A stretch of DNA of 49,085 nt, from assembly GCA_902786975.1 (NCBI GenBank), contig CADAES010000014.1:1-49085 (forward strand). Reading direction: 5' to 3'. Positions within the stretch are counted from its first letter, which is position 1; the number at the start of each line of letters is the position of its first letter. This DNA comes from an uncultured Ruminococcus sp. (GTDB lineage: Bacteria > Bacillota > Clostridia > Oscillospirales > Ruminococcaceae). Shown one piece after another: positions 1-49,085 of this stretch. The notes under the pieces were generated by a model. It was not told where the DNA came from, searched no databases, and was given only the letters and a program-made list of their open reading frames with translations. A program made the position numbers and the translations under genes.

Positions 1-1
1 A

Positions 2-1225
2 AATCATAAGCAGATCGAAACTGTCAATGTAACAGCTAAGACTACAAATGCTACCTGCACAAAGGCAGGACAGACAGTTTACACATCTGCAGCGTTCAAA
101 AATACTGCTTTCAAGGTACAGACCAAGAATGTTACCCTCAAGGCAACAGGTCACAAGTTCTCGGCTTGGAAAACAACATCGTTCAACGTCGATAAAAAGA
201 CTGCAACACAGACGAGAAAGTGTGCACGTGGCGATAAGACCGAAACAAAGACAATAACTAATGCAGTAGTCCGCTACGCAGGCTCTGACAGAGCACAGAC
301 CGCTTCGCTTATTTCAAACGGTATGTACAAGACAGCAGATACAGTTATAATCGCAACAGGCTTCGATTTCCACGACGCTTTGGCAGCCGTACCGCTCGCA
401 AGCGCTTACAACGCACCCCTGCTCCTCGCAGACAGAGATAATCTCTCGGCAAAGACTATAGCAGAGATAAAGAGACTGAAAGCAAAGAACGTAATCGTAG
501 TAGCTTCGACCAATGCAAAAGACCTGAACGGAAACGATGCTGCAATAAAGAGCAAAGTTTACGCTCAGCTCAAAGAATTGAAAGTCAAGATAACAAAGCT
601 CGACGGCAAGACCTATTACGAGACCGCTAAGAAAGTCGCAGATGCACTTGGCAAGAAGAAGGCTGCACCTACAAGCGTATTTATCACAACTGATAAGAAC
701 TACGCAGATGCTTTGTCTGCATCACCTGTAGCAGCTATCCTCGGCGCACCTATCCTTTACGTAGACCCCAAGGCTGCTCTCAACTCCACTACGAAAAACT
801 ACCTTGCAAGCATTAAAAAGAGTGTCAAGAATATCTACATCGTCGGCGGAGTGAACGCAGTTTCAAAGAACGTCGAAAAGGCAGTGCTCAGCACACTCGG
901 CAAAAAGTCTGCAACAAGATTTGCAGGCGACAACAGGTACGAGACCTGCGTGCTTATCAACAAGAGCTTCGCTAAGAATCTGACAGGAAAGAGCGTGTGC
1001 ATCGCTAAGGGTTATAACTTCCCGGACGCACTCGCAGGCGGCGTGTTCGCTGCAAAGCAGAAAGCTCCGCTGTTCCTCGCTGATGCTCTCGGAGGCAAGG
1101 CAGAGCTTAGCAAGACTCAGTCAAGCTATCTCAAATCCAAGAACCCAAGCAAGCTTTACATCTTCGGCGGCGAAACAGCCGTACCTACAGCACTTGTAAA
1201 GACAGTAGCAAAGGCTTGCGTATAA
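2..1225 (+). CDS. CWB2-repeat cell-wall protein, 3' part (5' end outside window)
   Basis: The frame is open from base 2 to the TAA at 1223-1225, so this is the last ~407 codons of a longer gene. The nearest internal ATG (323) lies inside the wall-binding region and is not the start. The visible protein begins with a linker containing TTNATCTKAG and KATGHKFSAWKTT, also found in the next gene. Three CWB2 (PF04122) units follow: one around RYAGSDRAQTA, one around TTDKNYADALSASPVAA, one around GYNFPDALAGGVFAAK. Known CWB2 triplets hold proteins to anionic wall polymers in Gram-positive bacteria, so this is probably an exported surface protein. Its N-terminal functional part is not in the window. 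The CWB2 part is nearly the same as that of the next gene, including a 74-base identical stretch, so the two are recent paralogues or have exchanged sequence. Confidence 0.88.
   Translation, partial: NHKQIETVNVTAKTTNATCTKAGQTVYTSAAFKNTAFKVQTKNVTLKATGHKFSAWKTTSFNVDKKTATQTRKCARGDKTETKTITNAVVRYAGSDRAQTASLISNGMYKTADTVIIATGFDFHDALAAVPLASAYNAPLLLADRDNLSAKTIAEIKRLKAKNVIVVASTNAKDLNGNDAAIKSKVYAQLKELKVKITKLDGKTYYETAKKVADALGKKKAAPTSVFITTDKNYADALSASPVAAILGAPILYVDPKAALNSTTKNYLASIKKSVKNIYIVGGVNAVSKNVEKAVLSTLGKKSATRFAGDNRYETCVLINKSFAKNLTGKSVCIAKGYNFPDALAGGVFAAKQKAPLFLADALGGKAELSKTQSSYLKSKNPSKLYIFGGETAVPTALVKTVAKACV
1101..1174 (+). repeat. 74-base direct repeat, copy 1
   Basis: This stretch of the last CWB2 unit is identical base for base to 3706-3779 in the next gene, including synonymous positions. 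The flanks differ by scattered substitutions. Confidence 0.9.
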
Positions 1226-1236
1226 CCTGATTTTTT

Positions 1237-1266
1237 AGCCAGTCCCTTATCCGGGATTGGCTATTT
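1237..1266 (+). terminator. Rho-independent terminator after the first CWB2 gene
   Basis: The stem AGCCAGTCCC / GGGATTGGCT (one G-U pair) is followed by ATTTTATT. It begins 12 bases after the stop codon. Confidence 0.8.
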
Positions 1267-1315
1267 TATTCCAAACTGTTAATAAAAATTTATTTAAAAT
1301 TTGTCGAATTGATAT

Positions 1316-1330
1316 GATAGTTTAACTATC
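1316..1330. promoter_or_regulatory. Inverted repeat just upstream of the -35 box
   Basis: GATAGT-TTA-ACTATC is a perfect 6-bp inverted repeat ending 3 bases before the -35 hexamer of the next promoter. It could be an operator; no factor can be named. Confidence 0.35.
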
Positions 1331-1333
1331 ACA

Positions 1334-1362
1334 TTGACATCGAGTCTTTTAGGTAGTATACT
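1334..1362 (+). promoter_or_regulatory. Sigma-A promoter of the 805-aa surface protein gene
   Basis: TTGACA at 1334-1339 and TATACT at 1357-1362, with a 17-base spacer. Confidence 0.8.
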
Positions 1363-1412
1363 AATATTTATAAAATACTGCGAAAGCGGGAGAAAACGGA
1401 GGAATCAAATGC

Positions 1413-3830
1413 ATGAAGAAGAGAATACTTGCAACTGCGCTTGCATTATGCATGGTGTTTGGTAGTGCAGCGTCTTTATCTGAGTCTACTTTCACCGAGA
1501 GCACCGGAATAACGGCGAGTGCGGCTGAGTCAACCAAGAAATCCGGCAATTATGAGTATAAGCTGCTCAAAGATGGTTCGGCTATGATCACTAAATACAA
1601 CGGAAAGGAGAGCAAGGTAAGTATTCCGTCAAAGCTTGGCGGTAAGACCGTATCAAGCATTGGCCATATTGCATTTTCCTTTTGCACAACGATCACCAGC
1701 GTAACTATACCTGACAGTGTTACAGAAATTGGTGATAGCGCATTTATACAGTGCTCCAAACTCACCTCTGTTGATCTCGGCAAGAATACTATAAAGATCG
1801 GTAAGTATGCATTTGCCCAGACTAAGCTGACGAGCGTTTCTATTCCTTACAGCACGACCACGATCGGCGAGCATGCTTTTGAAGACTGCATATCTCTGAA
1901 AAAGGTTTATATAGGAGGTGGCAGGGTAAAGTCGATCGACAATTATGCATTCAGTAATTGTAAAGAACTCAGTTCTCTTGAACTTGGAAATGCCGTTTCA
2001 GCTATTGGTTCGTATGCATTCAAAGACTGTACTTCCCTTAAAACCCTGACTGTTCCTGATAGTGTAAATGGTATCTACCAGCGTGCATTTGATGGCTGTT
2101 CTGCTTTGACGACTGTTGTTATTGGCAATAATGTCAAGTCGATTGGCAATGGCGCCTTTATCAAGTGTGGAAAGCTTAAAAATATTACATTTGGTGTAAG
2201 TCTTGAAAAGATCGGAGAGTATGCATTTGATTCCTGCTCAAGTCTTACTAAGGTTGAACTTATGCCAAGCACCAAGGAGATCGGTGAAGGTGCATTCGGC
2301 GGCTGCAGCAGTGTAAAGTATGCATTCCTGCCGGGTGTGGAGAATATCAATCCTAAAGCTTTTATGTACTGCACAAAGCTCAGTGAAGTATACTTCAGCG
2401 ACGACAAGATCAGATCTATAGGTGAAGAAGCTTTTGTCAACTGTCCAGAACTCAAAAAGATCGGTATCCCCGATAGTGTGACCACACTGAGAGCTCACAG
2501 CTTCGGATATAAGCGGGAGAAGAATAATAAATACAGCAAGTACAGTGACATTTACATTTGCGGTTCAGTCAACTTTGATGCTGAAAAATATGCAAAGTCA
2601 AACGGTTTCAAATTCCAGTCTATCGCTTCGCATAAACACGTAAATATAACAGTGACCGTTCCGAATACCTGCACCAAAGAGGGCTATCAGATAACTCTGT
2701 GCAAGTACTGCGGAAATACAACAAAGAAAAATATTACTGCTCCGAAAGGCCATAGCTTTAGCGAGTGGAAAACTATATCTTTCGATGTTGACAAAAAGAC
2801 AGCTGCCCAGTCGAGAAAATGCTCTAAGGGTGATAAGTCAGAGACAAGGACTGTCAAGAATGCTATAGTTAGATATGCAGGTTCTGACCGTGCTGAAACT
2901 GCAGCAAAGATCTCTAAGGCTGTTTGCGCCAAGACCTCAAACACAGTCATTATCGCAACGGGCTTTGATTTCCACGATGCACTCGCAGCCGTTCCTCTCG
3001 CAAGCGCATACAATGCACCTCTGCTGTTGGCTGACAGAGATAATCTCTCGGATAGGACTATCAACGAGATAAAGAGACTCAAAGCAAAGAACGTAATAGT
3101 TGTCGCTTCGGCCAATGCAAAAGACCAGAACGGCAACAGCGCTGCTATCGGAAAGAATGTCTACGATCAGCTCAAAAAGCTTAAAGTAAAGTGGACTAAG
3201 CTCGATGGCAAGACCTATTACGAGACTGCTAAGAAAGTCGCAGTTCAGCTGAAAACCGTGACCAAGAAGAACCCGACAAGCTTATTCATCACGACCGATA
3301 AGAACTACGCAGATGCACTTTCAGCTTCACCAGTCGCTGCTGTTCTTGGCGCACCTATCCTTTACGTAGACCCGAAGGCAAGCCTCAACGCAACTACGAA
3401 AAACTACCTCACTTCTATCAAAAAGAGCGTGAAGAATGTCTACATAGTCGGCGGAGTGAACGCAGTATCCAAGAACGTTGAAAAGAGCGTACTTTCTGTA
3501 CTTGGAAAGAAATCTGCAACACGTTTCGCAGGAGATGACAGATATGAGACTTGCGTACTTATCAACAAGAGCTTTTCTAAGAATCTGACAGGAAAGAGCG
3601 TCTGCATTGCAAAGGGATATAACTTCCCGGATGCACTCGCAGGCGGTGTGTTCGCAGCAAAGCAGAAAGCTCCGCTGTTCCTTGCTGATGCTATCGGCGG
3701 CAAGACAGAGCTTAGCAAGACTCAGTCAAGCTATCTCAAATCCAAGAACCCAAGCAAGCTTTACATCTTCGGCGGCGAAGCTGCTGTTCCGACAGCTATT
3801 GTAAAGACTATCGCTAAGTCAAGCGTATAA
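1413..3830 (+). CDS. BspA-like leucine-rich repeat protein with C-terminal CWB2 repeats (805 aa)
   Basis: Predicted secreted wall-anchored adhesion or ligand-binding protein. Residues 1-38 form a signal peptide (KKR, hydrophobic core, ASA cleavage region). Residues ~45-400 carry BspA-type LRR_5 repeats (recurring AF..C..L..V.IP.SV..IG units). Residues ~405-490 are a linker with a CKYC pair and APKGHSFSEWKT. Residues ~490-805 hold three CWB2 units that bind cell-wall polymers. The ATG at 1413 is chosen because it gives the signal peptide; GGAGG at 1398-1402 is 10 bases upstream. A nearer ATG at 1409 is in another frame. It has its own promoter and terminator, so it is monocistronic. The ligand cannot be told from sequence. 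Family assignment is firm; the adhesin role is inferred from other BspA-like proteins. Confidence 0.92.
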   Translation: MKKRILATALALCMVFGSAASLSESTFTESTGITASAAESTKKSGNYEYKLLKDGSAMITKYNGKESKVSIPSKLGGKTVSSIGHIAFSFCTTITSVTIPDSVTEIGDSAFIQCSKLTSVDLGKNTIKIGKYAFAQTKLTSVSIPYSTTTIGEHAFEDCISLKKVYIGGGRVKSIDNYAFSNCKELSSLELGNAVSAIGSYAFKDCTSLKTLTVPDSVNGIYQRAFDGCSALTTVVIGNNVKSIGNGAFIKCGKLKNITFGVSLEKIGEYAFDSCSSLTKVELMPSTKEIGEGAFGGCSSVKYAFLPGVENINPKAFMYCTKLSEVYFSDDKIRSIGEEAFVNCPELKKIGIPDSVTTLRAHSFGYKREKNNKYSKYSDIYICGSVNFDAEKYAKSNGFKFQSIASHKHVNITVTVPNTCTKEGYQITLCKYCGNTTKKNITAPKGHSFSEWKTISFDVDKKTAAQSRKCSKGDKSETRTVKNAIVRYAGSDRAETAAKISKAVCAKTSNTVIIATGFDFHDALAAVPLASAYNAPLLLADRDNLSDRTINEIKRLKAKNVIVVASANAKDQNGNSAAIGKNVYDQLKKLKVKWTKLDGKTYYETAKKVAVQLKTVTKKNPTSLFITTDKNYADALSASPVAAVLGAPILYVDPKASLNATTKNYLTSIKKSVKNVYIVGGVNAVSKNVEKSVLSVLGKKSATRFAGDDRYETCVLINKSFSKNLTGKSVCIAKGYNFPDALAGGVFAAKQKAPLFLADAIGGKTELSKTQSSYLKSKNPSKLYIFGGEAAVPTAIVKTIAKSSV
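3706..3779 (+). repeat. 74-base direct repeat, copy 2
   Basis: Identical to 1101-1174. It encodes part of the third CWB2 unit, and the identity includes wobble positions. Confidence 0.9.
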
Positions 3831-3846
3831 CTAAATTAACACGTTT

Positions 3847-3873
3847 AAGCCCTCACAGCATTGTGGGGGCTTT
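3847..3873 (+). terminator. Rho-independent terminator
   Basis: AAGCCCTCACA / TGTGGGGGCTT stem with a four-base loop, then TTTGCATTTT. A similar hairpin recurs at 5845 and a related one at 5983. Confidence 0.8.
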
Positions 3874-3932
3874 GCATTTTGCTGCGTTTATCATCATTAT
3901 CTTATTAGAAATATGTTTTTACTGTAAAATGC

Positions 3933-3961
3933 TTGCATTATATACACTTATGTGTTACAAT
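3933..3961 (+). promoter_or_regulatory. Promoter of the ECF sigma/anti-sigma pair
   Basis: TTGCAT (3933-3938), 17-base spacer, TACAAT (3956-3961), 31 bases before the ATG. It looks like a sigma-A promoter; an additional self-recognised promoter cannot be excluded. Confidence 0.6.
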
Positions 3962-3992
3962 ATGAGCGACTTTATTTCAAGGAAGTGAAACA

Positions 3993-4520
3993 ATGCTGCC
4001 GATGATAACAATGGCTCTCGTCGAAGAACCTGATATGCAGGCTTTTGAAAAGCTTTACCGCACGTACAGGCAAAAAGCCTACTATGCAGCCTTTGATGTG
4101 CTCAACAATGAAGCTCTTGCAGAGGAGTGCGTTTCAGAAGCATTTTTAGCGGTGGCGAAGAATTTTCAAATTGTTAACAAACTTGAACCTAACAAACAGC
4201 TCAGATATATTGTTATATGCAGTAGAAACTATGCTGTGAATATGCTCAAAAAGGAAAAGCCGAATACCGTCTCAAAACAGTATGACGATGAGGAATACTT
4301 TGCTGATGACAGTTGCTTTGAATATGATATGCTATATTGGAAGGAGAGCCTGAACAAGCTCAACAAGACCGATAAGGATATCCTTTATCTTCGCTGTATA
4401 TTGCAGCTTGATTACAAGACTATCAGCAAAACCCTCAATATCAGCTGTGAAGCGGCGAGAGCACGTGTGTTTGCTGCAAGGAACAACTTGAAAAAAATCA
4501 TGGAAAAGGAGGACTTGTAA
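3993..4520 (+). CDS. ECF-type RNA polymerase sigma-70 family factor (175 aa)
   Basis: Probable alternative sigma factor. Region 2 lies at about residues 15-85 (FEKLYRTYRQKAYY, then AEECVSEAFLAVAKNF). Region 4 lies at ~115-172, with a helix-turn-helix around YKTISKTLNISCEAARARVF. There is no region 1.1 or region 3, and the length fits ECF factors. AAGGAAGTG just upstream serves as ribosome binding site for the ATG at 3993. The stop TAA shares one base with the next gene's ATG, so the two are translationally coupled, as is usual for an ECF factor and its anti-sigma. The regulon is unknown; its position between LRR/CWB2 genes suggests envelope or surface functions (inference). Confidence 0.85.
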   Translation: MLPMITMALVEEPDMQAFEKLYRTYRQKAYYAAFDVLNNEALAEECVSEAFLAVAKNFQIVNKLEPNKQLRYIVICSRNYAVNMLKKEKPNTVSKQYDDEEYFADDSCFEYDMLYWKESLNKLNKTDKDILYLRCILQLDYKTISKTLNISCEAARARVFAARNNLKKIMEKEDL

Positions 4521-5194
4521 TGAGTTTTGATGCGAGTTTTGTTCAGGCGTTTGAAAAGACATACGATGAAGACTTTGATGAATATATGAGTTCTCTTGAA
4601 CAAAGATCTGACCATGTTTTCAGCGAAAAGCACGAAAAGAAAATGGCTAAACTGATAAAGCGTCAGCGCAAGCCGTACTTTAGGTTTATATGTACAGCCG
4701 GAAGAAGGGCAGCCTGTATTGCCGCTGCGACTGTCGTTTTTTCTTCAACTGCGCTGGGCGTATATGCTGTCCGGAACAGGGCTTTTGATCTGTCTGCTGA
4801 CTCATGTTCGGATCATGATGTTATCAAAACCACCAGTGACAGCAGTGACTATCCCGAGATCATAGAAAAAGAATACTATATATCTGAGCTTCCGAATGGC
4901 TATAGACAGACTGAGTATAATAAGACAGATAATTGGTCCTACTCTGAGTACAGGAATGGGAATAAGCGCATAGTATTTGAGCAATGCACAAAAAAATCTT
5001 TCAAATTGTATATTGATAACGAATACTGTACATCTGAATCCTACATTGATACGGATGGAGTGAAATATATAATTAAGACATTCCAGAACGGTTCATTTAT
5101 TCTTTGGGACAACGGTGAGTATATAATGACATTAAGCAGCAATTTAGATAAAAATGTAGCCTTAAAACTGTGTAAGTCTACAAAAGTTAAATGA
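4520..5194 (+). CDS. Membrane-anchored anti-sigma-like protein with DUF4367-like C-terminus (224 aa)
   Basis: Probable partner that holds the preceding sigma factor at the membrane. The N-terminal ~50 residues are acidic then basic and cytoplasmic (ending KLIKRQRKPYFRF). One membrane segment lies at about residues 60-80 (ACIAAATVVFSSTALGVYAV). The extracytoplasmic part (~85-224) ends in a fold resembling DUF4367 (LPNGY..., SFILWDNGEYIMTLSS), a domain often found behind ECF factors in Clostridia. GGAGG lies ~10 bases before the ATG, inside the sigma gene. No zinc-binding HxxxCxxC anti-sigma motif is present, so the binding mode differs from ZAS-type anti-sigma factors. The anti-sigma role is inferred from overlap, topology and domain. 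Confidence 0.7.
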   Translation: MSFDASFVQAFEKTYDEDFDEYMSSLEQRSDHVFSEKHEKKMAKLIKRQRKPYFRFICTAGRRAACIAAATVVFSSTALGVYAVRNRAFDLSADSCSDHDVIKTTSDSSDYPEIIEKEYYISELPNGYRQTEYNKTDNWSYSEYRNGNKRIVFEQCTKKSFKLYIDNEYCTSESYIDTDGVKYIIKTFQNGSFILWDNGEYIMTLSSNLDKNVALKLCKSTKVK

Positions 5195-5283
5195 TGACCT
5201 AACAAAACAGTCTCAAAAACTGTCTTTAGATATAGAAAAAGATGTTTTTCTTTTCCGAATCTGATGACTGGAGGTCGATAGTT

Positions 5284-5703
5284 ATGAAAAAGAAGTTCGT
5301 ATCCGTGTTCACCGCTGTAATGATGCTGTTTGTTTTCAGTATTACAGCTTTTGCCGAATCAGATCAGGATGTAGCGGTCGTTCCTATGAGATACAGCTAC
5401 ACTAATATCGTTTCAAGTCGTATCTCATTTTCGGGTCATACTGCGACCTGCAGGAGTGTAGTTGAAGGCAAATCATCGGTAACGAAGATCGAGATCACCC
5501 AGTGCCTCGAAGAAGATATCGGCGGAGGCTGGTGGTACAGGATAGCATCGTGGACAAAAACGTTTTATGATAACTATGCTACGTATACAAACACCAAATC
5601 CAGTGTTCCCAGTGGAACTTACCACACAAGAACGATAGCAACGGTCTACGTTGGCTCCAACAGCGAATGCATTACTGCATACAGCACTACTGCAAGCTGC
5701 TGA
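5284..5703 (+). CDS. Small secreted protein of unknown function (139 aa)
   Basis: The ATG at 5284 is preferred over an upstream in-frame start at 5242 because GGAGG (5270-5274) lies 9 bases before it and the product then begins with a clear signal peptide (MKKKFVSVFTAVMMLF..., AFA cleavage). The mature part (~115 aa) is rich in aromatic, Ser and Thr residues (GGGWWYRIASWTKTF, YTNTKSSVPSGTYHTRT), has cysteines only at about position 60, near 80 and at the C-terminus, and looks like a beta-sandwich. It recalls DUF6147-type secreted proteins of clostridia, but I am not sure. It lies 89 bases behind the anti-sigma gene with no clear promoter of its own, so it may be cotranscribed with the ECF pair and be its output. 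Confidence 0.75.
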   Translation: MKKKFVSVFTAVMMLFVFSITAFAESDQDVAVVPMRYSYTNIVSSRISFSGHTATCRSVVEGKSSVTKIEITQCLEEDIGGGWWYRIASWTKTFYDNYATYTNTKSSVPSGTYHTRTIATVYVGSNSECITAYSTTASC

Positions 5704-5712
5704 TGTGTCGGT

Positions 5713-5815
5713 AAAAAGCAAAGGGCAGTTTTTTGTTGGTTTTTGTACAGCTGCTCCGGCTGTACCTCGAATATTACATCATCATCACATTACTGTTGAC
5801 TGTCCTTTGCTTTTT
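5713..5815. repeat. 103-bp element with 17-bp inverted termini and internal hairpin
   Basis: The arm at 5713-5729 pairs with 5799-5815 over 17 bp (one G-U pair). The 69-base interior holds a second perfect hairpin, GTACAGC (5745-5751) with GCTGTAC (5759-5765), and a CATCATCATCA stretch. It starts 10 bases after a stop codon and the right arm ends in TTTTT, so it can act as a terminator, but the long loop is unusual. It could be a structured 3' RNA, or a small MITE-like element; no target-site duplication is obvious. Confidence 0.6.
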
Positions 5816-5844
5816 ATGTATTTCTATAATTCTTATTGAAGCTG

Positions 5845-5868
5845 AGCCCTCACAATATGGGGGCTTTT
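5845..5868 (+). terminator. Second terminator-like hairpin
   Basis: AGCCCTCA / TATGGGGGCT stem followed by TTTT. It is the same motif as 3847-3873 with a shortened loop. No gene lies between it and the preceding element. Confidence 0.6.
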
Positions 5869-5982
5869 ACGTTTTTGAATAAACAGAGTATGTTTATTTT
5901 TTTGCAAGCTTGATATCTGCGATGATAAACAGATATATTTGGCTATATATATGCACGCAACTGTGAACTGTAGAAATATGTT

Positions 5983-6012
5983 ATAGCCCCCACAAAACAG
6001 GGGGCTATTTTT
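5983..6012 (+). terminator. Third terminator-like hairpin
   Basis: ATAGCCCCC / GGGGGCTAT, nine perfect pairs, followed by TTTTT. Bases 5869-5982 before it hold no convincing gene, so it may end a short non-coding transcript or mark the site of a lost gene. Confidence 0.65.
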
Positions 6013-6030
6013 AATGCGGATTTATGGATT

Positions 6031-6066
6031 ATTCTTATTGACAATAGATAAGAATTGTTCTATAAT
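6031..6066 (+). promoter_or_regulatory. Promoter of the 937-aa surface protein with inverted repeat over the -35 box
   Basis: TTGACA (6038-6043), 17-base spacer, TATAAT (6061-6066). A perfect 8-bp inverted repeat, ATTCTTAT (6031-6038) and ATAAGAAT (6048-6055), brackets the -35 box. A second one, ACAAT / ATTGT (6041-6045, 6054-6058), is nested in the spacer. This placement fits a repressor operator. Confidence 0.75.
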
Positions 6067-6127
6067 AAATATGTATGGGGTTTATCCATATAAAAAATAC
6101 TAAATATAGGGAAAGGTGAGAAACCAA

Positions 6128-8941
6128 ATGAAAAAACAAATTGTGTCTTTTTCGCTTGCGTTGTGTATGGTTTTCGGCTCGGCAGCAGCTCTTCCTCAGA
6201 GTTTTGTGACCGACCAGACCGGTATTAGTGCAAGTGCGGCTGATAGTGACTGGAACTACCAGAACTATGGCTCCGGTGTAAAGCTCACGCTTTATAAGGG
6301 CGCTAATCAGGCAAATGTTACGATCCCCCCGAAAGTCGGAGGAAAAACCGTAGTTGCTTTGGGCTTTAAGGCCTTCCAGAACTGTTCTAAGCTTACTACT
6401 GTAACTGTTCCAAGTACAGTTACCATTATCGATGGTACGTTTACCTCCTGCACAAATCTTAAAACAGTCAAAGGAATGGCGAATGTTACAGAATTCGGTT
6501 CTATGGCATTCTATAACTGCAAAAGCCTCACAAGCATTTCTCTTCCTAAGAAGCTTCAGAAAATCGGTTCGGATTCTTTTGTTAATTGTGAAAAGCTTAA
6601 AAAGATCTCGATACCAGCATCTGTTACAGAAATAAAAGGAAATGCATTCGCTTACTGTGATAATCTTACATCTATACAGACCACAAGTGCAAACAAGAAA
6701 TATGTCAGTGTAAACGGTATTCTTTACGATAAGAATAAAACAACACTGATAGCTTGTCCCGCTGGAAAGGCATCGGTTTCTACTATACAGAAGTCTATAA
6801 CCTCTATCGGAATAAGCGCATTTTCCGGATGCAAAAAACTCATATCTATAGCAGTTCCGAGCAAAGTAAAATCTATCGGTGCTTTTGCTTTTTCAAGCTG
6901 TGATTCTTTGAAAACTATCTCCATGCCTTCCGGCGTTAAAGAGATCGGTGTAGATGCTTTTGATAATTGTGATTCTCTTACAACTGTTTCATTGCCAAAC
7001 GGACTTACCGAGATCAAGTCATCTCTGTTTTATCACTGCGACAAGCTTAAAACTATAAATATCCCTGCAAGCGTTAAGACTATTGCACATTCTTTCATTG
7101 ATCGTTCAAACAATGTGACAAAACTTAATGTCAATTCCAAAAACAAGACTTTCTGCACTATCAATGGCAACATCTATTCTAAAGACAAAAAGACTCTTGT
7201 TCTTGCAGCAAAGGGTATTACAACACTCAGCTTCCCGAGCAAAACAACAGCTATTGCCGATAATGCTTGTGAAGGCTGCAGTAATCTTACAAAAGTTACT
7301 ATTCCGAGCAGGATCAAAAACTTCGGTTCATACTGCTTCTTGAATACCCCGTGGCTCTACGCTCAGAGAAGGATCAATTCTCTTGTAGTTAAAAACGGTG
7401 TTCTTATCGACGGTATGTCCTGCAAAAACAAGCTTGTAAATATACCTAACGGTGTAAAGAAAGTTTCTAAGTATGCGTTCTATGACAACAGCTATGTTGA
7501 GAAGGTAGTTATCCCTGCATCTGTTTCATATATTCAGGAGGGCGCATTCTATTACTGCACAAATCTTAAGACTGTGACTGTTCCTGATACTGTTAAGGGT
7601 CTTGGCATAGCTGCTTTTGCAAATTGCAGCAAGCTTGAAAATGTTAAACTCGGAACAGGATTCCCGACTCTCAACGAAGGTGCTTTTTACAGATGTACTT
7701 CACTCAAGTCGATTGAGATCCCTCACAATGTAGTTAATATCAACACGGTCGCTTTTGAAGGATGCACAAACCTTTCAGACGTAAGTCTTCCTTATTCCAA
7801 GCTTTCTATCGGTTCCTATGCATTCGGAAGCACTTATGCTCTTAAGAGCGTAGTGATCCCCGATACAGTAAAGAGCATTGCTACTTCTGCTTTCTACAGA
7901 GCTTCAAGCTATGACAAGAGCAAAAACCTTGTTATCTTCGGATATAAGAATTCTGTTGCTCAGAAGTATGCAAAAGACTATTTCTTCAACTTCAAGACAC
8001 TTCCTCCGTATCAGCGTATGGCAGGAGATGACCGTTTTGCAACAGCTGTAGCTATTTCCAAGAAGGAATACTCAAAGGCTGATACTGTAGTTCTTGTTTC
8101 GGGTATGGATTACCACGATGCACTTGCAGCTGTTCCGCTTGCATCTGCATATAAGGCTCCTATGCTCCTTACTACAGCAGATGCTGTTCCCGATGCAACT
8201 CTTAACGAGATAAAGAGACTCAAGGCTAAGAAGATCATAGTTGTCAGCACAAACGGTGCTGTTAGCAGCAAGGTCATCAAAGCTCTCAAGAACAAGAAGT
8301 ACAGTGTTTCTCCTCTGACAGGAAAGACCTGCTTTGAGACAGCTAAGAAGGTTGCTGAAAACCTGCAGAAGAAAACAGGAAAGGCTCCTGCATCTATCTT
8401 TATCACAACAGATAAGAACTATGCCGATGCTCTGTCTGCTTCACCTGTTGCAGCTGTAAAGGGCTCACCTATCCTCTATGTTGATCCTAAGGCTAACCTC
8501 AACAGCAATACAGTTGCTTATCTGAAGAAGATCAAGTCAAGCGTAAAGAAAGTATACATCGTTGGCGGTGTCAACGCTGTTTCCAAGAATGTTGTTTCCA
8601 AGATAAAGAATATCGTTAATAAGGCTAAGTATGTAAGATTTGACGGAAACGACCGTTATGAGACATGCTATAAGATCAACAAGTCATTCAAGAGCACTCT
8701 TACAGGCAAGACACTTTGCCTTGCTAAGGGCTACAATTTCCCTGATGCACTTGCAGGCGGCGTATTTGCTGCTAAGAACAAGGCTCCTATGGTTCTCTCT
8801 GATAACAATATGACAGCTGCTCAGATCAAGACGCAGAATACATACCTCAAGTCCAAGAAGGCTTCAAAGATATTTGTATTCGGCGGACAGGCTGCTGTTC
8901 CGGATAGAGTTCTTGCTACAGTAAGCAAGGGTTCGGTTTAA
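6128..8941 (+). CDS. Large BspA-like LRR surface protein with C-terminal CWB2 repeats (937 aa)
   Basis: Exported wall-bound protein of the same design as the 805-aa neighbour. It has a signal peptide at residues 1-39 (KKQ, ALCMVFGSAAAL, ASAAD). About fifteen BspA-type LRR_5 units follow over ~45-620 (repeated AF..C..L..V.IP..V..I). Three CWB2 units lie at ~630-937 (MAGDDRFATAVAISK; TTDKNYADALSASPVAA; GYNFPDALAGGVFAAK). The ATG at 6128 is chosen over a GTG at 6116: AAAGGTGAG lies just upstream and the protein then begins directly with the signal peptide. Unlike the other two CWB2 proteins it has no GHSFSEWKT linker; LRRs run straight into CWB2. Ligand unknown. Own promoter and terminator. Confidence 0.92.
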   Translation: MKKQIVSFSLALCMVFGSAAALPQSFVTDQTGISASAADSDWNYQNYGSGVKLTLYKGANQANVTIPPKVGGKTVVALGFKAFQNCSKLTTVTVPSTVTIIDGTFTSCTNLKTVKGMANVTEFGSMAFYNCKSLTSISLPKKLQKIGSDSFVNCEKLKKISIPASVTEIKGNAFAYCDNLTSIQTTSANKKYVSVNGILYDKNKTTLIACPAGKASVSTIQKSITSIGISAFSGCKKLISIAVPSKVKSIGAFAFSSCDSLKTISMPSGVKEIGVDAFDNCDSLTTVSLPNGLTEIKSSLFYHCDKLKTINIPASVKTIAHSFIDRSNNVTKLNVNSKNKTFCTINGNIYSKDKKTLVLAAKGITTLSFPSKTTAIADNACEGCSNLTKVTIPSRIKNFGSYCFLNTPWLYAQRRINSLVVKNGVLIDGMSCKNKLVNIPNGVKKVSKYAFYDNSYVEKVVIPASVSYIQEGAFYYCTNLKTVTVPDTVKGLGIAAFANCSKLENVKLGTGFPTLNEGAFYRCTSLKSIEIPHNVVNINTVAFEGCTNLSDVSLPYSKLSIGSYAFGSTYALKSVVIPDTVKSIATSAFYRASSYDKSKNLVIFGYKNSVAQKYAKDYFFNFKTLPPYQRMAGDDRFATAVAISKKEYSKADTVVLVSGMDYHDALAAVPLASAYKAPMLLTTADAVPDATLNEIKRLKAKKIIVVSTNGAVSSKVIKALKNKKYSVSPLTGKTCFETAKKVAENLQKKTGKAPASIFITTDKNYADALSASPVAAVKGSPILYVDPKANLNSNTVAYLKKIKSSVKKVYIVGGVNAVSKNVVSKIKNIVNKAKYVRFDGNDRYETCYKINKSFKSTLTGKTLCLAKGYNFPDALAGGVFAAKNKAPMVLSDNNMTAAQIKTQNTYLKSKKASKIFVFGGQAAVPDRVLATVSKGSV

Positions 8942-8957
8942 TTCCCGATTATATTTC

Positions 8958-8997
8958 AAGATCTGCTGTCGGTTTTCTTTGACAGCAGATCTTTTTG
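8958..8997 (+). terminator. Strong Rho-independent terminator
   Basis: Thirteen perfect pairs, AAGATCTGCTGTC (8958-8970) with GACAGCAGATCTT (8981-8993), then TTTTG. Confidence 0.9.
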
Positions 8998-9020
8998 TTA
9001 TGAGCGTATCTGTTACTGTA

Positions 9021-9049
9021 TTGACAATTTACGGATTAGGTCTTATAAT
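9021..9049 (+). promoter_or_regulatory. Consensus sigma-A promoter
   Basis: TTGACA (9021-9026), 17-base spacer, TATAAT (9044-9049): both hexamers match consensus exactly. It drives the two-gene unit at 9093-10332. Confidence 0.85.
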
Positions 9050-9092
9050 AGGATAGTGATTGTTTACTCTAACAGTTCGGGAGGCAGTTTTC

Positions 9093-9650
9093 TTGACGGA
9101 AAAGCAGAAAAACAATCCGATAATTACCGGTATATTTATCCTGGCGATAGGTCTGCTGGTCGGGTGGCTTGTGTCGCTTGGCGTAAAATTCGGATTGAAG
9201 AAATATAATGAGTATTGGAAAAGCAACAATATGAGCTATTGGCTCGATCTCAATCATTTTGATACACAAAGCATTGATCCTGATAAAATGAGATCTAGTG
9301 ACGATAAACTCAGAAGCGATGTTCTTGAGCTTCTGCAAAGCTGTATGCAGGACAGGATCAGCGAAAGGAACGACCTTGCTGTAAAAATATCCGAGAAGTA
9401 CTATAAAGAGCTTTGCCCCAATAATCTGGTGGATAAAAAGGTCAGCAACTGGTGCGGATTCAGCAGGTTCCTGATCCTTGAAAACAAGGACAAGGCAATA
9501 GTCGCTTTTGATTTTTCAAGCGTCCCTGTCAGTATGGATAAAGCTGAAAAGGTGTGTTTGCAAAGCTATAAGACAAGGATCTGCAACAGACTGTATCTCG
9601 AACGCATAGACGGACGCTGGACCGTTACCGATGTTTATATTGTCATTTAA
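9093..9650 (+). CDS. Single-pass membrane protein of unknown function (185 aa)
   Basis: A TTG start at 9093 is chosen because GGGAGG (9079-9084) lies 8 bases before it. The in-frame TTG at 9060 has no site and would fall almost on the transcription start. One membrane segment lies at residues ~9-31 (TGIFILAIGLLVGWLVSLG), with a short cytoplasmic N-terminus. The remaining ~150 residues form a soluble domain, with a helical stretch around RSDVLELLQSCMQDRISERN and a likely beta-sheet C-terminus (RLYLERIDGRWTVTDVYIVI). I do not recognise the family. It is followed after 28 bases by a PH-domain membrane protein, with which it forms an apparent operon under a perfect promoter, so both may act together at the membrane. 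Confidence 0.75.
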   Translation: MTEKQKNNPIITGIFILAIGLLVGWLVSLGVKFGLKKYNEYWKSNNMSYWLDLNHFDTQSIDPDKMRSSDDKLRSDVLELLQSCMQDRISERNDLAVKISEKYYKELCPNNLVDKKVSNWCGFSRFLILENKDKAIVAFDFSSVPVSMDKAEKVCLQSYKTRICNRLYLERIDGRWTVTDVYIVI

Positions 9651-9678
9651 TTAACTGAACATAGAGGGGAATACAACA

Positions 9679-10332
9679 ATGACCAGAACTGACCTTGAGG
9701 CTATGATAAGCCCGGGAGAAAACATACTGTGGAGAGGGAAGCCTCAGAAAAAGTGCTTTATCTTTGAAAGCATCTTTAATCCGCTTTTGCCGTTTGCTCT
9801 GATATGGGCATGCGTTGATATAGGATTTATCGTAATGGCTAATAAGGTTCCTCAGGAACAGGTAAACGGAGGAAAAGGCTTCGGGGGATTCATGTTCTTT
9901 TTCTTTGCGATCCATCTTATGCCGGTGTGGTTATATCTCGCAGGAGTTCTTTTTTCGTTCAGAAAATACAGGAACACCGAGTATATCGTGACCGATAAGG
10001 GTATCTATATCTCTGGCGGTGTGTTTACATATAACTGTCAGATGAAGCCTTTTGCCGAGCTTTCCAACGTCAATATCCACAGAGGTATCTTTGACCAGAT
10101 GTTCGGTGTCGGAGATGTAGTACTGGTAAGCTCGGGATTTGTGAACTATTCTTCTTCTCGTGCAAATAATATGTCAAAGAACCTGTCTTTGAGCGATATC
10201 TCCGAGTACCAGGAGGTCTTTTCGCTCGTAAAACAGCTCCAGACCGATATCTATTCGGATACTATGTATCCCAACGACCTCAGACCGCCCGAAAATCACG
10301 GATATCGGACTGAGTACAAGGGAAGAATGTAA
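9679..10332 (+). CDS. Bacterial PH-domain (bPH2/DUF304-like) membrane protein (217 aa)
   Basis: AGAGGGG precedes the ATG. The start (LEAMISPGENILWRGKP) is the motif usually found at the head of bPH-domain proteins. Two membrane segments follow, at ~32-57 (LLPFALIWACVDIGFIVMA) and ~72-95. A PH-like beta domain lies at ~97-165 (NTEYIVTDKGIYISGGVF, then FAELSNVNIHRGIFDQMFG, GDVVLVSS). The last ~40 residues are polar. Such proteins are found in many Firmicutes; their biochemical role is not established. Second gene of the unit with the 185-aa membrane protein; a terminator follows at once. Confidence 0.75.
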   Translation: MTRTDLEAMISPGENILWRGKPQKKCFIFESIFNPLLPFALIWACVDIGFIVMANKVPQEQVNGGKGFGGFMFFFFAIHLMPVWLYLAGVLFSFRKYRNTEYIVTDKGIYISGGVFTYNCQMKPFAELSNVNIHRGIFDQMFGVGDVVLVSSGFVNYSSSRANNMSKNLSLSDISEYQEVFSLVKQLQTDIYSDTMYPNDLRPPENHGYRTEYKGRM

Positions 10333-10339
10333 AAATTGC

Positions 10340-10363
10340 GCCGCCTTTTCGGGCGGCTTTTTT
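10340..10363 (+). terminator. Rho-independent terminator
   Basis: GCCGCC-TTTTCG-GGCGGC stem-loop followed by TTTTTT, 8 bases after the stop. Confidence 0.9.
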
Positions 10364-10459
10364 GTATATGCTTGACTAAACACTCTCTAAATGCACATTA
10401 TATATTTATACAGACGGGGAGTGGTCCCTTGTCGAATACTGCTTTGGAAGTGATGAGAT

Positions 10460-10894
10460 TTGAGGAGAACTATTTGTGAACTGCTGACTGTGTTTGTTGT
10501 GGGTGGACTGTCTTACGGTGGGCTTGAGGTCATATGCCGAGGACACACGTTTATCTCTATGGGTATGATAGGCGGTATCTGTATGGCAATGATACACATT
10601 CTGAACGACGAACGCAGAAAAAATATGATACCCGCTTATGTTACCGTGAGCATAAGCTGGGTGTTTATAGTCTCTGCGGAGCTTGTATCAGGCGAGATAC
10701 TCAACAGAATGCTTCGTCTGCATATCTGGAGCTACAGCAAAATGAGATTCAATTTTGACGGTCAGATATGTCTGCTGTTTTCTCTTTTATGGTTCGGTCT
10801 TGCTTTTGTCGGTCTTATGTTTGATGAATTCCTTATGGCGAAGCTGTTTCACCGACCGCATGTCCCGCTTGGGAACTCAAAACAAAGCACATAA
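10460..10894 (+). CDS. Small polytopic membrane protein, possibly CmpB/DUF1113-like (144 aa)
   Basis: Four likely membrane helices: residues ~5-23 (ICELLTVFVVGGLSYGG), ~29-47 (ISMGMIGGICMAMIHIL), ~57-77 and ~102-123 (QICLLFSLLWFGLAFVGLMF). The stretch IWSYSKMRFNFDGQICL followed by LLWFGLAF resembles the C-terminal part of PF06541 (putative ABC-transporter type IV, CmpB-like), but the resemblance is from memory and moderate. The start is a TTG at 10460, the first possible one after an in-frame stop at 10454; GGAAG lies 9 bases before it. The upstream region 10364-10459 has a -35-like TTGACT (10372-10377) without a well-placed -10. Function unknown. Confidence 0.65.
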   Translation: MRRTICELLTVFVVGGLSYGGLEVICRGHTFISMGMIGGICMAMIHILNDERRKNMIPAYVTVSISWVFIVSAELVSGEILNRMLRLHIWSYSKMRFNFDGQICLLFSLLWFGLAFVGLMFDEFLMAKLFHRPHVPLGNSKQST

Positions 10895-10896
10895 AA

Positions 10897-10920
10897 AAGG
10901 ACTGCATTGCAGCCCTTTTT
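10897..10920. terminator. Bidirectional terminator between convergent genes
   Basis: AAGG-A-CTGC / GCAG-C-CCTT hairpin with a three-base loop and one A/C mismatch, flanked by A-runs on the left and TTTTT on the right. It serves both the membrane protein (plus) and rlmA (minus). Confidence 0.8.
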
Positions 10921-10921
10921 G

Positions 10922-11755
10922 TCAGTTCCCATATACTTTGGTGTATAGCTGAATACAGAAGCCGCAGGTCACTTCCAGCTCCTTTAAAGCTTTCAGCCTC
11001 TCAACGCCCTGTGCAGATGTTTTGTAAAGGTACGGTGTCATCGAGAACAGGTCAAGAATATCCTCGGTCGAGGTAAGAAGCTTTTTGTATTCAAATATCT
11101 CCTCATCAGTCAGCTCGAATTTGTTAAGACCATATCTGTTGGGCTTGTTTTCGTATGGCTCGTCGTATGCGGCGCTTTTCAGCTCAAACAGATGTCTGGC
11201 AGACGGCGAGGTCACTATAAGTTTACCGCCGCTTTTCAGCACTCTTGCATACTCATCGTTTGAAACGGGTGCAAACGTGCTTATGATAAGGTCAGCTGTG
11301 TTGTCTCCAAATGGCAGTTCAAACGACGAAGCTACAGCAAATTCACAGTTATTTACCAAGCCTGTGTGAACTCTTGTCATACAGTGCGAAACGGCGGCTT
11401 TTGAAATATCTATGCCGAACACCTTTGCTTTTTCAAGCTCGTTCGCATAAACGCAGGTGTAAAAGCCCTCGCCGCAGCCACTGTCTATAACGATCGGTGA
11501 GCTTATTTCCGAGATCGCTTTGCCGGCTTTCTGTGCTATACGCAGTGCAAGCGGAAGATAGTATCCTTTGTCAAGAAACTCTGTCCTTGCCTTTACCATT
11601 TCCGCATTGTCTCCGCAGTTCTTCGGATTGCGCTTATTGGTCGTCAACAGGTTAACATAGCCTTTTCTTGCAATGTCAAAGCTGTGCCCGTTCTGACAGT
11701 GCCAGACGTTATCAAGCTTTTTAAGTCTTTTTTTACAAACAGGACAAATATACAT
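10922..11755 (-). CDS. rlmA: 23S rRNA (guanine-N1-)-methyltransferase RlmA family (277 aa)
   Basis: SAM-dependent methyltransferase that modifies a guanine in helix 35 of 23S rRNA (G745 or G748, depending on subtype, which I cannot decide). The N-terminal zinc ribbon has four metal ligands: CPVCKKRL (two Cys), then WHCQNGH. The typical RlmA signature follows (FDIARKGYVNLL, then GDNAEMVKARTEFLDKGYY). The Rossmann methyltransferase core has VIDSGCGEGFYT (SAM motif I) near residue 92, then ADLIISTFAPVSNDEYARVL. AAAGGCAAC lies before the ATG. It has its own minus-strand promoter and ends at the shared terminator. Confidence 0.93.
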   Translation of the reverse strand: MYICPVCKKRLKKLDNVWHCQNGHSFDIARKGYVNLLTTNKRNPKNCGDNAEMVKARTEFLDKGYYLPLALRIAQKAGKAISEISSPIVIDSGCGEGFYTCVYANELEKAKVFGIDISKAAVSHCMTRVHTGLVNNCEFAVASSFELPFGDNTADLIISTFAPVSNDEYARVLKSGGKLIVTSPSARHLFELKSAAYDEPYENKPNRYGLNKFELTDEEIFEYKKLLTSTEDILDLFSMTPYLYKTSAQGVERLKALKELEVTCGFCIQLYTKVYGN

Positions 11756-11794
11756 GGTCGTTGCCTTTCGTTGAAAAACAGTTTATTTTATTAG

Positions 11795-11823
11795 ATTATA
11801 GCACCTTGCTTGCCTTATTTCAA
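11795..11823 (-). promoter_or_regulatory. Promoter of rlmA
   Basis: On the minus strand: TTGAAA (11823-11818), 17-base spacer, TATAAT (11800-11795). It is divergent from the T-box promoter, 26 bases away. Confidence 0.75.
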
Positions 11824-11849
11824 GCCCTTTGACTCAAAAGCTCAAAAGC

Positions 11850-11878
11850 TTGACAAGAAAGAAAAAATGTATTATAAT
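11850..11878 (+). promoter_or_regulatory. Promoter of the alanine T-box unit
   Basis: TTGACA (11850-11855), 17-base spacer, TATAAT (11873-11878). Confidence 0.85.
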
Positions 11879-11884
11879 ATTTAA

Positions 11885-12117
11885 GATAATAAACTAAAGC
11901 TGTGACGGAATTATCCGATGATAACGCATTACAGAGAGAAGACGGTCGGTGAAAGTCTTTGTGCAAGTCTCGGTGGCTTACCTGAGCTGTGCTGTGAAAA
12001 CAGTGCCGTATGCCTGCGTTAAAGGCTTCGAGTGGTCTTTTCGGAAAGAAAAGGCAATTTGGGTGGTAACACGGAGTAACTGCTTCGTCCCATATATCGG
12101 GGCGGAGCTTTTTTTGT
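11885..12117 (+). promoter_or_regulatory. T-box leader (tRNA-Ala responsive) controlling alaS
   Basis: The leader shows a Stem I base helix AACGCA (11923-11928) with TGCGTT (12015-12020), the conserved ACAGAGAG bulge region (11931-11938), and a GGTCGGTGAAA distal motif (11944-11954). The linker AAAGGCTTCGAGTGG follows, then the T-box GGGTGGTAACACGG (12061-12074). A terminator follows: GCTTCGTCCC (12082-12091) pairs with GGGGCGGAGC, followed by TTTTTTT. Uncharged tRNA binding should favour the antiterminator. Specifier candidates are the Ala codons GCC (12005-12007), which I favour because it lies just above the base helix, and GCU (11986-11988). Bases 12118-12255 downstream hold no gene I can support. 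Confidence 0.88.
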
Positions 12118-12255
12118 TTTTTTATTTCACGCAAAAGCAGGTGGTCTGATGAAAAGTGAATACTTGACTTTTTAAAGACATTGGATAATGCATATCAAAT
12201 CCTGTGAGCGTATCAGGAACGAGCTTGGTCAATAATAGAAAATGGAGTTATGTCT

Positions 12256-12528
12256 ATGAGAAAGTTCATATGTCCTGTTTGCGGCTGCCGAACGCTGCAA
12301 AGCAGAGGTGAAAATGATATATGTCAGGTCTGCTATTGGCAGGATGACGGAGAATACGATGAGAGTTTTCCGAACGACTGCAACTATGGTGTAACGATAA
12401 AGCAGGCAAGAGCTAATTTTTTGAAATACGGTGCTTATGACAAGCAGTTCAGAAAGAGCACCCGTAAGCCCGATAGGTATGAGATAACCGATATTTATAT
12501 GAAACTTATTGATAACGGAGGAATTTAA
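12256..12528 (+). CDS. CPCC-family cysteine-rich small protein (90 aa)
   Basis: Small protein with an N-terminal cysteine cluster, CPVCGC (residues 6-11), then CQVCYWQDDGEYDE, as in the CPCC family (PF14206). Those proteins usually have CPCCG...ICPVCFWEDD and are of unknown function, probably metal binding. The middle has the family's IKQARANFLKYGAYD. The ATG at 12256 is preferred over 12250 because GGAG (12244-12247) is only 2 bases from the latter and 8 from the former. It lies between the alanine T-box and alaS, with its TAA one base before the alaS ATG, so it is expressed under alanine-tRNA control. Whether that has a physiological sense is unknown. Confidence 0.8.
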   Translation: MRKFICPVCGCRTLQSRGENDICQVCYWQDDGEYDESFPNDCNYGVTIKQARANFLKYGAYDKQFRKSTRKPDRYEITDIYMKLIDNGGI

Positions 12529-12529
12529 A

Positions 12530-15187
12530 ATGGAATGGACAAGCCTTAACGACCTCAGAGAATCATATCTGAAATTCTTTGAGAGCAAAAACTGCCTCAG
12601 ACACAAGAGCTATCCTCTCGTGCCGCAGAACGACAACAGCTTGCTGCTGATAGTTGCAGGCATGGCACCGCTAAAGCCTTATTTTACAGGCCAGGAGGTA
12701 CCGCCGAGAACAAGAATGACTACATGCCAGAAGTGCATCAGAACAGGTGATATCGAAAACGTAGGCAAGACCGCAAGACACGGTACATATTTTGAGATGC
12801 TCGGTAATTTCTCGTTCGGAGATTATTTCAAGGACGAGGCTATCGCCTGGGCTTGGGAGTATGTGACCGAGGTTCTGAAGCTCCCCAAGGAACGACTGTA
12901 TATATCTGTCTATGAGGACGACGATGAGGCTGAAAAGATATGGCACGAAAAGGTCGGCGTTCCTATGGATCACATCTTCCGCATGGGCAAGGAGGATAAC
13001 TTCTGGGAGGCCGGTACCGACGGTCCGTGCGGCCCCTGCTCGGAGATTTACTTTGACCGTGGCGAACAGTATGGCTGCGGCAAGCCCGGCTGTACCGTAG
13101 GCTGTGACTGCGACAGGTATATGGAATTCTGGAATCTTGTTTTCACACAGTTTGAAAGACATGAGGACGGCACATATACTCCGCTTAAACAGAAAAATAT
13201 TGATACCGGTATGGGACTTGAAAGACTTGCAGCACTTATGCAGGGCGTTGACTCTATATTTGATGTTGATACCGTCAAAGCTATCAGAGACAAGGTCTGC
13301 GAGATAGCAGGCTGTGAGTATGGCAAGGAGTATAAAAAGGACGTTTCTATCAGAGTCATCACCGACCATATCCGTTCGGTAACGTTCCTTGCTTCGGACG
13401 GAGTTCTGCCTTCAAACGAGGGCAGGGGCTACGTTATGAGAAGACTGCTCAGACGTGCTGTTCGTCACGGCAAGCTGCTCGGGATCAACGGTATGTTCCT
13501 TAAGGACATTGTAAAAACGGTCGTTGACTGCAATAAGTGTGAGTATAACGAGCTTGAAGAAAAGTACGACTATATCGTAAAGGTGCTCACTACAGAGGAA
13601 AAGAACTTTAATGCCACTATCGACCGTGGAATGAAGATACTCGATGACTATATCGAGGATATGAAAGCAAACGGCAAGACCGTTCTCGACGGCGAAAGCT
13701 GCTTCAAACTCTCGGATACCTACGGCTTCCCGATAGACCTCACAAGAGAAATACTCGAAGAAAAGGGTATGAGCGTTGACGAGGACGGATACAACGTATG
13801 TATGGAAAAGCAGAGAGAAACTGCAAGGACTGCAAGAGGCGGCTCGAAGTATATGGGCGCTGACGAGACTGTTTTCCATCAGATGGACAAGACTTTCTCC
13901 ACCACCTTTACTGGCTATGATACTCTTGACGGCGAGAGCGAGATAAAGTATCTTGCAACAGACGACGAGCTTATCGAAAATGCAGGCGTTGGCAGCGAGG
14001 TCTATATGGTTTGCGGCGAAACTCCGTTCTATGCTGAGAGCGGCGGACAGGTAGGCGATAAGGGCGTTATCTCCACCGCAAGCGGCAAGGCTGAGGTGCT
14101 GGATGTTCAGAAGGTAGTTGCCGGAAAGTTCGCACACAAGCTCAAGGTTACCGAGGGTGCTTTGAGTGTCGGACAGAAGGTCGAGCTTCACGTTGACAAG
14201 AAAAACAGGAACGACATAATGAGAAACCACAGCGTTGCTCATCTTCTTCAGGCAGCTTTGCGTGAGGTGCTCGGCGAGCACGTTCACCAGGCAGGTCAGC
14301 TCGTCGATGCCGACAGAGTTAGGTTCGACTTCTCGCATTTCTCTGCTATGACAGAGGAGGAAAAGATAAAGGTCGAGTCTATCGTCAACGCAAATATCCT
14401 TAAAGGCCTTGACGTTGAGATGAAGGAAATGCCTATCAAGGAGGCTGAAAAGCTCGGCGCAATGGCTCTTTTCGGTGAAAAGTACGGCGAGACCGTCAGA
14501 GTCGTTACTATGGCTGACGGTGATGATGTCGCTTCAAGAGAGTTCTGCGGCGGTACACACGTTGATAATACATCGAGGATAGGACTTTTCAAGATCATTT
14601 CCGAGGCTTCTGTTGCAAGCGGCGTAAGACGTATTGAAGGTGTTACCGGCAGAGGTGTGCTCAAGCTTGTAGCAGAGCATTCAGAGGAAATCAAAAAGGC
14701 TGCTGCGATACTGAAAACAGCTAATCCTTTTGAACTTGTAAAGAGATGCTCCGCTGTAATGCAGGAGGTCAAGGACCTCGAAAAGGAACGTGACGAGCTC
14801 CAGTCGTCGATAAATGCTATAAGGGCAAAAACCATTATGGGCAGTACAGCCGATGTCAACGGCGTAAAGGTCGCAAGTGCGATGTTCTCAAACGTCAAGC
14901 CCGATGCGCTCAAAAAGATGGCAGAGGATATCAGAGCACAGTTTGACGATGTCGTTGTAGTTATCGCAGGAGTAAACGGCGATAAAGCCAACCTTGCCGC
15001 AGCAGCAGGAAAGAACGCTGTTGCAAAGGGCGCTCACGCAGGTAAGATAGTTGGCAAGACAGCCGCACTCACAGGAGGAAAGGGCGGCGGAAAGCCCGAT
15101 TGTGCTATGGCGGGTGTCGGCGACAGATTCAAGATCGACGAGGCTCTTGCTAAGGTCAACGATATCGTAGCAGAGTTTGTAAAATAA
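12530..15187 (+). CDS. alaS: Alanyl-tRNA synthetase (885 aa)
   Basis: Charges tRNA-Ala and clears mischarged Ser/Gly-tRNA-Ala. Class II catalytic core at ~1-240 (RTRMTTCQKCIRTGDIENVG, TARHGTYFEMLGNFSFGDYF). Motif 3 region GRGYVMRRLLRRAVRHG. Editing domain at ~555-715 with the zinc ligands HSVAHLL (HxxxH) and CGGTHVDNT (CxxxH). C-terminal DHHA1 domain with the Gly-rich GGKGGGKPDCAMAGVGD near 860. Full length for the family (~875 aa). CGGAGGAA lies 8 bases before the ATG; an in-frame extension upstream to 12509 would overlap the CPCC gene and is not needed. Regulated by the T-box at 11885-12117. Confidence 0.98.
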   Translation: MEWTSLNDLRESYLKFFESKNCLRHKSYPLVPQNDNSLLLIVAGMAPLKPYFTGQEVPPRTRMTTCQKCIRTGDIENVGKTARHGTYFEMLGNFSFGDYFKDEAIAWAWEYVTEVLKLPKERLYISVYEDDDEAEKIWHEKVGVPMDHIFRMGKEDNFWEAGTDGPCGPCSEIYFDRGEQYGCGKPGCTVGCDCDRYMEFWNLVFTQFERHEDGTYTPLKQKNIDTGMGLERLAALMQGVDSIFDVDTVKAIRDKVCEIAGCEYGKEYKKDVSIRVITDHIRSVTFLASDGVLPSNEGRGYVMRRLLRRAVRHGKLLGINGMFLKDIVKTVVDCNKCEYNELEEKYDYIVKVLTTEEKNFNATIDRGMKILDDYIEDMKANGKTVLDGESCFKLSDTYGFPIDLTREILEEKGMSVDEDGYNVCMEKQRETARTARGGSKYMGADETVFHQMDKTFSTTFTGYDTLDGESEIKYLATDDELIENAGVGSEVYMVCGETPFYAESGGQVGDKGVISTASGKAEVLDVQKVVAGKFAHKLKVTEGALSVGQKVELHVDKKNRNDIMRNHSVAHLLQAALREVLGEHVHQAGQLVDADRVRFDFSHFSAMTEEEKIKVESIVNANILKGLDVEMKEMPIKEAEKLGAMALFGEKYGETVRVVTMADGDDVASREFCGGTHVDNTSRIGLFKIISEASVASGVRRIEGVTGRGVLKLVAEHSEEIKKAAAILKTANPFELVKRCSAVMQEVKDLEKERDELQSSINAIRAKTIMGSTADVNGVKVASAMFSNVKPDALKKMAEDIRAQFDDVVVVIAGVNGDKANLAAAAGKNAVAKGAHAGKIVGKTAALTGGKGGGKPDCAMAGVGDRFKIDEALAKVNDIVAEFVK

Positions 15188-15208
15188 TAACTGAAAGAAG
15201 GTACTAAA

Positions 15209-15550
15209 ATGAATGATTGTCTGTTTTGTAAAATAGCTGCGGGAGAGATCCCGTCCAAGAAGATATATGAGGACGATACTGTCTATGTATTTGAGGATAT
15301 AGCACCTACTGCTCCTATCCATTATCTTTGTATCCCCAAGGAACATATTTCAAAACTCGATGAGGTAAACGAGTCCAACAGCGCTGTTATCGCTCATATC
15401 TACGAGGTCATCGCAAAGCTTGCCAAAGACCTCGGCCTTAAAGACGGCTTCAGGGTTGTTTCCAACTGCGGCGAGCAGGCAGGCCAGAGTGTGTTCCACA
15501 TTCATTTTCATCTTCTCGCAGGCAGACCTTTTCAGTGGCCTGCAGGCTGA
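15209..15550 (+). CDS. HIT-family (HINT-type) purine nucleotide hydrolase (113 aa)
   Basis: Histidine-triad protein. CLFCKIAAGEIPS starts the protein as in HINT-type members (CxxC). The active-site triad HIHFHLLAGR lies at residues 97-106, ending in RPFQWPAG as HINT proteins do. HINT enzymes hydrolyse AMP-N bonds, including those of aminoacyl-adenylates, so the place directly behind alaS (21-base gap, no promoter between) is suggestive: it could remove adenylates released by the synthetase. GAAAGAAGG precedes the ATG. Confidence 0.93.
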   Translation: MNDCLFCKIAAGEIPSKKIYEDDTVYVFEDIAPTAPIHYLCIPKEHISKLDEVNESNSAVIAHIYEVIAKLAKDLGLKDGFRVVSNCGEQAGQSVFHIHFHLLAGRPFQWPAG

Positions 15551-15557
15551 TATCACC

Positions 15558-15582
15558 GGGCGGATCTTTATCCGCCCTTATG
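15558..15582 (+). terminator. Hairpin after the HIT gene
   Basis: GGGCGGAT-CTTT-ATCCGCCC, eight perfect pairs, with a weak T-stretch (TTATGTTT). Confidence 0.6.
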
Positions 15583-15618
15583 TTTAACTGAGTATAATAG
15601 GATCAAGAGGTGACGGCA

Positions 15619-17622
15619 TTGGTAAGAAAGGGCTTTTGGTGCGGACTGGCTTTTGTTTCCGGACTTGTTCTTGCCAATTTGTTTACAGTCAGCCTCTGGT
15701 GGGTATTCTCTGTCAGCGCAGTCATTCTTGCGGCTGTCGGAGCGTTTGCCTTTACTAAGCTCAAACGTTATTTCATAGTTTGCGGCGCATTTGTAGTTAT
15801 CGGTTTGTGTTACAGTGCATGCTATACATACTTTGTATATGACGACATCATCAGCGCTGACAAAAGCAGCGTCACCGTCAGCGGGTATGTTTCCGATTAC
15901 AAGTATATCGGACACGGGCAGGGCTATCTTACAGTAAAAGGCAAGGTCAAAGGTCACAGTACGGAGATATCTTTCCTTGTTAACGACGACGATTACGAAT
16001 ACTACGATAATGTCACAGTCACGGGAAAAGTCAGCAGGATAAAGGATAATTACAATTTCCAAAGCGAAAAATACTATTTCAGCCAGGGCGTATTCCTTAT
16101 AGGTGAAGGCGCAGCTCATGCCGAGTTTACAAACGGCAATTCGCATCCGCTCCTGAGAAATATCAGAAAGTATAGCGACAGCATCTTCAATACTGTGATC
16201 GAGTTTTCGGGCGATGAGGAAAAAGGCTTTCTTGCTGCTATGCTTTGCGGTGACAAAAGCGAAATGGAACCAACGCTGAAAAACATGCTTTATCGCTGCG
16301 GGATAGGACACATCTTTGCGGTCTCGGGCACACATCTTGTAATATTTTGCACCGTTCTTTCAAAACTTCTCAAAAAGCCGATACGCTCCGGAAGGATAAG
16401 AAGTATAATAATGCTGATACTGACATGGGCGTTCGTGGTGTTCTCGGGTATGTCCGTCTCTGTTATGCGAAGTGCGATAATGATGAGCATAGTCTTTGCT
16501 TCGCAGCTTACCTCAAGGCGAAGCGACAGTGCAAATTCTCTCGGAATAGCAGCAATTCTGCTTTGTATAGCACAGCCTTACTGCGTTTATTCAGCATCTT
16601 TCATAATGAGCTTTACCGCTGCATTTTCGGCAGGCGTTATCGCTCCTTATATCATACGCAGGTACGGCTTGGACAGCTCGCCAAAGGCAGTCAGAATGTT
16701 TGTGTATTCAGCCGTTGTCAGCCTTTGCATCGCACCTGTATCTCTTCTGATGTTCGGTGGATATTCTGTTATCTCGGCGCTTTTGAACGTTCTGCTGATT
16801 CCTTTTTGTACCGCCGCATTGTTTTTGTGTATCATCGTTGCTTTTACAGGCGGTGCTGTGTTTATCGCAAAGCCGCTTCTGTTTGCTGCTACCTGGCTCA
16901 TAAAGCCTGTCATATTTGCGGTGAAAACTGTATCCGAGCTTTCGCTGTTATATATTACAGCAAATGCTTTCTGGGCAGCTTTGACTGTTATCCTTGTAAG
17001 CATCGGTATTGTCATTTATGCAAGTGTTATTAGAAAATGGCGGTTCGGCGCAGCTGCAGCAGCACTTGGTTCGGCATGCTGCCTGCTTTGTTCGCTGATA
17101 AGCACTCTCACAGCCTACGGAAGATGTGAGATGTATATCTTTGCTAACAAGAACAGCTGTACGGCAGTTTTGTGCGAATCTGACAATGCAATAGTTTTTG
17201 ATATCGGTTCAAACGGCAAATTCATAAGCGCCGCCGAACGAGTGCTGGATAAGCAGGGAATTCGCAGTACAGATGCCGTGTTTGTTGACCGTGAGCCGTA
17301 TTACACTATCGGAAGGTACAAGAATTTGCTTTATCCCAAACCGGATGTTTACTTCTCCGCATCGGAGATAGTTATCGACGACCCCGATGCTTATTATCTC
17401 ACAAACAAAAGCAGCGCGGATCTTGGTGATATTAAAGTAACAAGGCTTGAAAACAGCTTTGAAATAAGCTATAATGATAACAGATATGAACTGTATCCCG
17501 ACTTCTTTTACATAAACGATGAAAAGTACGATACTGACGGTGTTTCCGTGATGTTCTCGTCTGATGAAAATATCGTAAGGAGGCTTGATTATGAGCTTAC
17601 TGTCGCCGGCATTGCTTGGTAA
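15619..17622 (+). CDS. comEC: ComEC/Rec2-family DNA-uptake channel protein (667 aa)
   Basis: Polytopic membrane protein that in competent bacteria passes single-stranded DNA inward. N-terminal membrane segments at ~5-75. DUF4131/OB-like extracellular part at ~80-170 (SVTVSGYVSDYKYIGHGQ, DNVTVTGKVSRI). Competence domain at ~200-480 (CGIGHIFAVSGTHL, MSVSVMRSAIMMSIVF, IAQPYCVYSASFIMSF). The C-terminal ~160 residues follow the last helix, in the place of the metallo-beta-lactamase domain, but the HxHxDH motif is absent. TTG at 15619 is preferred because AAGAGG lies 8 bases upstream; a GTG at 15610 would overlap that site. It overlaps holA by 32 bases, a common order in Firmicutes. Confidence 0.88.
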   Translation: MVRKGFWCGLAFVSGLVLANLFTVSLWWVFSVSAVILAAVGAFAFTKLKRYFIVCGAFVVIGLCYSACYTYFVYDDIISADKSSVTVSGYVSDYKYIGHGQGYLTVKGKVKGHSTEISFLVNDDDYEYYDNVTVTGKVSRIKDNYNFQSEKYYFSQGVFLIGEGAAHAEFTNGNSHPLLRNIRKYSDSIFNTVIEFSGDEEKGFLAAMLCGDKSEMEPTLKNMLYRCGIGHIFAVSGTHLVIFCTVLSKLLKKPIRSGRIRSIIMLILTWAFVVFSGMSVSVMRSAIMMSIVFASQLTSRRSDSANSLGIAAILLCIAQPYCVYSASFIMSFTAAFSAGVIAPYIIRRYGLDSSPKAVRMFVYSAVVSLCIAPVSLLMFGGYSVISALLNVLLIPFCTAALFLCIIVAFTGGAVFIAKPLLFAATWLIKPVIFAVKTVSELSLLYITANAFWAALTVILVSIGIVIYASVIRKWRFGAAAAALGSACCLLCSLISTLTAYGRCEMYIFANKNSCTAVLCESDNAIVFDIGSNGKFISAAERVLDKQGIRSTDAVFVDREPYYTIGRYKNLLYPKPDVYFSASEIVIDDPDAYYLTNKSSADLGDIKVTRLENSFEISYNDNRYELYPDFFYINDEKYDTDGVSVMFSSDENIVRRLDYELTVAGIAW

Positions 17623-18649
17623 GCAGATAAGAGAAAACAATATAAGCAGATTATACTATTTTTTCGGGCACGATGTGACGACTCTCGAAGCTTTTACCAA
17701 TAAGCTTGTAAAAAAGCTTTGTCCGCAGGAGAGCCAGACGATGAATCTGCATAGATTTGACGGAAAAAAACTCGATATCCCGTCCTTTGCTGATGCCTGC
17801 CAGGCTTTGCCCATGTTTGCGGACAGGGTCGTTATAACCGTAAACGACCTAAATATGGATTCTGTCAACAAGGACGACGGCGACTCGCTTCGTAAAATAC
17901 TCAAATCTCTTGAGGACGGAACGACCGTTATCATATATGCGACGGCTGCTGAGCTTTACAAGAACAAGAAAAGCCTTACCGATAAGAACAAGCGGTTTTG
18001 TGATTTCTGCGACAAAAACGGCTGTGCCTGCGAATTTGCACTGAAAAGCACTCCGGAAATGGGCAAATTCATAGCAGGTGAGTTCAGCAAGCTCGGGTGC
18101 AGTATTTCTAAGAACAATGCCGAGTACATCGCAGAGCTTTGCCTTTGCAGTACGGGTTTTGTCAAGCAGGAGATAAAAAAGCTCTCCGATTATGCTCAGA
18201 AAAGAGAGATAACCAGAGAGGATATCGACCTTTTGTGCATCAGACACGTTGAATCTGACGGCTACTCTCTTGCTGTTAATGTTCTGCGTTCAAGGGCAGG
18301 ACTTGTTTTCAACCGCCTTTCCGAGCTTTCGATGCAGAATTACGAGCCGTTTGAGATACTCGGCATCATCAGCTTCTCGATGACTGATATGTACCGTGCG
18401 AAGCTTGCCAGGTCAAGCGGTCTGAGTGTCAGCAAAGTCGTAGAGGATTTTGATTACCCTCGAAACAGGGAATTTGCTGTCAGGAATATGTTTAACGACT
18501 GTGCGAATTTTTCGCTTGAAAGGATAACCAGGACCATAGCCATCCTTTCCGATACCGACCTCACTTTGAAGACCCATTCCTCGGGGAAGGCCTCTGATAT
18601 GCTTACGCTTGAGCAAGGGCTTGCAAAGTGTATGGCTCTGAGGTGCTGA
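17591..18649 (+). CDS. holA: DNA polymerase III subunit delta (352 aa)
   Basis: Clamp-loader subunit that opens the beta clamp during replication. The N-terminal domain has YYFFGHDVTTLEAFTNKLVK, the usual place of the YLLYGEE..L motif, then ACQALPMFADRVVITVND, where HolA proteins have the conserved LPMF/F.. stretch. The middle AAA-like part has STPEMGKFIAGEFSKLG and ends in the C-terminal helical domain (NYEPFEILGIISFSMTDMYRAK). AAGGAGG (17577-17583) lies 7 bases before the ATG at 17591, inside comEC, so translation is coupled. A TTG two codons upstream is less well placed. Confidence 0.93.
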   Translation: MSLLSPALLGKQIRENNISRLYYFFGHDVTTLEAFTNKLVKKLCPQESQTMNLHRFDGKKLDIPSFADACQALPMFADRVVITVNDLNMDSVNKDDGDSLRKILKSLEDGTTVIIYATAAELYKNKKSLTDKNKRFCDFCDKNGCACEFALKSTPEMGKFIAGEFSKLGCSISKNNAEYIAELCLCSTGFVKQEIKKLSDYAQKREITREDIDLLCIRHVESDGYSLAVNVLRSRAGLVFNRLSELSMQNYEPFEILGIISFSMTDMYRAKLARSSGLSVSKVVEDFDYPRNREFAVRNMFNDCANFSLERITRTIAILSDTDLTLKTHSSGKASDMLTLEQGLAKCMALRC

Positions 18650-18650
18650 T

Positions 18651-19241
18651 ATGCAAAAGATAAAGCTCTCACAGGTTATTATCGTTGAAGGCAAGTATGA
18701 TAAGATAAAGCTCGGCTCGGTTGTTGATGCGGCTATAATCTGCACAAACGGTTTTGGCATATATAACGACCCCGAAACCGTCAGCCTCATCAGACAGTAT
18801 GCCGCCGCTTCGGGAGTAATCATTCTTACCGACTCTGACTCCGCAGGCTTGCAGATACGCAATCATATCAAAAGCATTATTCCCCAAGGCAGGATAATCA
18901 ATCTGTATATCCCCGAGATCATGGGCAAGGAGAAGCGTAAATCCACTGCTTCAAGGGAAGGAAAACTCGGTGTCGAAGGCATCGACCCTCAGCTTTTGAG
19001 AGAGCTGTTTGAAAAGGCGGGTCTGAACGATGAAAACAGTACCGACAGGGAATTACTTACAAGAAATGACCTTTATACTCTCGGGCTAAGCGGAAAGGCA
19101 GACAGCTCGTCTCTGAGAAAAAAGCTCTGCAAAGAGCTCGGGCTTCCGCTTAATCTTTCTGCAAAGGCACTGCTTGATTATCTTAATACTGCTTTTGCCA
19201 AAGAAGACGCTGTCCGTATAATACGTCGGATAACTGACTGA
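18651..19241 (+). CDS. rnmV: Ribonuclease M5-type TOPRIM protein (196 aa)
   Basis: Probable 5S rRNA maturation nuclease. The TOPRIM domain at residues 7-110 has the catalytic Glu in IIVEGKYDKIKL (E13) and the DSDSAG motif (D61, D63). It is followed by PEIMGKEKRKSTASREGKLG and GVEGIDPQLLRELFEKAG, both typical of RNase M5. The rest matches the small C-terminal domain (DUF4093-like) that contacts the 5S precursor with ribosomal protein L18. Length is as in Bacillus (~186 aa). It starts one base after the holA stop (GAGGTG before the ATG), so it is the third gene of comEC-holA-rnmV. A related TOPRIM nuclease of other specificity is possible. Confidence 0.87.
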   Translation: MQKIKLSQVIIVEGKYDKIKLGSVVDAAIICTNGFGIYNDPETVSLIRQYAAASGVIILTDSDSAGLQIRNHIKSIIPQGRIINLYIPEIMGKEKRKSTASREGKLGVEGIDPQLLRELFEKAGLNDENSTDRELLTRNDLYTLGLSGKADSSSLRKKLCKELGLPLNLSAKALLDYLNTAFAKEDAVRIIRRITD

Positions 19242-19246
19242 AAGTC

Positions 19247-19275
19247 TTGCAAATCCGACAAAAGTATGATATAAT
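19247..19275 (+). promoter_or_regulatory. Promoter of pyrB
   Basis: TTGCAA (19247-19252), 17-base spacer, TATAAT (19270-19275). No PyrR-binding leader or attenuator fits in the short 5' region (19282-19312). Confidence 0.75.
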
Positions 19276-19312
19276 ATTTCAGATGCAGTTAATGACTGAA
19301 AGGAGTATCTTT

Positions 19313-20395
19313 ATGATCTATAATAATCTGAATCTTATCGACCTCAACGATTATCCTGTCAAATGGTGGGAAAAGCTTTTGTCGTTGGCTCACGAGATCA
19401 TAAAGGATCCCTCTAGGTATTCAAAGGCGTGCGAGGGCAAGATAATGGGCACGCTTTTTTACGAGCCTTCAACAAGAACTCAGATGTCCTTTCAGACTGC
19501 GATGCTCAGACTCGGAGGAACTATAATCGGTTTTGACAATCCTGCGACGTCTTCAGTCGCCAAGGGCGAAAACCTCAAGGACACAACCAAGATAGTATCG
19601 GGATATGCCGATGTCGTTGTAATGCGTCACCCGACCGCAGGCTCTGTAAAGGCAGCTGCTCTGACAACAGAGTGCCCGGTCATAAACGCAGGCGACGGCG
19701 GACATCTGCATCCGACCCAGACGCTTACCGACCTTCTGACTCTCAAAGAGGAAAAAGGACATCTTGACAATATGACGATAGGCTTCTGCGGTGACCTTAA
19801 AAACGGCCGCACAGTACATTCGCTGATAAAAGCGATGTCCTGCTTCAAGAACAATAAGTTTGTGCTTATCTCAACGCCCGAGCTTACGCTCCCTACATAT
19901 ATTAAGGACGTGCTCTCAGCCGGCGGTCACACCTTTACAGAGGTAACAGACCTTGATAAAGCAATAGACAGTCTTGACGTTTTGTATATGACAAGAATAC
20001 AGCGTGAAAGGTTTTCCAGCATTGAGGAATACGAGAAGCAAAAGGGCAGCTATATCCTTGACTGCTCCAAAATGGCTCACGCTAAGGACGACCTTGTTGT
20101 GCTTCACCCTCTGCCGAGAGTTGACGAGATAGCTATCGAGGTCGATGACGACCCAAGGGCTATGTACTTTAAGCAGGCTAAGTACGGAATGTTTATAAGA
20201 ATGGCGCTTATCCTTACCGTTCTTGAAAACTCCGATAAGCCAGCACCGCTTATTACGGGAAGCGAACATATACATCACAAGTGCTCTAATCCGAAATGCA
20301 TCACAAACCAGGAAGCGTATCTTCCGCACTATTTCAGAGGCGAGGGCACAACGCTTGAATGTGAATACTGTGACGAACGTACTCTTGTAGAATAA
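19313..20395 (+). CDS. pyrB: Aspartate carbamoyltransferase with fused PyrI-like zinc domain (360 aa)
   Basis: Joins carbamoyl phosphate and aspartate, the committed step of pyrimidine synthesis. The carbamoyl-phosphate site is FYEPSTRTQMSFQTAMLRLG (residues ~48-67). VVMRHPTAGS and HPTQTLTDLLTL follow, and VLHPLPRVDEIAIEVDDDPR closes the aspartate domain. After the normal end (~305-315) comes a 40-residue tail with C324, C329, C350 and C353 (KCSNPKC...LECEYC). That is CX4C-X20-CX2C, the zinc-binding pattern of the C-terminal domain of the regulatory chain PyrI (CX4C...CX2C). The allosteric nucleotide-binding part of PyrI is absent. ATG at 19313 with AAAGGAG 8 bases before it; in-frame codons back to 19247 overlap the promoter. 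Confidence 0.95.
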   Translation: MIYNNLNLIDLNDYPVKWWEKLLSLAHEIIKDPSRYSKACEGKIMGTLFYEPSTRTQMSFQTAMLRLGGTIIGFDNPATSSVAKGENLKDTTKIVSGYADVVVMRHPTAGSVKAAALTTECPVINAGDGGHLHPTQTLTDLLTLKEEKGHLDNMTIGFCGDLKNGRTVHSLIKAMSCFKNNKFVLISTPELTLPTYIKDVLSAGGHTFTEVTDLDKAIDSLDVLYMTRIQRERFSSIEEYEKQKGSYILDCSKMAHAKDDLVVLHPLPRVDEIAIEVDDDPRAMYFKQAKYGMFIRMALILTVLENSDKPAPLITGSEHIHHKCSNPKCITNQEAYLPHYFRGEGTTLECEYCDERTLVE

Positions 20396-20401
20396 AAAAA
20401 T

Positions 20402-20434
20402 TCCCTGCACAGAGCATCTTGCAAAGTGCAGGGA
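20402..20434. terminator. Bidirectional terminator between pyrB and the minus-strand gene
   Basis: TCCCTGCAC (20402-20410) pairs with GTGCAGGGA (20426-20434), with an A-run on the left and TATTTTG on the right. Confidence 0.85.
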
Positions 20435-20443
20435 GTATTTTGT

Positions 20444-20767
20444 TCAATGAAGTTTATACTCGGGCTCAACGGTCTTTCTGACCTTTTTGAACTCTTCAAA
20501 AGCCTGTAAAAGGTCCTCACGTATCTTTTCAAGCCCGTCTGCGGTAAGCTCCTCATGAAATTCACAAACAAAATCCTTTACAAGGTCGTAGCACTGCGTG
20601 CCGTACCAGACCTGTGCGTGAAGCTCCTTCAGAGGCGGGGTGTTTTCGTCGCCCTTGTTGTTCACAGGTGTTATCCTGTAACTGAAATTTGTAAAAAGGC
20701 TGCCTGTCCAGATGTTCTTTTGTGTAAAAAAAGAAATGGTGGGCAGATCGAAGTATCCTTTAAGCAT
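20444..20767 (-). CDS. Uncharacterised soluble protein (107 aa)
   Basis: A clean ORF with GAGGTGAT before its ATG, a good promoter and a shared terminator, so it is probably real. There is no signal peptide or membrane segment. The N-terminal half looks like a beta-sheet (GYFDLPTISFFTQ, IWTGSLFTNFSYRITP), a segment ELHAQVWYG follows, and the C-terminal half is helical (GLEKIREDLLQAFEEFKKV). I do not recognise the family. It stands alone between two convergent/divergent neighbours. Confidence 0.75.
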   Translation of the reverse strand: MLKGYFDLPTISFFTQKNIWTGSLFTNFSYRITPVNNKGDENTPPLKELHAQVWYGTQCYDLVKDFVCEFHEELTADGLEKIREDLLQAFEEFKKVRKTVEPEYKLH

Positions 20768-20784
20768 TTTATCACCTCATTGAT

Positions 20785-20813
20785 ATTATACTATATTCAC
20801 ATGTATTTTTCAA
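20785..20813 (-). promoter_or_regulatory. Promoter of the 107-aa minus-strand gene
   Basis: Minus strand: TTGAAA (20813-20808), 17-base spacer, TATAAT (20790-20785). Confidence 0.75.
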
Positions 20814-20857
20814 GAGCAAATACTATTATGTTGTAAATCACTTTGAAAGGAAAGGCC

Positions 20858-22339
20858 ATGGATAGATTCAACGAGATTTTGAAAACGATAGACGACTATG
20901 TCTGGGGACTCCCGCTTATAATAGCGATCCTCTGTGTCGGCATCTTTCTGTCATTCAGAGTAAAATTTCTTCAGATTTTTCACCTTCATAAAGGATTCTA
21001 CTTTATGTTCAAAAAGGAAAAAGGCAGCAACGGCGGCGAGATATCGAGTTTTGCAGCCCTTTGTACTGCTTTGTCTGCAACTATAGGTACAGGCAATATA
21101 GTCGGAGTGGCCACTGCCGTTGGTGTTCTCGCAGGCGGTCCGGGCGCTTTGTTCTGGATGTGGGTCGCAGCATTTTTCGGAATGTCTACAAAATACGCTG
21201 AGTGCTTTCTTGCGGTCAAATACAGGAAGTTAGACAAGAACGGACATGCTCTCGGCGGCCCGTTCTATTACATAGAATACGGTATGGGCAGACGCTGGAA
21301 ATGGTTAGCCTGTGTTTTTGCATTCTTCGGTGCTTGTGTGGGACTGTTCGGAATAGGTACTTTTTCTCAGATAAACGGCATAACCTCAGCTGTGCAGAAT
21401 TACTTTGACCCTCAGAGAGAGACTACTGTTAGCATTTTCGGAAAAGAGTACACTCTTGCCGTTGTGATATCCGGAGTAATAATAACCCTGTTCGCCGCAC
21501 TTGTCATTATCGGCGGTATCAAGCGTATATCAGGCGTTGCGCAGATAGTAGTTCCTTTTATGGCCATACTCTATGTGATTGCAGCTGTAAGCATTATCGT
21601 GTTCAACGCCGAAAAGCTGCCGGGTGCTATTTCAACTATATTTACAAGCGCTTTCAATATGAAGGCGGTTGCAGGCGGTACTATACCGATGATGTTCGTA
21701 GCGATGCAAAAAGGCGTCGCAAGAGGGATTTTTTCCAACGAAGCCGGTCTTGGCTCGGCACCTATCGCTGCCGCAGCGGCAAAGACCAAAGAGCCTGTCA
21801 GACAGGGCCTCGTTTCGATGATGGGCACATTTATCGATACTATCGTTATCTGTACAATGACAGGGCTTGCGATAGTTATGATGGGCAGCTATGAAGCAAT
21901 AAATCCTGTTACCAACGCTCCGTATGAGGGCGTAGAAGTCACTACCCACGCTTTTCGGAACGGCTTTTCATTTCTGCCTTCGGGAGTGCCCGCATTTGTG
22001 ATGATGCTATGCCTTGTTTTCTTTGCATTTACTACTATCCTTGGCTGGAATTACTACGGCGAGCGCTGCGTCGAGTATCTGTTCTCGGGCAGCAAAAAAG
22101 CAGTTTCGGTATACAGATATCTCTATATCGCTGCTATAGCGTTCGGTCCTTATATGACCGTATCTGCTGTGTGGACCGTTGCTGATATCTTCAACGGACT
22201 TATGGCTATCCCGAACCTTATCGCTTTGCTTGCTTTGAACAAGGTGGTTGCCGATGATACAAAAGTCTATATCTATAAGCTTAAACGGTCACGAAGGTTA
22301 AAAAAACTCAGAAGAAGGAGACACAGCCATGAAACTTGA
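20858..22339 (+). CDS. Sodium/amino-acid (alanine or glycine) symporter, AGCS family (493 aa)
   Basis: Inner-membrane transporter importing a small neutral amino acid with sodium. About eleven membrane helices. Family signatures: SSFAALCTALSATIGTGNIV (residues ~60-80), GGPGALFWMWVAAFFGMSTK, FSNEAGLGSAPIAAAAAKT (~290-308) and ILGWNYYGERCVEYLF near 400. The C-terminus is strongly basic (KLKRSRRLKKLRRRRHS). ATG at 20858 with AAGGAAAGG before it; an in-frame TTG at 20843 has no site. It overlaps the next gene by 11 bases. No clear promoter found in 20814-20857. The substrate cannot be read from sequence; alanine would fit the alaS T-box nearby, but that is only a thought. Confidence 0.93.
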   Translation: MDRFNEILKTIDDYVWGLPLIIAILCVGIFLSFRVKFLQIFHLHKGFYFMFKKEKGSNGGEISSFAALCTALSATIGTGNIVGVATAVGVLAGGPGALFWMWVAAFFGMSTKYAECFLAVKYRKLDKNGHALGGPFYYIEYGMGRRWKWLACVFAFFGACVGLFGIGTFSQINGITSAVQNYFDPQRETTVSIFGKEYTLAVVISGVIITLFAALVIIGGIKRISGVAQIVVPFMAILYVIAAVSIIVFNAEKLPGAISTIFTSAFNMKAVAGGTIPMMFVAMQKGVARGIFSNEAGLGSAPIAAAAAKTKEPVRQGLVSMMGTFIDTIVICTMTGLAIVMMGSYEAINPVTNAPYEGVEVTTHAFRNGFSFLPSGVPAFVMMLCLVFFAFTTILGWNYYGERCVEYLFSGSKKAVSVYRYLYIAAIAFGPYMTVSAVWTVADIFNGLMAIPNLIALLALNKVVADDTKVYIYKLKRSRRLKKLRRRRHSHET

Positions 22340-22871
22340 AACAGAAAGACTTGTCCTGCGGGAATGGGAAGAAAGAGATGCGCAAAGTCTTTACGAATAC
22401 GCAAAAGACCCGGATGTCGGACCTATCGCTGGCTGGCCTGCACATACGAGCATTGACGAGAGCAGACAGGTCATAAGCTCTGTTTTCAGCGCAACCGAGA
22501 CATATGCTGTCTGCCTTAAAGAAAACAACAAAGCGATAGGCTGTATCGCACTCAAACTTGTCGGTGTTACGGATATGACCGAAAAGGAAGACGAATGTGA
22601 GCTTGGCTACTGGATAGGCAAACCGTTCTGGGGTCAGGGTCTTATACCCGAGGCAGCAAAGGAACTGCTGCGCCACGCATTTGAGGATCTCGGTATGTCT
22701 GCGGTTTGGTGCGGATACTACGACGGCAACGAAAAGTCAAAGCGTGTTCAGCAAAAGTGCGGTTTTGTCTGCCAGTTCACCAGTAATGATGTAGACGTAC
22801 CGCTGATGAACGAAAAACGTACAGGTCATGTATCTCTGCTCACAAAGCAGGATTGGCTCAAAAACAGATAA
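22329..22871 (+). CDS. GNAT-family N-acetyltransferase, RimJ/RimL type (180 aa)
   Basis: Acetyl-CoA-dependent acetyltransferase. It starts with KLETERLVLREWEERDAQSL, typical of the RimJ/RimL group. The acetyl-CoA region is ELGYWIGKPFWGQGLIPEAA (~95-114), where the Q/RxxGxG/A loop is WGQGLIPEA. NEKSKRVQQKCGF near 136-148 is the conserved N..S....K.GF end. Acceptor unknown (ribosomal protein N-terminus, antibiotic or amino acid). AAGGAG (22315-22320) lies 8 bases before the ATG, inside the end of the symporter gene, so the two are coupled. Confidence 0.9.
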   Translation: MKLETERLVLREWEERDAQSLYEYAKDPDVGPIAGWPAHTSIDESRQVISSVFSATETYAVCLKENNKAIGCIALKLVGVTDMTEKEDECELGYWIGKPFWGQGLIPEAAKELLRHAFEDLGMSAVWCGYYDGNEKSKRVQQKCGFVCQFTSNDVDVPLMNEKRTGHVSLLTKQDWLKNR

Positions 22872-22875
22872 GATC

Positions 22876-22916
22876 AGCCTTGCCGTCCGATATAGGACAG
22901 CAAGGCTCTCTCTTTT
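22876..22916 (+). terminator. Terminator after the GNAT gene
   Basis: AGCCTTGCCGTCC (22876-22888) and GGACAGCAAGGCT (22895-22907), 13 positions with one mismatch, followed by CTCTCTTTTT. The minus-strand neighbour also ends here, but that side has no strong T-run. Confidence 0.8.
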
Positions 22917-23728
22917 TATTTATAGTGTTCAAGCAGAAACTTTGCGACTCCGTCGTCGTTGTTTGAAGCTATGATGCCGTCAGCGACTGCTTTAAGGCGT
23001 TCATCAGCATTTTGTACTGCATAAGCTTCATCTGCAAGCTCAAACATATCAATATCGTTCACTCCGTCACCGAACGCAACTATCCGTTCACATCCCGTAA
23101 GCTTTGCAAGCTGTCTGACAGCGTTTGCTTTTGAAGCCGCTTTGGGTATAAGCTCCAGCCACTGTTCGCCCGAATAAATATCGCTCTGATAAAAGCAGCG
23201 AAATATATCCTTGTATCTTTCATACAGCGGTTCGAGCTTCTCGATGCTGTCTATACAGGTAAAATAGAATATCTCGCCCTCTGTCAGCTCCTCAAAGCTT
23301 TCGACCGGTCTGTCACGGGGGTCGCCTTTGCGTGTGAGCACAAAATCAGCTTCGGGCTTTGAGATTCTGCTTTTTATATATGAAAATCGTTCTATCCCGT
23401 CAACGAATGAATAGATTATCGGATACACACATGATTTTATAAGCTCTTTAGCAAGCACTGTTGCCTGCTGCTTGTCAAAGAAACACTTGTATAGTATTTC
23501 TCCGCTGATATTGTCCCTTATCATAACGCCGTTGTAGACTATAAGAGGGAATTTTGCAGTCAGCCCTTGTGTGACCTTGTGAGATGTGTTGTATGAACGA
23601 GCAGTCGCATAGGAAAACATCATACCCTTGTCAACAAGCTCATTAACGGTTTTGTTTGTAAAATCCGATGACCTCTGGTCGCTTCTGAGCAAAGTTCCGT
23701 CTAGGTCCGAAACATAAAGTGTTTTCAT
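22916..23728 (-). CDS. HAD-superfamily Cof-type phosphatase (270 aa)
   Basis: Cytoplasmic sugar-phosphate or nucleotide phosphatase. Motif I is YVSDLDGTLLRSD (catalytic Asp pair at residues ~8 and 10). A C2B cap domain occupies ~85-195. Motif III/IV is AFGDGVNDIDMFELAD near 220. Lys in SKANAVRQLA precedes it. The start is set at 23728 (MKTLYVSDLDG) because AAAGGTGAT lies before it and a perfect promoter ends just upstream. A longer ORF to 23836 would run through the promoter. Substrate not predictable. Confidence 0.9.
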   Translation of the reverse strand: MKTLYVSDLDGTLLRSDQRSSDFTNKTVNELVDKGMMFSYATARSYNTSHKVTQGLTAKFPLIVYNGVMIRDNISGEILYKCFFDKQQATVLAKELIKSCVYPIIYSFVDGIERFSYIKSRISKPEADFVLTRKGDPRDRPVESFEELTEGEIFYFTCIDSIEKLEPLYERYKDIFRCFYQSDIYSGEQWLELIPKAASKANAVRQLAKLTGCERIVAFGDGVNDIDMFELADEAYAVQNADERLKAVADGIIASNNDDGVAKFLLEHYK

Positions 23729-23744
23729 TATTATCACCTTTTTG

Positions 23745-23773
23745 ATTATATCATCTGCGATGATCGGTGTCAA
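23745..23773 (-). promoter_or_regulatory. Promoter of the HAD phosphatase gene
   Basis: Minus strand: TTGACA (23773-23768), 17-base spacer, TATAAT (23750-23745). Both hexamers are consensus. Confidence 0.85.
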
Positions 23774-23804
23774 CAGTGATATGTTCGTGTTCATAAAAAG
23801 GGTA

Positions 23805-23833
23805 TTGAAAAATGTGCGGTAATGTGGTACAAT
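23805..23833 (+). promoter_or_regulatory. Promoter of pyrE
   Basis: TTGAAA (23805-23810), 17-base spacer, TACAAT (23828-23833). Confidence 0.7.
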
Positions 23834-23868
23834 CATTTTGTAGTGAAATACAGAAAGGAATGAAAATT

Positions 23869-24531
23869 ATGACTTACAAGGAAAATTTTATTAAATTCAT
23901 GGTAGACTGCGGCGTTCTTACATTTGGTGAGTTCACTCTCAAAAGCGGAAGAAAAGCACCGTATTTCGTCAATACAGGTAATTATAAAACGGGTGACCAG
24001 CTTGCAAAGCTCGGCGAGTTCTATGCTGAGTGTATCAAGGAGAACAATATAGATGTTCAGACTCTTTTCGGACCTGCTTACAAGGGTATACCGCTTGCTG
24101 TTTCCGCCGCTGTAGCTCTTTATAACAAGTATGGTATCAAGGTTAGCTATTGCTTTGACAGAAAAGAAGTTAAGGACCACGGCGAGGGCGGAATGTTCGT
24201 CGGCAAAAAACTTGAGGACAACGAAAAGGTCGTTATCATTGAGGACGTTATGACCTCCGGCAAGGCTCTCAGAGAGGTAATGCCCAAACTTACAGAGTCT
24301 GCAAATGTCAACGTTACAGGAATGGTAATCACCGTTGACAGAATGGAAAAAGCGCTTGATTCAGACCTTTCGGCAGTTGAACAGGCGTATAAGGACTTCG
24401 GCGTTAAGGTCTATTCTATCGTTAATATCAACGATATCATCAAGGCTATCCAGGACGGTGTTGTACAGGGCAAGGAGTACCTTGACAAGATGCTGGAGTA
24501 CAGAAATACCTACGGTGTAAATAAAAATTGA
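23869..24531 (+). CDS. pyrE: Orotate phosphoribosyltransferase (220 aa)
   Basis: Converts orotate and PRPP to OMP in pyrimidine synthesis. FTLKSGRKAPYFVNTGNYK (residues ~22-40) is the N-terminal OPRT motif. FGPAYKGIPLAVSAAVAL precedes the core. SYCFDRKEVKDHGEGG is the flexible catalytic loop with the Lys residues. VVIIEDVMTSGKALREVMPK is the PRPP loop. ATG at 23869 with AAAGGA (23854-23859) 9 bases before it; in-frame ATG at 23860 abuts that site. Single-gene unit, away from pyrB. Confidence 0.96.
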   Translation: MTYKENFIKFMVDCGVLTFGEFTLKSGRKAPYFVNTGNYKTGDQLAKLGEFYAECIKENNIDVQTLFGPAYKGIPLAVSAAVALYNKYGIKVSYCFDRKEVKDHGEGGMFVGKKLEDNEKVVIIEDVMTSGKALREVMPKLTESANVNVTGMVITVDRMEKALDSDLSAVEQAYKDFGVKVYSIVNINDIIKAIQDGVVQGKEYLDKMLEYRNTYGVNKN

Positions 24532-24536
24532 TATTG

Positions 24537-24559
24537 TTACAAATTGATAACATTTGTAA
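24537..24559. promoter_or_regulatory. Inverted repeat behind pyrE, ahead of a small promoter
   Basis: TTACAAAT (24537-24544) and ATTTGTAA (24552-24559), eight perfect pairs around TGATAAC. Related GTAGCAATATGTAAC follows at 24566-24580. There is no T-run, so it is unlikely to be a terminator; an operator is possible. Confidence 0.4.
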
Positions 24560-24591
24560 TGATTTTGTAGCAATATGTAACTTGTCTGTTG

Positions 24592-24620
24592 TTGAAGGTT
24601 ACAGAACATATGTGTATAAT
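24592..24620 (+). promoter_or_regulatory. Promoter of a small transcript
   Basis: TTGAAG (24592-24597), 17-base spacer, TATAAT (24615-24620). With the terminator at 24711-24736 it defines a transcript of about 110 bases. Confidence 0.65.
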
Positions 24621-24650
24621 GTTAATTGTAGGACAAGAAAGGAAAAAAGA

Positions 24651-24719
24651 ATGAACACTAAGATCAAAACTCTTAGCTCGTTTCATCCTCTCCAAAATTT
24701 TTACACAAGCAAAAGGTAG
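24651..24719 (+). CDS. Possible 22-codon peptide ORF within a ~110-base transcript
   Basis: ATG at 24651 with AAGAAAGGAAAAAAG before it (AAAGG 10 bases upstream) and TAG at 24717-24719. The stop lies within the left arm of the terminator. The peptide starts MNTKIKTLSSFH and ends FYTSKR; it is basic, not hydrophobic, and resembles nothing I know. It may be a true small protein, a leader peptide, or chance within a small RNA. Placed between pyrE and a small membrane-protein gene, each with its own promoter. Confidence 0.35.
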   Translation: MNTKIKTLSSFHPLQNFYTSKR

Positions 24720-24736
24720 CCAATGGCTGCCTTTTT
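24711..24736 (+). terminator. Terminator of the small transcript
   Basis: AAAAGGTAGCC / GGCTGCCTTTT, 11 pairs with one G-U, three-base loop AAT, followed by TTTTG. Confidence 0.85.
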
Positions 24737-24764
24737 GTTTTCCAAAAATAAGTTTTACAAGCAC

Positions 24765-24793
24765 TTGAAAAATTCTTTGAAGTGGTGTATAAT
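24765..24793 (+). promoter_or_regulatory. Promoter of the 63-aa membrane protein gene
   Basis: TTGAAA (24765-24770), 17-base spacer, TATAAT (24788-24793). Confidence 0.75.
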
Positions 24794-24825
24794 ACTACTG
24801 TTACAATCACACGGGAGGAAATAAG

Positions 24826-25017
24826 ATGTCGGCAAAGGCAAAAAAGCGCAAAAACAGATATAAGCTGGGTATAATCCTTATCATAAGCCTGTTTATCCTG
24901 ATAGTATCGTTTGTGGCATATATGAACAATACAACGCTTGAAGATGTGCTCAATGAAAAGTACGATAACAGCATTGTCGTTCATCAGGACGATTACGGGC
25001 AGAACAACAGCAAATAA
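24826..25017 (+). CDS. Small single-pass membrane protein (63 aa)
   Basis: GGGAGGAA (24813-24820) lies 5 bases before the ATG. Basic N-terminus (SAKAKKRKNRYK), one hydrophobic helix at ~14-32 (GIILIISLFILIVSFVAYM), then an acidic, Asn-rich tail (LEDVLNEKYDN). The charge pattern predicts the N-terminus inside and the tail outside. Own promoter and terminator. Family and function unknown. Confidence 0.75.
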   Translation: MSAKAKKRKNRYKLGIILIISLFILIVSFVAYMNNTTLEDVLNEKYDNSIVVHQDDYGQNNSK

Positions 25018-25028
25018 AACATTCTTAC

Positions 25029-25060
25029 AAAGGGCTGAATTTTACATAACAGCCCTTTTT
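25029..25060 (+). terminator. Rho-independent terminator
   Basis: AAAGGGCTG (25029-25037) with CAGCCCTTT (25050-25058), followed by TT. Confidence 0.85.
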
Positions 25061-25063
25061 CTA

Positions 25064-25092
25064 TTGATTTTTTCTGTCAAATGTGATATAAT
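25064..25092 (+). promoter_or_regulatory. Promoter of the oxidoreductase operon
   Basis: TTGATT (25064-25069), 17-base spacer, TATAAT (25087-25092). It serves 25144-28185 and probably 28854. Confidence 0.7.
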
Positions 25093-25143
25093 TTACTCAA
25101 ATCAGATTTTATTTTTTAGATACTATTCCAAAGAGGTGATCTT

Positions 25144-26568
25144 GTGTACGATGTAATAATTATCGGAGCAGGTGCTGTCGGCTGTGCTGCGGCAATGGAG
25201 CTTTCAAAGTATAAGCTCAGGATATGCGTTATAGACAAGGAAAGTGATGTCTGTGAAGGCACTTCCAAGGCTAACAGCGCAATCGTCCACGCAGGCTTTG
25301 ATGCCAAGCCCGGTACCCTTAAAGCCGAGCTTAATGTGCGTGGAAGCAAGCTTATGAAAAAGCTTTCCGAGAAACTTGATTTTGCGTACAAGCAAAACGG
25401 CGCTATGGTGCTGTGCTTTGATGAAGCTGACGCAGGAAAGCTAGAGGAGCTGAAGCAAAGAGCAAGCATCAACGGTGTTGAGGGCGTAAGCATTATAAGC
25501 GGTGATGAAGCAAGAAAGCTCGAGCCTTCGCTTTCTGATGAAGTGAAAGCTGCTTTGCTCGCAAATACCTCAGCTATCGTTTGTCCTTTTGAGATGACGC
25601 TTGCTTTTGCCGAGAACGCCTATGCTAACGGCACTGAATTCAGGCTTAGTGAAAAAGTCAGCGCAATTTCAAATAAGGACGGCGTATTTACAGTCACTAC
25701 CGATAAAGGTGAACTTACCGCCGGTATCGTTATAAATGCAGCTGGTGTGTTCGCTGACGAGATACACTCTATGGTAAGCGCTCAGCCGATGAAGATAACC
25801 CCGAGGAGAGGCGAATATATGCTGATGGATAAGGCAGCAGGCAGTACCGTCAGCAGAACGATATTCCAGCTCCCGACTAAAATGGGTAAGGGTATTCTTG
25901 TTACACCGACCGTACACGGAAATCTTCTTGCAGGTCCGACCGCAGAGGACATCGACGATAAGCTCGATGTTGCCACTACAAGACAAGGCTTGGACGAGGT
26001 CAGAGCAAAGGGTTCGCTCTCGGTGAAGAATATCCCGTTCAACAAGGTCATTACGGGCTTTTCAGGCCTGCGTGCCGTGGGAGATACCGGTGATTTCATC
26101 ATAAGAGAAAGTGACGTTAAGGGCTTTATCGATGCTGCAGGAATCGAGTCTCCGGGTCTTACATCAGCTCCCGCTATCGGAGAATACCTCTGTGAGATAG
26201 TTTCGGGAATAATTAAGCTTGAAAAGAAGGATAACTATATAGATACAAGAAAGGGCGTTGTTCATTTCGGCACCCTTACAAAGGAACAGCAAAACGAGCT
26301 TATCGCAAAGGACCCTTCTTATGGCAGGATTGTTTGCAGATGTGAGGGAGTCACCGAGGGAGAGATCCTTGACGCTATAAACAGACCTCTCGGTGCAAGA
26401 ACGCTCGACGGTGTTAAAAGACGTACAAGAGCCGGTATGGGAAGATGTCAGGCAGGCTTCTGTTCTCCGACAACAATGGCTCTTATCGCACAAAAGCTCG
26501 GCATCAGCATCGCTGATGTCAGAAAGACAGGCGCTTTTGACGCAGACAGGAGGCAGGACGATGAATAA
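25144..26568 (+). CDS. GlpA-like FAD-dependent oxidoreductase with BFD-type [2Fe-2S] domain (474 aa)
   Basis: Probable large subunit of a glycerol-3-phosphate-type dehydrogenase. The FAD-binding motif is IIIGAGAVGCAAAMEL (residues 5-20). The DAO-type core follows (SKANSAIVHAGFDAKPGT). KVITGFSGLRAVGDTGDFII is the C-terminal FAD contact. The last ~90 residues form a BFD-like domain with four Cys (VCRCEGVTEGE, then GMGRCQAGFCSP) expected to bind a [2Fe-2S] cluster. GTG start at 25144 with AAAGAGGTGAT before it. It overlaps the next gene by 8 bases. The three-gene set with an NAD/FAD protein and DUF1667 is common in Clostridia next to glycerol genes; no glpK or glpF is in this window, so the substrate is inferred. 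Confidence 0.88.
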   Translation: MYDVIIIGAGAVGCAAAMELSKYKLRICVIDKESDVCEGTSKANSAIVHAGFDAKPGTLKAELNVRGSKLMKKLSEKLDFAYKQNGAMVLCFDEADAGKLEELKQRASINGVEGVSIISGDEARKLEPSLSDEVKAALLANTSAIVCPFEMTLAFAENAYANGTEFRLSEKVSAISNKDGVFTVTTDKGELTAGIVINAAGVFADEIHSMVSAQPMKITPRRGEYMLMDKAAGSTVSRTIFQLPTKMGKGILVTPTVHGNLLAGPTAEDIDDKLDVATTRQGLDEVRAKGSLSVKNIPFNKVITGFSGLRAVGDTGDFIIRESDVKGFIDAAGIESPGLTSAPAIGEYLCEIVSGIIKLEKKDNYIDTRKGVVHFGTLTKEQQNELIAKDPSYGRIVCRCEGVTEGEILDAINRPLGARTLDGVKRRTRAGMGRCQAGFCSPTTMALIAQKLGISIADVRKTGAFDADRRQDDE

Positions 26569-27835
26569 ATACGATCTTATCGTTATCGGCGGCGGTCCTG
26601 CGGGAATGGCTGCAGCGTTGTCGGCAAAGAAGGCAGGTATAAATGACCTGCTCATAGTTGAGCGAGACAGCGTTCTCGGAGGTATACTCAATCAGTGTAT
26701 CCATAACGGCTTTGGTCTGCATACCTTCAAAGAGGAGCTTACAGGCCCCGAATATGCCGAAAGGTACTCGGATATGGTAAAACAGGAGGAAATACCGTAT
26801 GAGCTGAATACAATGGTGCTTTCTCTTGAACAGACCGAGGACGGTCTGAAGGCTGTAACTGTCATAAGCCCCAAGCGAGGTGTTCAGACACTTTATGCAA
26901 AGGCTGTGATACTTGCGATGGGCTGCCGTGAAAGACCCAGAGGCGCATTGAATATCCCAGGATTCAGACCTCAGGGCGTTTATACAGCAGGAACAGCGCA
27001 AAAGCTCGTCAATCTTGAAGGCGCAAAGATAGGCAAGCAGGTCGTTATATTAGGCTCTGGAGACATAGGGCTTATAATGGCAAGGAGAATGACTCTTGAA
27101 GGCGCAAAGGTCACGGCTGTTGCTGAACTTATGCCATACTCAAGCGGCTTAAAGCGTAATATAGTCCAGTGTCTTGACGATTTCGGCATACCGCTTCTGC
27201 TCAGCCACACGGTCGTAGATATCAAGGGCAGGGAAAAGCTCGAGGGAGTGTATATAGCGAAAGTCGATGAGAAACTGCGACCGATAGAGGGTACGGAGGA
27301 ATACTATCCCTGCGATACGCTGCTGCTTTCCTGCGGTCTGATACCTGAAAACGAGCTTTCTCTCGGTGCGGGTATCGAGATAGACCCGAGGACGAACGGT
27401 GCTTTTGTCGATGAAAGCCTTGAAACGAATATCAGCGGTGTGTTTGCGTGCGGCAACGTGCTTCACGTCCACGACCTTGTGGACTTTGTTTCAGAGGAAT
27501 CTTCAAGGGCAGGCGCAAGCGCAGCAGAGTATATCCTCAGCGGAGATAGGCAAAAGGGCAGAGTGATCGACGTCAATGCAGGAAACGGTGTGAGATATAC
27601 CGTCCCGTGCAGGATAGACCTTAACAAAACTTCGGAGCTTACGCATATCCGATTCAGAGTTACAGGAGTGTTCAAGAACACTGCTATAGTCGTTAAAAGC
27701 GGTGACAAGGAGCTTCTGAGAAAAAGAACACAGATACTTGTTCCGAGCGAAATGGTCGATCTTTTGCTGAAAAAAGAAAAGCTCTCTGAAATCGACCAGA
27801 GCATTGATGTCTATATTGAGGAGGTGCAGAAATGA
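26561..27835 (+). CDS. FAD/NAD(P)-dependent oxidoreductase, second subunit (424 aa)
   Basis: Pyridine-nucleotide-disulfide-oxidoreductase fold. FAD motif LIVIGGGPAGMAAALSAKKA near residue 5. The GCRERPRGALNIPGFRPQGV stretch is typical of the subunit paired with GlpA-like proteins. NAD motif VVILGSGDIGLIMARRMTLE near 160. Second FAD contact GVFACGNVLHVHDLVDFVSE near 300. There is no CxxC redox pair as in thioredoxin reductase. Likely passes electrons between NAD(H) and the GlpA-like partner. AGGAGG lies 7 bases before the ATG at 26561; a longer upstream reading is a shadow of the previous gene. Its TGA overlaps the next ATG (ATGA). Confidence 0.88.
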   Translation: MNKYDLIVIGGGPAGMAAALSAKKAGINDLLIVERDSVLGGILNQCIHNGFGLHTFKEELTGPEYAERYSDMVKQEEIPYELNTMVLSLEQTEDGLKAVTVISPKRGVQTLYAKAVILAMGCRERPRGALNIPGFRPQGVYTAGTAQKLVNLEGAKIGKQVVILGSGDIGLIMARRMTLEGAKVTAVAELMPYSSGLKRNIVQCLDDFGIPLLLSHTVVDIKGREKLEGVYIAKVDEKLRPIEGTEEYYPCDTLLLSCGLIPENELSLGAGIEIDPRTNGAFVDESLETNISGVFACGNVLHVHDLVDFVSEESSRAGASAAEYILSGDRQKGRVIDVNAGNGVRYTVPCRIDLNKTSELTHIRFRVTGVFKNTAIVVKSGDKELLRKRTQILVPSEMVDLLLKKEKLSEIDQSIDVYIEEVQK

Positions 27836-28185
27836 TAAAAGAGCTTACCTGTATATGCTGTCCTATGGGCTGTTCGCTTTCTGCACAGATAGAAAACGGT
27901 GAGGTCGTTTCGGTAACGGGAAATACCTGTATCAGAGGCGAGAATTATGCCAAAAGCGAGGTTACAGCGCCCGTGAGGACAGTAACTACGACAGTAATAT
28001 CAGAAAGCGGCAGACCGATACCCGTTAAGACCAAAGAGCCTGTTGCCAAGGAAAAGATATTCGAGGCCGTGGAGCAGATAAAGAAAACAAAAGTCAGTCT
28101 TCCCGTGAAAATGGGAGATGTCGTTATAAGCAACGTCGCAGATACCGGGATCGATATAGTTGCAACACGGTCTGTTGAACGATAA
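27832..28185 (+). CDS. DUF1667 cysteine-rich protein of the oxidoreductase complex (117 aa)
   Basis: Four N-terminal cysteines (LTCICCPMGCSL) and a fifth in GNTCIRGENYAKSE are the DUF1667 pattern and may hold a cluster or metal. The rest (APVRTVTTTVISESGRPIPV, KEKIFEAVEQI) is the conserved small domain. It is the usual third member after a GlpA-like and an NAD/FAD subunit, translated through an ATGA overlap, and thought to be an electron-transfer or stability subunit. Its exact role is not established. Confidence 0.88.
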   Translation: MIKELTCICCPMGCSLSAQIENGEVVSVTGNTCIRGENYAKSEVTAPVRTVTTTVISESGRPIPVKTKEPVAKEKIFEAVEQIKKTKVSLPVKMGDVVISNVADTGIDIVATRSVER

Positions 28186-28212
28186 GGTTGTCTACACAGG
28201 AGGAGGGAATGT

Positions 28213-28854
28213 ATGAACATTGCCAAGATCATTGTAAATCAGCAGAGCAGTATCAGGATAGATGCGGTAAACAAGCTGTACTTTGACCCTTTCAACCTCA
28301 AGGACGAGCCGCACAATGCAGATATCGTTTTTGTGACACATGAGCACTACGACCATTTTTCGCCAAAGGATATCCTTAAAGCAGCGAATGAAAAGACAAT
28401 ATTCGTCGTCCCTCAGAGCATGAAAGACGTATTCCGCAAAAAGTGTGATGTTCCGATAGAAAGGATATATCCGATGGTCGGCGGACAGACAGCTCTTATC
28501 GTGGGTGTCCCTATACAGGCTGTAAGCGCATATAATCTGAACAAGCCGTTCCACCCGAAAAAGAACGGCTGGCTGGGATATGTCGTTACTGTAGAGGACA
28601 GTCGAGTGTATATCTGCGGTGATACCGACGATACGCCCGAGGCAAGGAGCGTTAAATGCGATATAGTTTGCGTTCCTGTCGGCGGTACATATACAATGGA
28701 TGCAAAGGAGGCAGCTGCTTTTGTCAACACGATAAGACCGAGGATAGCAGTCCCAGTGCATTACGGAACTGTTGTAGGCAAGCCTGCCGATGCAGATATA
28801 TTTGAAAAGAACGTTATGAAAAACATACCCGTATGCCGAAAGCTGTTCTTTTAA
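28213..28854 (+). CDS. Metallo-beta-lactamase-fold hydrolase, UlaG-like (213 aa)
   Basis: Metal-dependent hydrolase. The motif THEHYDHFSP (H43, H45, D47, H48) binds two metals. Further ligands are likely in YICGDTDDTPEA (Asp near 138) and AVPVHYGTVVG (His near 182). The small size and the IRIDAVNKLYFDPF start fit UlaG/YtkL-like enzymes. Substrate unknown. GGAGGAGGG lies before the ATG, 27 bases after the DUF1667 gene, with no promoter between, so it is probably the last gene of the operon. Confidence 0.87.
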   Translation: MNIAKIIVNQQSSIRIDAVNKLYFDPFNLKDEPHNADIVFVTHEHYDHFSPKDILKAANEKTIFVVPQSMKDVFRKKCDVPIERIYPMVGGQTALIVGVPIQAVSAYNLNKPFHPKKNGWLGYVVTVEDSRVYICGDTDDTPEARSVKCDIVCVPVGGTYTMDAKEAAAFVNTIRPRIAVPVHYGTVVGKPADADIFEKNVMKNIPVCRKLFF

Positions 28855-28875
28855 CGACACAGATTAATCCGATCC

Positions 28876-28909
28876 ACTCCCCGTAATTATAGATCACGGG
28901 GAGTTTTCT
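28876..28909 (+). terminator. Terminator of the oxidoreductase operon
   Basis: ACTCCCCGT (28876-28884) with ACGGGGAGT (28896-28904), followed by TTTCTT. Confidence 0.85.
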
Positions 28910-29428
28910 TATGCATTTAAATACATAAAATGGTAATAGCAAAAGGAGTTAAGCAAAATTTATGATGACATTATTTGCAAAAAAATAGTCAAAAGACTTA
29001 GAAATAGTCGGGGGCTGAAGGCGAGTAGGCAAGAATTGCAGGGCAAAATTGTCAATCAGGCTGCAGAAGACAAAAATCGAAGAAAAGCAGAAAAAAACCA
29101 TAAAAATTTGCCGTGTCAAGTAAAATACTTTACGTCGGAATTTAAAACAGAAATCATTTGTTGTGACATTTGAAATCGGAAATTTTATATATATTTTGTT
29201 CATAATCGAGCGTTTTTGAATTAGTTTTTGCTGAAAACAAGCGGATTTTCTGCTGTTTGTCCTGTAAAGCAAATAACTTAACAGCGCTATTTTGGAATAT
29301 GGGCGTGTAAAGTTAAAATGCTTTGTGAAAATGCCCAAAGAAAAATATGAAATACCCCGAAAAATGTAAATTGTTGTAAATTGTGCAAGCTATACAAATT
29401 TGTTGAGAGTTATTTGTCAAAAAACACA
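28910..29428. other. 520-base AT-rich gap with no supported gene
   Basis: Both strands were read. The only long frame is a minus-strand one (28949-29338), with a TTG start, no ribosome site and Phe/Lys/Ile-rich composition, which I reject. Weak palindromes occur (TGCATTTAAATACA at 28913; GTAAAATACTTTAC at 29120), but no promoter-terminator pair. It may be a decayed gene or a regulatory upstream region of nrdD. Confidence 0.5.
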
Positions 29429-29457
29429 TTGACACTCAAAGGCAAATACTATATACT
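29429..29457 (+). promoter_or_regulatory. Promoter of nrdD
   Basis: TTGACA (29429-29434), 17-base spacer, TATACT (29452-29457). The leader of ~125 bases up to the nrdD ATG shows no riboswitch I recognise. Confidence 0.8.
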
Positions 29458-29493
29458 TTGAATTGTTCCGAACGAACCACAAGATATAGTGGT
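29443..29493. promoter_or_regulatory. Two NrdR-like boxes on the nrdD promoter
   Basis: Box 1 (29443-29460) has the core TACTATATACT and covers the -10 hexamer. Box 2 (29476-29493) is the palindrome ACCACAAGATATAGTGGT. Their centres are 33 bp apart, about three helical turns. Tandem ACACTATATATAGTGT-like boxes at such spacing are the known target of NrdR, the dATP/ATP-sensing repressor of ribonucleotide reductase genes. Box 1 is the weaker match. Confidence 0.65.
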
Positions 29494-29588
29494 CGGACAT
29501 CTGCTGTTAGAATACTTATCATTCACTGTTGAAATCATTTCGTGTTTTGCATCATATTATATATAGAAGACCTTGGAGGATAATCACT

Positions 29589-31829
29589 ATGATCATTAAA
29601 ATAAAGAAGCGTGACGGAAGAACTGTTACTTTCAATATAGAAAAGATCGCCAATGCTATTTATAAAGCAGCTCAGTCTGTAGGCGGTTCCGATCAGGAGG
29701 AGGCTCTTATCCTTTCCGGCAAGGTCGTTGATATGCTTATGGAAAAGAACCTTACAGCTCCTACCGTTGAACAGATACAGGACTGTGTTGAAAAGGTGCT
29801 TATCAATGAGGGCCATGCCGCTACGGCTAAGGCTTATATCCTCTACAGATCCGAGAGGACCCGTGCAAGAGAGATGAATACCAGGCTGATGAAGGTCTAT
29901 GAGGACCTTACCTTCAAGTCCGCCAAGGATTCCGACCTCAAGCGTGAGAATGCCAATATCGACGGCGATACGGCTATGGGCACGATGCTCAAGTACGGTT
30001 CTGTCGGCGCTAAGGAATTCTATGAGATGTATGTCCTTGACCCGGTGCATGCCAAGGCTCACTCCGAGGGAGATATCCATATCCACGATATGGACTTTTA
30101 TACTCTTACTACGACCTGTACTCAGATAGATCTTTCAAAACTCTTTGCTAACGGATTTTCTACCGGTCACGGCTATCTGAGGACTCCTAATGATATTTCC
30201 AGCTATGCTGCGCTTGCCTGCATCGCTATCCAGTCCAATCAGAACGACCAGCATGGTGGTCAGTCACTGCCGAAATTTGATTACGATATGGCTGAAGGCG
30301 TAGCTAAGACGTTCAGGCACAGATATCGTGACAATGTTCACAGGGCTTTGAATCTGCTTGGCGGATTTGACAATTCGCAGGCTATTGCAAAGAAGCTCGT
30401 TGATCAGCTTGAGGAGAAGGGATATGTACCTACTCTTGCTAACGACAACGGCTATCAGGACGCCGAAGCTAAGCTTCTTATCCAGATCGTCGATGCTCCG
30501 ACTGTAAAGAAAATACAGAGCTTTGCCTACAAGACTTCTGTCAAGGAGACTGACAGAGCTACATATCAGGCTATGGAAGCTCTTATCCATAACCTCAATA
30601 CTATGAATTCAAGAGCAGGTGCCCAGACACCGTTTAGTTCCATTAACTACGGAACCGATACCTCTATAGAGGGAAGAATGGTCATCAAGAACGTTCTTCT
30701 TGCAGAGGAGGCAGGTCTTGGCAACGGCGAGACACCTATCTTCCCGATACATATCTTCAAGGTCAAGGAAGGTGTCAACTTCAATCCTACCGACCCTAAC
30801 TACGATCTGTTCAAGCTTGCTTGCAGGGTTTCCGCTAAGCGTCTTTTCCCGAATTTCTCGTTTATTGACGCTCCGTATAATCTTCAGTATTATAAAGAAG
30901 GCGACCCGAACACCGAAATTGCATACATGGGCTGCCGTACAAGAGTTATCTCCAACGCTCACGATCCTTCGAGAGAGATCGTTACCGGCAGAGGCAATCT
31001 TTCGTTCACATCTATCAACCTCCCTCGTCTTGGCATCAAAGCCAACAAGAATATCGGACAGTTTTTTGACAGCCTTGATGAGATGATGCAGCTTTGCATC
31101 GACCAGCTCAAGCACAGATTCAAGATCCAGTGCATGAAGAAGGTAAAGAATTACCCGTTCCTTATGGGACAGGGCGTCTGGATCGATTCCGAGAAGCTCT
31201 CTATGGACGATACTGTTGAGGAAGTGCTCAAACACGGTACTCTTTCTGTAGGCTTCATCGGTCTTGCCGAGTGCCTTGTGGCTCTTACCGGAAAGCATCA
31301 CGGCGAAGATGAGGAGTCCAGAAAGCTCGGACTTGAGATAATAACCCGTATGAGAGCAAGAATGGATGAGGAAACCAAACGTACAGGTCTTAATTTCTCG
31401 CTGCTCGCAACACCGGCAGAGGGACTCTCCGGGCGTTTCGTAAAGATGGACAAGAAGCGTTTTGGCGAGATAAAAGGTGTAACGGACAGAGAGTATTATA
31501 CCAACTCGTTCCATGTCCCTGTATATTTTAATATCAACGCATTTGAGAAGCTTAAAATAGAGGCTCCGTACCACGCTCTTACTAACGCCGGACATATCAG
31601 CTACATAGAGCTTGACGGAGATCCGCTGAATAATCTTACCGCTTTTGAAAAGGTCGTAAGGTATATGAAGGAAGTTGGCATCGGTTATGGTTCCATAAAC
31701 CATCCCGTAGACCGTGACCCTGTTTGCGGCTACACCGGCATAATCGGTGACAAGTGTCCTAAGTGCGGCAGATCTGAGGCTGAACACAATAGAGTCTGCC
31801 ACGAAAGAATCCCACGTCTCAAAGCATAG
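29589..31829 (+). CDS. nrdD: Anaerobic (class III) ribonucleotide reductase, C-terminus ending before the glycyl-radical loop (746 aa)
   Basis: Reduces ribonucleotides to deoxyribonucleotides without oxygen. ATP-cone at residues ~1-95 (IKKRDGRTVTFNIEKIANAI), the allosteric dATP/ATP site. Barrel core with MGCRTRVISNAHDP (C449, the probable thiyl-radical Cys), GRGNLSFTSINLPRLG, and NHPVDRDPVCGYTGIIGD. The C-terminal zinc region keeps C713, C723 and C726 (VCGY, CPKC); the first Cys of the usual CxxC is replaced (DRDPVC). The protein ends CHERIPRLKA, where relatives continue ERIRRITGYLVG with the radical glycine. No frame beyond the stop restores it. GGAGGA lies 8 bases before the ATG at 29589; an extension to 29529 adds no family sequence. 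Confidence 0.93.
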   Translation: MIIKIKKRDGRTVTFNIEKIANAIYKAAQSVGGSDQEEALILSGKVVDMLMEKNLTAPTVEQIQDCVEKVLINEGHAATAKAYILYRSERTRAREMNTRLMKVYEDLTFKSAKDSDLKRENANIDGDTAMGTMLKYGSVGAKEFYEMYVLDPVHAKAHSEGDIHIHDMDFYTLTTTCTQIDLSKLFANGFSTGHGYLRTPNDISSYAALACIAIQSNQNDQHGGQSLPKFDYDMAEGVAKTFRHRYRDNVHRALNLLGGFDNSQAIAKKLVDQLEEKGYVPTLANDNGYQDAEAKLLIQIVDAPTVKKIQSFAYKTSVKETDRATYQAMEALIHNLNTMNSRAGAQTPFSSINYGTDTSIEGRMVIKNVLLAEEAGLGNGETPIFPIHIFKVKEGVNFNPTDPNYDLFKLACRVSAKRLFPNFSFIDAPYNLQYYKEGDPNTEIAYMGCRTRVISNAHDPSREIVTGRGNLSFTSINLPRLGIKANKNIGQFFDSLDEMMQLCIDQLKHRFKIQCMKKVKNYPFLMGQGVWIDSEKLSMDDTVEEVLKHGTLSVGFIGLAECLVALTGKHHGEDEESRKLGLEIITRMRARMDEETKRTGLNFSLLATPAEGLSGRFVKMDKKRFGEIKGVTDREYYTNSFHVPVYFNINAFEKLKIEAPYHALTNAGHISYIELDGDPLNNLTAFEKVVRYMKEVGIGYGSINHPVDRDPVCGYTGIIGDKCPKCGRSEAEHNRVCHERIPRLKA

Positions 31830-31850
31830 TCAAGTATGCTCTCTTTTTAG

Positions 31851-31895
31851 GGGCTTCGTTTCTGCTGTCAGATGGAACGAAGCCCGCATTTTTTT
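31851..31895 (+). terminator. Terminator-like hairpin between nrdD and nrdG
   Basis: GGGCTTCGTT (31851-31860) with AACGAAGCCC (31876-31885), ten perfect pairs, followed by GCATTTTTTT. It should reduce nrdG transcription relative to nrdD unless nrdG has its own promoter, which I do not see. Confidence 0.75.
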
Positions 31896-31934
31896 CTTGG
31901 ATCGAAATACTCCTGAACTAACGGAGGGATAATT

Positions 31935-32456
31935 ATGAAAATAAGGATAGCGGGTGTAGTGAACGAATCTATCGTTGACGGTCCCGGTTTCAGATATACG
32001 GTCTTTACCCAGGGCTGTCCCCATCACTGCGAGGGCTGTCACAATCCTCAGACTCACGATTTCAACGGCGGCAGGGAGACCGATACCGATGAGATATTCA
32101 ACGACATTATCAAGGACAAGCTCCTTGACGGTGTCACATTCAGCGGCGGCGACCCATTCTGTCAGTGCAAGCCTCTGACTGAGCTTGCCAGAAAGATAAG
32201 AGCCTACGACGGATTTATCACTCCGCTGAATATAATTGCTTATACAGGCTACACCTATGAATACCTTATCGCAAACGCAAACGAGGAAAACGGGTATATG
32301 GAGCTTCTGAAAGAACTTGATTATCTCGTTGACGGTCCGTTCGTGCTTGCTAAAAGAAGCCTTGAACTGAAGTTTATGGGCAGCTCCAATCAGAGATTTA
32401 TTGATGTGAAGCAGTCGCTGGAACAAGGAAAAGCTGTTGTTGTAGAACCATATTAA
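31935..32456 (+). CDS. nrdG: Anaerobic ribonucleotide reductase activating protein (173 aa)
   Basis: Radical SAM enzyme that makes the glycyl radical on NrdD using SAM and a [4Fe-4S] cluster. The cluster motif CPHHCEGC (CX3CX2C) lies at residues ~29-36 within QGCPHHCEGCHNPQTHDFNG. The SAM contact VTFSGGDPFCQ lies near 68. NIIAYTGYTYEYL and LDYLVDGPFV are typical later parts. Full length. ACGGAGGGA lies before the ATG. An intact activase argues that its partner's glycyl-radical site exists somewhere, which makes the nrdD end puzzling. Confidence 0.95.
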   Translation: MKIRIAGVVNESIVDGPGFRYTVFTQGCPHHCEGCHNPQTHDFNGGRETDTDEIFNDIIKDKLLDGVTFSGGDPFCQCKPLTELARKIRAYDGFITPLNIIAYTGYTYEYLIANANEENGYMELLKELDYLVDGPFVLAKRSLELKFMGSSNQRFIDVKQSLEQGKAVVVEPY

Positions 32457-32468
32457 AAGAAAACAGAG

Positions 32469-32519
32469 GTTATTGCATTCGCAATAACGACATTAGGACG
32501 GCGTTGACCGTCCTTTTTC
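32469..32519 (+). terminator. Hairpin and terminator after nrdG
   Basis: GTTATTGC-ATTC-GCAATAAC (32469-32488) is a perfect hairpin. Right after it comes the terminator AGGACGG / CCGTCCT (32495-32501, 32508-32514) with TTTT. Confidence 0.85.
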
Positions 32520-32542
32520 TTTTGCAAATATTCATTTAATAC

Positions 32543-32571
32543 TTGATAATAGTCTGATTATATGCTATACT
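32543..32571 (+). promoter_or_regulatory. Promoter of the methionine synthase operon
   Basis: TTGATA (32543-32548), 17-base spacer, TATACT (32566-32571), 21 bases before the ATG. The 5' leader is too short for a cobalamin or SAM riboswitch. Confidence 0.75.
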
Positions 32572-32592
32572 CAACTTTTAGAGGGTGGTTCA

Positions 32593-33270
32593 ATGAGTAT
32601 AACTCTTAATGAGATAAATAAAGCCGAGGCTTTGAGATATATGGGCTACGGAAAAGCCAAGCCCGATGAGGTCACGCTAAGAAACATCGACGAGTGTGAA
32701 AAGGCTTTGCTTGAATCGATTAACCCTAAGTATATATACCGTGTATTTGACATCAGACACGCTGAAAACAGTGTTGAGATCATAGGCACTTCTCTTGTTT
32801 TGACCGGGACAGATATTTGCAGGCATCTTAAAGGCTGCGATAAAGCTGCACTTCTTGCTGCGACAGTATCAGACGGCGCTGACAGGCTTATACGATACTA
32901 TTCAGCATTTGATATGGCAAAGTCTGTTATCACCGATTGCCTTGCGAGTGCTGCGGTCGAACAGGTCTGCAACGAGGTGGACAGGATAATACGCTCAAGC
33001 ACCGAGCAGAAATACCAGACCTGGAGGTTTTCTCCTGGATACGGCGACCTTCCGCTTGAGGTGCAGAAGGATTTTCTTGATGTTCTTGATGCGGGCAAGA
33101 GGATAGGACTTAATGTATTGGACAACTATATGATGGTTCCGACAAAGTCGGTCACAGCGATAGTCGGTCTTTCGGACAGTGAGATATCAAAAGGCAGGCG
33201 AGGCTGTTCCTGCTGCAATATGAGGGACAGATGTGCATACAGGATAAGGGGTGAACACTGTGGAGTTTAA
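32593..33270 (+). CDS. Stand-alone B12-dependent methionine synthase activation-domain protein (225 aa)
   Basis: Corresponds to the C-terminal SAM-binding reactivation domain of MetH, which remethylates cob(II)alamin. EALRYMGYGKAKPDEVT (residues ~13-29) and RFSPGYGDLPLEVQKDFLD (~148-166) carry the RxSPGY signature. VPTKSVTAIVGLS follows near 186. The C-terminus is Cys-rich (GCSCCNMRDRCAYR), as in the clostridial stand-alone forms, and may bind metal. GAGGGTGG lies before the ATG. It precedes and overlaps metH, whose product has no such domain, so the two most likely work as a pair. Confidence 0.92.
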   Translation: MSITLNEINKAEALRYMGYGKAKPDEVTLRNIDECEKALLESINPKYIYRVFDIRHAENSVEIIGTSLVLTGTDICRHLKGCDKAALLAATVSDGADRLIRYYSAFDMAKSVITDCLASAAVEQVCNEVDRIIRSSTEQKYQTWRFSPGYGDLPLEVQKDFLDVLDAGKRIGLNVLDNYMMVPTKSVTAIVGLSDSEISKGRRGCSCCNMRDRCAYRIRGEHCGV

Positions 33271-35617
33271 GGAACTCTTAAAAAAAGAATATGTGCTGCT
33301 TGACGGTGCTATGGGAACTATGCTCCAGGCGAGCGGACTTAAAATGGGTGAAACGCCCGAGGCGCTCAACCTGCAAAAGCCCGAGCTGCTTGTGGATATC
33401 CACAGAAAGTACGTTGAAGCTGGCTCGGATATAATCTATGCAAACACTTTCGGTGCTAACAGGTTTAAGCTCCACAAATGCGGATACAGCGTAGAAGAGG
33501 TGATCCCGGCTGCCATCGCAAACGCCAAAAAAGCGTGTGAGGGCACAGATACGCTTGTAGCGCTTGATATCGGGCCTATCGGACAGCTGCTTGAACCAAC
33601 AGGCACTCTGACCTTTGAAGAGGCTTACGATGTGTTCAGACAGCAGGTCCTTGCGGGAAAAGATGCCGATGTTATCGTTTTTGAGACGATGACCGACCTT
33701 TACGAGCTTAAAGCTGCGGTGCTTGCCGCAAAGGAAAACTCCGATAAGCCTGTGATCTGCACAATGACCTTTGAGGAGAATATGCGTACATTTACAGGCG
33801 TTTGCGTAAGCTCTATGGCGATTACTCTTGAGGGACTGGGCGTCGATGCGATAGGCGTAAACTGCTCGCTCGGACCAAAGGAGCTTTATCCTGTTGTCGA
33901 GGAGATATGCAGGTGGACCGAGCTGCCTGTCGTTGTTAAGCCTAATGCTGGCTTGCCTGACCCTGTCACAAATGAGTACAACTGTTCGCCCGAGGAATTT
34001 GCACAGTATGCCGAAAAGCTTTTGCCGCTGGGCGTAAAGATACTCGGCGGCTGCTGCGGTACAAGCCCCGATTATATAAGGGCTCTTTGCAGTATGCTAA
34101 AAGGCAGGAAGCATATCAGTACCGAAAAGCATATACCTTGCGCTGTGTGCAGTCCGACTTCGACCGTTGTTATCGACAGACCGAGGATCATCGGCGAAAG
34201 AATAAATCCTACAGGCAAAAAGCGCTTTAAGGAAGCCCTTGCCGCAAACGATATCGGCTACGTTCTGAGCCAGGCTATCGAGCAGGTACACGCTGGGGCC
34301 GACCTGCTTGACGTTAACGTAGGTATGCCGGGAATTGATGAAAAGGCGATGATGATAAAGGTACTGAAACAGATACAGGGCGTTGTCAGTGTGCCTCTGC
34401 AGATAGATACGACTATGCCCGAGGTGCTTGAAGCCGCTTTGAGAGTGTATAACGGAAAGCCGATAGTAAACTCCGTAAACGGCGAGGAAAAGTCGCTATC
34501 AACGGTTTTGTCGCTTGTAAAGAAATTCGGCGCTTGCGTTGTAGGTCTTACTCTTGATGAAAACGGTATCCCCAAAAAAGCCGAAGATCGTTTCAGGATC
34601 GCAGAACGAATACTTGACAGAGCCCTGAAGCTTGGCATCAAAAAGGAAAACGTCTTTATCGACTGCCTTACGCTCACCGCCTCGGCAGAGCAGGAGGGAG
34701 TTCTCGAAACGCTGAAGGCTGTTGAAATGGTAAAAACAAAGCTCGGTCTGAGAACGGTACTTGGAGTTTCAAACATCAGCTTCGGTCTGCCAAACAGGGA
34801 GCTTGTCAACAGTACATTCCTTACAATGGCGCTGACAAAGGGACTTGACCTGCCGATAATCAATCCCAATGTTGCTTCGATGACAGGCGCAGTCAGAGCC
34901 TACAAACTGCTTTCAAATATTGATGTGAACTCGGTCGAGTTTATCTCTAACTATAACGGCGTTCAGAACAGCTCCGCTGCACCTGCTTCGGCTAAGACTG
35001 CCGATCTGCCGTATGCACTTGCGAACGGTCTTAAAGATGAGGCTGCGAGCCTGACCGCTAAGCTCCTTGAGGAGCATGAACCGATGTATGTCGTGAACGA
35101 GATGCTTATCCCTGCGCTTGACAAGGCGGGGGCTGAATTTGAAACAGGCAAGATATTCCTGCCTCAGCTTATACAGACCGCAGGCGTTGCGCAGGTCTGC
35201 TTTGAAGAGATAAAGAAAAAGATACTTTCAAGCGGCGAAAAGACTGTTTCAAAGGGTAAAATAATCCTTGCGACCGTCAAAGGAGATATCCACGACATCG
35301 GAAAGAACATTGTCAAGGTGCTGCTTGAAAACTACGGTTATGAGGTCATTGACCTCGGCAGAGATGTCGACTGTCAGCTCGTTGTTGACGAAACTATAAA
35401 AAACGATGTTCACCTTGTCGGGCTTTCGGCTCTGATGACGACAACTCTTGTCAGCATGGAAAAGACGATAAAGCTGTTAAGAGATAACAATGTCGATTGC
35501 AGGATAATGGTCGGCGGTGCTGTAGTCACAGAGGATTATGCTATGCAGATAGGCGCTGACTATTACGCAAAGGACGCAAAGGAATCGGTCGATATCGCCA
35601 AAAAAGTCTTAGGCTGA
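33260..35617 (+). CDS. metH: Cobalamin-dependent methionine synthase, lacking the activation domain (785 aa)
   Basis: Transfers methyl from methyltetrahydrofolate to homocysteine through B12. Homocysteine domain at ~1-290 (VLLDGAMGTMLQASGL; zinc Cys in VNCSLGP and GGCCGTSPDYI). Pterin domain at ~305-560 (IIGERINPTGKKRFKEAL, GADLLDVNVGMPGID, GVSNISFGLPNRELVN). Cap plus Rossmann B12 domain at ~575-785, with DIHDIGKNIVKVLLENYGY holding the axial His (DxHxxG). GTG at 33260 is preferred because GGGG ends 8-9 bases upstream; GTG at 33251 abuts it. About 440 residues shorter than E. coli MetH, since the SAM domain is the preceding gene. Confidence 0.95.
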   Translation: MEFKELLKKEYVLLDGAMGTMLQASGLKMGETPEALNLQKPELLVDIHRKYVEAGSDIIYANTFGANRFKLHKCGYSVEEVIPAAIANAKKACEGTDTLVALDIGPIGQLLEPTGTLTFEEAYDVFRQQVLAGKDADVIVFETMTDLYELKAAVLAAKENSDKPVICTMTFEENMRTFTGVCVSSMAITLEGLGVDAIGVNCSLGPKELYPVVEEICRWTELPVVVKPNAGLPDPVTNEYNCSPEEFAQYAEKLLPLGVKILGGCCGTSPDYIRALCSMLKGRKHISTEKHIPCAVCSPTSTVVIDRPRIIGERINPTGKKRFKEALAANDIGYVLSQAIEQVHAGADLLDVNVGMPGIDEKAMMIKVLKQIQGVVSVPLQIDTTMPEVLEAALRVYNGKPIVNSVNGEEKSLSTVLSLVKKFGACVVGLTLDENGIPKKAEDRFRIAERILDRALKLGIKKENVFIDCLTLTASAEQEGVLETLKAVEMVKTKLGLRTVLGVSNISFGLPNRELVNSTFLTMALTKGLDLPIINPNVASMTGAVRAYKLLSNIDVNSVEFISNYNGVQNSSAAPASAKTADLPYALANGLKDEAASLTAKLLEEHEPMYVVNEMLIPALDKAGAEFETGKIFLPQLIQTAGVAQVCFEEIKKKILSSGEKTVSKGKIILATVKGDIHDIGKNIVKVLLENYGYEVIDLGRDVDCQLVVDETIKNDVHLVGLSALMTTTLVSMEKTIKLLRDNNVDCRIMVGGAVVTEDYAMQIGADYYAKDAKESVDIAKKVLG

Positions 35618-35624
35618 CAATACT

Positions 35625-35654
35625 AAGCTCTCCCGTAATACGGAGAGCTTTTTT
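35625..35654 (+). terminator. Terminator of the methionine synthase operon
   Basis: AAGCTCTCC (35625-35633) with GGAGAGCTT (35642-35650), followed by TTTT. Confidence 0.9.
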
Positions 35655-35714
35655 GTGTGTATAGATCAGAAATTTCTGCCAATAATCCTTATATAAACAT
35701 ACAGGAGGCAAAAA

Positions 35715-35954
35715 ATGAGATCAAAACTATCAAGACTTAAATCGGCTGTAATAATCGGAGCTGCGTGCGTTTATGCGTTGATGTTCTTTACGGGCGGCGG
35801 GGATAACGTCAATGTACAAAGCTGGTTCATTACGGGAACGTCTTTTTACGAAGAGATAAGTGACGACTGCGGAACAGTCGTAGTTAACGATAATGACAGC
35901 GAGGTCGAGTTCAGCTTCGGGCTCTTTGAGCTGCTCAGAAAGATTTTCTCCTAA
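35715..35954 (+). CDS. Small membrane-anchored or secreted protein (79 aa)
   Basis: AGGAGG lies 8 bases before the ATG. Basic N-terminus (RSKLSRLKS), one hydrophobic helix at ~11-26 (AVIIGAACVYALMFFTGG), then an acidic exposed part (YEEISDDCGTVVVNDNDSEV) and an amphipathic C-terminus (FGLFELLRKIF). The hydrophobic core could be an uncleaved anchor. No clear promoter in 35655-35700. Family unknown. Confidence 0.65.
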   Translation: MRSKLSRLKSAVIIGAACVYALMFFTGGGDNVNVQSWFITGTSFYEEISDDCGTVVVNDNDSEVEFSFGLFELLRKIFS

Positions 35955-35991
35955 CTGTACATTTTATTGTACTTATATAAGCTATGCTTTG

Positions 35992-36020
35992 TTGACAAAG
36001 CACTCCTTTTGTAGTATACT
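35992..36020 (+). promoter_or_regulatory. Promoter of addB-addA
   Basis: TTGACA (35992-35997), 17-base spacer, TATACT (36015-36020), 38 bases before the GTG. No LexA-type box seen. Confidence 0.85.
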
Positions 36021-36058
36021 TGTAATGTAGAAATCTGTAAATAAGGGGTGCTTTGTTT

Positions 36059-39000
36059 GTGGTAAGATTTATAAACGGCGGCGTGAACAGCGACCGTGAA
36101 AAGCAGATGCTCGATCTTATCTGCGATTCTGTTTCCAATGGCAGGCAGACGGTCGTTATCATACCCGATCAGTATTCGTTTGAGTATGACAAAAAGCTCT
36201 ATAACAGGCTCGGCGCAGTCAAGTTCAATAAGCTTACGACTGTCGGATTCAACAGGCTTGCGGAGCTTCTTGAAAAACAATATGGCAGCCCGAACAAATC
36301 AGGAAACGCCGACGATAATTCAAAGTTTATCATAATGTATAAGGCTGTAAAGGAGCTAAGACACAAAAAGCTCCTTGGTTACTATACATCTCTTGCGGAC
36401 AAAAGCGGCGTCGAGAAAGGTAATTTCATATCACAGCTGATCGAGATAATAGGTCAGCTCCGTGAAAGCGGCATTTCAAGCGAAATGCTTAAAAGCGTGT
36501 CAATGTCGCTCAACAGTACTCTAGCGCAGAAAATGAACGATATTGCAGCTATCTATTCTGAGTATATGTCGCAGTTGGAGAAGGCAGGTCTTCACGACTC
36601 TGTTTCGGGTCTGGCTGCCGCTGTAAGGATAGCACGGGAAAACAGACATTTCTGCGGCAAAGATGTTTACGTCGATGCTTTTTCAAGCTTTACCTACGAT
36701 GAGATGCAGATGCTCGAGCTTTGCATTTCAGAGGCTGAAAACGTTACGTTCTCGTTTGTCATAGACAGCGATTCCGTAAAAAACAGCATTCACCCGTTCA
36801 GACTGCCCGAGCAGACATTCGGTTTGCTCAAAAATGCAGCGCACAACAAGGGCTACACTGTCGTTGAAACGCATGAAGTGCCCGTTCAGAGCAGAGATAT
36901 CGTCCATCTTGGAAAGAATATCCTGAACATAAATAAAAAAGCGTTTGACGGGAAGCCCGAGAATGTCAGAGTGCTGAGCGCAGACGATATATACTCCGAA
37001 GCTTCGTATGTCTGTGCGGCCATTTCTCACCTCGTCGCAGATGGCAGCAGCTATTCCGATATAGCCGTTATCGTAAGGAACATCGAGGAGTGCTCGGCTG
37101 TTTTTGAAGGTATGATGGAAAGATACGATATACCGTTTTTCATCGACAGGCAGGACCACGTCAGCGCTTCCTCCATCGTACAGTATTTCAACATCATTTT
37201 CAGATGTCTGTCCTCACGTGAGCACAAGACAGAAAACATTTTGAAAATGATAAAATCGCCATTCTTTTCACCGAAGAAATATCTTGTCAACGAGATAGAG
37301 CAGTACTGCTTCAAATGGGGCATCGACGGCGAAATGTGGTCAAAGGAGTATTTCGGGCTCGACAAGTCGCTGATAGATGACGATGAACAGAAGCTCGTTG
37401 AAAATGACGGTAAAAAGACAGGCTATATCGAGCTCATTGAAAGCATAAGAAAGGATATTATCCAGCCGCTTGACAAGATGAGAAAGCTTTGCGGCAAAGG
37501 GGAAGTGCCCGCAAGCGTTATCTGCAAGGCATTTTTTGACCTTCTTAACGAATACAAGGTGTCTGACAGGACCTATTCGGTAGTCAGAACGGCTACCCTC
37601 AACGATAACGAAACTCAGATTGAGCTTTCAAGAGGTCTGAGACAGCTTTGGAATTCTGTCCTCAGCGCTGTTAAGACTATCTATGATTGCCTTAAAGATG
37701 AGCCTATCTCATTGAGGCAGTTCTATGAGCTTTACCGTGTTATGCTGTCACAGCTGAGCGTGTCCGCACCGCCGCAGAAACTGGACTGCGTCAGGATAGT
37801 CGATGCTTCACATTCAAGGCTTTCCTGCGTAAAAATAGCCTTTCTGTGCCAGGTGAACGACGGAGTGTTCCCAAAGTCGTTTTCTAACAACGGACTGCTT
37901 TCGCATATTGATATAAGCTGTCTCCAGACTGCGCTCGGAGGACTTGAAAAGGATCTTGTCCGCAGTTTCAGCGGCGACGCCAAAAACGCTTTTATGCGTG
38001 AGGACCTTGCTTGCTACAATGCTGTTTCGCTGCCGACGCAGAAGCTTTTTGTTACATACGTTACCGCCGACCTCTCGGGCGAAGATAAAAGGCCGTCCTC
38101 GCTTGTCAAAGAGATCCTTGGCTGCTTCAAAGACTTCAAGGCTGAAAAGATATCCGATATCCCCGTGCAGTATTTCTGCACCTCGTACAAATCGGCTTAC
38201 CATACTGCCGTTGAGCATTTCAGAGATAATACGTCCGAGGTAGAATCCGTAAAAATGTCGCTCAACGATACCGAGTATGCCGGCAGGCTCAGCTCGATGT
38301 ATAAAGGCGAAAAACAGCTGGACGAAAAAAAGACCGATGCAGACAGCGAGCTTTCTTCGGAGGCATTTTTCAAAAACGGGAAGATGCAGATATCGGCTTC
38401 TCAGATAGATATGTTTTTCAAATGCCCGTTCAGCTATTTCTGCAGATACGGTCTGAAGCTCCGTGCCCCTCGGAAAATGGAGCTTAACAGCATTCAAAAG
38501 GGACTTATCATTCACAGCGTGCTTGAGTATGTGTTCTCGCAGAAAAACAGCGGCGGCGAGCTGTGCGTACTTGACTCGGAAAACTCGGAAAGCTTTATTG
38601 AAAGCGCCGTTGACAAGTGTTTTGACGATTATTTGAATGACGTTCTGAAAAGCTCCTTTGCAAAATCCGCTGTATTCTTCTTTGAACTTGACAGGCTAAA
38701 ATTAACGGCTGTTACAATAGTCAGATTTGTCAGAGACGAGCTTGCTGCATCTGGATTCAGACCTGTCGCTGCCGAGTACGGCTTCGGAAGCAAAGGTCAG
38801 AACGAGCCAATAGAGTTTTCTCTTAAAAGTGGTAATATTATCAGTCTTAGCGGTGTAATAGACAGAGTAGATATCAGCACAGATGATGAGAAAGGAAAAT
38901 ACGTTCGTATCATCGACTATAAAACAGGTACGATAGATATTGATTATGCGCTTTTGCAGTGTGGGCTCGACTTGCAGATGCTTGTCTACCTCGATGCTTA

Positions 39001-39508
39001 TCTGCGCAGCGTAAAGGATAATCCGGAGCTTGAGCCTGCGGCGATAGAGTATTTCCCGTTCAAGGGTAATATCAAGTTCCCGCTTGACAAGAATACATTG
39101 GAATCCGACCACGACAGTATAATACAAAACAGCATCCTTGATCTTTACAGACCTAAGGGATATATTGCAAATATACCTGATGTTGTCGGTTCTATCCCGT
39201 TTTCCGAGAAAAAGTCGCCAAGAAGCAAAGAAGAAAAATCTAAAAAGATATCTGTCGATGAGCTTCGTGCTCTCAGACAGTTCGCCTGTGAAAAGGTCAT
39301 TGAATTTGCCGGCACTGTTGAGCTTGGCGATTTTCCGATGAAGCCTGTGAACAATACCTGTAAATACTGTGATTATGCATCTATCTGCTGCAAGGATAAA
39401 TGTGAAGACAGGATAGACCTGAATAAAGTCGGAAATGAACTTGCACAGCAGCTAAAGAGCGAGCTTGAACAGATAATAAGCGAAAACAGCGGAAAGGAGG
39501 ATAACTGA
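36059..39508 (+). CDS. addB: AddB subunit of the AddAB helicase-nuclease (1149 aa)
   Basis: With AddA resects double-strand breaks for RecA loading. The N-terminal helicase-like region has VVIIPDQYSFEYDKKLYNRL near residue 33, the counterpart of the conserved PDQ segment. The Walker A motif normally found at ~8-15 is absent (FINGGVNSDREK). The C-terminal RecB-type nuclease has GVIDRVDIS and YVRIIDYKTGTID. Four Cys for an iron-sulfur staple are present: one in FKCPFSYF near 803, and CKYCDYASIC (CX2CX5C) near 1101. Length fits the family (~1150). GTG at 36059 is chosen because MVRFI matches the usual start and AAGGGG lies 10 bases upstream; TTG at 36053 is possible. Confidence 0.92.
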   Translation: MVRFINGGVNSDREKQMLDLICDSVSNGRQTVVIIPDQYSFEYDKKLYNRLGAVKFNKLTTVGFNRLAELLEKQYGSPNKSGNADDNSKFIIMYKAVKELRHKKLLGYYTSLADKSGVEKGNFISQLIEIIGQLRESGISSEMLKSVSMSLNSTLAQKMNDIAAIYSEYMSQLEKAGLHDSVSGLAAAVRIARENRHFCGKDVYVDAFSSFTYDEMQMLELCISEAENVTFSFVIDSDSVKNSIHPFRLPEQTFGLLKNAAHNKGYTVVETHEVPVQSRDIVHLGKNILNINKKAFDGKPENVRVLSADDIYSEASYVCAAISHLVADGSSYSDIAVIVRNIEECSAVFEGMMERYDIPFFIDRQDHVSASSIVQYFNIIFRCLSSREHKTENILKMIKSPFFSPKKYLVNEIEQYCFKWGIDGEMWSKEYFGLDKSLIDDDEQKLVENDGKKTGYIELIESIRKDIIQPLDKMRKLCGKGEVPASVICKAFFDLLNEYKVSDRTYSVVRTATLNDNETQIELSRGLRQLWNSVLSAVKTIYDCLKDEPISLRQFYELYRVMLSQLSVSAPPQKLDCVRIVDASHSRLSCVKIAFLCQVNDGVFPKSFSNNGLLSHIDISCLQTALGGLEKDLVRSFSGDAKNAFMREDLACYNAVSLPTQKLFVTYVTADLSGEDKRPSSLVKEILGCFKDFKAEKISDIPVQYFCTSYKSAYHTAVEHFRDNTSEVESVKMSLNDTEYAGRLSSMYKGEKQLDEKKTDADSELSSEAFFKNGKMQISASQIDMFFKCPFSYFCRYGLKLRAPRKMELNSIQKGLIIHSVLEYVFSQKNSGGELCVLDSENSESFIESAVDKCFDDYLNDVLKSSFAKSAVFFFELDRLKLTAVTIVRFVRDELAASGFRPVAAEYGFGSKGQNEPIEFSLKSGNIISLSGVIDRVDISTDDEKGKYVRIIDYKTGTIDIDYALLQCGLDLQMLVYLDAYLRSVKDNPELEPAAIEYFPFKGNIKFPLDKNTLESDHDSIIQNSILDLYRPKGYIANIPDVVGSIPFSEKKSPRSKEEKSKKISVDELRALRQFACEKVIEFAGTVELGDFPMKPVNNTCKYCDYASICCKDKCEDRIDLNKVGNELAQQLKSELEQIISENSGKEDN

Positions 39509-39509
39509 G

Positions 39510-42500
39510 ATGAGCGAAATAAAGTGGACGAAATCGCAGGAAAAGGCGATCTCTCACCGGGACAACGGAGTAGTTGTGTCAGCTGCTGCCGGAAGCGGAA
39601 AAACTGCCGTTCTTATTGAAAGGCTTACTCAGATGCTCCTTGATGAGAAGAAAAAGATCCCCGCAGAGAATCTGCTTGCAGTTACATTTACCAACGATGC
39701 AGCGGCGCAGATGCGTGAAAAACTCAACGATGCGATTGACAACGAGATAACAAAATGCTTCAATGACAGCAGCAAGGCTGATTCGCCAAGAGCAAAGTGG
39801 CTGCTTGAACAGAAAAGCAATCTTCAGTTTGCTGTCATTTCAACGATAAACGCATTCTGTCTCAGCTTCGTTAAGGACAACATATCCGAGTTTGAGTTTC
39901 AAAGCGGTCTGCGCATCCTCGATGAAACTACCGAAAAGATGTATTACGAAAAGGCGAGAGATATCGCACTCGGCGAGCTTTGCGAAAATGATGAAGCCTC
40001 CTATGCTGTACTCAGAAACGCATTTGACCAGTCCGGCGATCTTGAAAGTATACTTGAAGATCTTTATGATTTCCTCAGAAAGCTCCCGTTCCGTGAGGTG
40101 TGGATAGAGCAGGCAAGAGCCGCATACGCCGATGAAGCAAATGTCGAATGTGCCATAAATGCTTATAATGACACGATCACTTCGTCCTTTGATGAGATAG
40201 AAAGCAAACTCGGTGCATATAACCTTGTCCTTGGCAAAGTTAAAGAACACAAAAAGGCAAATAAATATATCTATTCGCTTACTAAAAAGTATTCTGATAT
40301 ATGTGATCTGTTGGGAGATATAAAGAAGGCATACGCCTCAGCCGATCTGAAAAAGTATCTCGAGTGTAATTTTTCAAAACGCTCGTTAAAAAAACCATCT
40401 ATTTCCGATGCAGTCCTCAATTCGGTCGGACCCGAGGAGCGCCTTATTCTTACCGACCTTTCAATTCAGGCAGATGCGCTGTTTTACGATATCAAAGACC
40501 AATTTGCCAAACTCACCGAAAACGGCTTCTTGTCTGAAAAGCAGATAAGGGATAACCTCTCGGACATAGCCCGTGTTTTCGACGTTCTGATACGAGTGAC
40601 CGAAAGCATCGAATACCATTGCAAGGAAATGAAACTTGAGAGCAACAGCGTCGATTTTGCCGATGTTGAGCTTATGACAAAACAACTCCTTGTTGAATAC
40701 CGTGACGGCAGGATAGTCAGAACTCCGCTTTGCGAGAACATAAGAAAGAACAAGACCTACAGGATAATCACCATTGACGAGTTCCAGGACGTTAATAACC
40801 TTCAGGAGCTTATCTTCCGTGCTCTTTCGGACGGTGACGACCTGAGGTATATGGGCAGCAACGTATTTGTTGTCGGCGACATCAAACAGGCTATCTACCG
40901 TTTCAGACTTACAAATCCCTACCTGTTCAAAAAGACTGTCAGTGATGCACAGTCCAATAAAGGCGGCCTTGAGCTAATTGACCTCCAGGAGAATTTCAGA
41001 AGCAGAAACGGTGTTATCGACTTTGCAAATTTTCTGTTTTCTAACATTATGTCCGAGCAGATAGGCGGCGTTGATTACGACGATAAGCAGAAGCTCCGTT
41101 TTGGCGCAGAATATTATCCCGAGCTTGGCGACAGTGACAATAAATGCAGTATTGAAGTAATACTTACCAATGAGCATGATGAATTCCGTTCGGACGATTA
41201 CAGTGAGGAAAACCTTATTATTGCAAAGAAAATAAAGGAAATACTCGACCCTTCGTCCGATTATACGGTAATGGATAAAAAGACCAAGCAGATGCGCCAT
41301 TGCAGGCCGTCGGATATATGTATCCTCACTCAGACAAACGACGAACTGAGAAAAATGTCAAAGGCGCTTGAAAGCGTCGGCTTGAAAGCGTTTTCACAGG
41401 ACGTAGAAGGTTATCTCAAAGCCAACGAGATAATACTTGCCCTTAATTTCCTGCGTGTTATCGACAATCCGATGAACGATATCGCAATAACTGCGGTGCT
41501 TATGTCACCCGTTTTCACATTCAGCGCTGACGATATGCTCAGACTGCACATAGAGCGAAGCAAAAAGAACCCTTCATACCCCGGCAGCATTTACTCCGTG
41601 CTTTCAAATGCGCACCTTTCGTTTATAAATAAGCAAACGGAGGATATCACATATACCCGTGTATTTGATGACGATAATGTGCTGCAGGAGAAATGCAGCA
41701 AAGCATTTGAAATGCTCGATAATTTCATGTATCGTGCGATGAGCACCGACCTTGAAAGGCTTATAAAGTATATTTTTGATGCGACCGATCTTATCTCGCT
41801 GACATCTATTTACCGAAACAGCGATAAGAAGCGTGCCAATCTTCTTTTGTTCATGCAGTATGCCAAAGCTTACGAGCAGTCGGGAAGCGACGGAGTAACG
41901 GGCTTCCTCAGATTTATCGACTCTGTATATAAGAATGACAAGGCTTTCAAGCAGGCAGCAAAGATAACATCTTCGGGAGAATGTATCAATATCCAGACTT
42001 TTCATAAATCAAAAGGTCTGGAATACCCTTATGTTTTCCTTTGTGAACTGGACAATCCTTTTTTCAGAAAGAATACTGATTCGCATATCGTTATGCACTA
42101 TAAAACGACCGATGACCCGAACGATATCAACAGCGTAGCATTTGAGATAGCTGATGAGAAAAGAAAGCTTACCTGCACAAATCCCTATTACGATAATATG
42201 AAAGACCGGAACAAACTCGAGGAGAAAAGCGAAAAGATGCGTCTTCTCTATGTCGGCTGTACACGAGCAAAGGAAAAACTGTTTATTTCCGTTTCGCCCG
42301 ACCACAGCGGCAATACATACGTCCGCAACGCAAGAAAAGCTGTAGCCAAAACCGTAAACGGGCTTTATCTTGACCACTCAAAGCAGAACGTGCAGAATGT
42401 CATTTCGGGTTGTAAATGTATGCTGGAGTGGATAATGTGCGGTCTCTCGTTTGCAAGATGTCCGTCGTATATAGCCGATTGGCTCGTTCCGGAGGAACCG

Positions 42501-43442
42501 CCCACAGCTAAAAACACCGATATCAAAAATGCGGATATTCTCAGAGACAGAATGAGAGAATTGTTCAGCGACCCGAGCAAGCCGGATATCGGTATAAAAT
42601 TTGAGGTCAGAGAGCTTGAAGACCTGAGCGAAGATGAACAGGTCAGTCAGAGCATAAGAGCAATGCCCGACCCCGCACTTGCTGAAAAGCTGAGACTTAT
42701 TTACAGAAACGACAGCGAGCACAAAGAAGAGATCAAGGCTAAAGCTATGCTTCCGTCCAAGCTTACTGTTACCGAGATAGTCAGAAATGAAAACGAGAAG
42801 CTTGCTGTTGAGAATGAAAAGGAGAAAGGGAAGAAGGCTATCAGCATAGACCCTGACTTTTTCCCGAGCCTTCCCAAGCTTGACGATGCGTCCGGCAGGT
42901 TCACGCCTGCCGAAAGAGGTACTTTTACGCATAAGTTCATGGAGCTTGCCGATTACTCAAAAGCTTGTGTCAGCGTTGGCGATGAGCTTCAAAGACTCGT
43001 AGACAGCGGCTATTTCACCGAAAAAGAAGCCAAGGGCGTTTATACCGACAGACTCAGCGCATTTTTCAAAAGCGACTTTTATAAACGTATGCAGTCTGCC
43101 GAGGAGCTGATGCGTGAAAAGCAGTTCATGGTCGCAATGAGGGATATCACCGTCGATGAACAGTATAAAGGCGTTACAGGGAGCGACGGTATAATTCAAG
43201 GTATCGCAGACTGCGTTTTTAAAGAGCCGGACGGTTATGTTATCGTTGATTACAAGACCGACAACTTCCAAAGCGAATCTGATATGGACAAGTACGGAAC
43301 ACAGCTTGCTTTTTATAAGGCGGCGCTGGAGCTTGTCCTCGGCAGCGAGGATCCCGACGGTACTATAAAAAAAGCAGTTATCAAGAGCTGCTATATCTAT
43401 TCGTTCAAGCTGGGCGTAGGTAAAGAGTTCAGGTTCAGCTGA
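39510..43442 (+). CDS. addA: AddA helicase-nuclease subunit (1310 aa)
   Basis: UvrD-type 3'-5' helicase and nuclease of the AddAB complex. Motif I VVSAAAGSGKTAVLIERL (Walker A, residues ~21-38). Motif Ia LLAVTFTNDAAAQMREKL. Motif II TIDEFQDVNNLQELI near 425. Motif III VFVVGDIKQAIYRFR near 452. Motifs V-VI INIQTFHKSKGLEYPYVFL and MRLLYVGCTRAKEKLFIS. C-terminal nuclease YVIVDYKTDNFQSE near 1250 with an upstream GTFTHKFMELADY (nuclease His). AAAGGAGG lies 9 bases before the ATG, one base after the addB stop. Somewhat longer than the Bacillus protein (~1230). Confidence 0.96.
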   Translation: MSEIKWTKSQEKAISHRDNGVVVSAAAGSGKTAVLIERLTQMLLDEKKKIPAENLLAVTFTNDAAAQMREKLNDAIDNEITKCFNDSSKADSPRAKWLLEQKSNLQFAVISTINAFCLSFVKDNISEFEFQSGLRILDETTEKMYYEKARDIALGELCENDEASYAVLRNAFDQSGDLESILEDLYDFLRKLPFREVWIEQARAAYADEANVECAINAYNDTITSSFDEIESKLGAYNLVLGKVKEHKKANKYIYSLTKKYSDICDLLGDIKKAYASADLKKYLECNFSKRSLKKPSISDAVLNSVGPEERLILTDLSIQADALFYDIKDQFAKLTENGFLSEKQIRDNLSDIARVFDVLIRVTESIEYHCKEMKLESNSVDFADVELMTKQLLVEYRDGRIVRTPLCENIRKNKTYRIITIDEFQDVNNLQELIFRALSDGDDLRYMGSNVFVVGDIKQAIYRFRLTNPYLFKKTVSDAQSNKGGLELIDLQENFRSRNGVIDFANFLFSNIMSEQIGGVDYDDKQKLRFGAEYYPELGDSDNKCSIEVILTNEHDEFRSDDYSEENLIIAKKIKEILDPSSDYTVMDKKTKQMRHCRPSDICILTQTNDELRKMSKALESVGLKAFSQDVEGYLKANEIILALNFLRVIDNPMNDIAITAVLMSPVFTFSADDMLRLHIERSKKNPSYPGSIYSVLSNAHLSFINKQTEDITYTRVFDDDNVLQEKCSKAFEMLDNFMYRAMSTDLERLIKYIFDATDLISLTSIYRNSDKKRANLLLFMQYAKAYEQSGSDGVTGFLRFIDSVYKNDKAFKQAAKITSSGECINIQTFHKSKGLEYPYVFLCELDNPFFRKNTDSHIVMHYKTTDDPNDINSVAFEIADEKRKLTCTNPYYDNMKDRNKLEEKSEKMRLLYVGCTRAKEKLFISVSPDHSGNTYVRNARKAVAKTVNGLYLDHSKQNVQNVISGCKCMLEWIMCGLSFARCPSYIADWLVPEEPPTAKNTDIKNADILRDRMRELFSDPSKPDIGIKFEVRELEDLSEDEQVSQSIRAMPDPALAEKLRLIYRNDSEHKEEIKAKAMLPSKLTVTEIVRNENEKLAVENEKEKGKKAISIDPDFFPSLPKLDDASGRFTPAERGTFTHKFMELADYSKACVSVGDELQRLVDSGYFTEKEAKGVYTDRLSAFFKSDFYKRMQSAEELMREKQFMVAMRDITVDEQYKGVTGSDGIIQGIADCVFKEPDGYVIVDYKTDNFQSESDMDKYGTQLAFYKAALELVLGSEDPDGTIKKAVIKSCYIYSFKLGVGKEFRFS

Positions 43443-43469
43443 TTAATTTGTAAAAAAAATATGAATGAC

Positions 43470-43498
43470 TTGACAAAGCCCCTGAGGTGTAGTATAAT
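43470..43498 (+). promoter_or_regulatory. Promoter of infC-rpmI-rplT
   Basis: TTGACA (43470-43475), 17-base spacer, TATAAT (43493-43498), both consensus. Confidence 0.9.
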
Positions 43499-43504
43499 TG
43501 ACAG

Positions 43505-43625
43505 GTAAACAAAGCAGAACCTGATCCGTTCTCACCTTCAGCTAACGCAAAAAGGTCAACATTCAGATCGCATTTTATGTGTTTTCAATGCGGGTACGGA
43601 TCATATTCTGTACCCGTTTTTCATT
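43505..43625 (+). promoter_or_regulatory. L20-type autoregulatory leader with attenuator ahead of infC
   Basis: The leader ends in a terminator, CGGGTACGGA (43591-43600) with TCTGTACCCG, then TTTTTC. Upstream TGATCCGT (43522-43529) is perfectly complementary to ACGGATCA (43596-43603), which lies in the terminator arm and loop, so the two pairings exclude each other. In Bacillus the same operon has an L20-controlled leader working by this kind of switch; L20 is the last gene here. The pairing is seen directly; control by L20 is inferred. Confidence 0.75.
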
Positions 43626-43647
43626 TTGTTTTTGGAGGTGCTGCGTC

Positions 43648-44166
43648 ATTAGCAACAGGGAACATCAGATCAACGAAGATATCAAGGATAAGGAGATCCG
43701 TTTGATAGGCGTTGATGGAAGTCAGCTTGGTATCGTAAGTGCAAGTGAAGCTCTGGAGCTTGCTTTTCAGCAGGATCTTGATCTTGTAAAGATAGCTCCG
43801 CAGGCTCAGCCGCCTGTGTGCAGGATCATGGATTATGGCAAGTTCTGTTTTGAACAGACTAAGCGTGAAAAGGAAGCCAAGAAAAATCAGAAGGTCATCG
43901 AGATCAAGGAGATCAGAATGTCCTCAACGATCGACACTCACGATTTTAACACCAAGGTAAATCAGGCTGTTAAGTTTTTGAACGGCGGAGATAAGCTCAA
44001 GGTATCTGTAAGATTCAGAAAGCGTACCGTTGCTCACCCACAGTTTGGTGAGGAGCTCCTTTCAAAGTTCAAGGATGCTATTTCTGAAGTCGGTGTTGTT
44101 GATAAGCCAGCAAAAATGGAGGGACGCAGTCTTGTGATGTTTGTTTCTCCGAAGGGTTCAAAGTAA
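43648..44166 (+). CDS. infC: Translation initiation factor IF-3 (172 aa), ATT start
   Basis: Binds the 30S subunit and checks start codon and initiator tRNA. REHQINEDIKDKEIRLIGVD opens the N-domain. QPPVCRIMDYGKFCFEQTKR (residues ~55-75) is the IF-3 signature. KEIRMSSTIDTHDFNTKV and KLKVSVRFRKR mark the C-domain. The only start giving the family length is ATT at 43648, with GGAGGTG (43634-43640) 7 bases before it. No ATG, GTG or TTG fits in frame nearby, and an ATG at 43579 lies inside the leader. Rare ATT starts are known for infC and allow IF-3 to limit its own synthesis. Confidence 0.96.
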   Translation: MSNREHQINEDIKDKEIRLIGVDGSQLGIVSASEALELAFQQDLDLVKIAPQAQPPVCRIMDYGKFCFEQTKREKEAKKNQKVIEIKEIRMSSTIDTHDFNTKVNQAVKFLNGGDKLKVSVRFRKRTVAHPQFGEELLSKFKDAISEVGVVDKPAKMEGRSLVMFVSPKGSK

Positions 44167-44192
44167 ACTATATTAAGGGAGGATAAATCAAA

Positions 44193-44390
44193 ATGCCAAA
44201 GATCAAAACACATTCCGGCGCAAAAAAGCGTTTCAAGGTTACAGGCAGCGGCAAGGTAAAGTTCCAGCATGTAAACAAGAGACACAGACTTACACAAAAG
44301 GATCATAAGCGCAAGAGGATTCTTCGCGGCGCTGCTGTTGCAGACAAGTCGAATCTGGCTAACATCAAGATCCTTGTACCTTACAAGTAA
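44193..44390 (+). CDS. rpmI: 50S ribosomal protein L35 (65 aa)
   Basis: PKIKTHSGAKKRFKVTGSGK is the L35 start, and HRLTQKDHKRKRILRG the family's second block. Complete and of standard length. AAGGGAGG lies 10 bases before the ATG, 26 bases after infC. Confidence 0.98.
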   Translation: MPKIKTHSGAKKRFKVTGSGKVKFQHVNKRHRLTQKDHKRKRILRGAAVADKSNLANIKILVPYK

Positions 44391-44441
44391 CAACGAGTTG
44401 TAGGGAAAGACAAACTATAATAATATCAGGAGGTAATAACT

Positions 44442-44795
44442 ATGGCTCGTGTTAAGGGAGCAATGATGACTCGTAAGAGAAGAAATAAGACTCTGAAGCT
44501 TGCTAAGGGCTACTTCGGTGCGAAGAGCAAGCACTTCAAGATGGCTAAAGAAGCCGTAATGAAGTCAGGACAGTATGCATATATCGGAAGAAAAGCTAAG
44601 AAGAGAGATTTCAGAAAGCTGTGGATCACAAGAATCTCTGCTGCTGCAAAGCTCAACGGCATGAATTATTCAACACTGATGAACGGTCTTAACAAGGCAG
44701 GCATCAGCCTGAACAGAAAAATGCTGTCTGAGATAGCAATCAACGACCCTGCAGGATTTACTGCTATCGTTGAGAAGGCTAAGGCTGCTCTTTAA
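44442..44795 (+). CDS. rplT: 50S ribosomal protein L20 (117 aa)
   Basis: [20 protein letters not shown] is the basic N-terminal extension, and [20 protein letters not shown] with [16 protein letters not shown] the rRNA-binding core. Needed early in 50S assembly. In Firmicutes it also represses its own operon through the leader. CAGGAGGT lies 7 bases before the ATG. A terminator follows. Confidence 0.98.
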
Positions 44796-44803
44796 TAAAT
44801 ACT

Positions 44804-44836
44804 AACACGCATGTTTTAACGGATATGCGTGTTTTG
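44804..44836 (+). terminator. Terminator of infC-rpmI-rplT
   Basis: AACACGCAT (44804-44812) with ATGCGTGTT (44825-44833), then TTG. The T-run is short. Confidence 0.75.
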
Positions 44837-44880
44837 TTATATATTAAGGTTCAAAAAAACAGTAAAAGGCGGCGATCTCA

Positions 44881-45693
44881 GTGCATATTTCAAGCAGGGA
44901 CAATCCAAAGATCAAACAATATGTAAAGCTTGCATCGAGCAAGAAATACAGGCGTGAAATGGGTCAGTTCGTGCTTGAAGGTGCAAGATCGTGCAGAGAT
45001 GCTTTTGAAAAATGGCGGCAGGGAGAGTTGACTGTCATATCCTGCTTTGCCACGCTCAGGGCTCTCGAAAAGTACAGCGAATATATCGATAAGGACTGGT
45101 TTGAAAACTGTGAGCAGTTCTATACGGTCGATGATGATATCGCATTGAAAATGTCCGATCTTCAGTATCCGCAGGGCATATTCGTAATTGCGGGATATAC
45201 GCAGGATAAGCTTTCCCGTGAATGTCTGTCACCGACCGGAAGATACCTTGTTCTGGACGATCTTCAGGACCCGGGCAACGTCGGTACGCTGCTTAGAACA
45301 GCCGATGCCGTCGGCGTTGACGCTGTAGTGATGTGCTCGGATTGCTGTGAGCTTTATAACCCTAAAGTCGTCAGATCAGCTATGGGCTCGATATTCAGAG
45401 TGAAGGTCTATTTTGCCGATACTCTCGCTGAAGCAGCGGATGTGTTCAAAAGCACAGGGATAAGGCTTTATGCCTCGGTCATCGACAGCGATGCTGTTTC
45501 GGTCACAAAAGCAGACCTCGGGAATGGCTGTGCAGTTGTCCTCGGAAACGAAGGAAGCGGTATGCCGAAGGAAGATGTCAGTGTCTGCGATGAAAGAATT
45601 ACTATCAGGATGCATGGCAATATGAACTCACTCAACGTTGCTACTGCAGGTTCGATCATTCTTTGGGAAATGTGCAGAGGTGATGAGCTTTGA
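44881..45693 (+). CDS. TrmH/SpoU-family RNA 2'-O-methyltransferase (270 aa)
   Basis: SAM-dependent knotted (SPOUT) methyltransferase acting on rRNA or tRNA. The N-terminal substrate-binding part has SSRDNPKIKQYVKLASSKKY and GQFVLEGARSCRDA. SpoU motif 1 is VLDDLQDPGNVGTLLRTADA near residue 125. Motif 2 is AVVLGNEGSGMPKE near 220. Motif 3 is IRMHGNMNSLNVATAGSIIL near 240. The exact target is not clear; RlmB-like 23S activity is one option. GTG start at 44881 after AAAGGCGG. The last 4 bases overlap dprA. Confidence 0.92.
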   Translation: MHISSRDNPKIKQYVKLASSKKYRREMGQFVLEGARSCRDAFEKWRQGELTVISCFATLRALEKYSEYIDKDWFENCEQFYTVDDDIALKMSDLQYPQGIFVIAGYTQDKLSRECLSPTGRYLVLDDLQDPGNVGTLLRTADAVGVDAVVMCSDCCELYNPKVVRSAMGSIFRVKVYFADTLAEAADVFKSTGIRLYASVIDSDAVSVTKADLGNGCAVVLGNEGSGMPKEDVSVCDERITIRMHGNMNSLNVATAGSIILWEMCRGDEL

Positions 45694-46904
45694 ACGATAA
45701 ACGAATAGTATGGCTGCTGCTGAGAATGATATTCAATACAGGCATTTCTCGTATCTGGGAGCTTTCCGCTAATTACGACACCGCAGAGGAGTTTTATACA
45801 GCGCTGAAGCATCACGAGATAAGCGAAGTGACCGAAAGGGAATATGCGCTTGTCGATAAACTCACCGAAGCCGATGCCCTGAAAATCCTTGACGATTGCA
45901 GTCAAAAGAATATAAACGTGTATTGTTATGAAAGTGAGGGCTATCCTCGTATGCTGAAATACATAGCAGATCCTCCTGCTGTGCTGTTCAGCCTCGGTAA
46001 CCTTGACTTTTTAAACGATAAATGTGTTATCTCGGTCGTGGGAACGAGAGAGCCGTCCGACTATTCGGTCGGCATATGCAAATTTCTCTGCAAAGACCTT
46101 ATAAGCAAAAACATCGTTCTTGCTTCGGGCTTTGCAAACGGGATCGACAGGATAGCGAACGATGTTTCTGTCGAATGCGGAGTACCTACCGTTGCAGTCT
46201 GCGGAACAACGCTCGAACACGACTATCCGCCCGGAACGCTGGAGTCCAAAATGCAGATAGCGCAAAACGGCGCTGTCATTTCAGAGCATATACCCGGCTC
46301 AAAGCCTTTTGCCAATGCTTTTCAGATGAGAAACAGAATACTCGTCGGGATATCAAGAGGCGTTGTATTTATAGAAGCCGGCGCAGAAAGCCACGGTCTG
46401 AACAACTACACGCATGCGACCTCACAGGGCAAGCCTGTGTTTGTTGTTCCGCCGTCCGATATCTCGGATAAAAGGTATTTCGGTCAGAGGTATCTGCTTA
46501 GAAATGAATGTATCCCGCTGTTCAACGCTGAGGACGTGGTCTACCGGCTCGCTCTTGACAGCTTTGACAGCTTTGCGTTCACAAAAGACCTCGGTGATTT
46601 CAATCTGCCTGCCGACGATTCCGATTTTTACAGCAGAGAAGAAAAGCAGCAAAACACCAAGCCTAAAGCAGTTTCGAAGGCGCCGGACGTTGAGCCTGCC
46701 GCCAAACCCGAAATTGATTATTCAGAGCTTGACGATAACGAATCGGCAGTCTGCAGGGTGCTTGAACAAGGAGGACAGATGCTTGCTGACAACATCAGTC
46801 TGAAGTCCGGTCTTGATATATCGACCGTTCTCTCGGCGCTGACCCTGCTTGAGCTTGAAGGCATCGTGCGAAGCCTTCCGGGCAACCGATTTGAGCTTGC
46901 TTAA
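45690..46904 (+). CDS. dprA: DNA-processing protein DprA (404 aa)
   Basis: Protects incoming single-stranded DNA and loads RecA during transformation; also kept in species not known to be competent. N-terminal helical part at ~1-90. Rossmann core with ISVVGTREPSDYSVGICKFL near 115, LASGFANGIDRIANDVSVEC near 150, NRILVGISRGVVFIEAGAES near 222 and GKPVFVVPP. The C-terminal winged helix at ~345-404 (LEQGGQMLADNISLKSGLDI) is the usual DprA WH domain. TTG start at 45690 inside TTGA, with GAGGTGAT before it. It precedes topA, the common Firmicutes order. Confidence 0.95.
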   Translation: MNDKRIVWLLLRMIFNTGISRIWELSANYDTAEEFYTALKHHEISEVTEREYALVDKLTEADALKILDDCSQKNINVYCYESEGYPRMLKYIADPPAVLFSLGNLDFLNDKCVISVVGTREPSDYSVGICKFLCKDLISKNIVLASGFANGIDRIANDVSVECGVPTVAVCGTTLEHDYPPGTLESKMQIAQNGAVISEHIPGSKPFANAFQMRNRILVGISRGVVFIEAGAESHGLNNYTHATSQGKPVFVVPPSDISDKRYFGQRYLLRNECIPLFNAEDVVYRLALDSFDSFAFTKDLGDFNLPADDSDFYSREEKQQNTKPKAVSKAPDVEPAAKPEIDYSELDDNESAVCRVLEQGGQMLADNISLKSGLDISTVLSALTLLELEGIVRSLPGNRFELA

Positions 46905-46928
46905 TTATACAAAGAACGGAGAATTGTT

Positions 46929-49025
46929 TTGTCAAATCTAATCATAGTTGAGTCACCTACAAAGGTGAAAACAATAAAAAGATACCTCAGCGGAGACTAC
47001 GAGGTAGTCGCTTCAATGGGGCATCTCAGAGACCTTCCCAAATCAAAGCTCGCTGTTGATATCGAACATAACTTCGAGCCGATGTATGTGAACATCAAGG
47101 AGAAGGAATCGCTCATAAAAGAGATAAAAAAGAAAGCCAAAGCCAGCGACAATGTCTATCTCGCAGGCGACCCCGACCGTGAAGGAGAGGCTATATCGTG
47201 GCATCTTGCACAGCTTCTCGGGCTCGACCTTTCCGAGAAGAACAGGGTCACCTTCAACGAGATTACCCAAAGCGGCATCAAAGCCGGAATGGCTAACCCG
47301 AGAACTATCGACCTCAACCTCGTCAATGCCCAGCAGGCACGAAGAATACTTGACCGTATCGTCGGCTATAAGCTGTCTCCGTTCCTCTGGAGAAAGATAA
47401 GAAGAGGTCTTTCCGCAGGAAGAGTACAGTCCGTTGCTGTCAAGATGATATGTGACAGGGAAAACGAGATAAGGTCGTTCGTTTCACAGGAATACTGGTC
47501 TATCGACGGAAAATTCACCGCACAGGGAAGCAGAAAGACATTCTCTGCCAAACTCAACACCGTTGACGGCGAGAAGATAGAGCTTGTAAGCAAGGAACAG
47601 ACTGACGGCATACTCAAAAGACTTGAGGGCGCTTCTTTTTCCGTTGATAAGGTGAAGAAAAGTATTCACAAAAAAACACCCGCAGCACCGTTCACTACAT
47701 CGACACTCCAGCAGGAAGCTTCAAGAAAGCTCGGTTTTCAGGGCAGAAGAACGATGAAGACCGCACAGGAGCTTTATGAAGGTGTAGAGATAAAGTCAAT
47801 GGGACAAACGGGTCTTATAACCTATATGAGAACGGACAGCCTGCGTATCTCCGACGAAGCGAGAAAAGCCGCTACCGATTTTATCAGAACAAAATACGGC
47901 GACAGCTATCTGCCCGACGCTCCGCGTGCTTATAAGTCCAAGGGCAATTCTCAGGATGCTCACGAAGCTATCAGACCGACGCACCCTGAACTTACTCCCG
48001 ATGAGGTCAAGGCAAGCGGTGTGACCAACGATCAGTATAAGCTTTATAAGCTCATATGGGAAAGATTTATTGCTTCACAGATGGCTAATTGCCTTATGGA
48101 TACCGTCTCGGTCGATATAATTGCCGACGGCTGTGTTTTCAAGGCAACAGGATATTCTGTCAAGTTTGACGGATTTACAGTGCTCTATGAGGAGAGCAGG
48201 GACGATGACGGTGAGAAAAAGAATATTCTCCCGCCTCTTAAAAAAGGTGACACCGTGAATGTCAAGTCGCTTGAGGGCAACCAGCATTTCACTCAGCCGC
48301 CCCCGAGATATACCGAAGCTACGCTTGTTAAGGCGTTTGAAGAAACTGGCATAGGCAGACCTTCGACCTACGTTCCTACTATCACTACCATTCTTGCTAG
48401 AAACTATGTCGAGCGTGACGGAAAACAGCTGAAGCCTACATCTCTGGGCGAAGTCACCAACGAACTTATGAGCGAGCATTTCAAGAAGATAGTTGATGTG
48501 AAATTCACAGCAAATATGGAAAACAGTCTCGACCAGGTCGAAAACGGCAAAAAGAGCTGGATAAAGACACTCCAGGATTTCTACGGTGAATTTGACCACG
48601 AGCTTGAAGATGCCGAGAAAGCTATGGACGGAAAGCGTGTCAAAGTCCCCAGCGAAGAAACCGACCAGGTCTGCGAGAAATGCGGAAAGCCAATGGTCAT
48701 CAAGATAGGCAGGTTCGGAAAATTTCTTGCCTGCTCCGGATTCCCCGAGTGTACAAACACCAAAAGGATCGTTCAGGAAATGAGCGGAAAGTGTCCGTTC
48801 TGCGGCAAAAAGATACTTTTGAAAAAGTCCAAGAAGGGTAAGAAATACTACGGCTGTGAGGATAATCCGAACTGCGATTTCATGACATGGGATCTTCCGA
48901 CCGATGAGGTATGTCCTAAGTGCGGTTCAACGCTGTTCCAGAAGGGTGGAAAGCACGGTATGCTCATCTGCCACAAAGAAGGCTGTGGCTATCAGAAGAA
49001 CCTTTCGGGTGATAACAAGGAGTAA
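46929..49025 (+). CDS. topA: DNA topoisomerase I (698 aa)
   Basis: Relaxes negative supercoils through a transient 5'-phosphotyrosine link. TOPRIM at ~1-115 (LIIVESPTKVKTIKRYL with the catalytic Glu; YLAGDPDREGEAISWHL with DxD). The active-site region TGLITYMRTDSLRIS places Tyr299. GRPSTYVPTITTIL follows near 475. Three C-terminal zinc ribbons: CEKCGKPMVIKIGRFGKF, CPFCGKKILLKK and CPKCGSTLFQKGGKHG, each with a closing Cys pair. TTG start at 46929 with GGAG (46918-46921) 7 bases before it. 24 bases behind dprA with no promoter, so coexpressed. Confidence 0.97.
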   Translation: MSNLIIVESPTKVKTIKRYLSGDYEVVASMGHLRDLPKSKLAVDIEHNFEPMYVNIKEKESLIKEIKKKAKASDNVYLAGDPDREGEAISWHLAQLLGLDLSEKNRVTFNEITQSGIKAGMANPRTIDLNLVNAQQARRILDRIVGYKLSPFLWRKIRRGLSAGRVQSVAVKMICDRENEIRSFVSQEYWSIDGKFTAQGSRKTFSAKLNTVDGEKIELVSKEQTDGILKRLEGASFSVDKVKKSIHKKTPAAPFTTSTLQQEASRKLGFQGRRTMKTAQELYEGVEIKSMGQTGLITYMRTDSLRISDEARKAATDFIRTKYGDSYLPDAPRAYKSKGNSQDAHEAIRPTHPELTPDEVKASGVTNDQYKLYKLIWERFIASQMANCLMDTVSVDIIADGCVFKATGYSVKFDGFTVLYEESRDDDGEKKNILPPLKKGDTVNVKSLEGNQHFTQPPPRYTEATLVKAFEETGIGRPSTYVPTITTILARNYVERDGKQLKPTSLGEVTNELMSEHFKKIVDVKFTANMENSLDQVENGKKSWIKTLQDFYGEFDHELEDAEKAMDGKRVKVPSEETDQVCEKCGKPMVIKIGRFGKFLACSGFPECTNTKRIVQEMSGKCPFCGKKILLKKSKKGKKYYGCEDNPNCDFMTWDLPTDEVCPKCGSTLFQKGGKHGMLICHKEGCGYQKNLSGDNKE

Positions 49026-49030
49026 AACGA

Positions 49031-49085
49031 ATGACTAGGATCATATTTGTCAGACACGCTCAGCCTGTGCATAGCCATACTGATG
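49031..49085 (+). CDS. Histidine phosphatase (phosphoglycerate mutase-like), 5' end only
   Basis: ATG at 49031 with AAGGAG (49017-49022) 8 bases before it, overlapping the topA stop. The first 18 residues (MTRIIFVRHAQPVHSHTD) contain the RHxx catalytic signature of the histidine phosphatase superfamily (RHAQP, where RHGET or RHAE is usual). The gene runs off the window. It is likely part of the same operon as dprA-topA. Confidence 0.75.
   Translation, partial: MTRIIFVRHAQPVHSHTD

What the first reader, a model, noticed from the sequence alone, without database searches (positions are those of the whole stretch)
31710..31835. NrdD ends just before the glycyl-radical loop
The reading frame has the ATP-cone, the thiyl-radical Cys region (MGCRT) and the zinc region, but stops after CHERIPRLKA. 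As I remember the family, relatives run ERIRRITGYLVG and continue some 25-40 residues, carrying the glycine on which NrdG makes the radical. ERIPRL lines up with ERIRRI, so the protein is cut exactly where TGYLVG should begin. The two other downstream frames do not restore it, and a terminator follows at 31851. One zinc Cys is also replaced. Yet nrdG is intact and the promoter carries NrdR-like boxes. Options: a radical-domain protein encoded elsewhere and supplied in trans (like the YfiD spare part of pyruvate formate-lyase), a second full nrdD in the genome, a real loss of function, or a natural variant.
Basis: partly seen in the sequence, partly recalled or inferred. Interest (0 to 1): 0.72.

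Follow-up and report, generated by a model that had tools for sequence, protein, structure and literature searches.

The report
Split anaerobic ribonucleotide reductase, radical elsewhere
The DNA-building-block enzyme NrdD in this gut/rumen bacterium really lacks its radical-bearing tail, and a small separate gene elsewhere in the genome encodes exactly that tail, so the enzyme most likely works as a two-part machine.

Summary
In detail: NrdD (29589-31829, 746 aa) ends in the stub ERIPRLKA, where full-length relatives read ERIRRITGYLVG. It is no sequencing error: 21 of 21 genus sequences, own included, lack the loop. The missing piece exists. A stand-alone ~90-100 aa protein with an intact NrdD glycyl-radical loop is encoded on another contig of this genome (G000:C42, 101 aa) and in 27 of 29 genus genomes. 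In 66 sampled genomes of the order with both parts, NrdD is truncated in 31, and 31 of 31 carry a separate loop gene, against 11 of 35 with intact NrdD. In 13 of the 31 the split enzyme is the only reductase detected. Six viral contigs carry truncated nrdD, loop gene and nrdG together, three with nrdD and loop gene overlapping. The loop gene often has an NrdR-like box. Best reading: a two-component class III reductase, YfiD-like but, where NrdD is truncated, apparently obligatory. PFL is split likewise. No paper found describes it. Biochemistry is untested.

The parts
29429..29457 (+). nrdD promoter-like site TTGACA-17-TATACT
   Evidence: 11 of 12 consensus matches; overlaps the first NrdR-like half site
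29446..29461 (+). NrdR-like box 1, ATACTATATACTTTGA (4 mismatches to the recalled consensus)
   Evidence: weak alone, but 31 bp from box 2, and the same or a similar pair recurs upstream of nrdD in several genus genomes
29477..29492 (+). NrdR-like box 2, CCACAAGATATAGTGG (3 mismatches)
   Evidence: 0.58 such sites expected by chance in the window, so it counts only by position and recurrence
29589..31829 (+). nrdD: class III ribonucleotide reductase catalytic chain without its glycyl-radical loop (746 aa)
   Evidence: ends at PF13597 position 539/562; loop absent in 21/21 genus sequences, own included
30933..30935 (+). codon of Cys449, equivalent of the T4 thiyl-radical Cys290 (role recalled)
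   Evidence: alignment to T4 NrdD
31803..31826 (+). C-terminal stub ERIPRLKA, where relatives read ERIRRITGYLVG
31851..31885 (+). hairpin GGGCTTCGTT/AACGAAGCCC followed by a T-run between nrdD and nrdG
   Evidence: read; not listed by the scanner because its loop is 15 nt
31935..32456 (+). nrdG: radical-SAM activase, intact (173 aa)
   Evidence: TIGR02491 150.1 bits, above cut-off 126.1

Best explanation
The window encodes the catalytic chain and the activase (NrdG) of a two-component class III ribonucleotide reductase. The glycyl-radical loop has become a separate ~101-aa protein, encoded on contig C42 of the same genome. Proposed working: the small protein docks on the truncated NrdD and fills the place of the missing loop; NrdG makes the radical on its glycine (RITGYLVG); the radical passes to Cys449 of NrdD and reduction proceeds as usual. 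Shown: the truncation, the separate intact loop gene, their co-occurrence, their linkage and overlap in viral contigs, NrdR-like sites in front of many loop genes, and genomes with no other detected reductase. Inferred: physical docking, activation by NrdG, and activity. Probable history: a spare part next to intact NrdD came first, then the built-in loop was lost, more than once.
For: (1) A stand-alone loop gene is found in 27 of 29 genus genomes, and in 20 of the 21 whose truncated NrdD was read to its end. (2) In 66 sampled order genomes holding both parts: truncated 31/31 with a separate loop gene, intact 11/35; Fisher p 1e-9, relatedness not corrected. (3) Full NrdD plus stand-alone loop in all 3 sampled genomes of the sister lineage g18; one genus (g20) holds both states; the tree puts the 21 truncated genus sequences beside g18 with support 100 and needs 8 changes over four states. 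(4) Six of 80 kept viral loci with the loop gene also hold nrdD and nrdG; nrdD is truncated in 6/6, and in L281, L309 and L311 nrdD and the loop gene overlap by 1 or 11 nt. (5) In 13 of 31 truncated genomes no other NRDD or PF02867 reductase is found at E 0.001; 4 of the 13 have the unlinked arrangement. (6) NrdR-like box with at most 3 mismatches upstream of the loop gene in 46 of 78 loci, against 7 of 313 other ORFs with intergenic upstreams and 8 of 502 of all other ORFs; NrdR is present. (7) In 68 aligned loop proteins R59, R60, I61, T62, G63, Y64, L65, V66 and G67 are invariant, though the search patterns asked for parts of this region. (8) Active-site residues retained in the window's protein; dN/dS about 0.03-0.04.
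Against: No biochemistry and no model of the complex; AlphaFold gives the close relative's small protein (L162) mean pLDDT 70.4, with the radical part at 50-64. In this organism a second, full NrdD exists, so the truncated one could be dispensable here. One genus genome with truncated NrdD (G001, 85% complete, 7% contaminated) shows no loop gene. Genome-wide the NrdR pattern is not enriched over its reversed control (30 against 47 sites per strand), and 32 of 78 loop loci have no site with 3 mismatches or fewer. dS is near saturation, so dN/dS is only rough. PF02867 may miss monomeric class II reductases (recalled).
Confidence: 0.87

Rival explanations
1. The truncated NrdD is a decaying or re-purposed relic (for example a nucleotide-sensing protein); dNTPs come from the full second NrdD, and the small protein is only an oxygen-damage spare part.
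For: A full second NrdD is present in the own genome and a second NrdD-like radical end in 26 of 29 genus genomes; stand-alone loop genes also occur beside intact NrdD in 11 of 35 genomes.
Against: Genus-wide conservation of the truncated chain, active-site residues kept in the window's protein, low dN/dS, 13 genomes with no other detected reductase, nrdG kept next to it in the window.
Confidence: 0.07
2. The truncated NrdD takes its radical from the second, full NrdD or from another glycyl-radical protein, not from the small protein.
For: A second NrdD and a separate PFL radical protein exist in the same genome.
Against: The second NrdD is about 33% identical with a different loop (RRTCGYIG); a matching-type loop gene exists in 31 of 31 truncated cases; 13 of these 31 genomes lack a second NrdD.
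Confidence: 0.03
3. The end is an assembly or sequencing artefact, or the tail is restored by frameshifting or splicing.
For: The window's genome is a draft (56 contigs, 90% complete).
Against: 21 of 21 genus sequences, own included, lack the loop and differ in the DNA or tail behind the stub; no GYL end in the downstream ORFs listed.
Confidence: 0.01

Closest known systems
Class III anaerobic ribonucleotide reductase NrdD/NrdG (P. copri NrdD, PDB 8p23; T4 NrdD, PDB 1h78; species names recalled or from PMC11226230)
   Same: ATP-cone, catalytic core, radical Cys, zinc region, activase; the small protein's loop aligns to 8p23 residues 707-738 around Gly711 (Gly711 from passages of PMC11226230)
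   Different: The loop with the radical glycine is a separate protein, unlinked here and next door or overlapping elsewhere
YfiD/GrcA and phage T4 Y06I, spare parts of pyruvate formate-lyase
   Same: Small autonomous radical domain that completes a truncated glycyl-radical enzyme (passages of PMC8683613)
   Different: Serves NrdD rather than PFL, matches no GrcA model, has its own predicted folded N-terminal domain, and in truncated genomes is a standing part rather than a repair part. The passage says only the two PFL spare parts had been validated and that others may exist
GrcA3 with truncated PFL (NCBIfam NF038360)
   Same: Same logic in the same genome: PFL of 691 aa without its end plus an 82-aa radical protein
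   Different: Different enzyme; the pfl pair is linked. GrcA3 already has an NCBI family; no dedicated family for the NrdD loop protein appeared in Pfam, NCBIfam or PHROGs
Phage nrdD genes split by introns, inteins or unexplained breaks
   Same: nrdD in pieces (12 of 28 passages of PMC3653736 seen)
   Different: The passages seen describe interruptions inside the gene; none of them describes a free radical-loop gene

Membership tests
Class III RNR catalytic subunit NrdD | NRDD core and ATP-cone | tested here: met
   PF13597 642.6 bits, PF03477 86.4 bits
Class III RNR catalytic subunit NrdD | Active-site Cys/Asn/Glu residues | tested here: met
   C177, C449, N470, E611 align with T4 C79, C290, N311, E446 (roles recalled)
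Class III RNR catalytic subunit NrdD | Radical glycine loop in the same chain | tested here: not met
   Chain ends at profile position 539/562; so it works like a NrdD core but is not a complete NrdD
Class III RNR catalytic subunit NrdD | Cognate activase NrdG | tested here: met
   TIGR02491 above cut-off
Class III RNR catalytic subunit NrdD | Ribonucleotide reduction by a glycyl radical | not testable with these tools
   needs anaerobic enzymology and EPR
GrcA/YfiD autonomous glycyl radical cofactor | Sequence membership (PF01228, GrcA models) | tested here: not met
   Small protein matches the NRDD tail 533-562 (29.7 bits) and no GrcA model up to E 0.1
GrcA/YfiD autonomous glycyl radical cofactor | Stand-alone gene with intact radical loop | tested here: met
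   Of 160 loci scanned the motif was found in 156, in a frame under 260 aa in 155; the exception L205 has a 363-aa frame
GrcA/YfiD autonomous glycyl radical cofactor | Restores activity to a chain lacking the loop | not testable with these tools
   inferred from co-occurrence, linkage and sole-reductase genomes
NrdR regulon | Paired 16-bp NrdR boxes 31-32 bp apart in the promoter (recalled) | tested here: inconclusive
   First box with at most 3 mismatches in 15 of 21 genus loop genes outside conjugative elements; second half weak, 5-8 mismatches, in those; 46/78 against 7/313 in a wider set

The most novel reading that the evidence does not exclude
A two-component class III ribonucleotide reductase whose radical is carried on a separate, diffusible subunit, evolved repeatedly in Clostridia and in phages from a spare part that became obligatory. 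The cell could then replace an oxygen-cut 10-kDa piece instead of a whole reductase. In these anaerobes two glycyl-radical enzymes, NrdD and PFL, have both been rebuilt this way.
Probability: 0.65. Interest if true: 0.87.

Novelty: new variant of a known kind. Interest (0 to 1): 0.82.

Why it matters
All class III reductases known to me keep the radical glycine in the catalytic chain. A split version makes it testable whether a glycyl radical can be made on, or handed over from, a separate protein as a normal way of working rather than as emergency repair. It gives a candidate case for the suggestion, left open in 2021 (passages of PMC8683613), that spare parts exist for glycyl-radical enzymes other than PFL. 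It also shows how a repair part could become an essential subunit, with the intermediate state alive (intact NrdD plus spare part in the sister lineage). Practically, in such genomes the reductase is easily read as broken, and the ~90-aa gene is easily missed.

Tried and rejected
Rejected: assembly error (21 of 21 genus sequences agree); decay shown by the zinc Cys (five of five full relatives checked share the Asp); restoration by another downstream ORF.

Dropped rows: dN/dS used pairs with dS under 2, 21 pairs for nrdD and 25 for the loop gene, of 66 possible pairs from 12 genomes; one loop sequence (G021) was taken with a wrong start. The tree used 82 sequences; several long branches make their places unsure. 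In the co-occurrence count, G090 (divergent NrdD, no loop hit) and G127 (loop hit on a contig fragment, no NrdD hit) were set aside. For 16 of the 66 genomes the state was read from frame lengths and positions, or from a loop locus, and not from a full NrdD translation; G118 was called truncated with its loop gene on another contig. The 147 order genomes are an even draw from a larger group, and the 80 genome loci and 80 viral loci are the best of 573 and 211.

Full report
What is there. The gene at 29589-31829 encodes a 746-aa NrdD with an ATP-cone and the reductase core. It ends ...CPKCGRSEAEHNRVCHERIPRLKA. In the same place, intact relatives read, for example...FERIRRITGYLVGTLDRFNNAKRAEERDRVKH. 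So the chain keeps the zinc part of the C-terminal domain and lacks only the loop with the radical glycine and the tail after it. In P. copri NrdD that domain is residues 676-739, zinc site first, then the buried loop with Gly711 (passages of PMC11226230). An intact nrdG follows at 31935-32456, after a hairpin with a T-run.

Not an accident. The loop is absent in 21 of 21 genus sequences read to their stop, own included, which are 83-98% identical to the window's chain and end in the stub or in short unrelated tails behind it. The expected catalytic residues are present in the window's protein, and dN/dS within the genus is about 0.03, though dS is near saturation. The aspartate in place of one zinc cysteine also occurs in five of five intact relatives checked.

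The missing piece. A profile of the missing 35 residues (A2, made from four intact relatives) found strong matches in 27 of 29 genus genomes; all 35 strong matches lie in short open frames of 92-165 codons. The other matches listed had E 0.157 or worse. The two genomes without a strong match, G001 and G019, are 85% and 76% complete. In the window's genome the gene is on G000:C42, a 101-aa protein, MVSVNVINGELSK...VPFQRIRRITGYLVGTLDRFNNAKRAEVEDRVKHGVADNKIKQTVTRAS. About 50 residues precede the loop. For a 91%-or-closer relative family member (L162), AlphaFold gives these residues a beta-alpha-beta-beta fold (pLDDT 79-86 by blocks), while the loop part is uncertain (50-64). The small protein matches only the last positions of NrdD models in Pfam, NCBIfam and PHROGs, apart from a few weak PHROG hits of unknown function, so no dedicated family was found. 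In 68 aligned members the stretch R-R-I-T-G-Y-L-V-G is invariant, but the search patterns asked for parts of this region.

Distribution. In 147 genomes of the order at least 90% complete, drawn evenly from a larger group, this NrdD type (E 1e-120) occurs in 67 and a loop match in 67, 66 in common. I classed NrdD as truncated in 31 and intact in 35. All 31 truncated cases have a separate loop gene: 6 unlinked with the long N-terminal part, 25 of the tandem type with a shorter N-terminal part; in the 18 tandem loci measured the loop motif begins 53-163 nt after the nrdD stop. One tandem-type genome, G118, has the two on different contigs. Of the 35 intact cases 11 also have a stand-alone loop gene. 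Fisher p is 1e-9, without correction for relatedness. The tandem forms have a remodelled NrdD end, often EKLxELRKKYPNMP-like. A record named Subdoligranulum variabile shows the tandem arrangement too.

History. On the NrdD tree (82 sequences, tail removed) the 21 genus sequences are sister, with support 100, to three sequences of genus g18 that keep the loop and also own the stand-alone protein. In genus g20 one genome (G121) has intact NrdD plus the stand-alone protein, and four have truncated NrdD plus the stand-alone protein. Eight state changes are needed over four labels. The simplest reading is that the spare part came first and the built-in loop was lost afterwards, several times. Long branches make some placements unsure.

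Why it must usually work. No class I/II reductase (PF02867) was found in any of 29 genus genomes. A second NrdD-like radical end is found in 26 of the 29, so the window alone does not prove function. But in 13 of the 31 truncated genomes (93-100% complete) the split NrdD is the only NRDD reductase and no PF02867 match exists: G142, G176, G162, G085 (unlinked) and G132, G071, G098, G095, G027, G040, G069, G054, G104 (tandem). The other 18 have a further NRDD chain, a PF02867 match, or both; four of the PF02867 matches are weak (46-49 bits). A free-living cell without any reductase is very unlikely (general knowledge). Monomeric class II enzymes could escape PF02867 (recalled).

Viral contigs. 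A scan of viral contigs found 211 relatives of the small protein, 80 kept. Six of those 80 loci also hold a nrdD and a nrdG within the fetched stretch. All six nrdD genes are truncated. In L281 stop and start overlap (TAATG), and in L309 and L311 the start of the loop gene lies inside the end of nrdD; in L286, L293 and L298 the loop gene lies further downstream. A separate scan with NrdD found seven viral loci; the six read (L322-L327) have the loop built in. The six contigs link the two pieces directly.

Regulation. Sites with at most 3 mismatches to the recalled NrdR box lie upstream of the loop gene in 46 of 78 genome loci, against 7 of 313 other ORFs with intergenic upstreams and 8 of 502 of all other ORFs in the same loci. 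In the own genome only six sites have at most 2 mismatches; two of them are in front of the second nrdD and of the loop gene. NrdR itself is encoded. Against this, the pattern is not enriched genome-wide over its reversed control (30 against 47 per strand), the second half-box of the loop gene is weak (5-8 mismatches), six of 21 genus loop genes outside conjugative elements lack a site with 3 mismatches or fewer, and copies on presumed conjugative elements lack it (5 of 5).

Parallel case. PFL is split in the same genus: a frame that stops inside the Gly_radical profile and a small radical gene nearby in 27 of 29 genomes. In the own genome they are 691 aa and 82 aa; the small one is NCBI's GrcA3, so that split has a database family already.

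Literature. Eight full-text searches gave no listing that describes a NrdD whose radical loop is a separate protein; six exact phrases gave no paper at all. The library lacks most subscription papers, and I judged most hits by title and start of abstract. I saw passages only of PMC3653736, PMC8683613, PMC11226230, PMC11194802, PMC12338860, PMC12288474 and PMC11528403.

Verdict. This is best described as a two-component class III ribonucleotide reductase: it works like NrdD and like YfiD-completed PFL, and is a complete member of neither family. Docking, activation and catalysis remain to be shown.

Noticed in passing
L074 7666-9741 and 9968-10216 (G000:C26): Pyruvate formate-lyase is split as well: 691-aa chain without the radical end plus an 82-aa GrcA3-type protein, with a 76-aa ORF of unknown kind between them; similar split in 27 of 29 genus genomes.
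   Followed up: partly
L081 2801-3085, L088 9810-10094, L082 9967-10242, L086 9848-10123, L085 9416-9691: Extra copies of the stand-alone NrdD loop gene sit between a lipoprotein-like gene and genes that look like a primase and a conjugation coupling protein (names by eye), so conjugative elements seem to carry this spare part; of these copies the ones tested have no clear NrdR box.
   Followed up: partly
L281, L286, L293, L298, L309, L311: Viral contigs with truncated nrdD lacking the ATP-cone, a stand-alone loop gene and nrdG in one neighbourhood.
   Followed up: partly
L025, L134, L136, L153, L155, L158, L160 (family f13): These truncated NrdDs end in TTIGYHGDPNEEADR-like tails that look like a decayed radical loop still holding GY; where the downstream stretch was read, the intact separate loop gene follows.
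   Followed up: no
G082:C3:166646-168745 and G118:C54:2204-4306: A second NrdD-like ORF, 51-52% identical, matches the NRDD profile only at positions 6-502; its end was not examined.
   Followed up: no
L149 (G104:C7); G054, G069, G108: Two or three separate loop genes in one genome; in L149 two lie in tandem behind nrdD.
   Followed up: no
G000:C24:3643-3658: A near-perfect NrdR-like site (1 mismatch) overlaps a promoter-like sequence with no obvious reductase gene among the ORFs listed around it.
   Followed up: no
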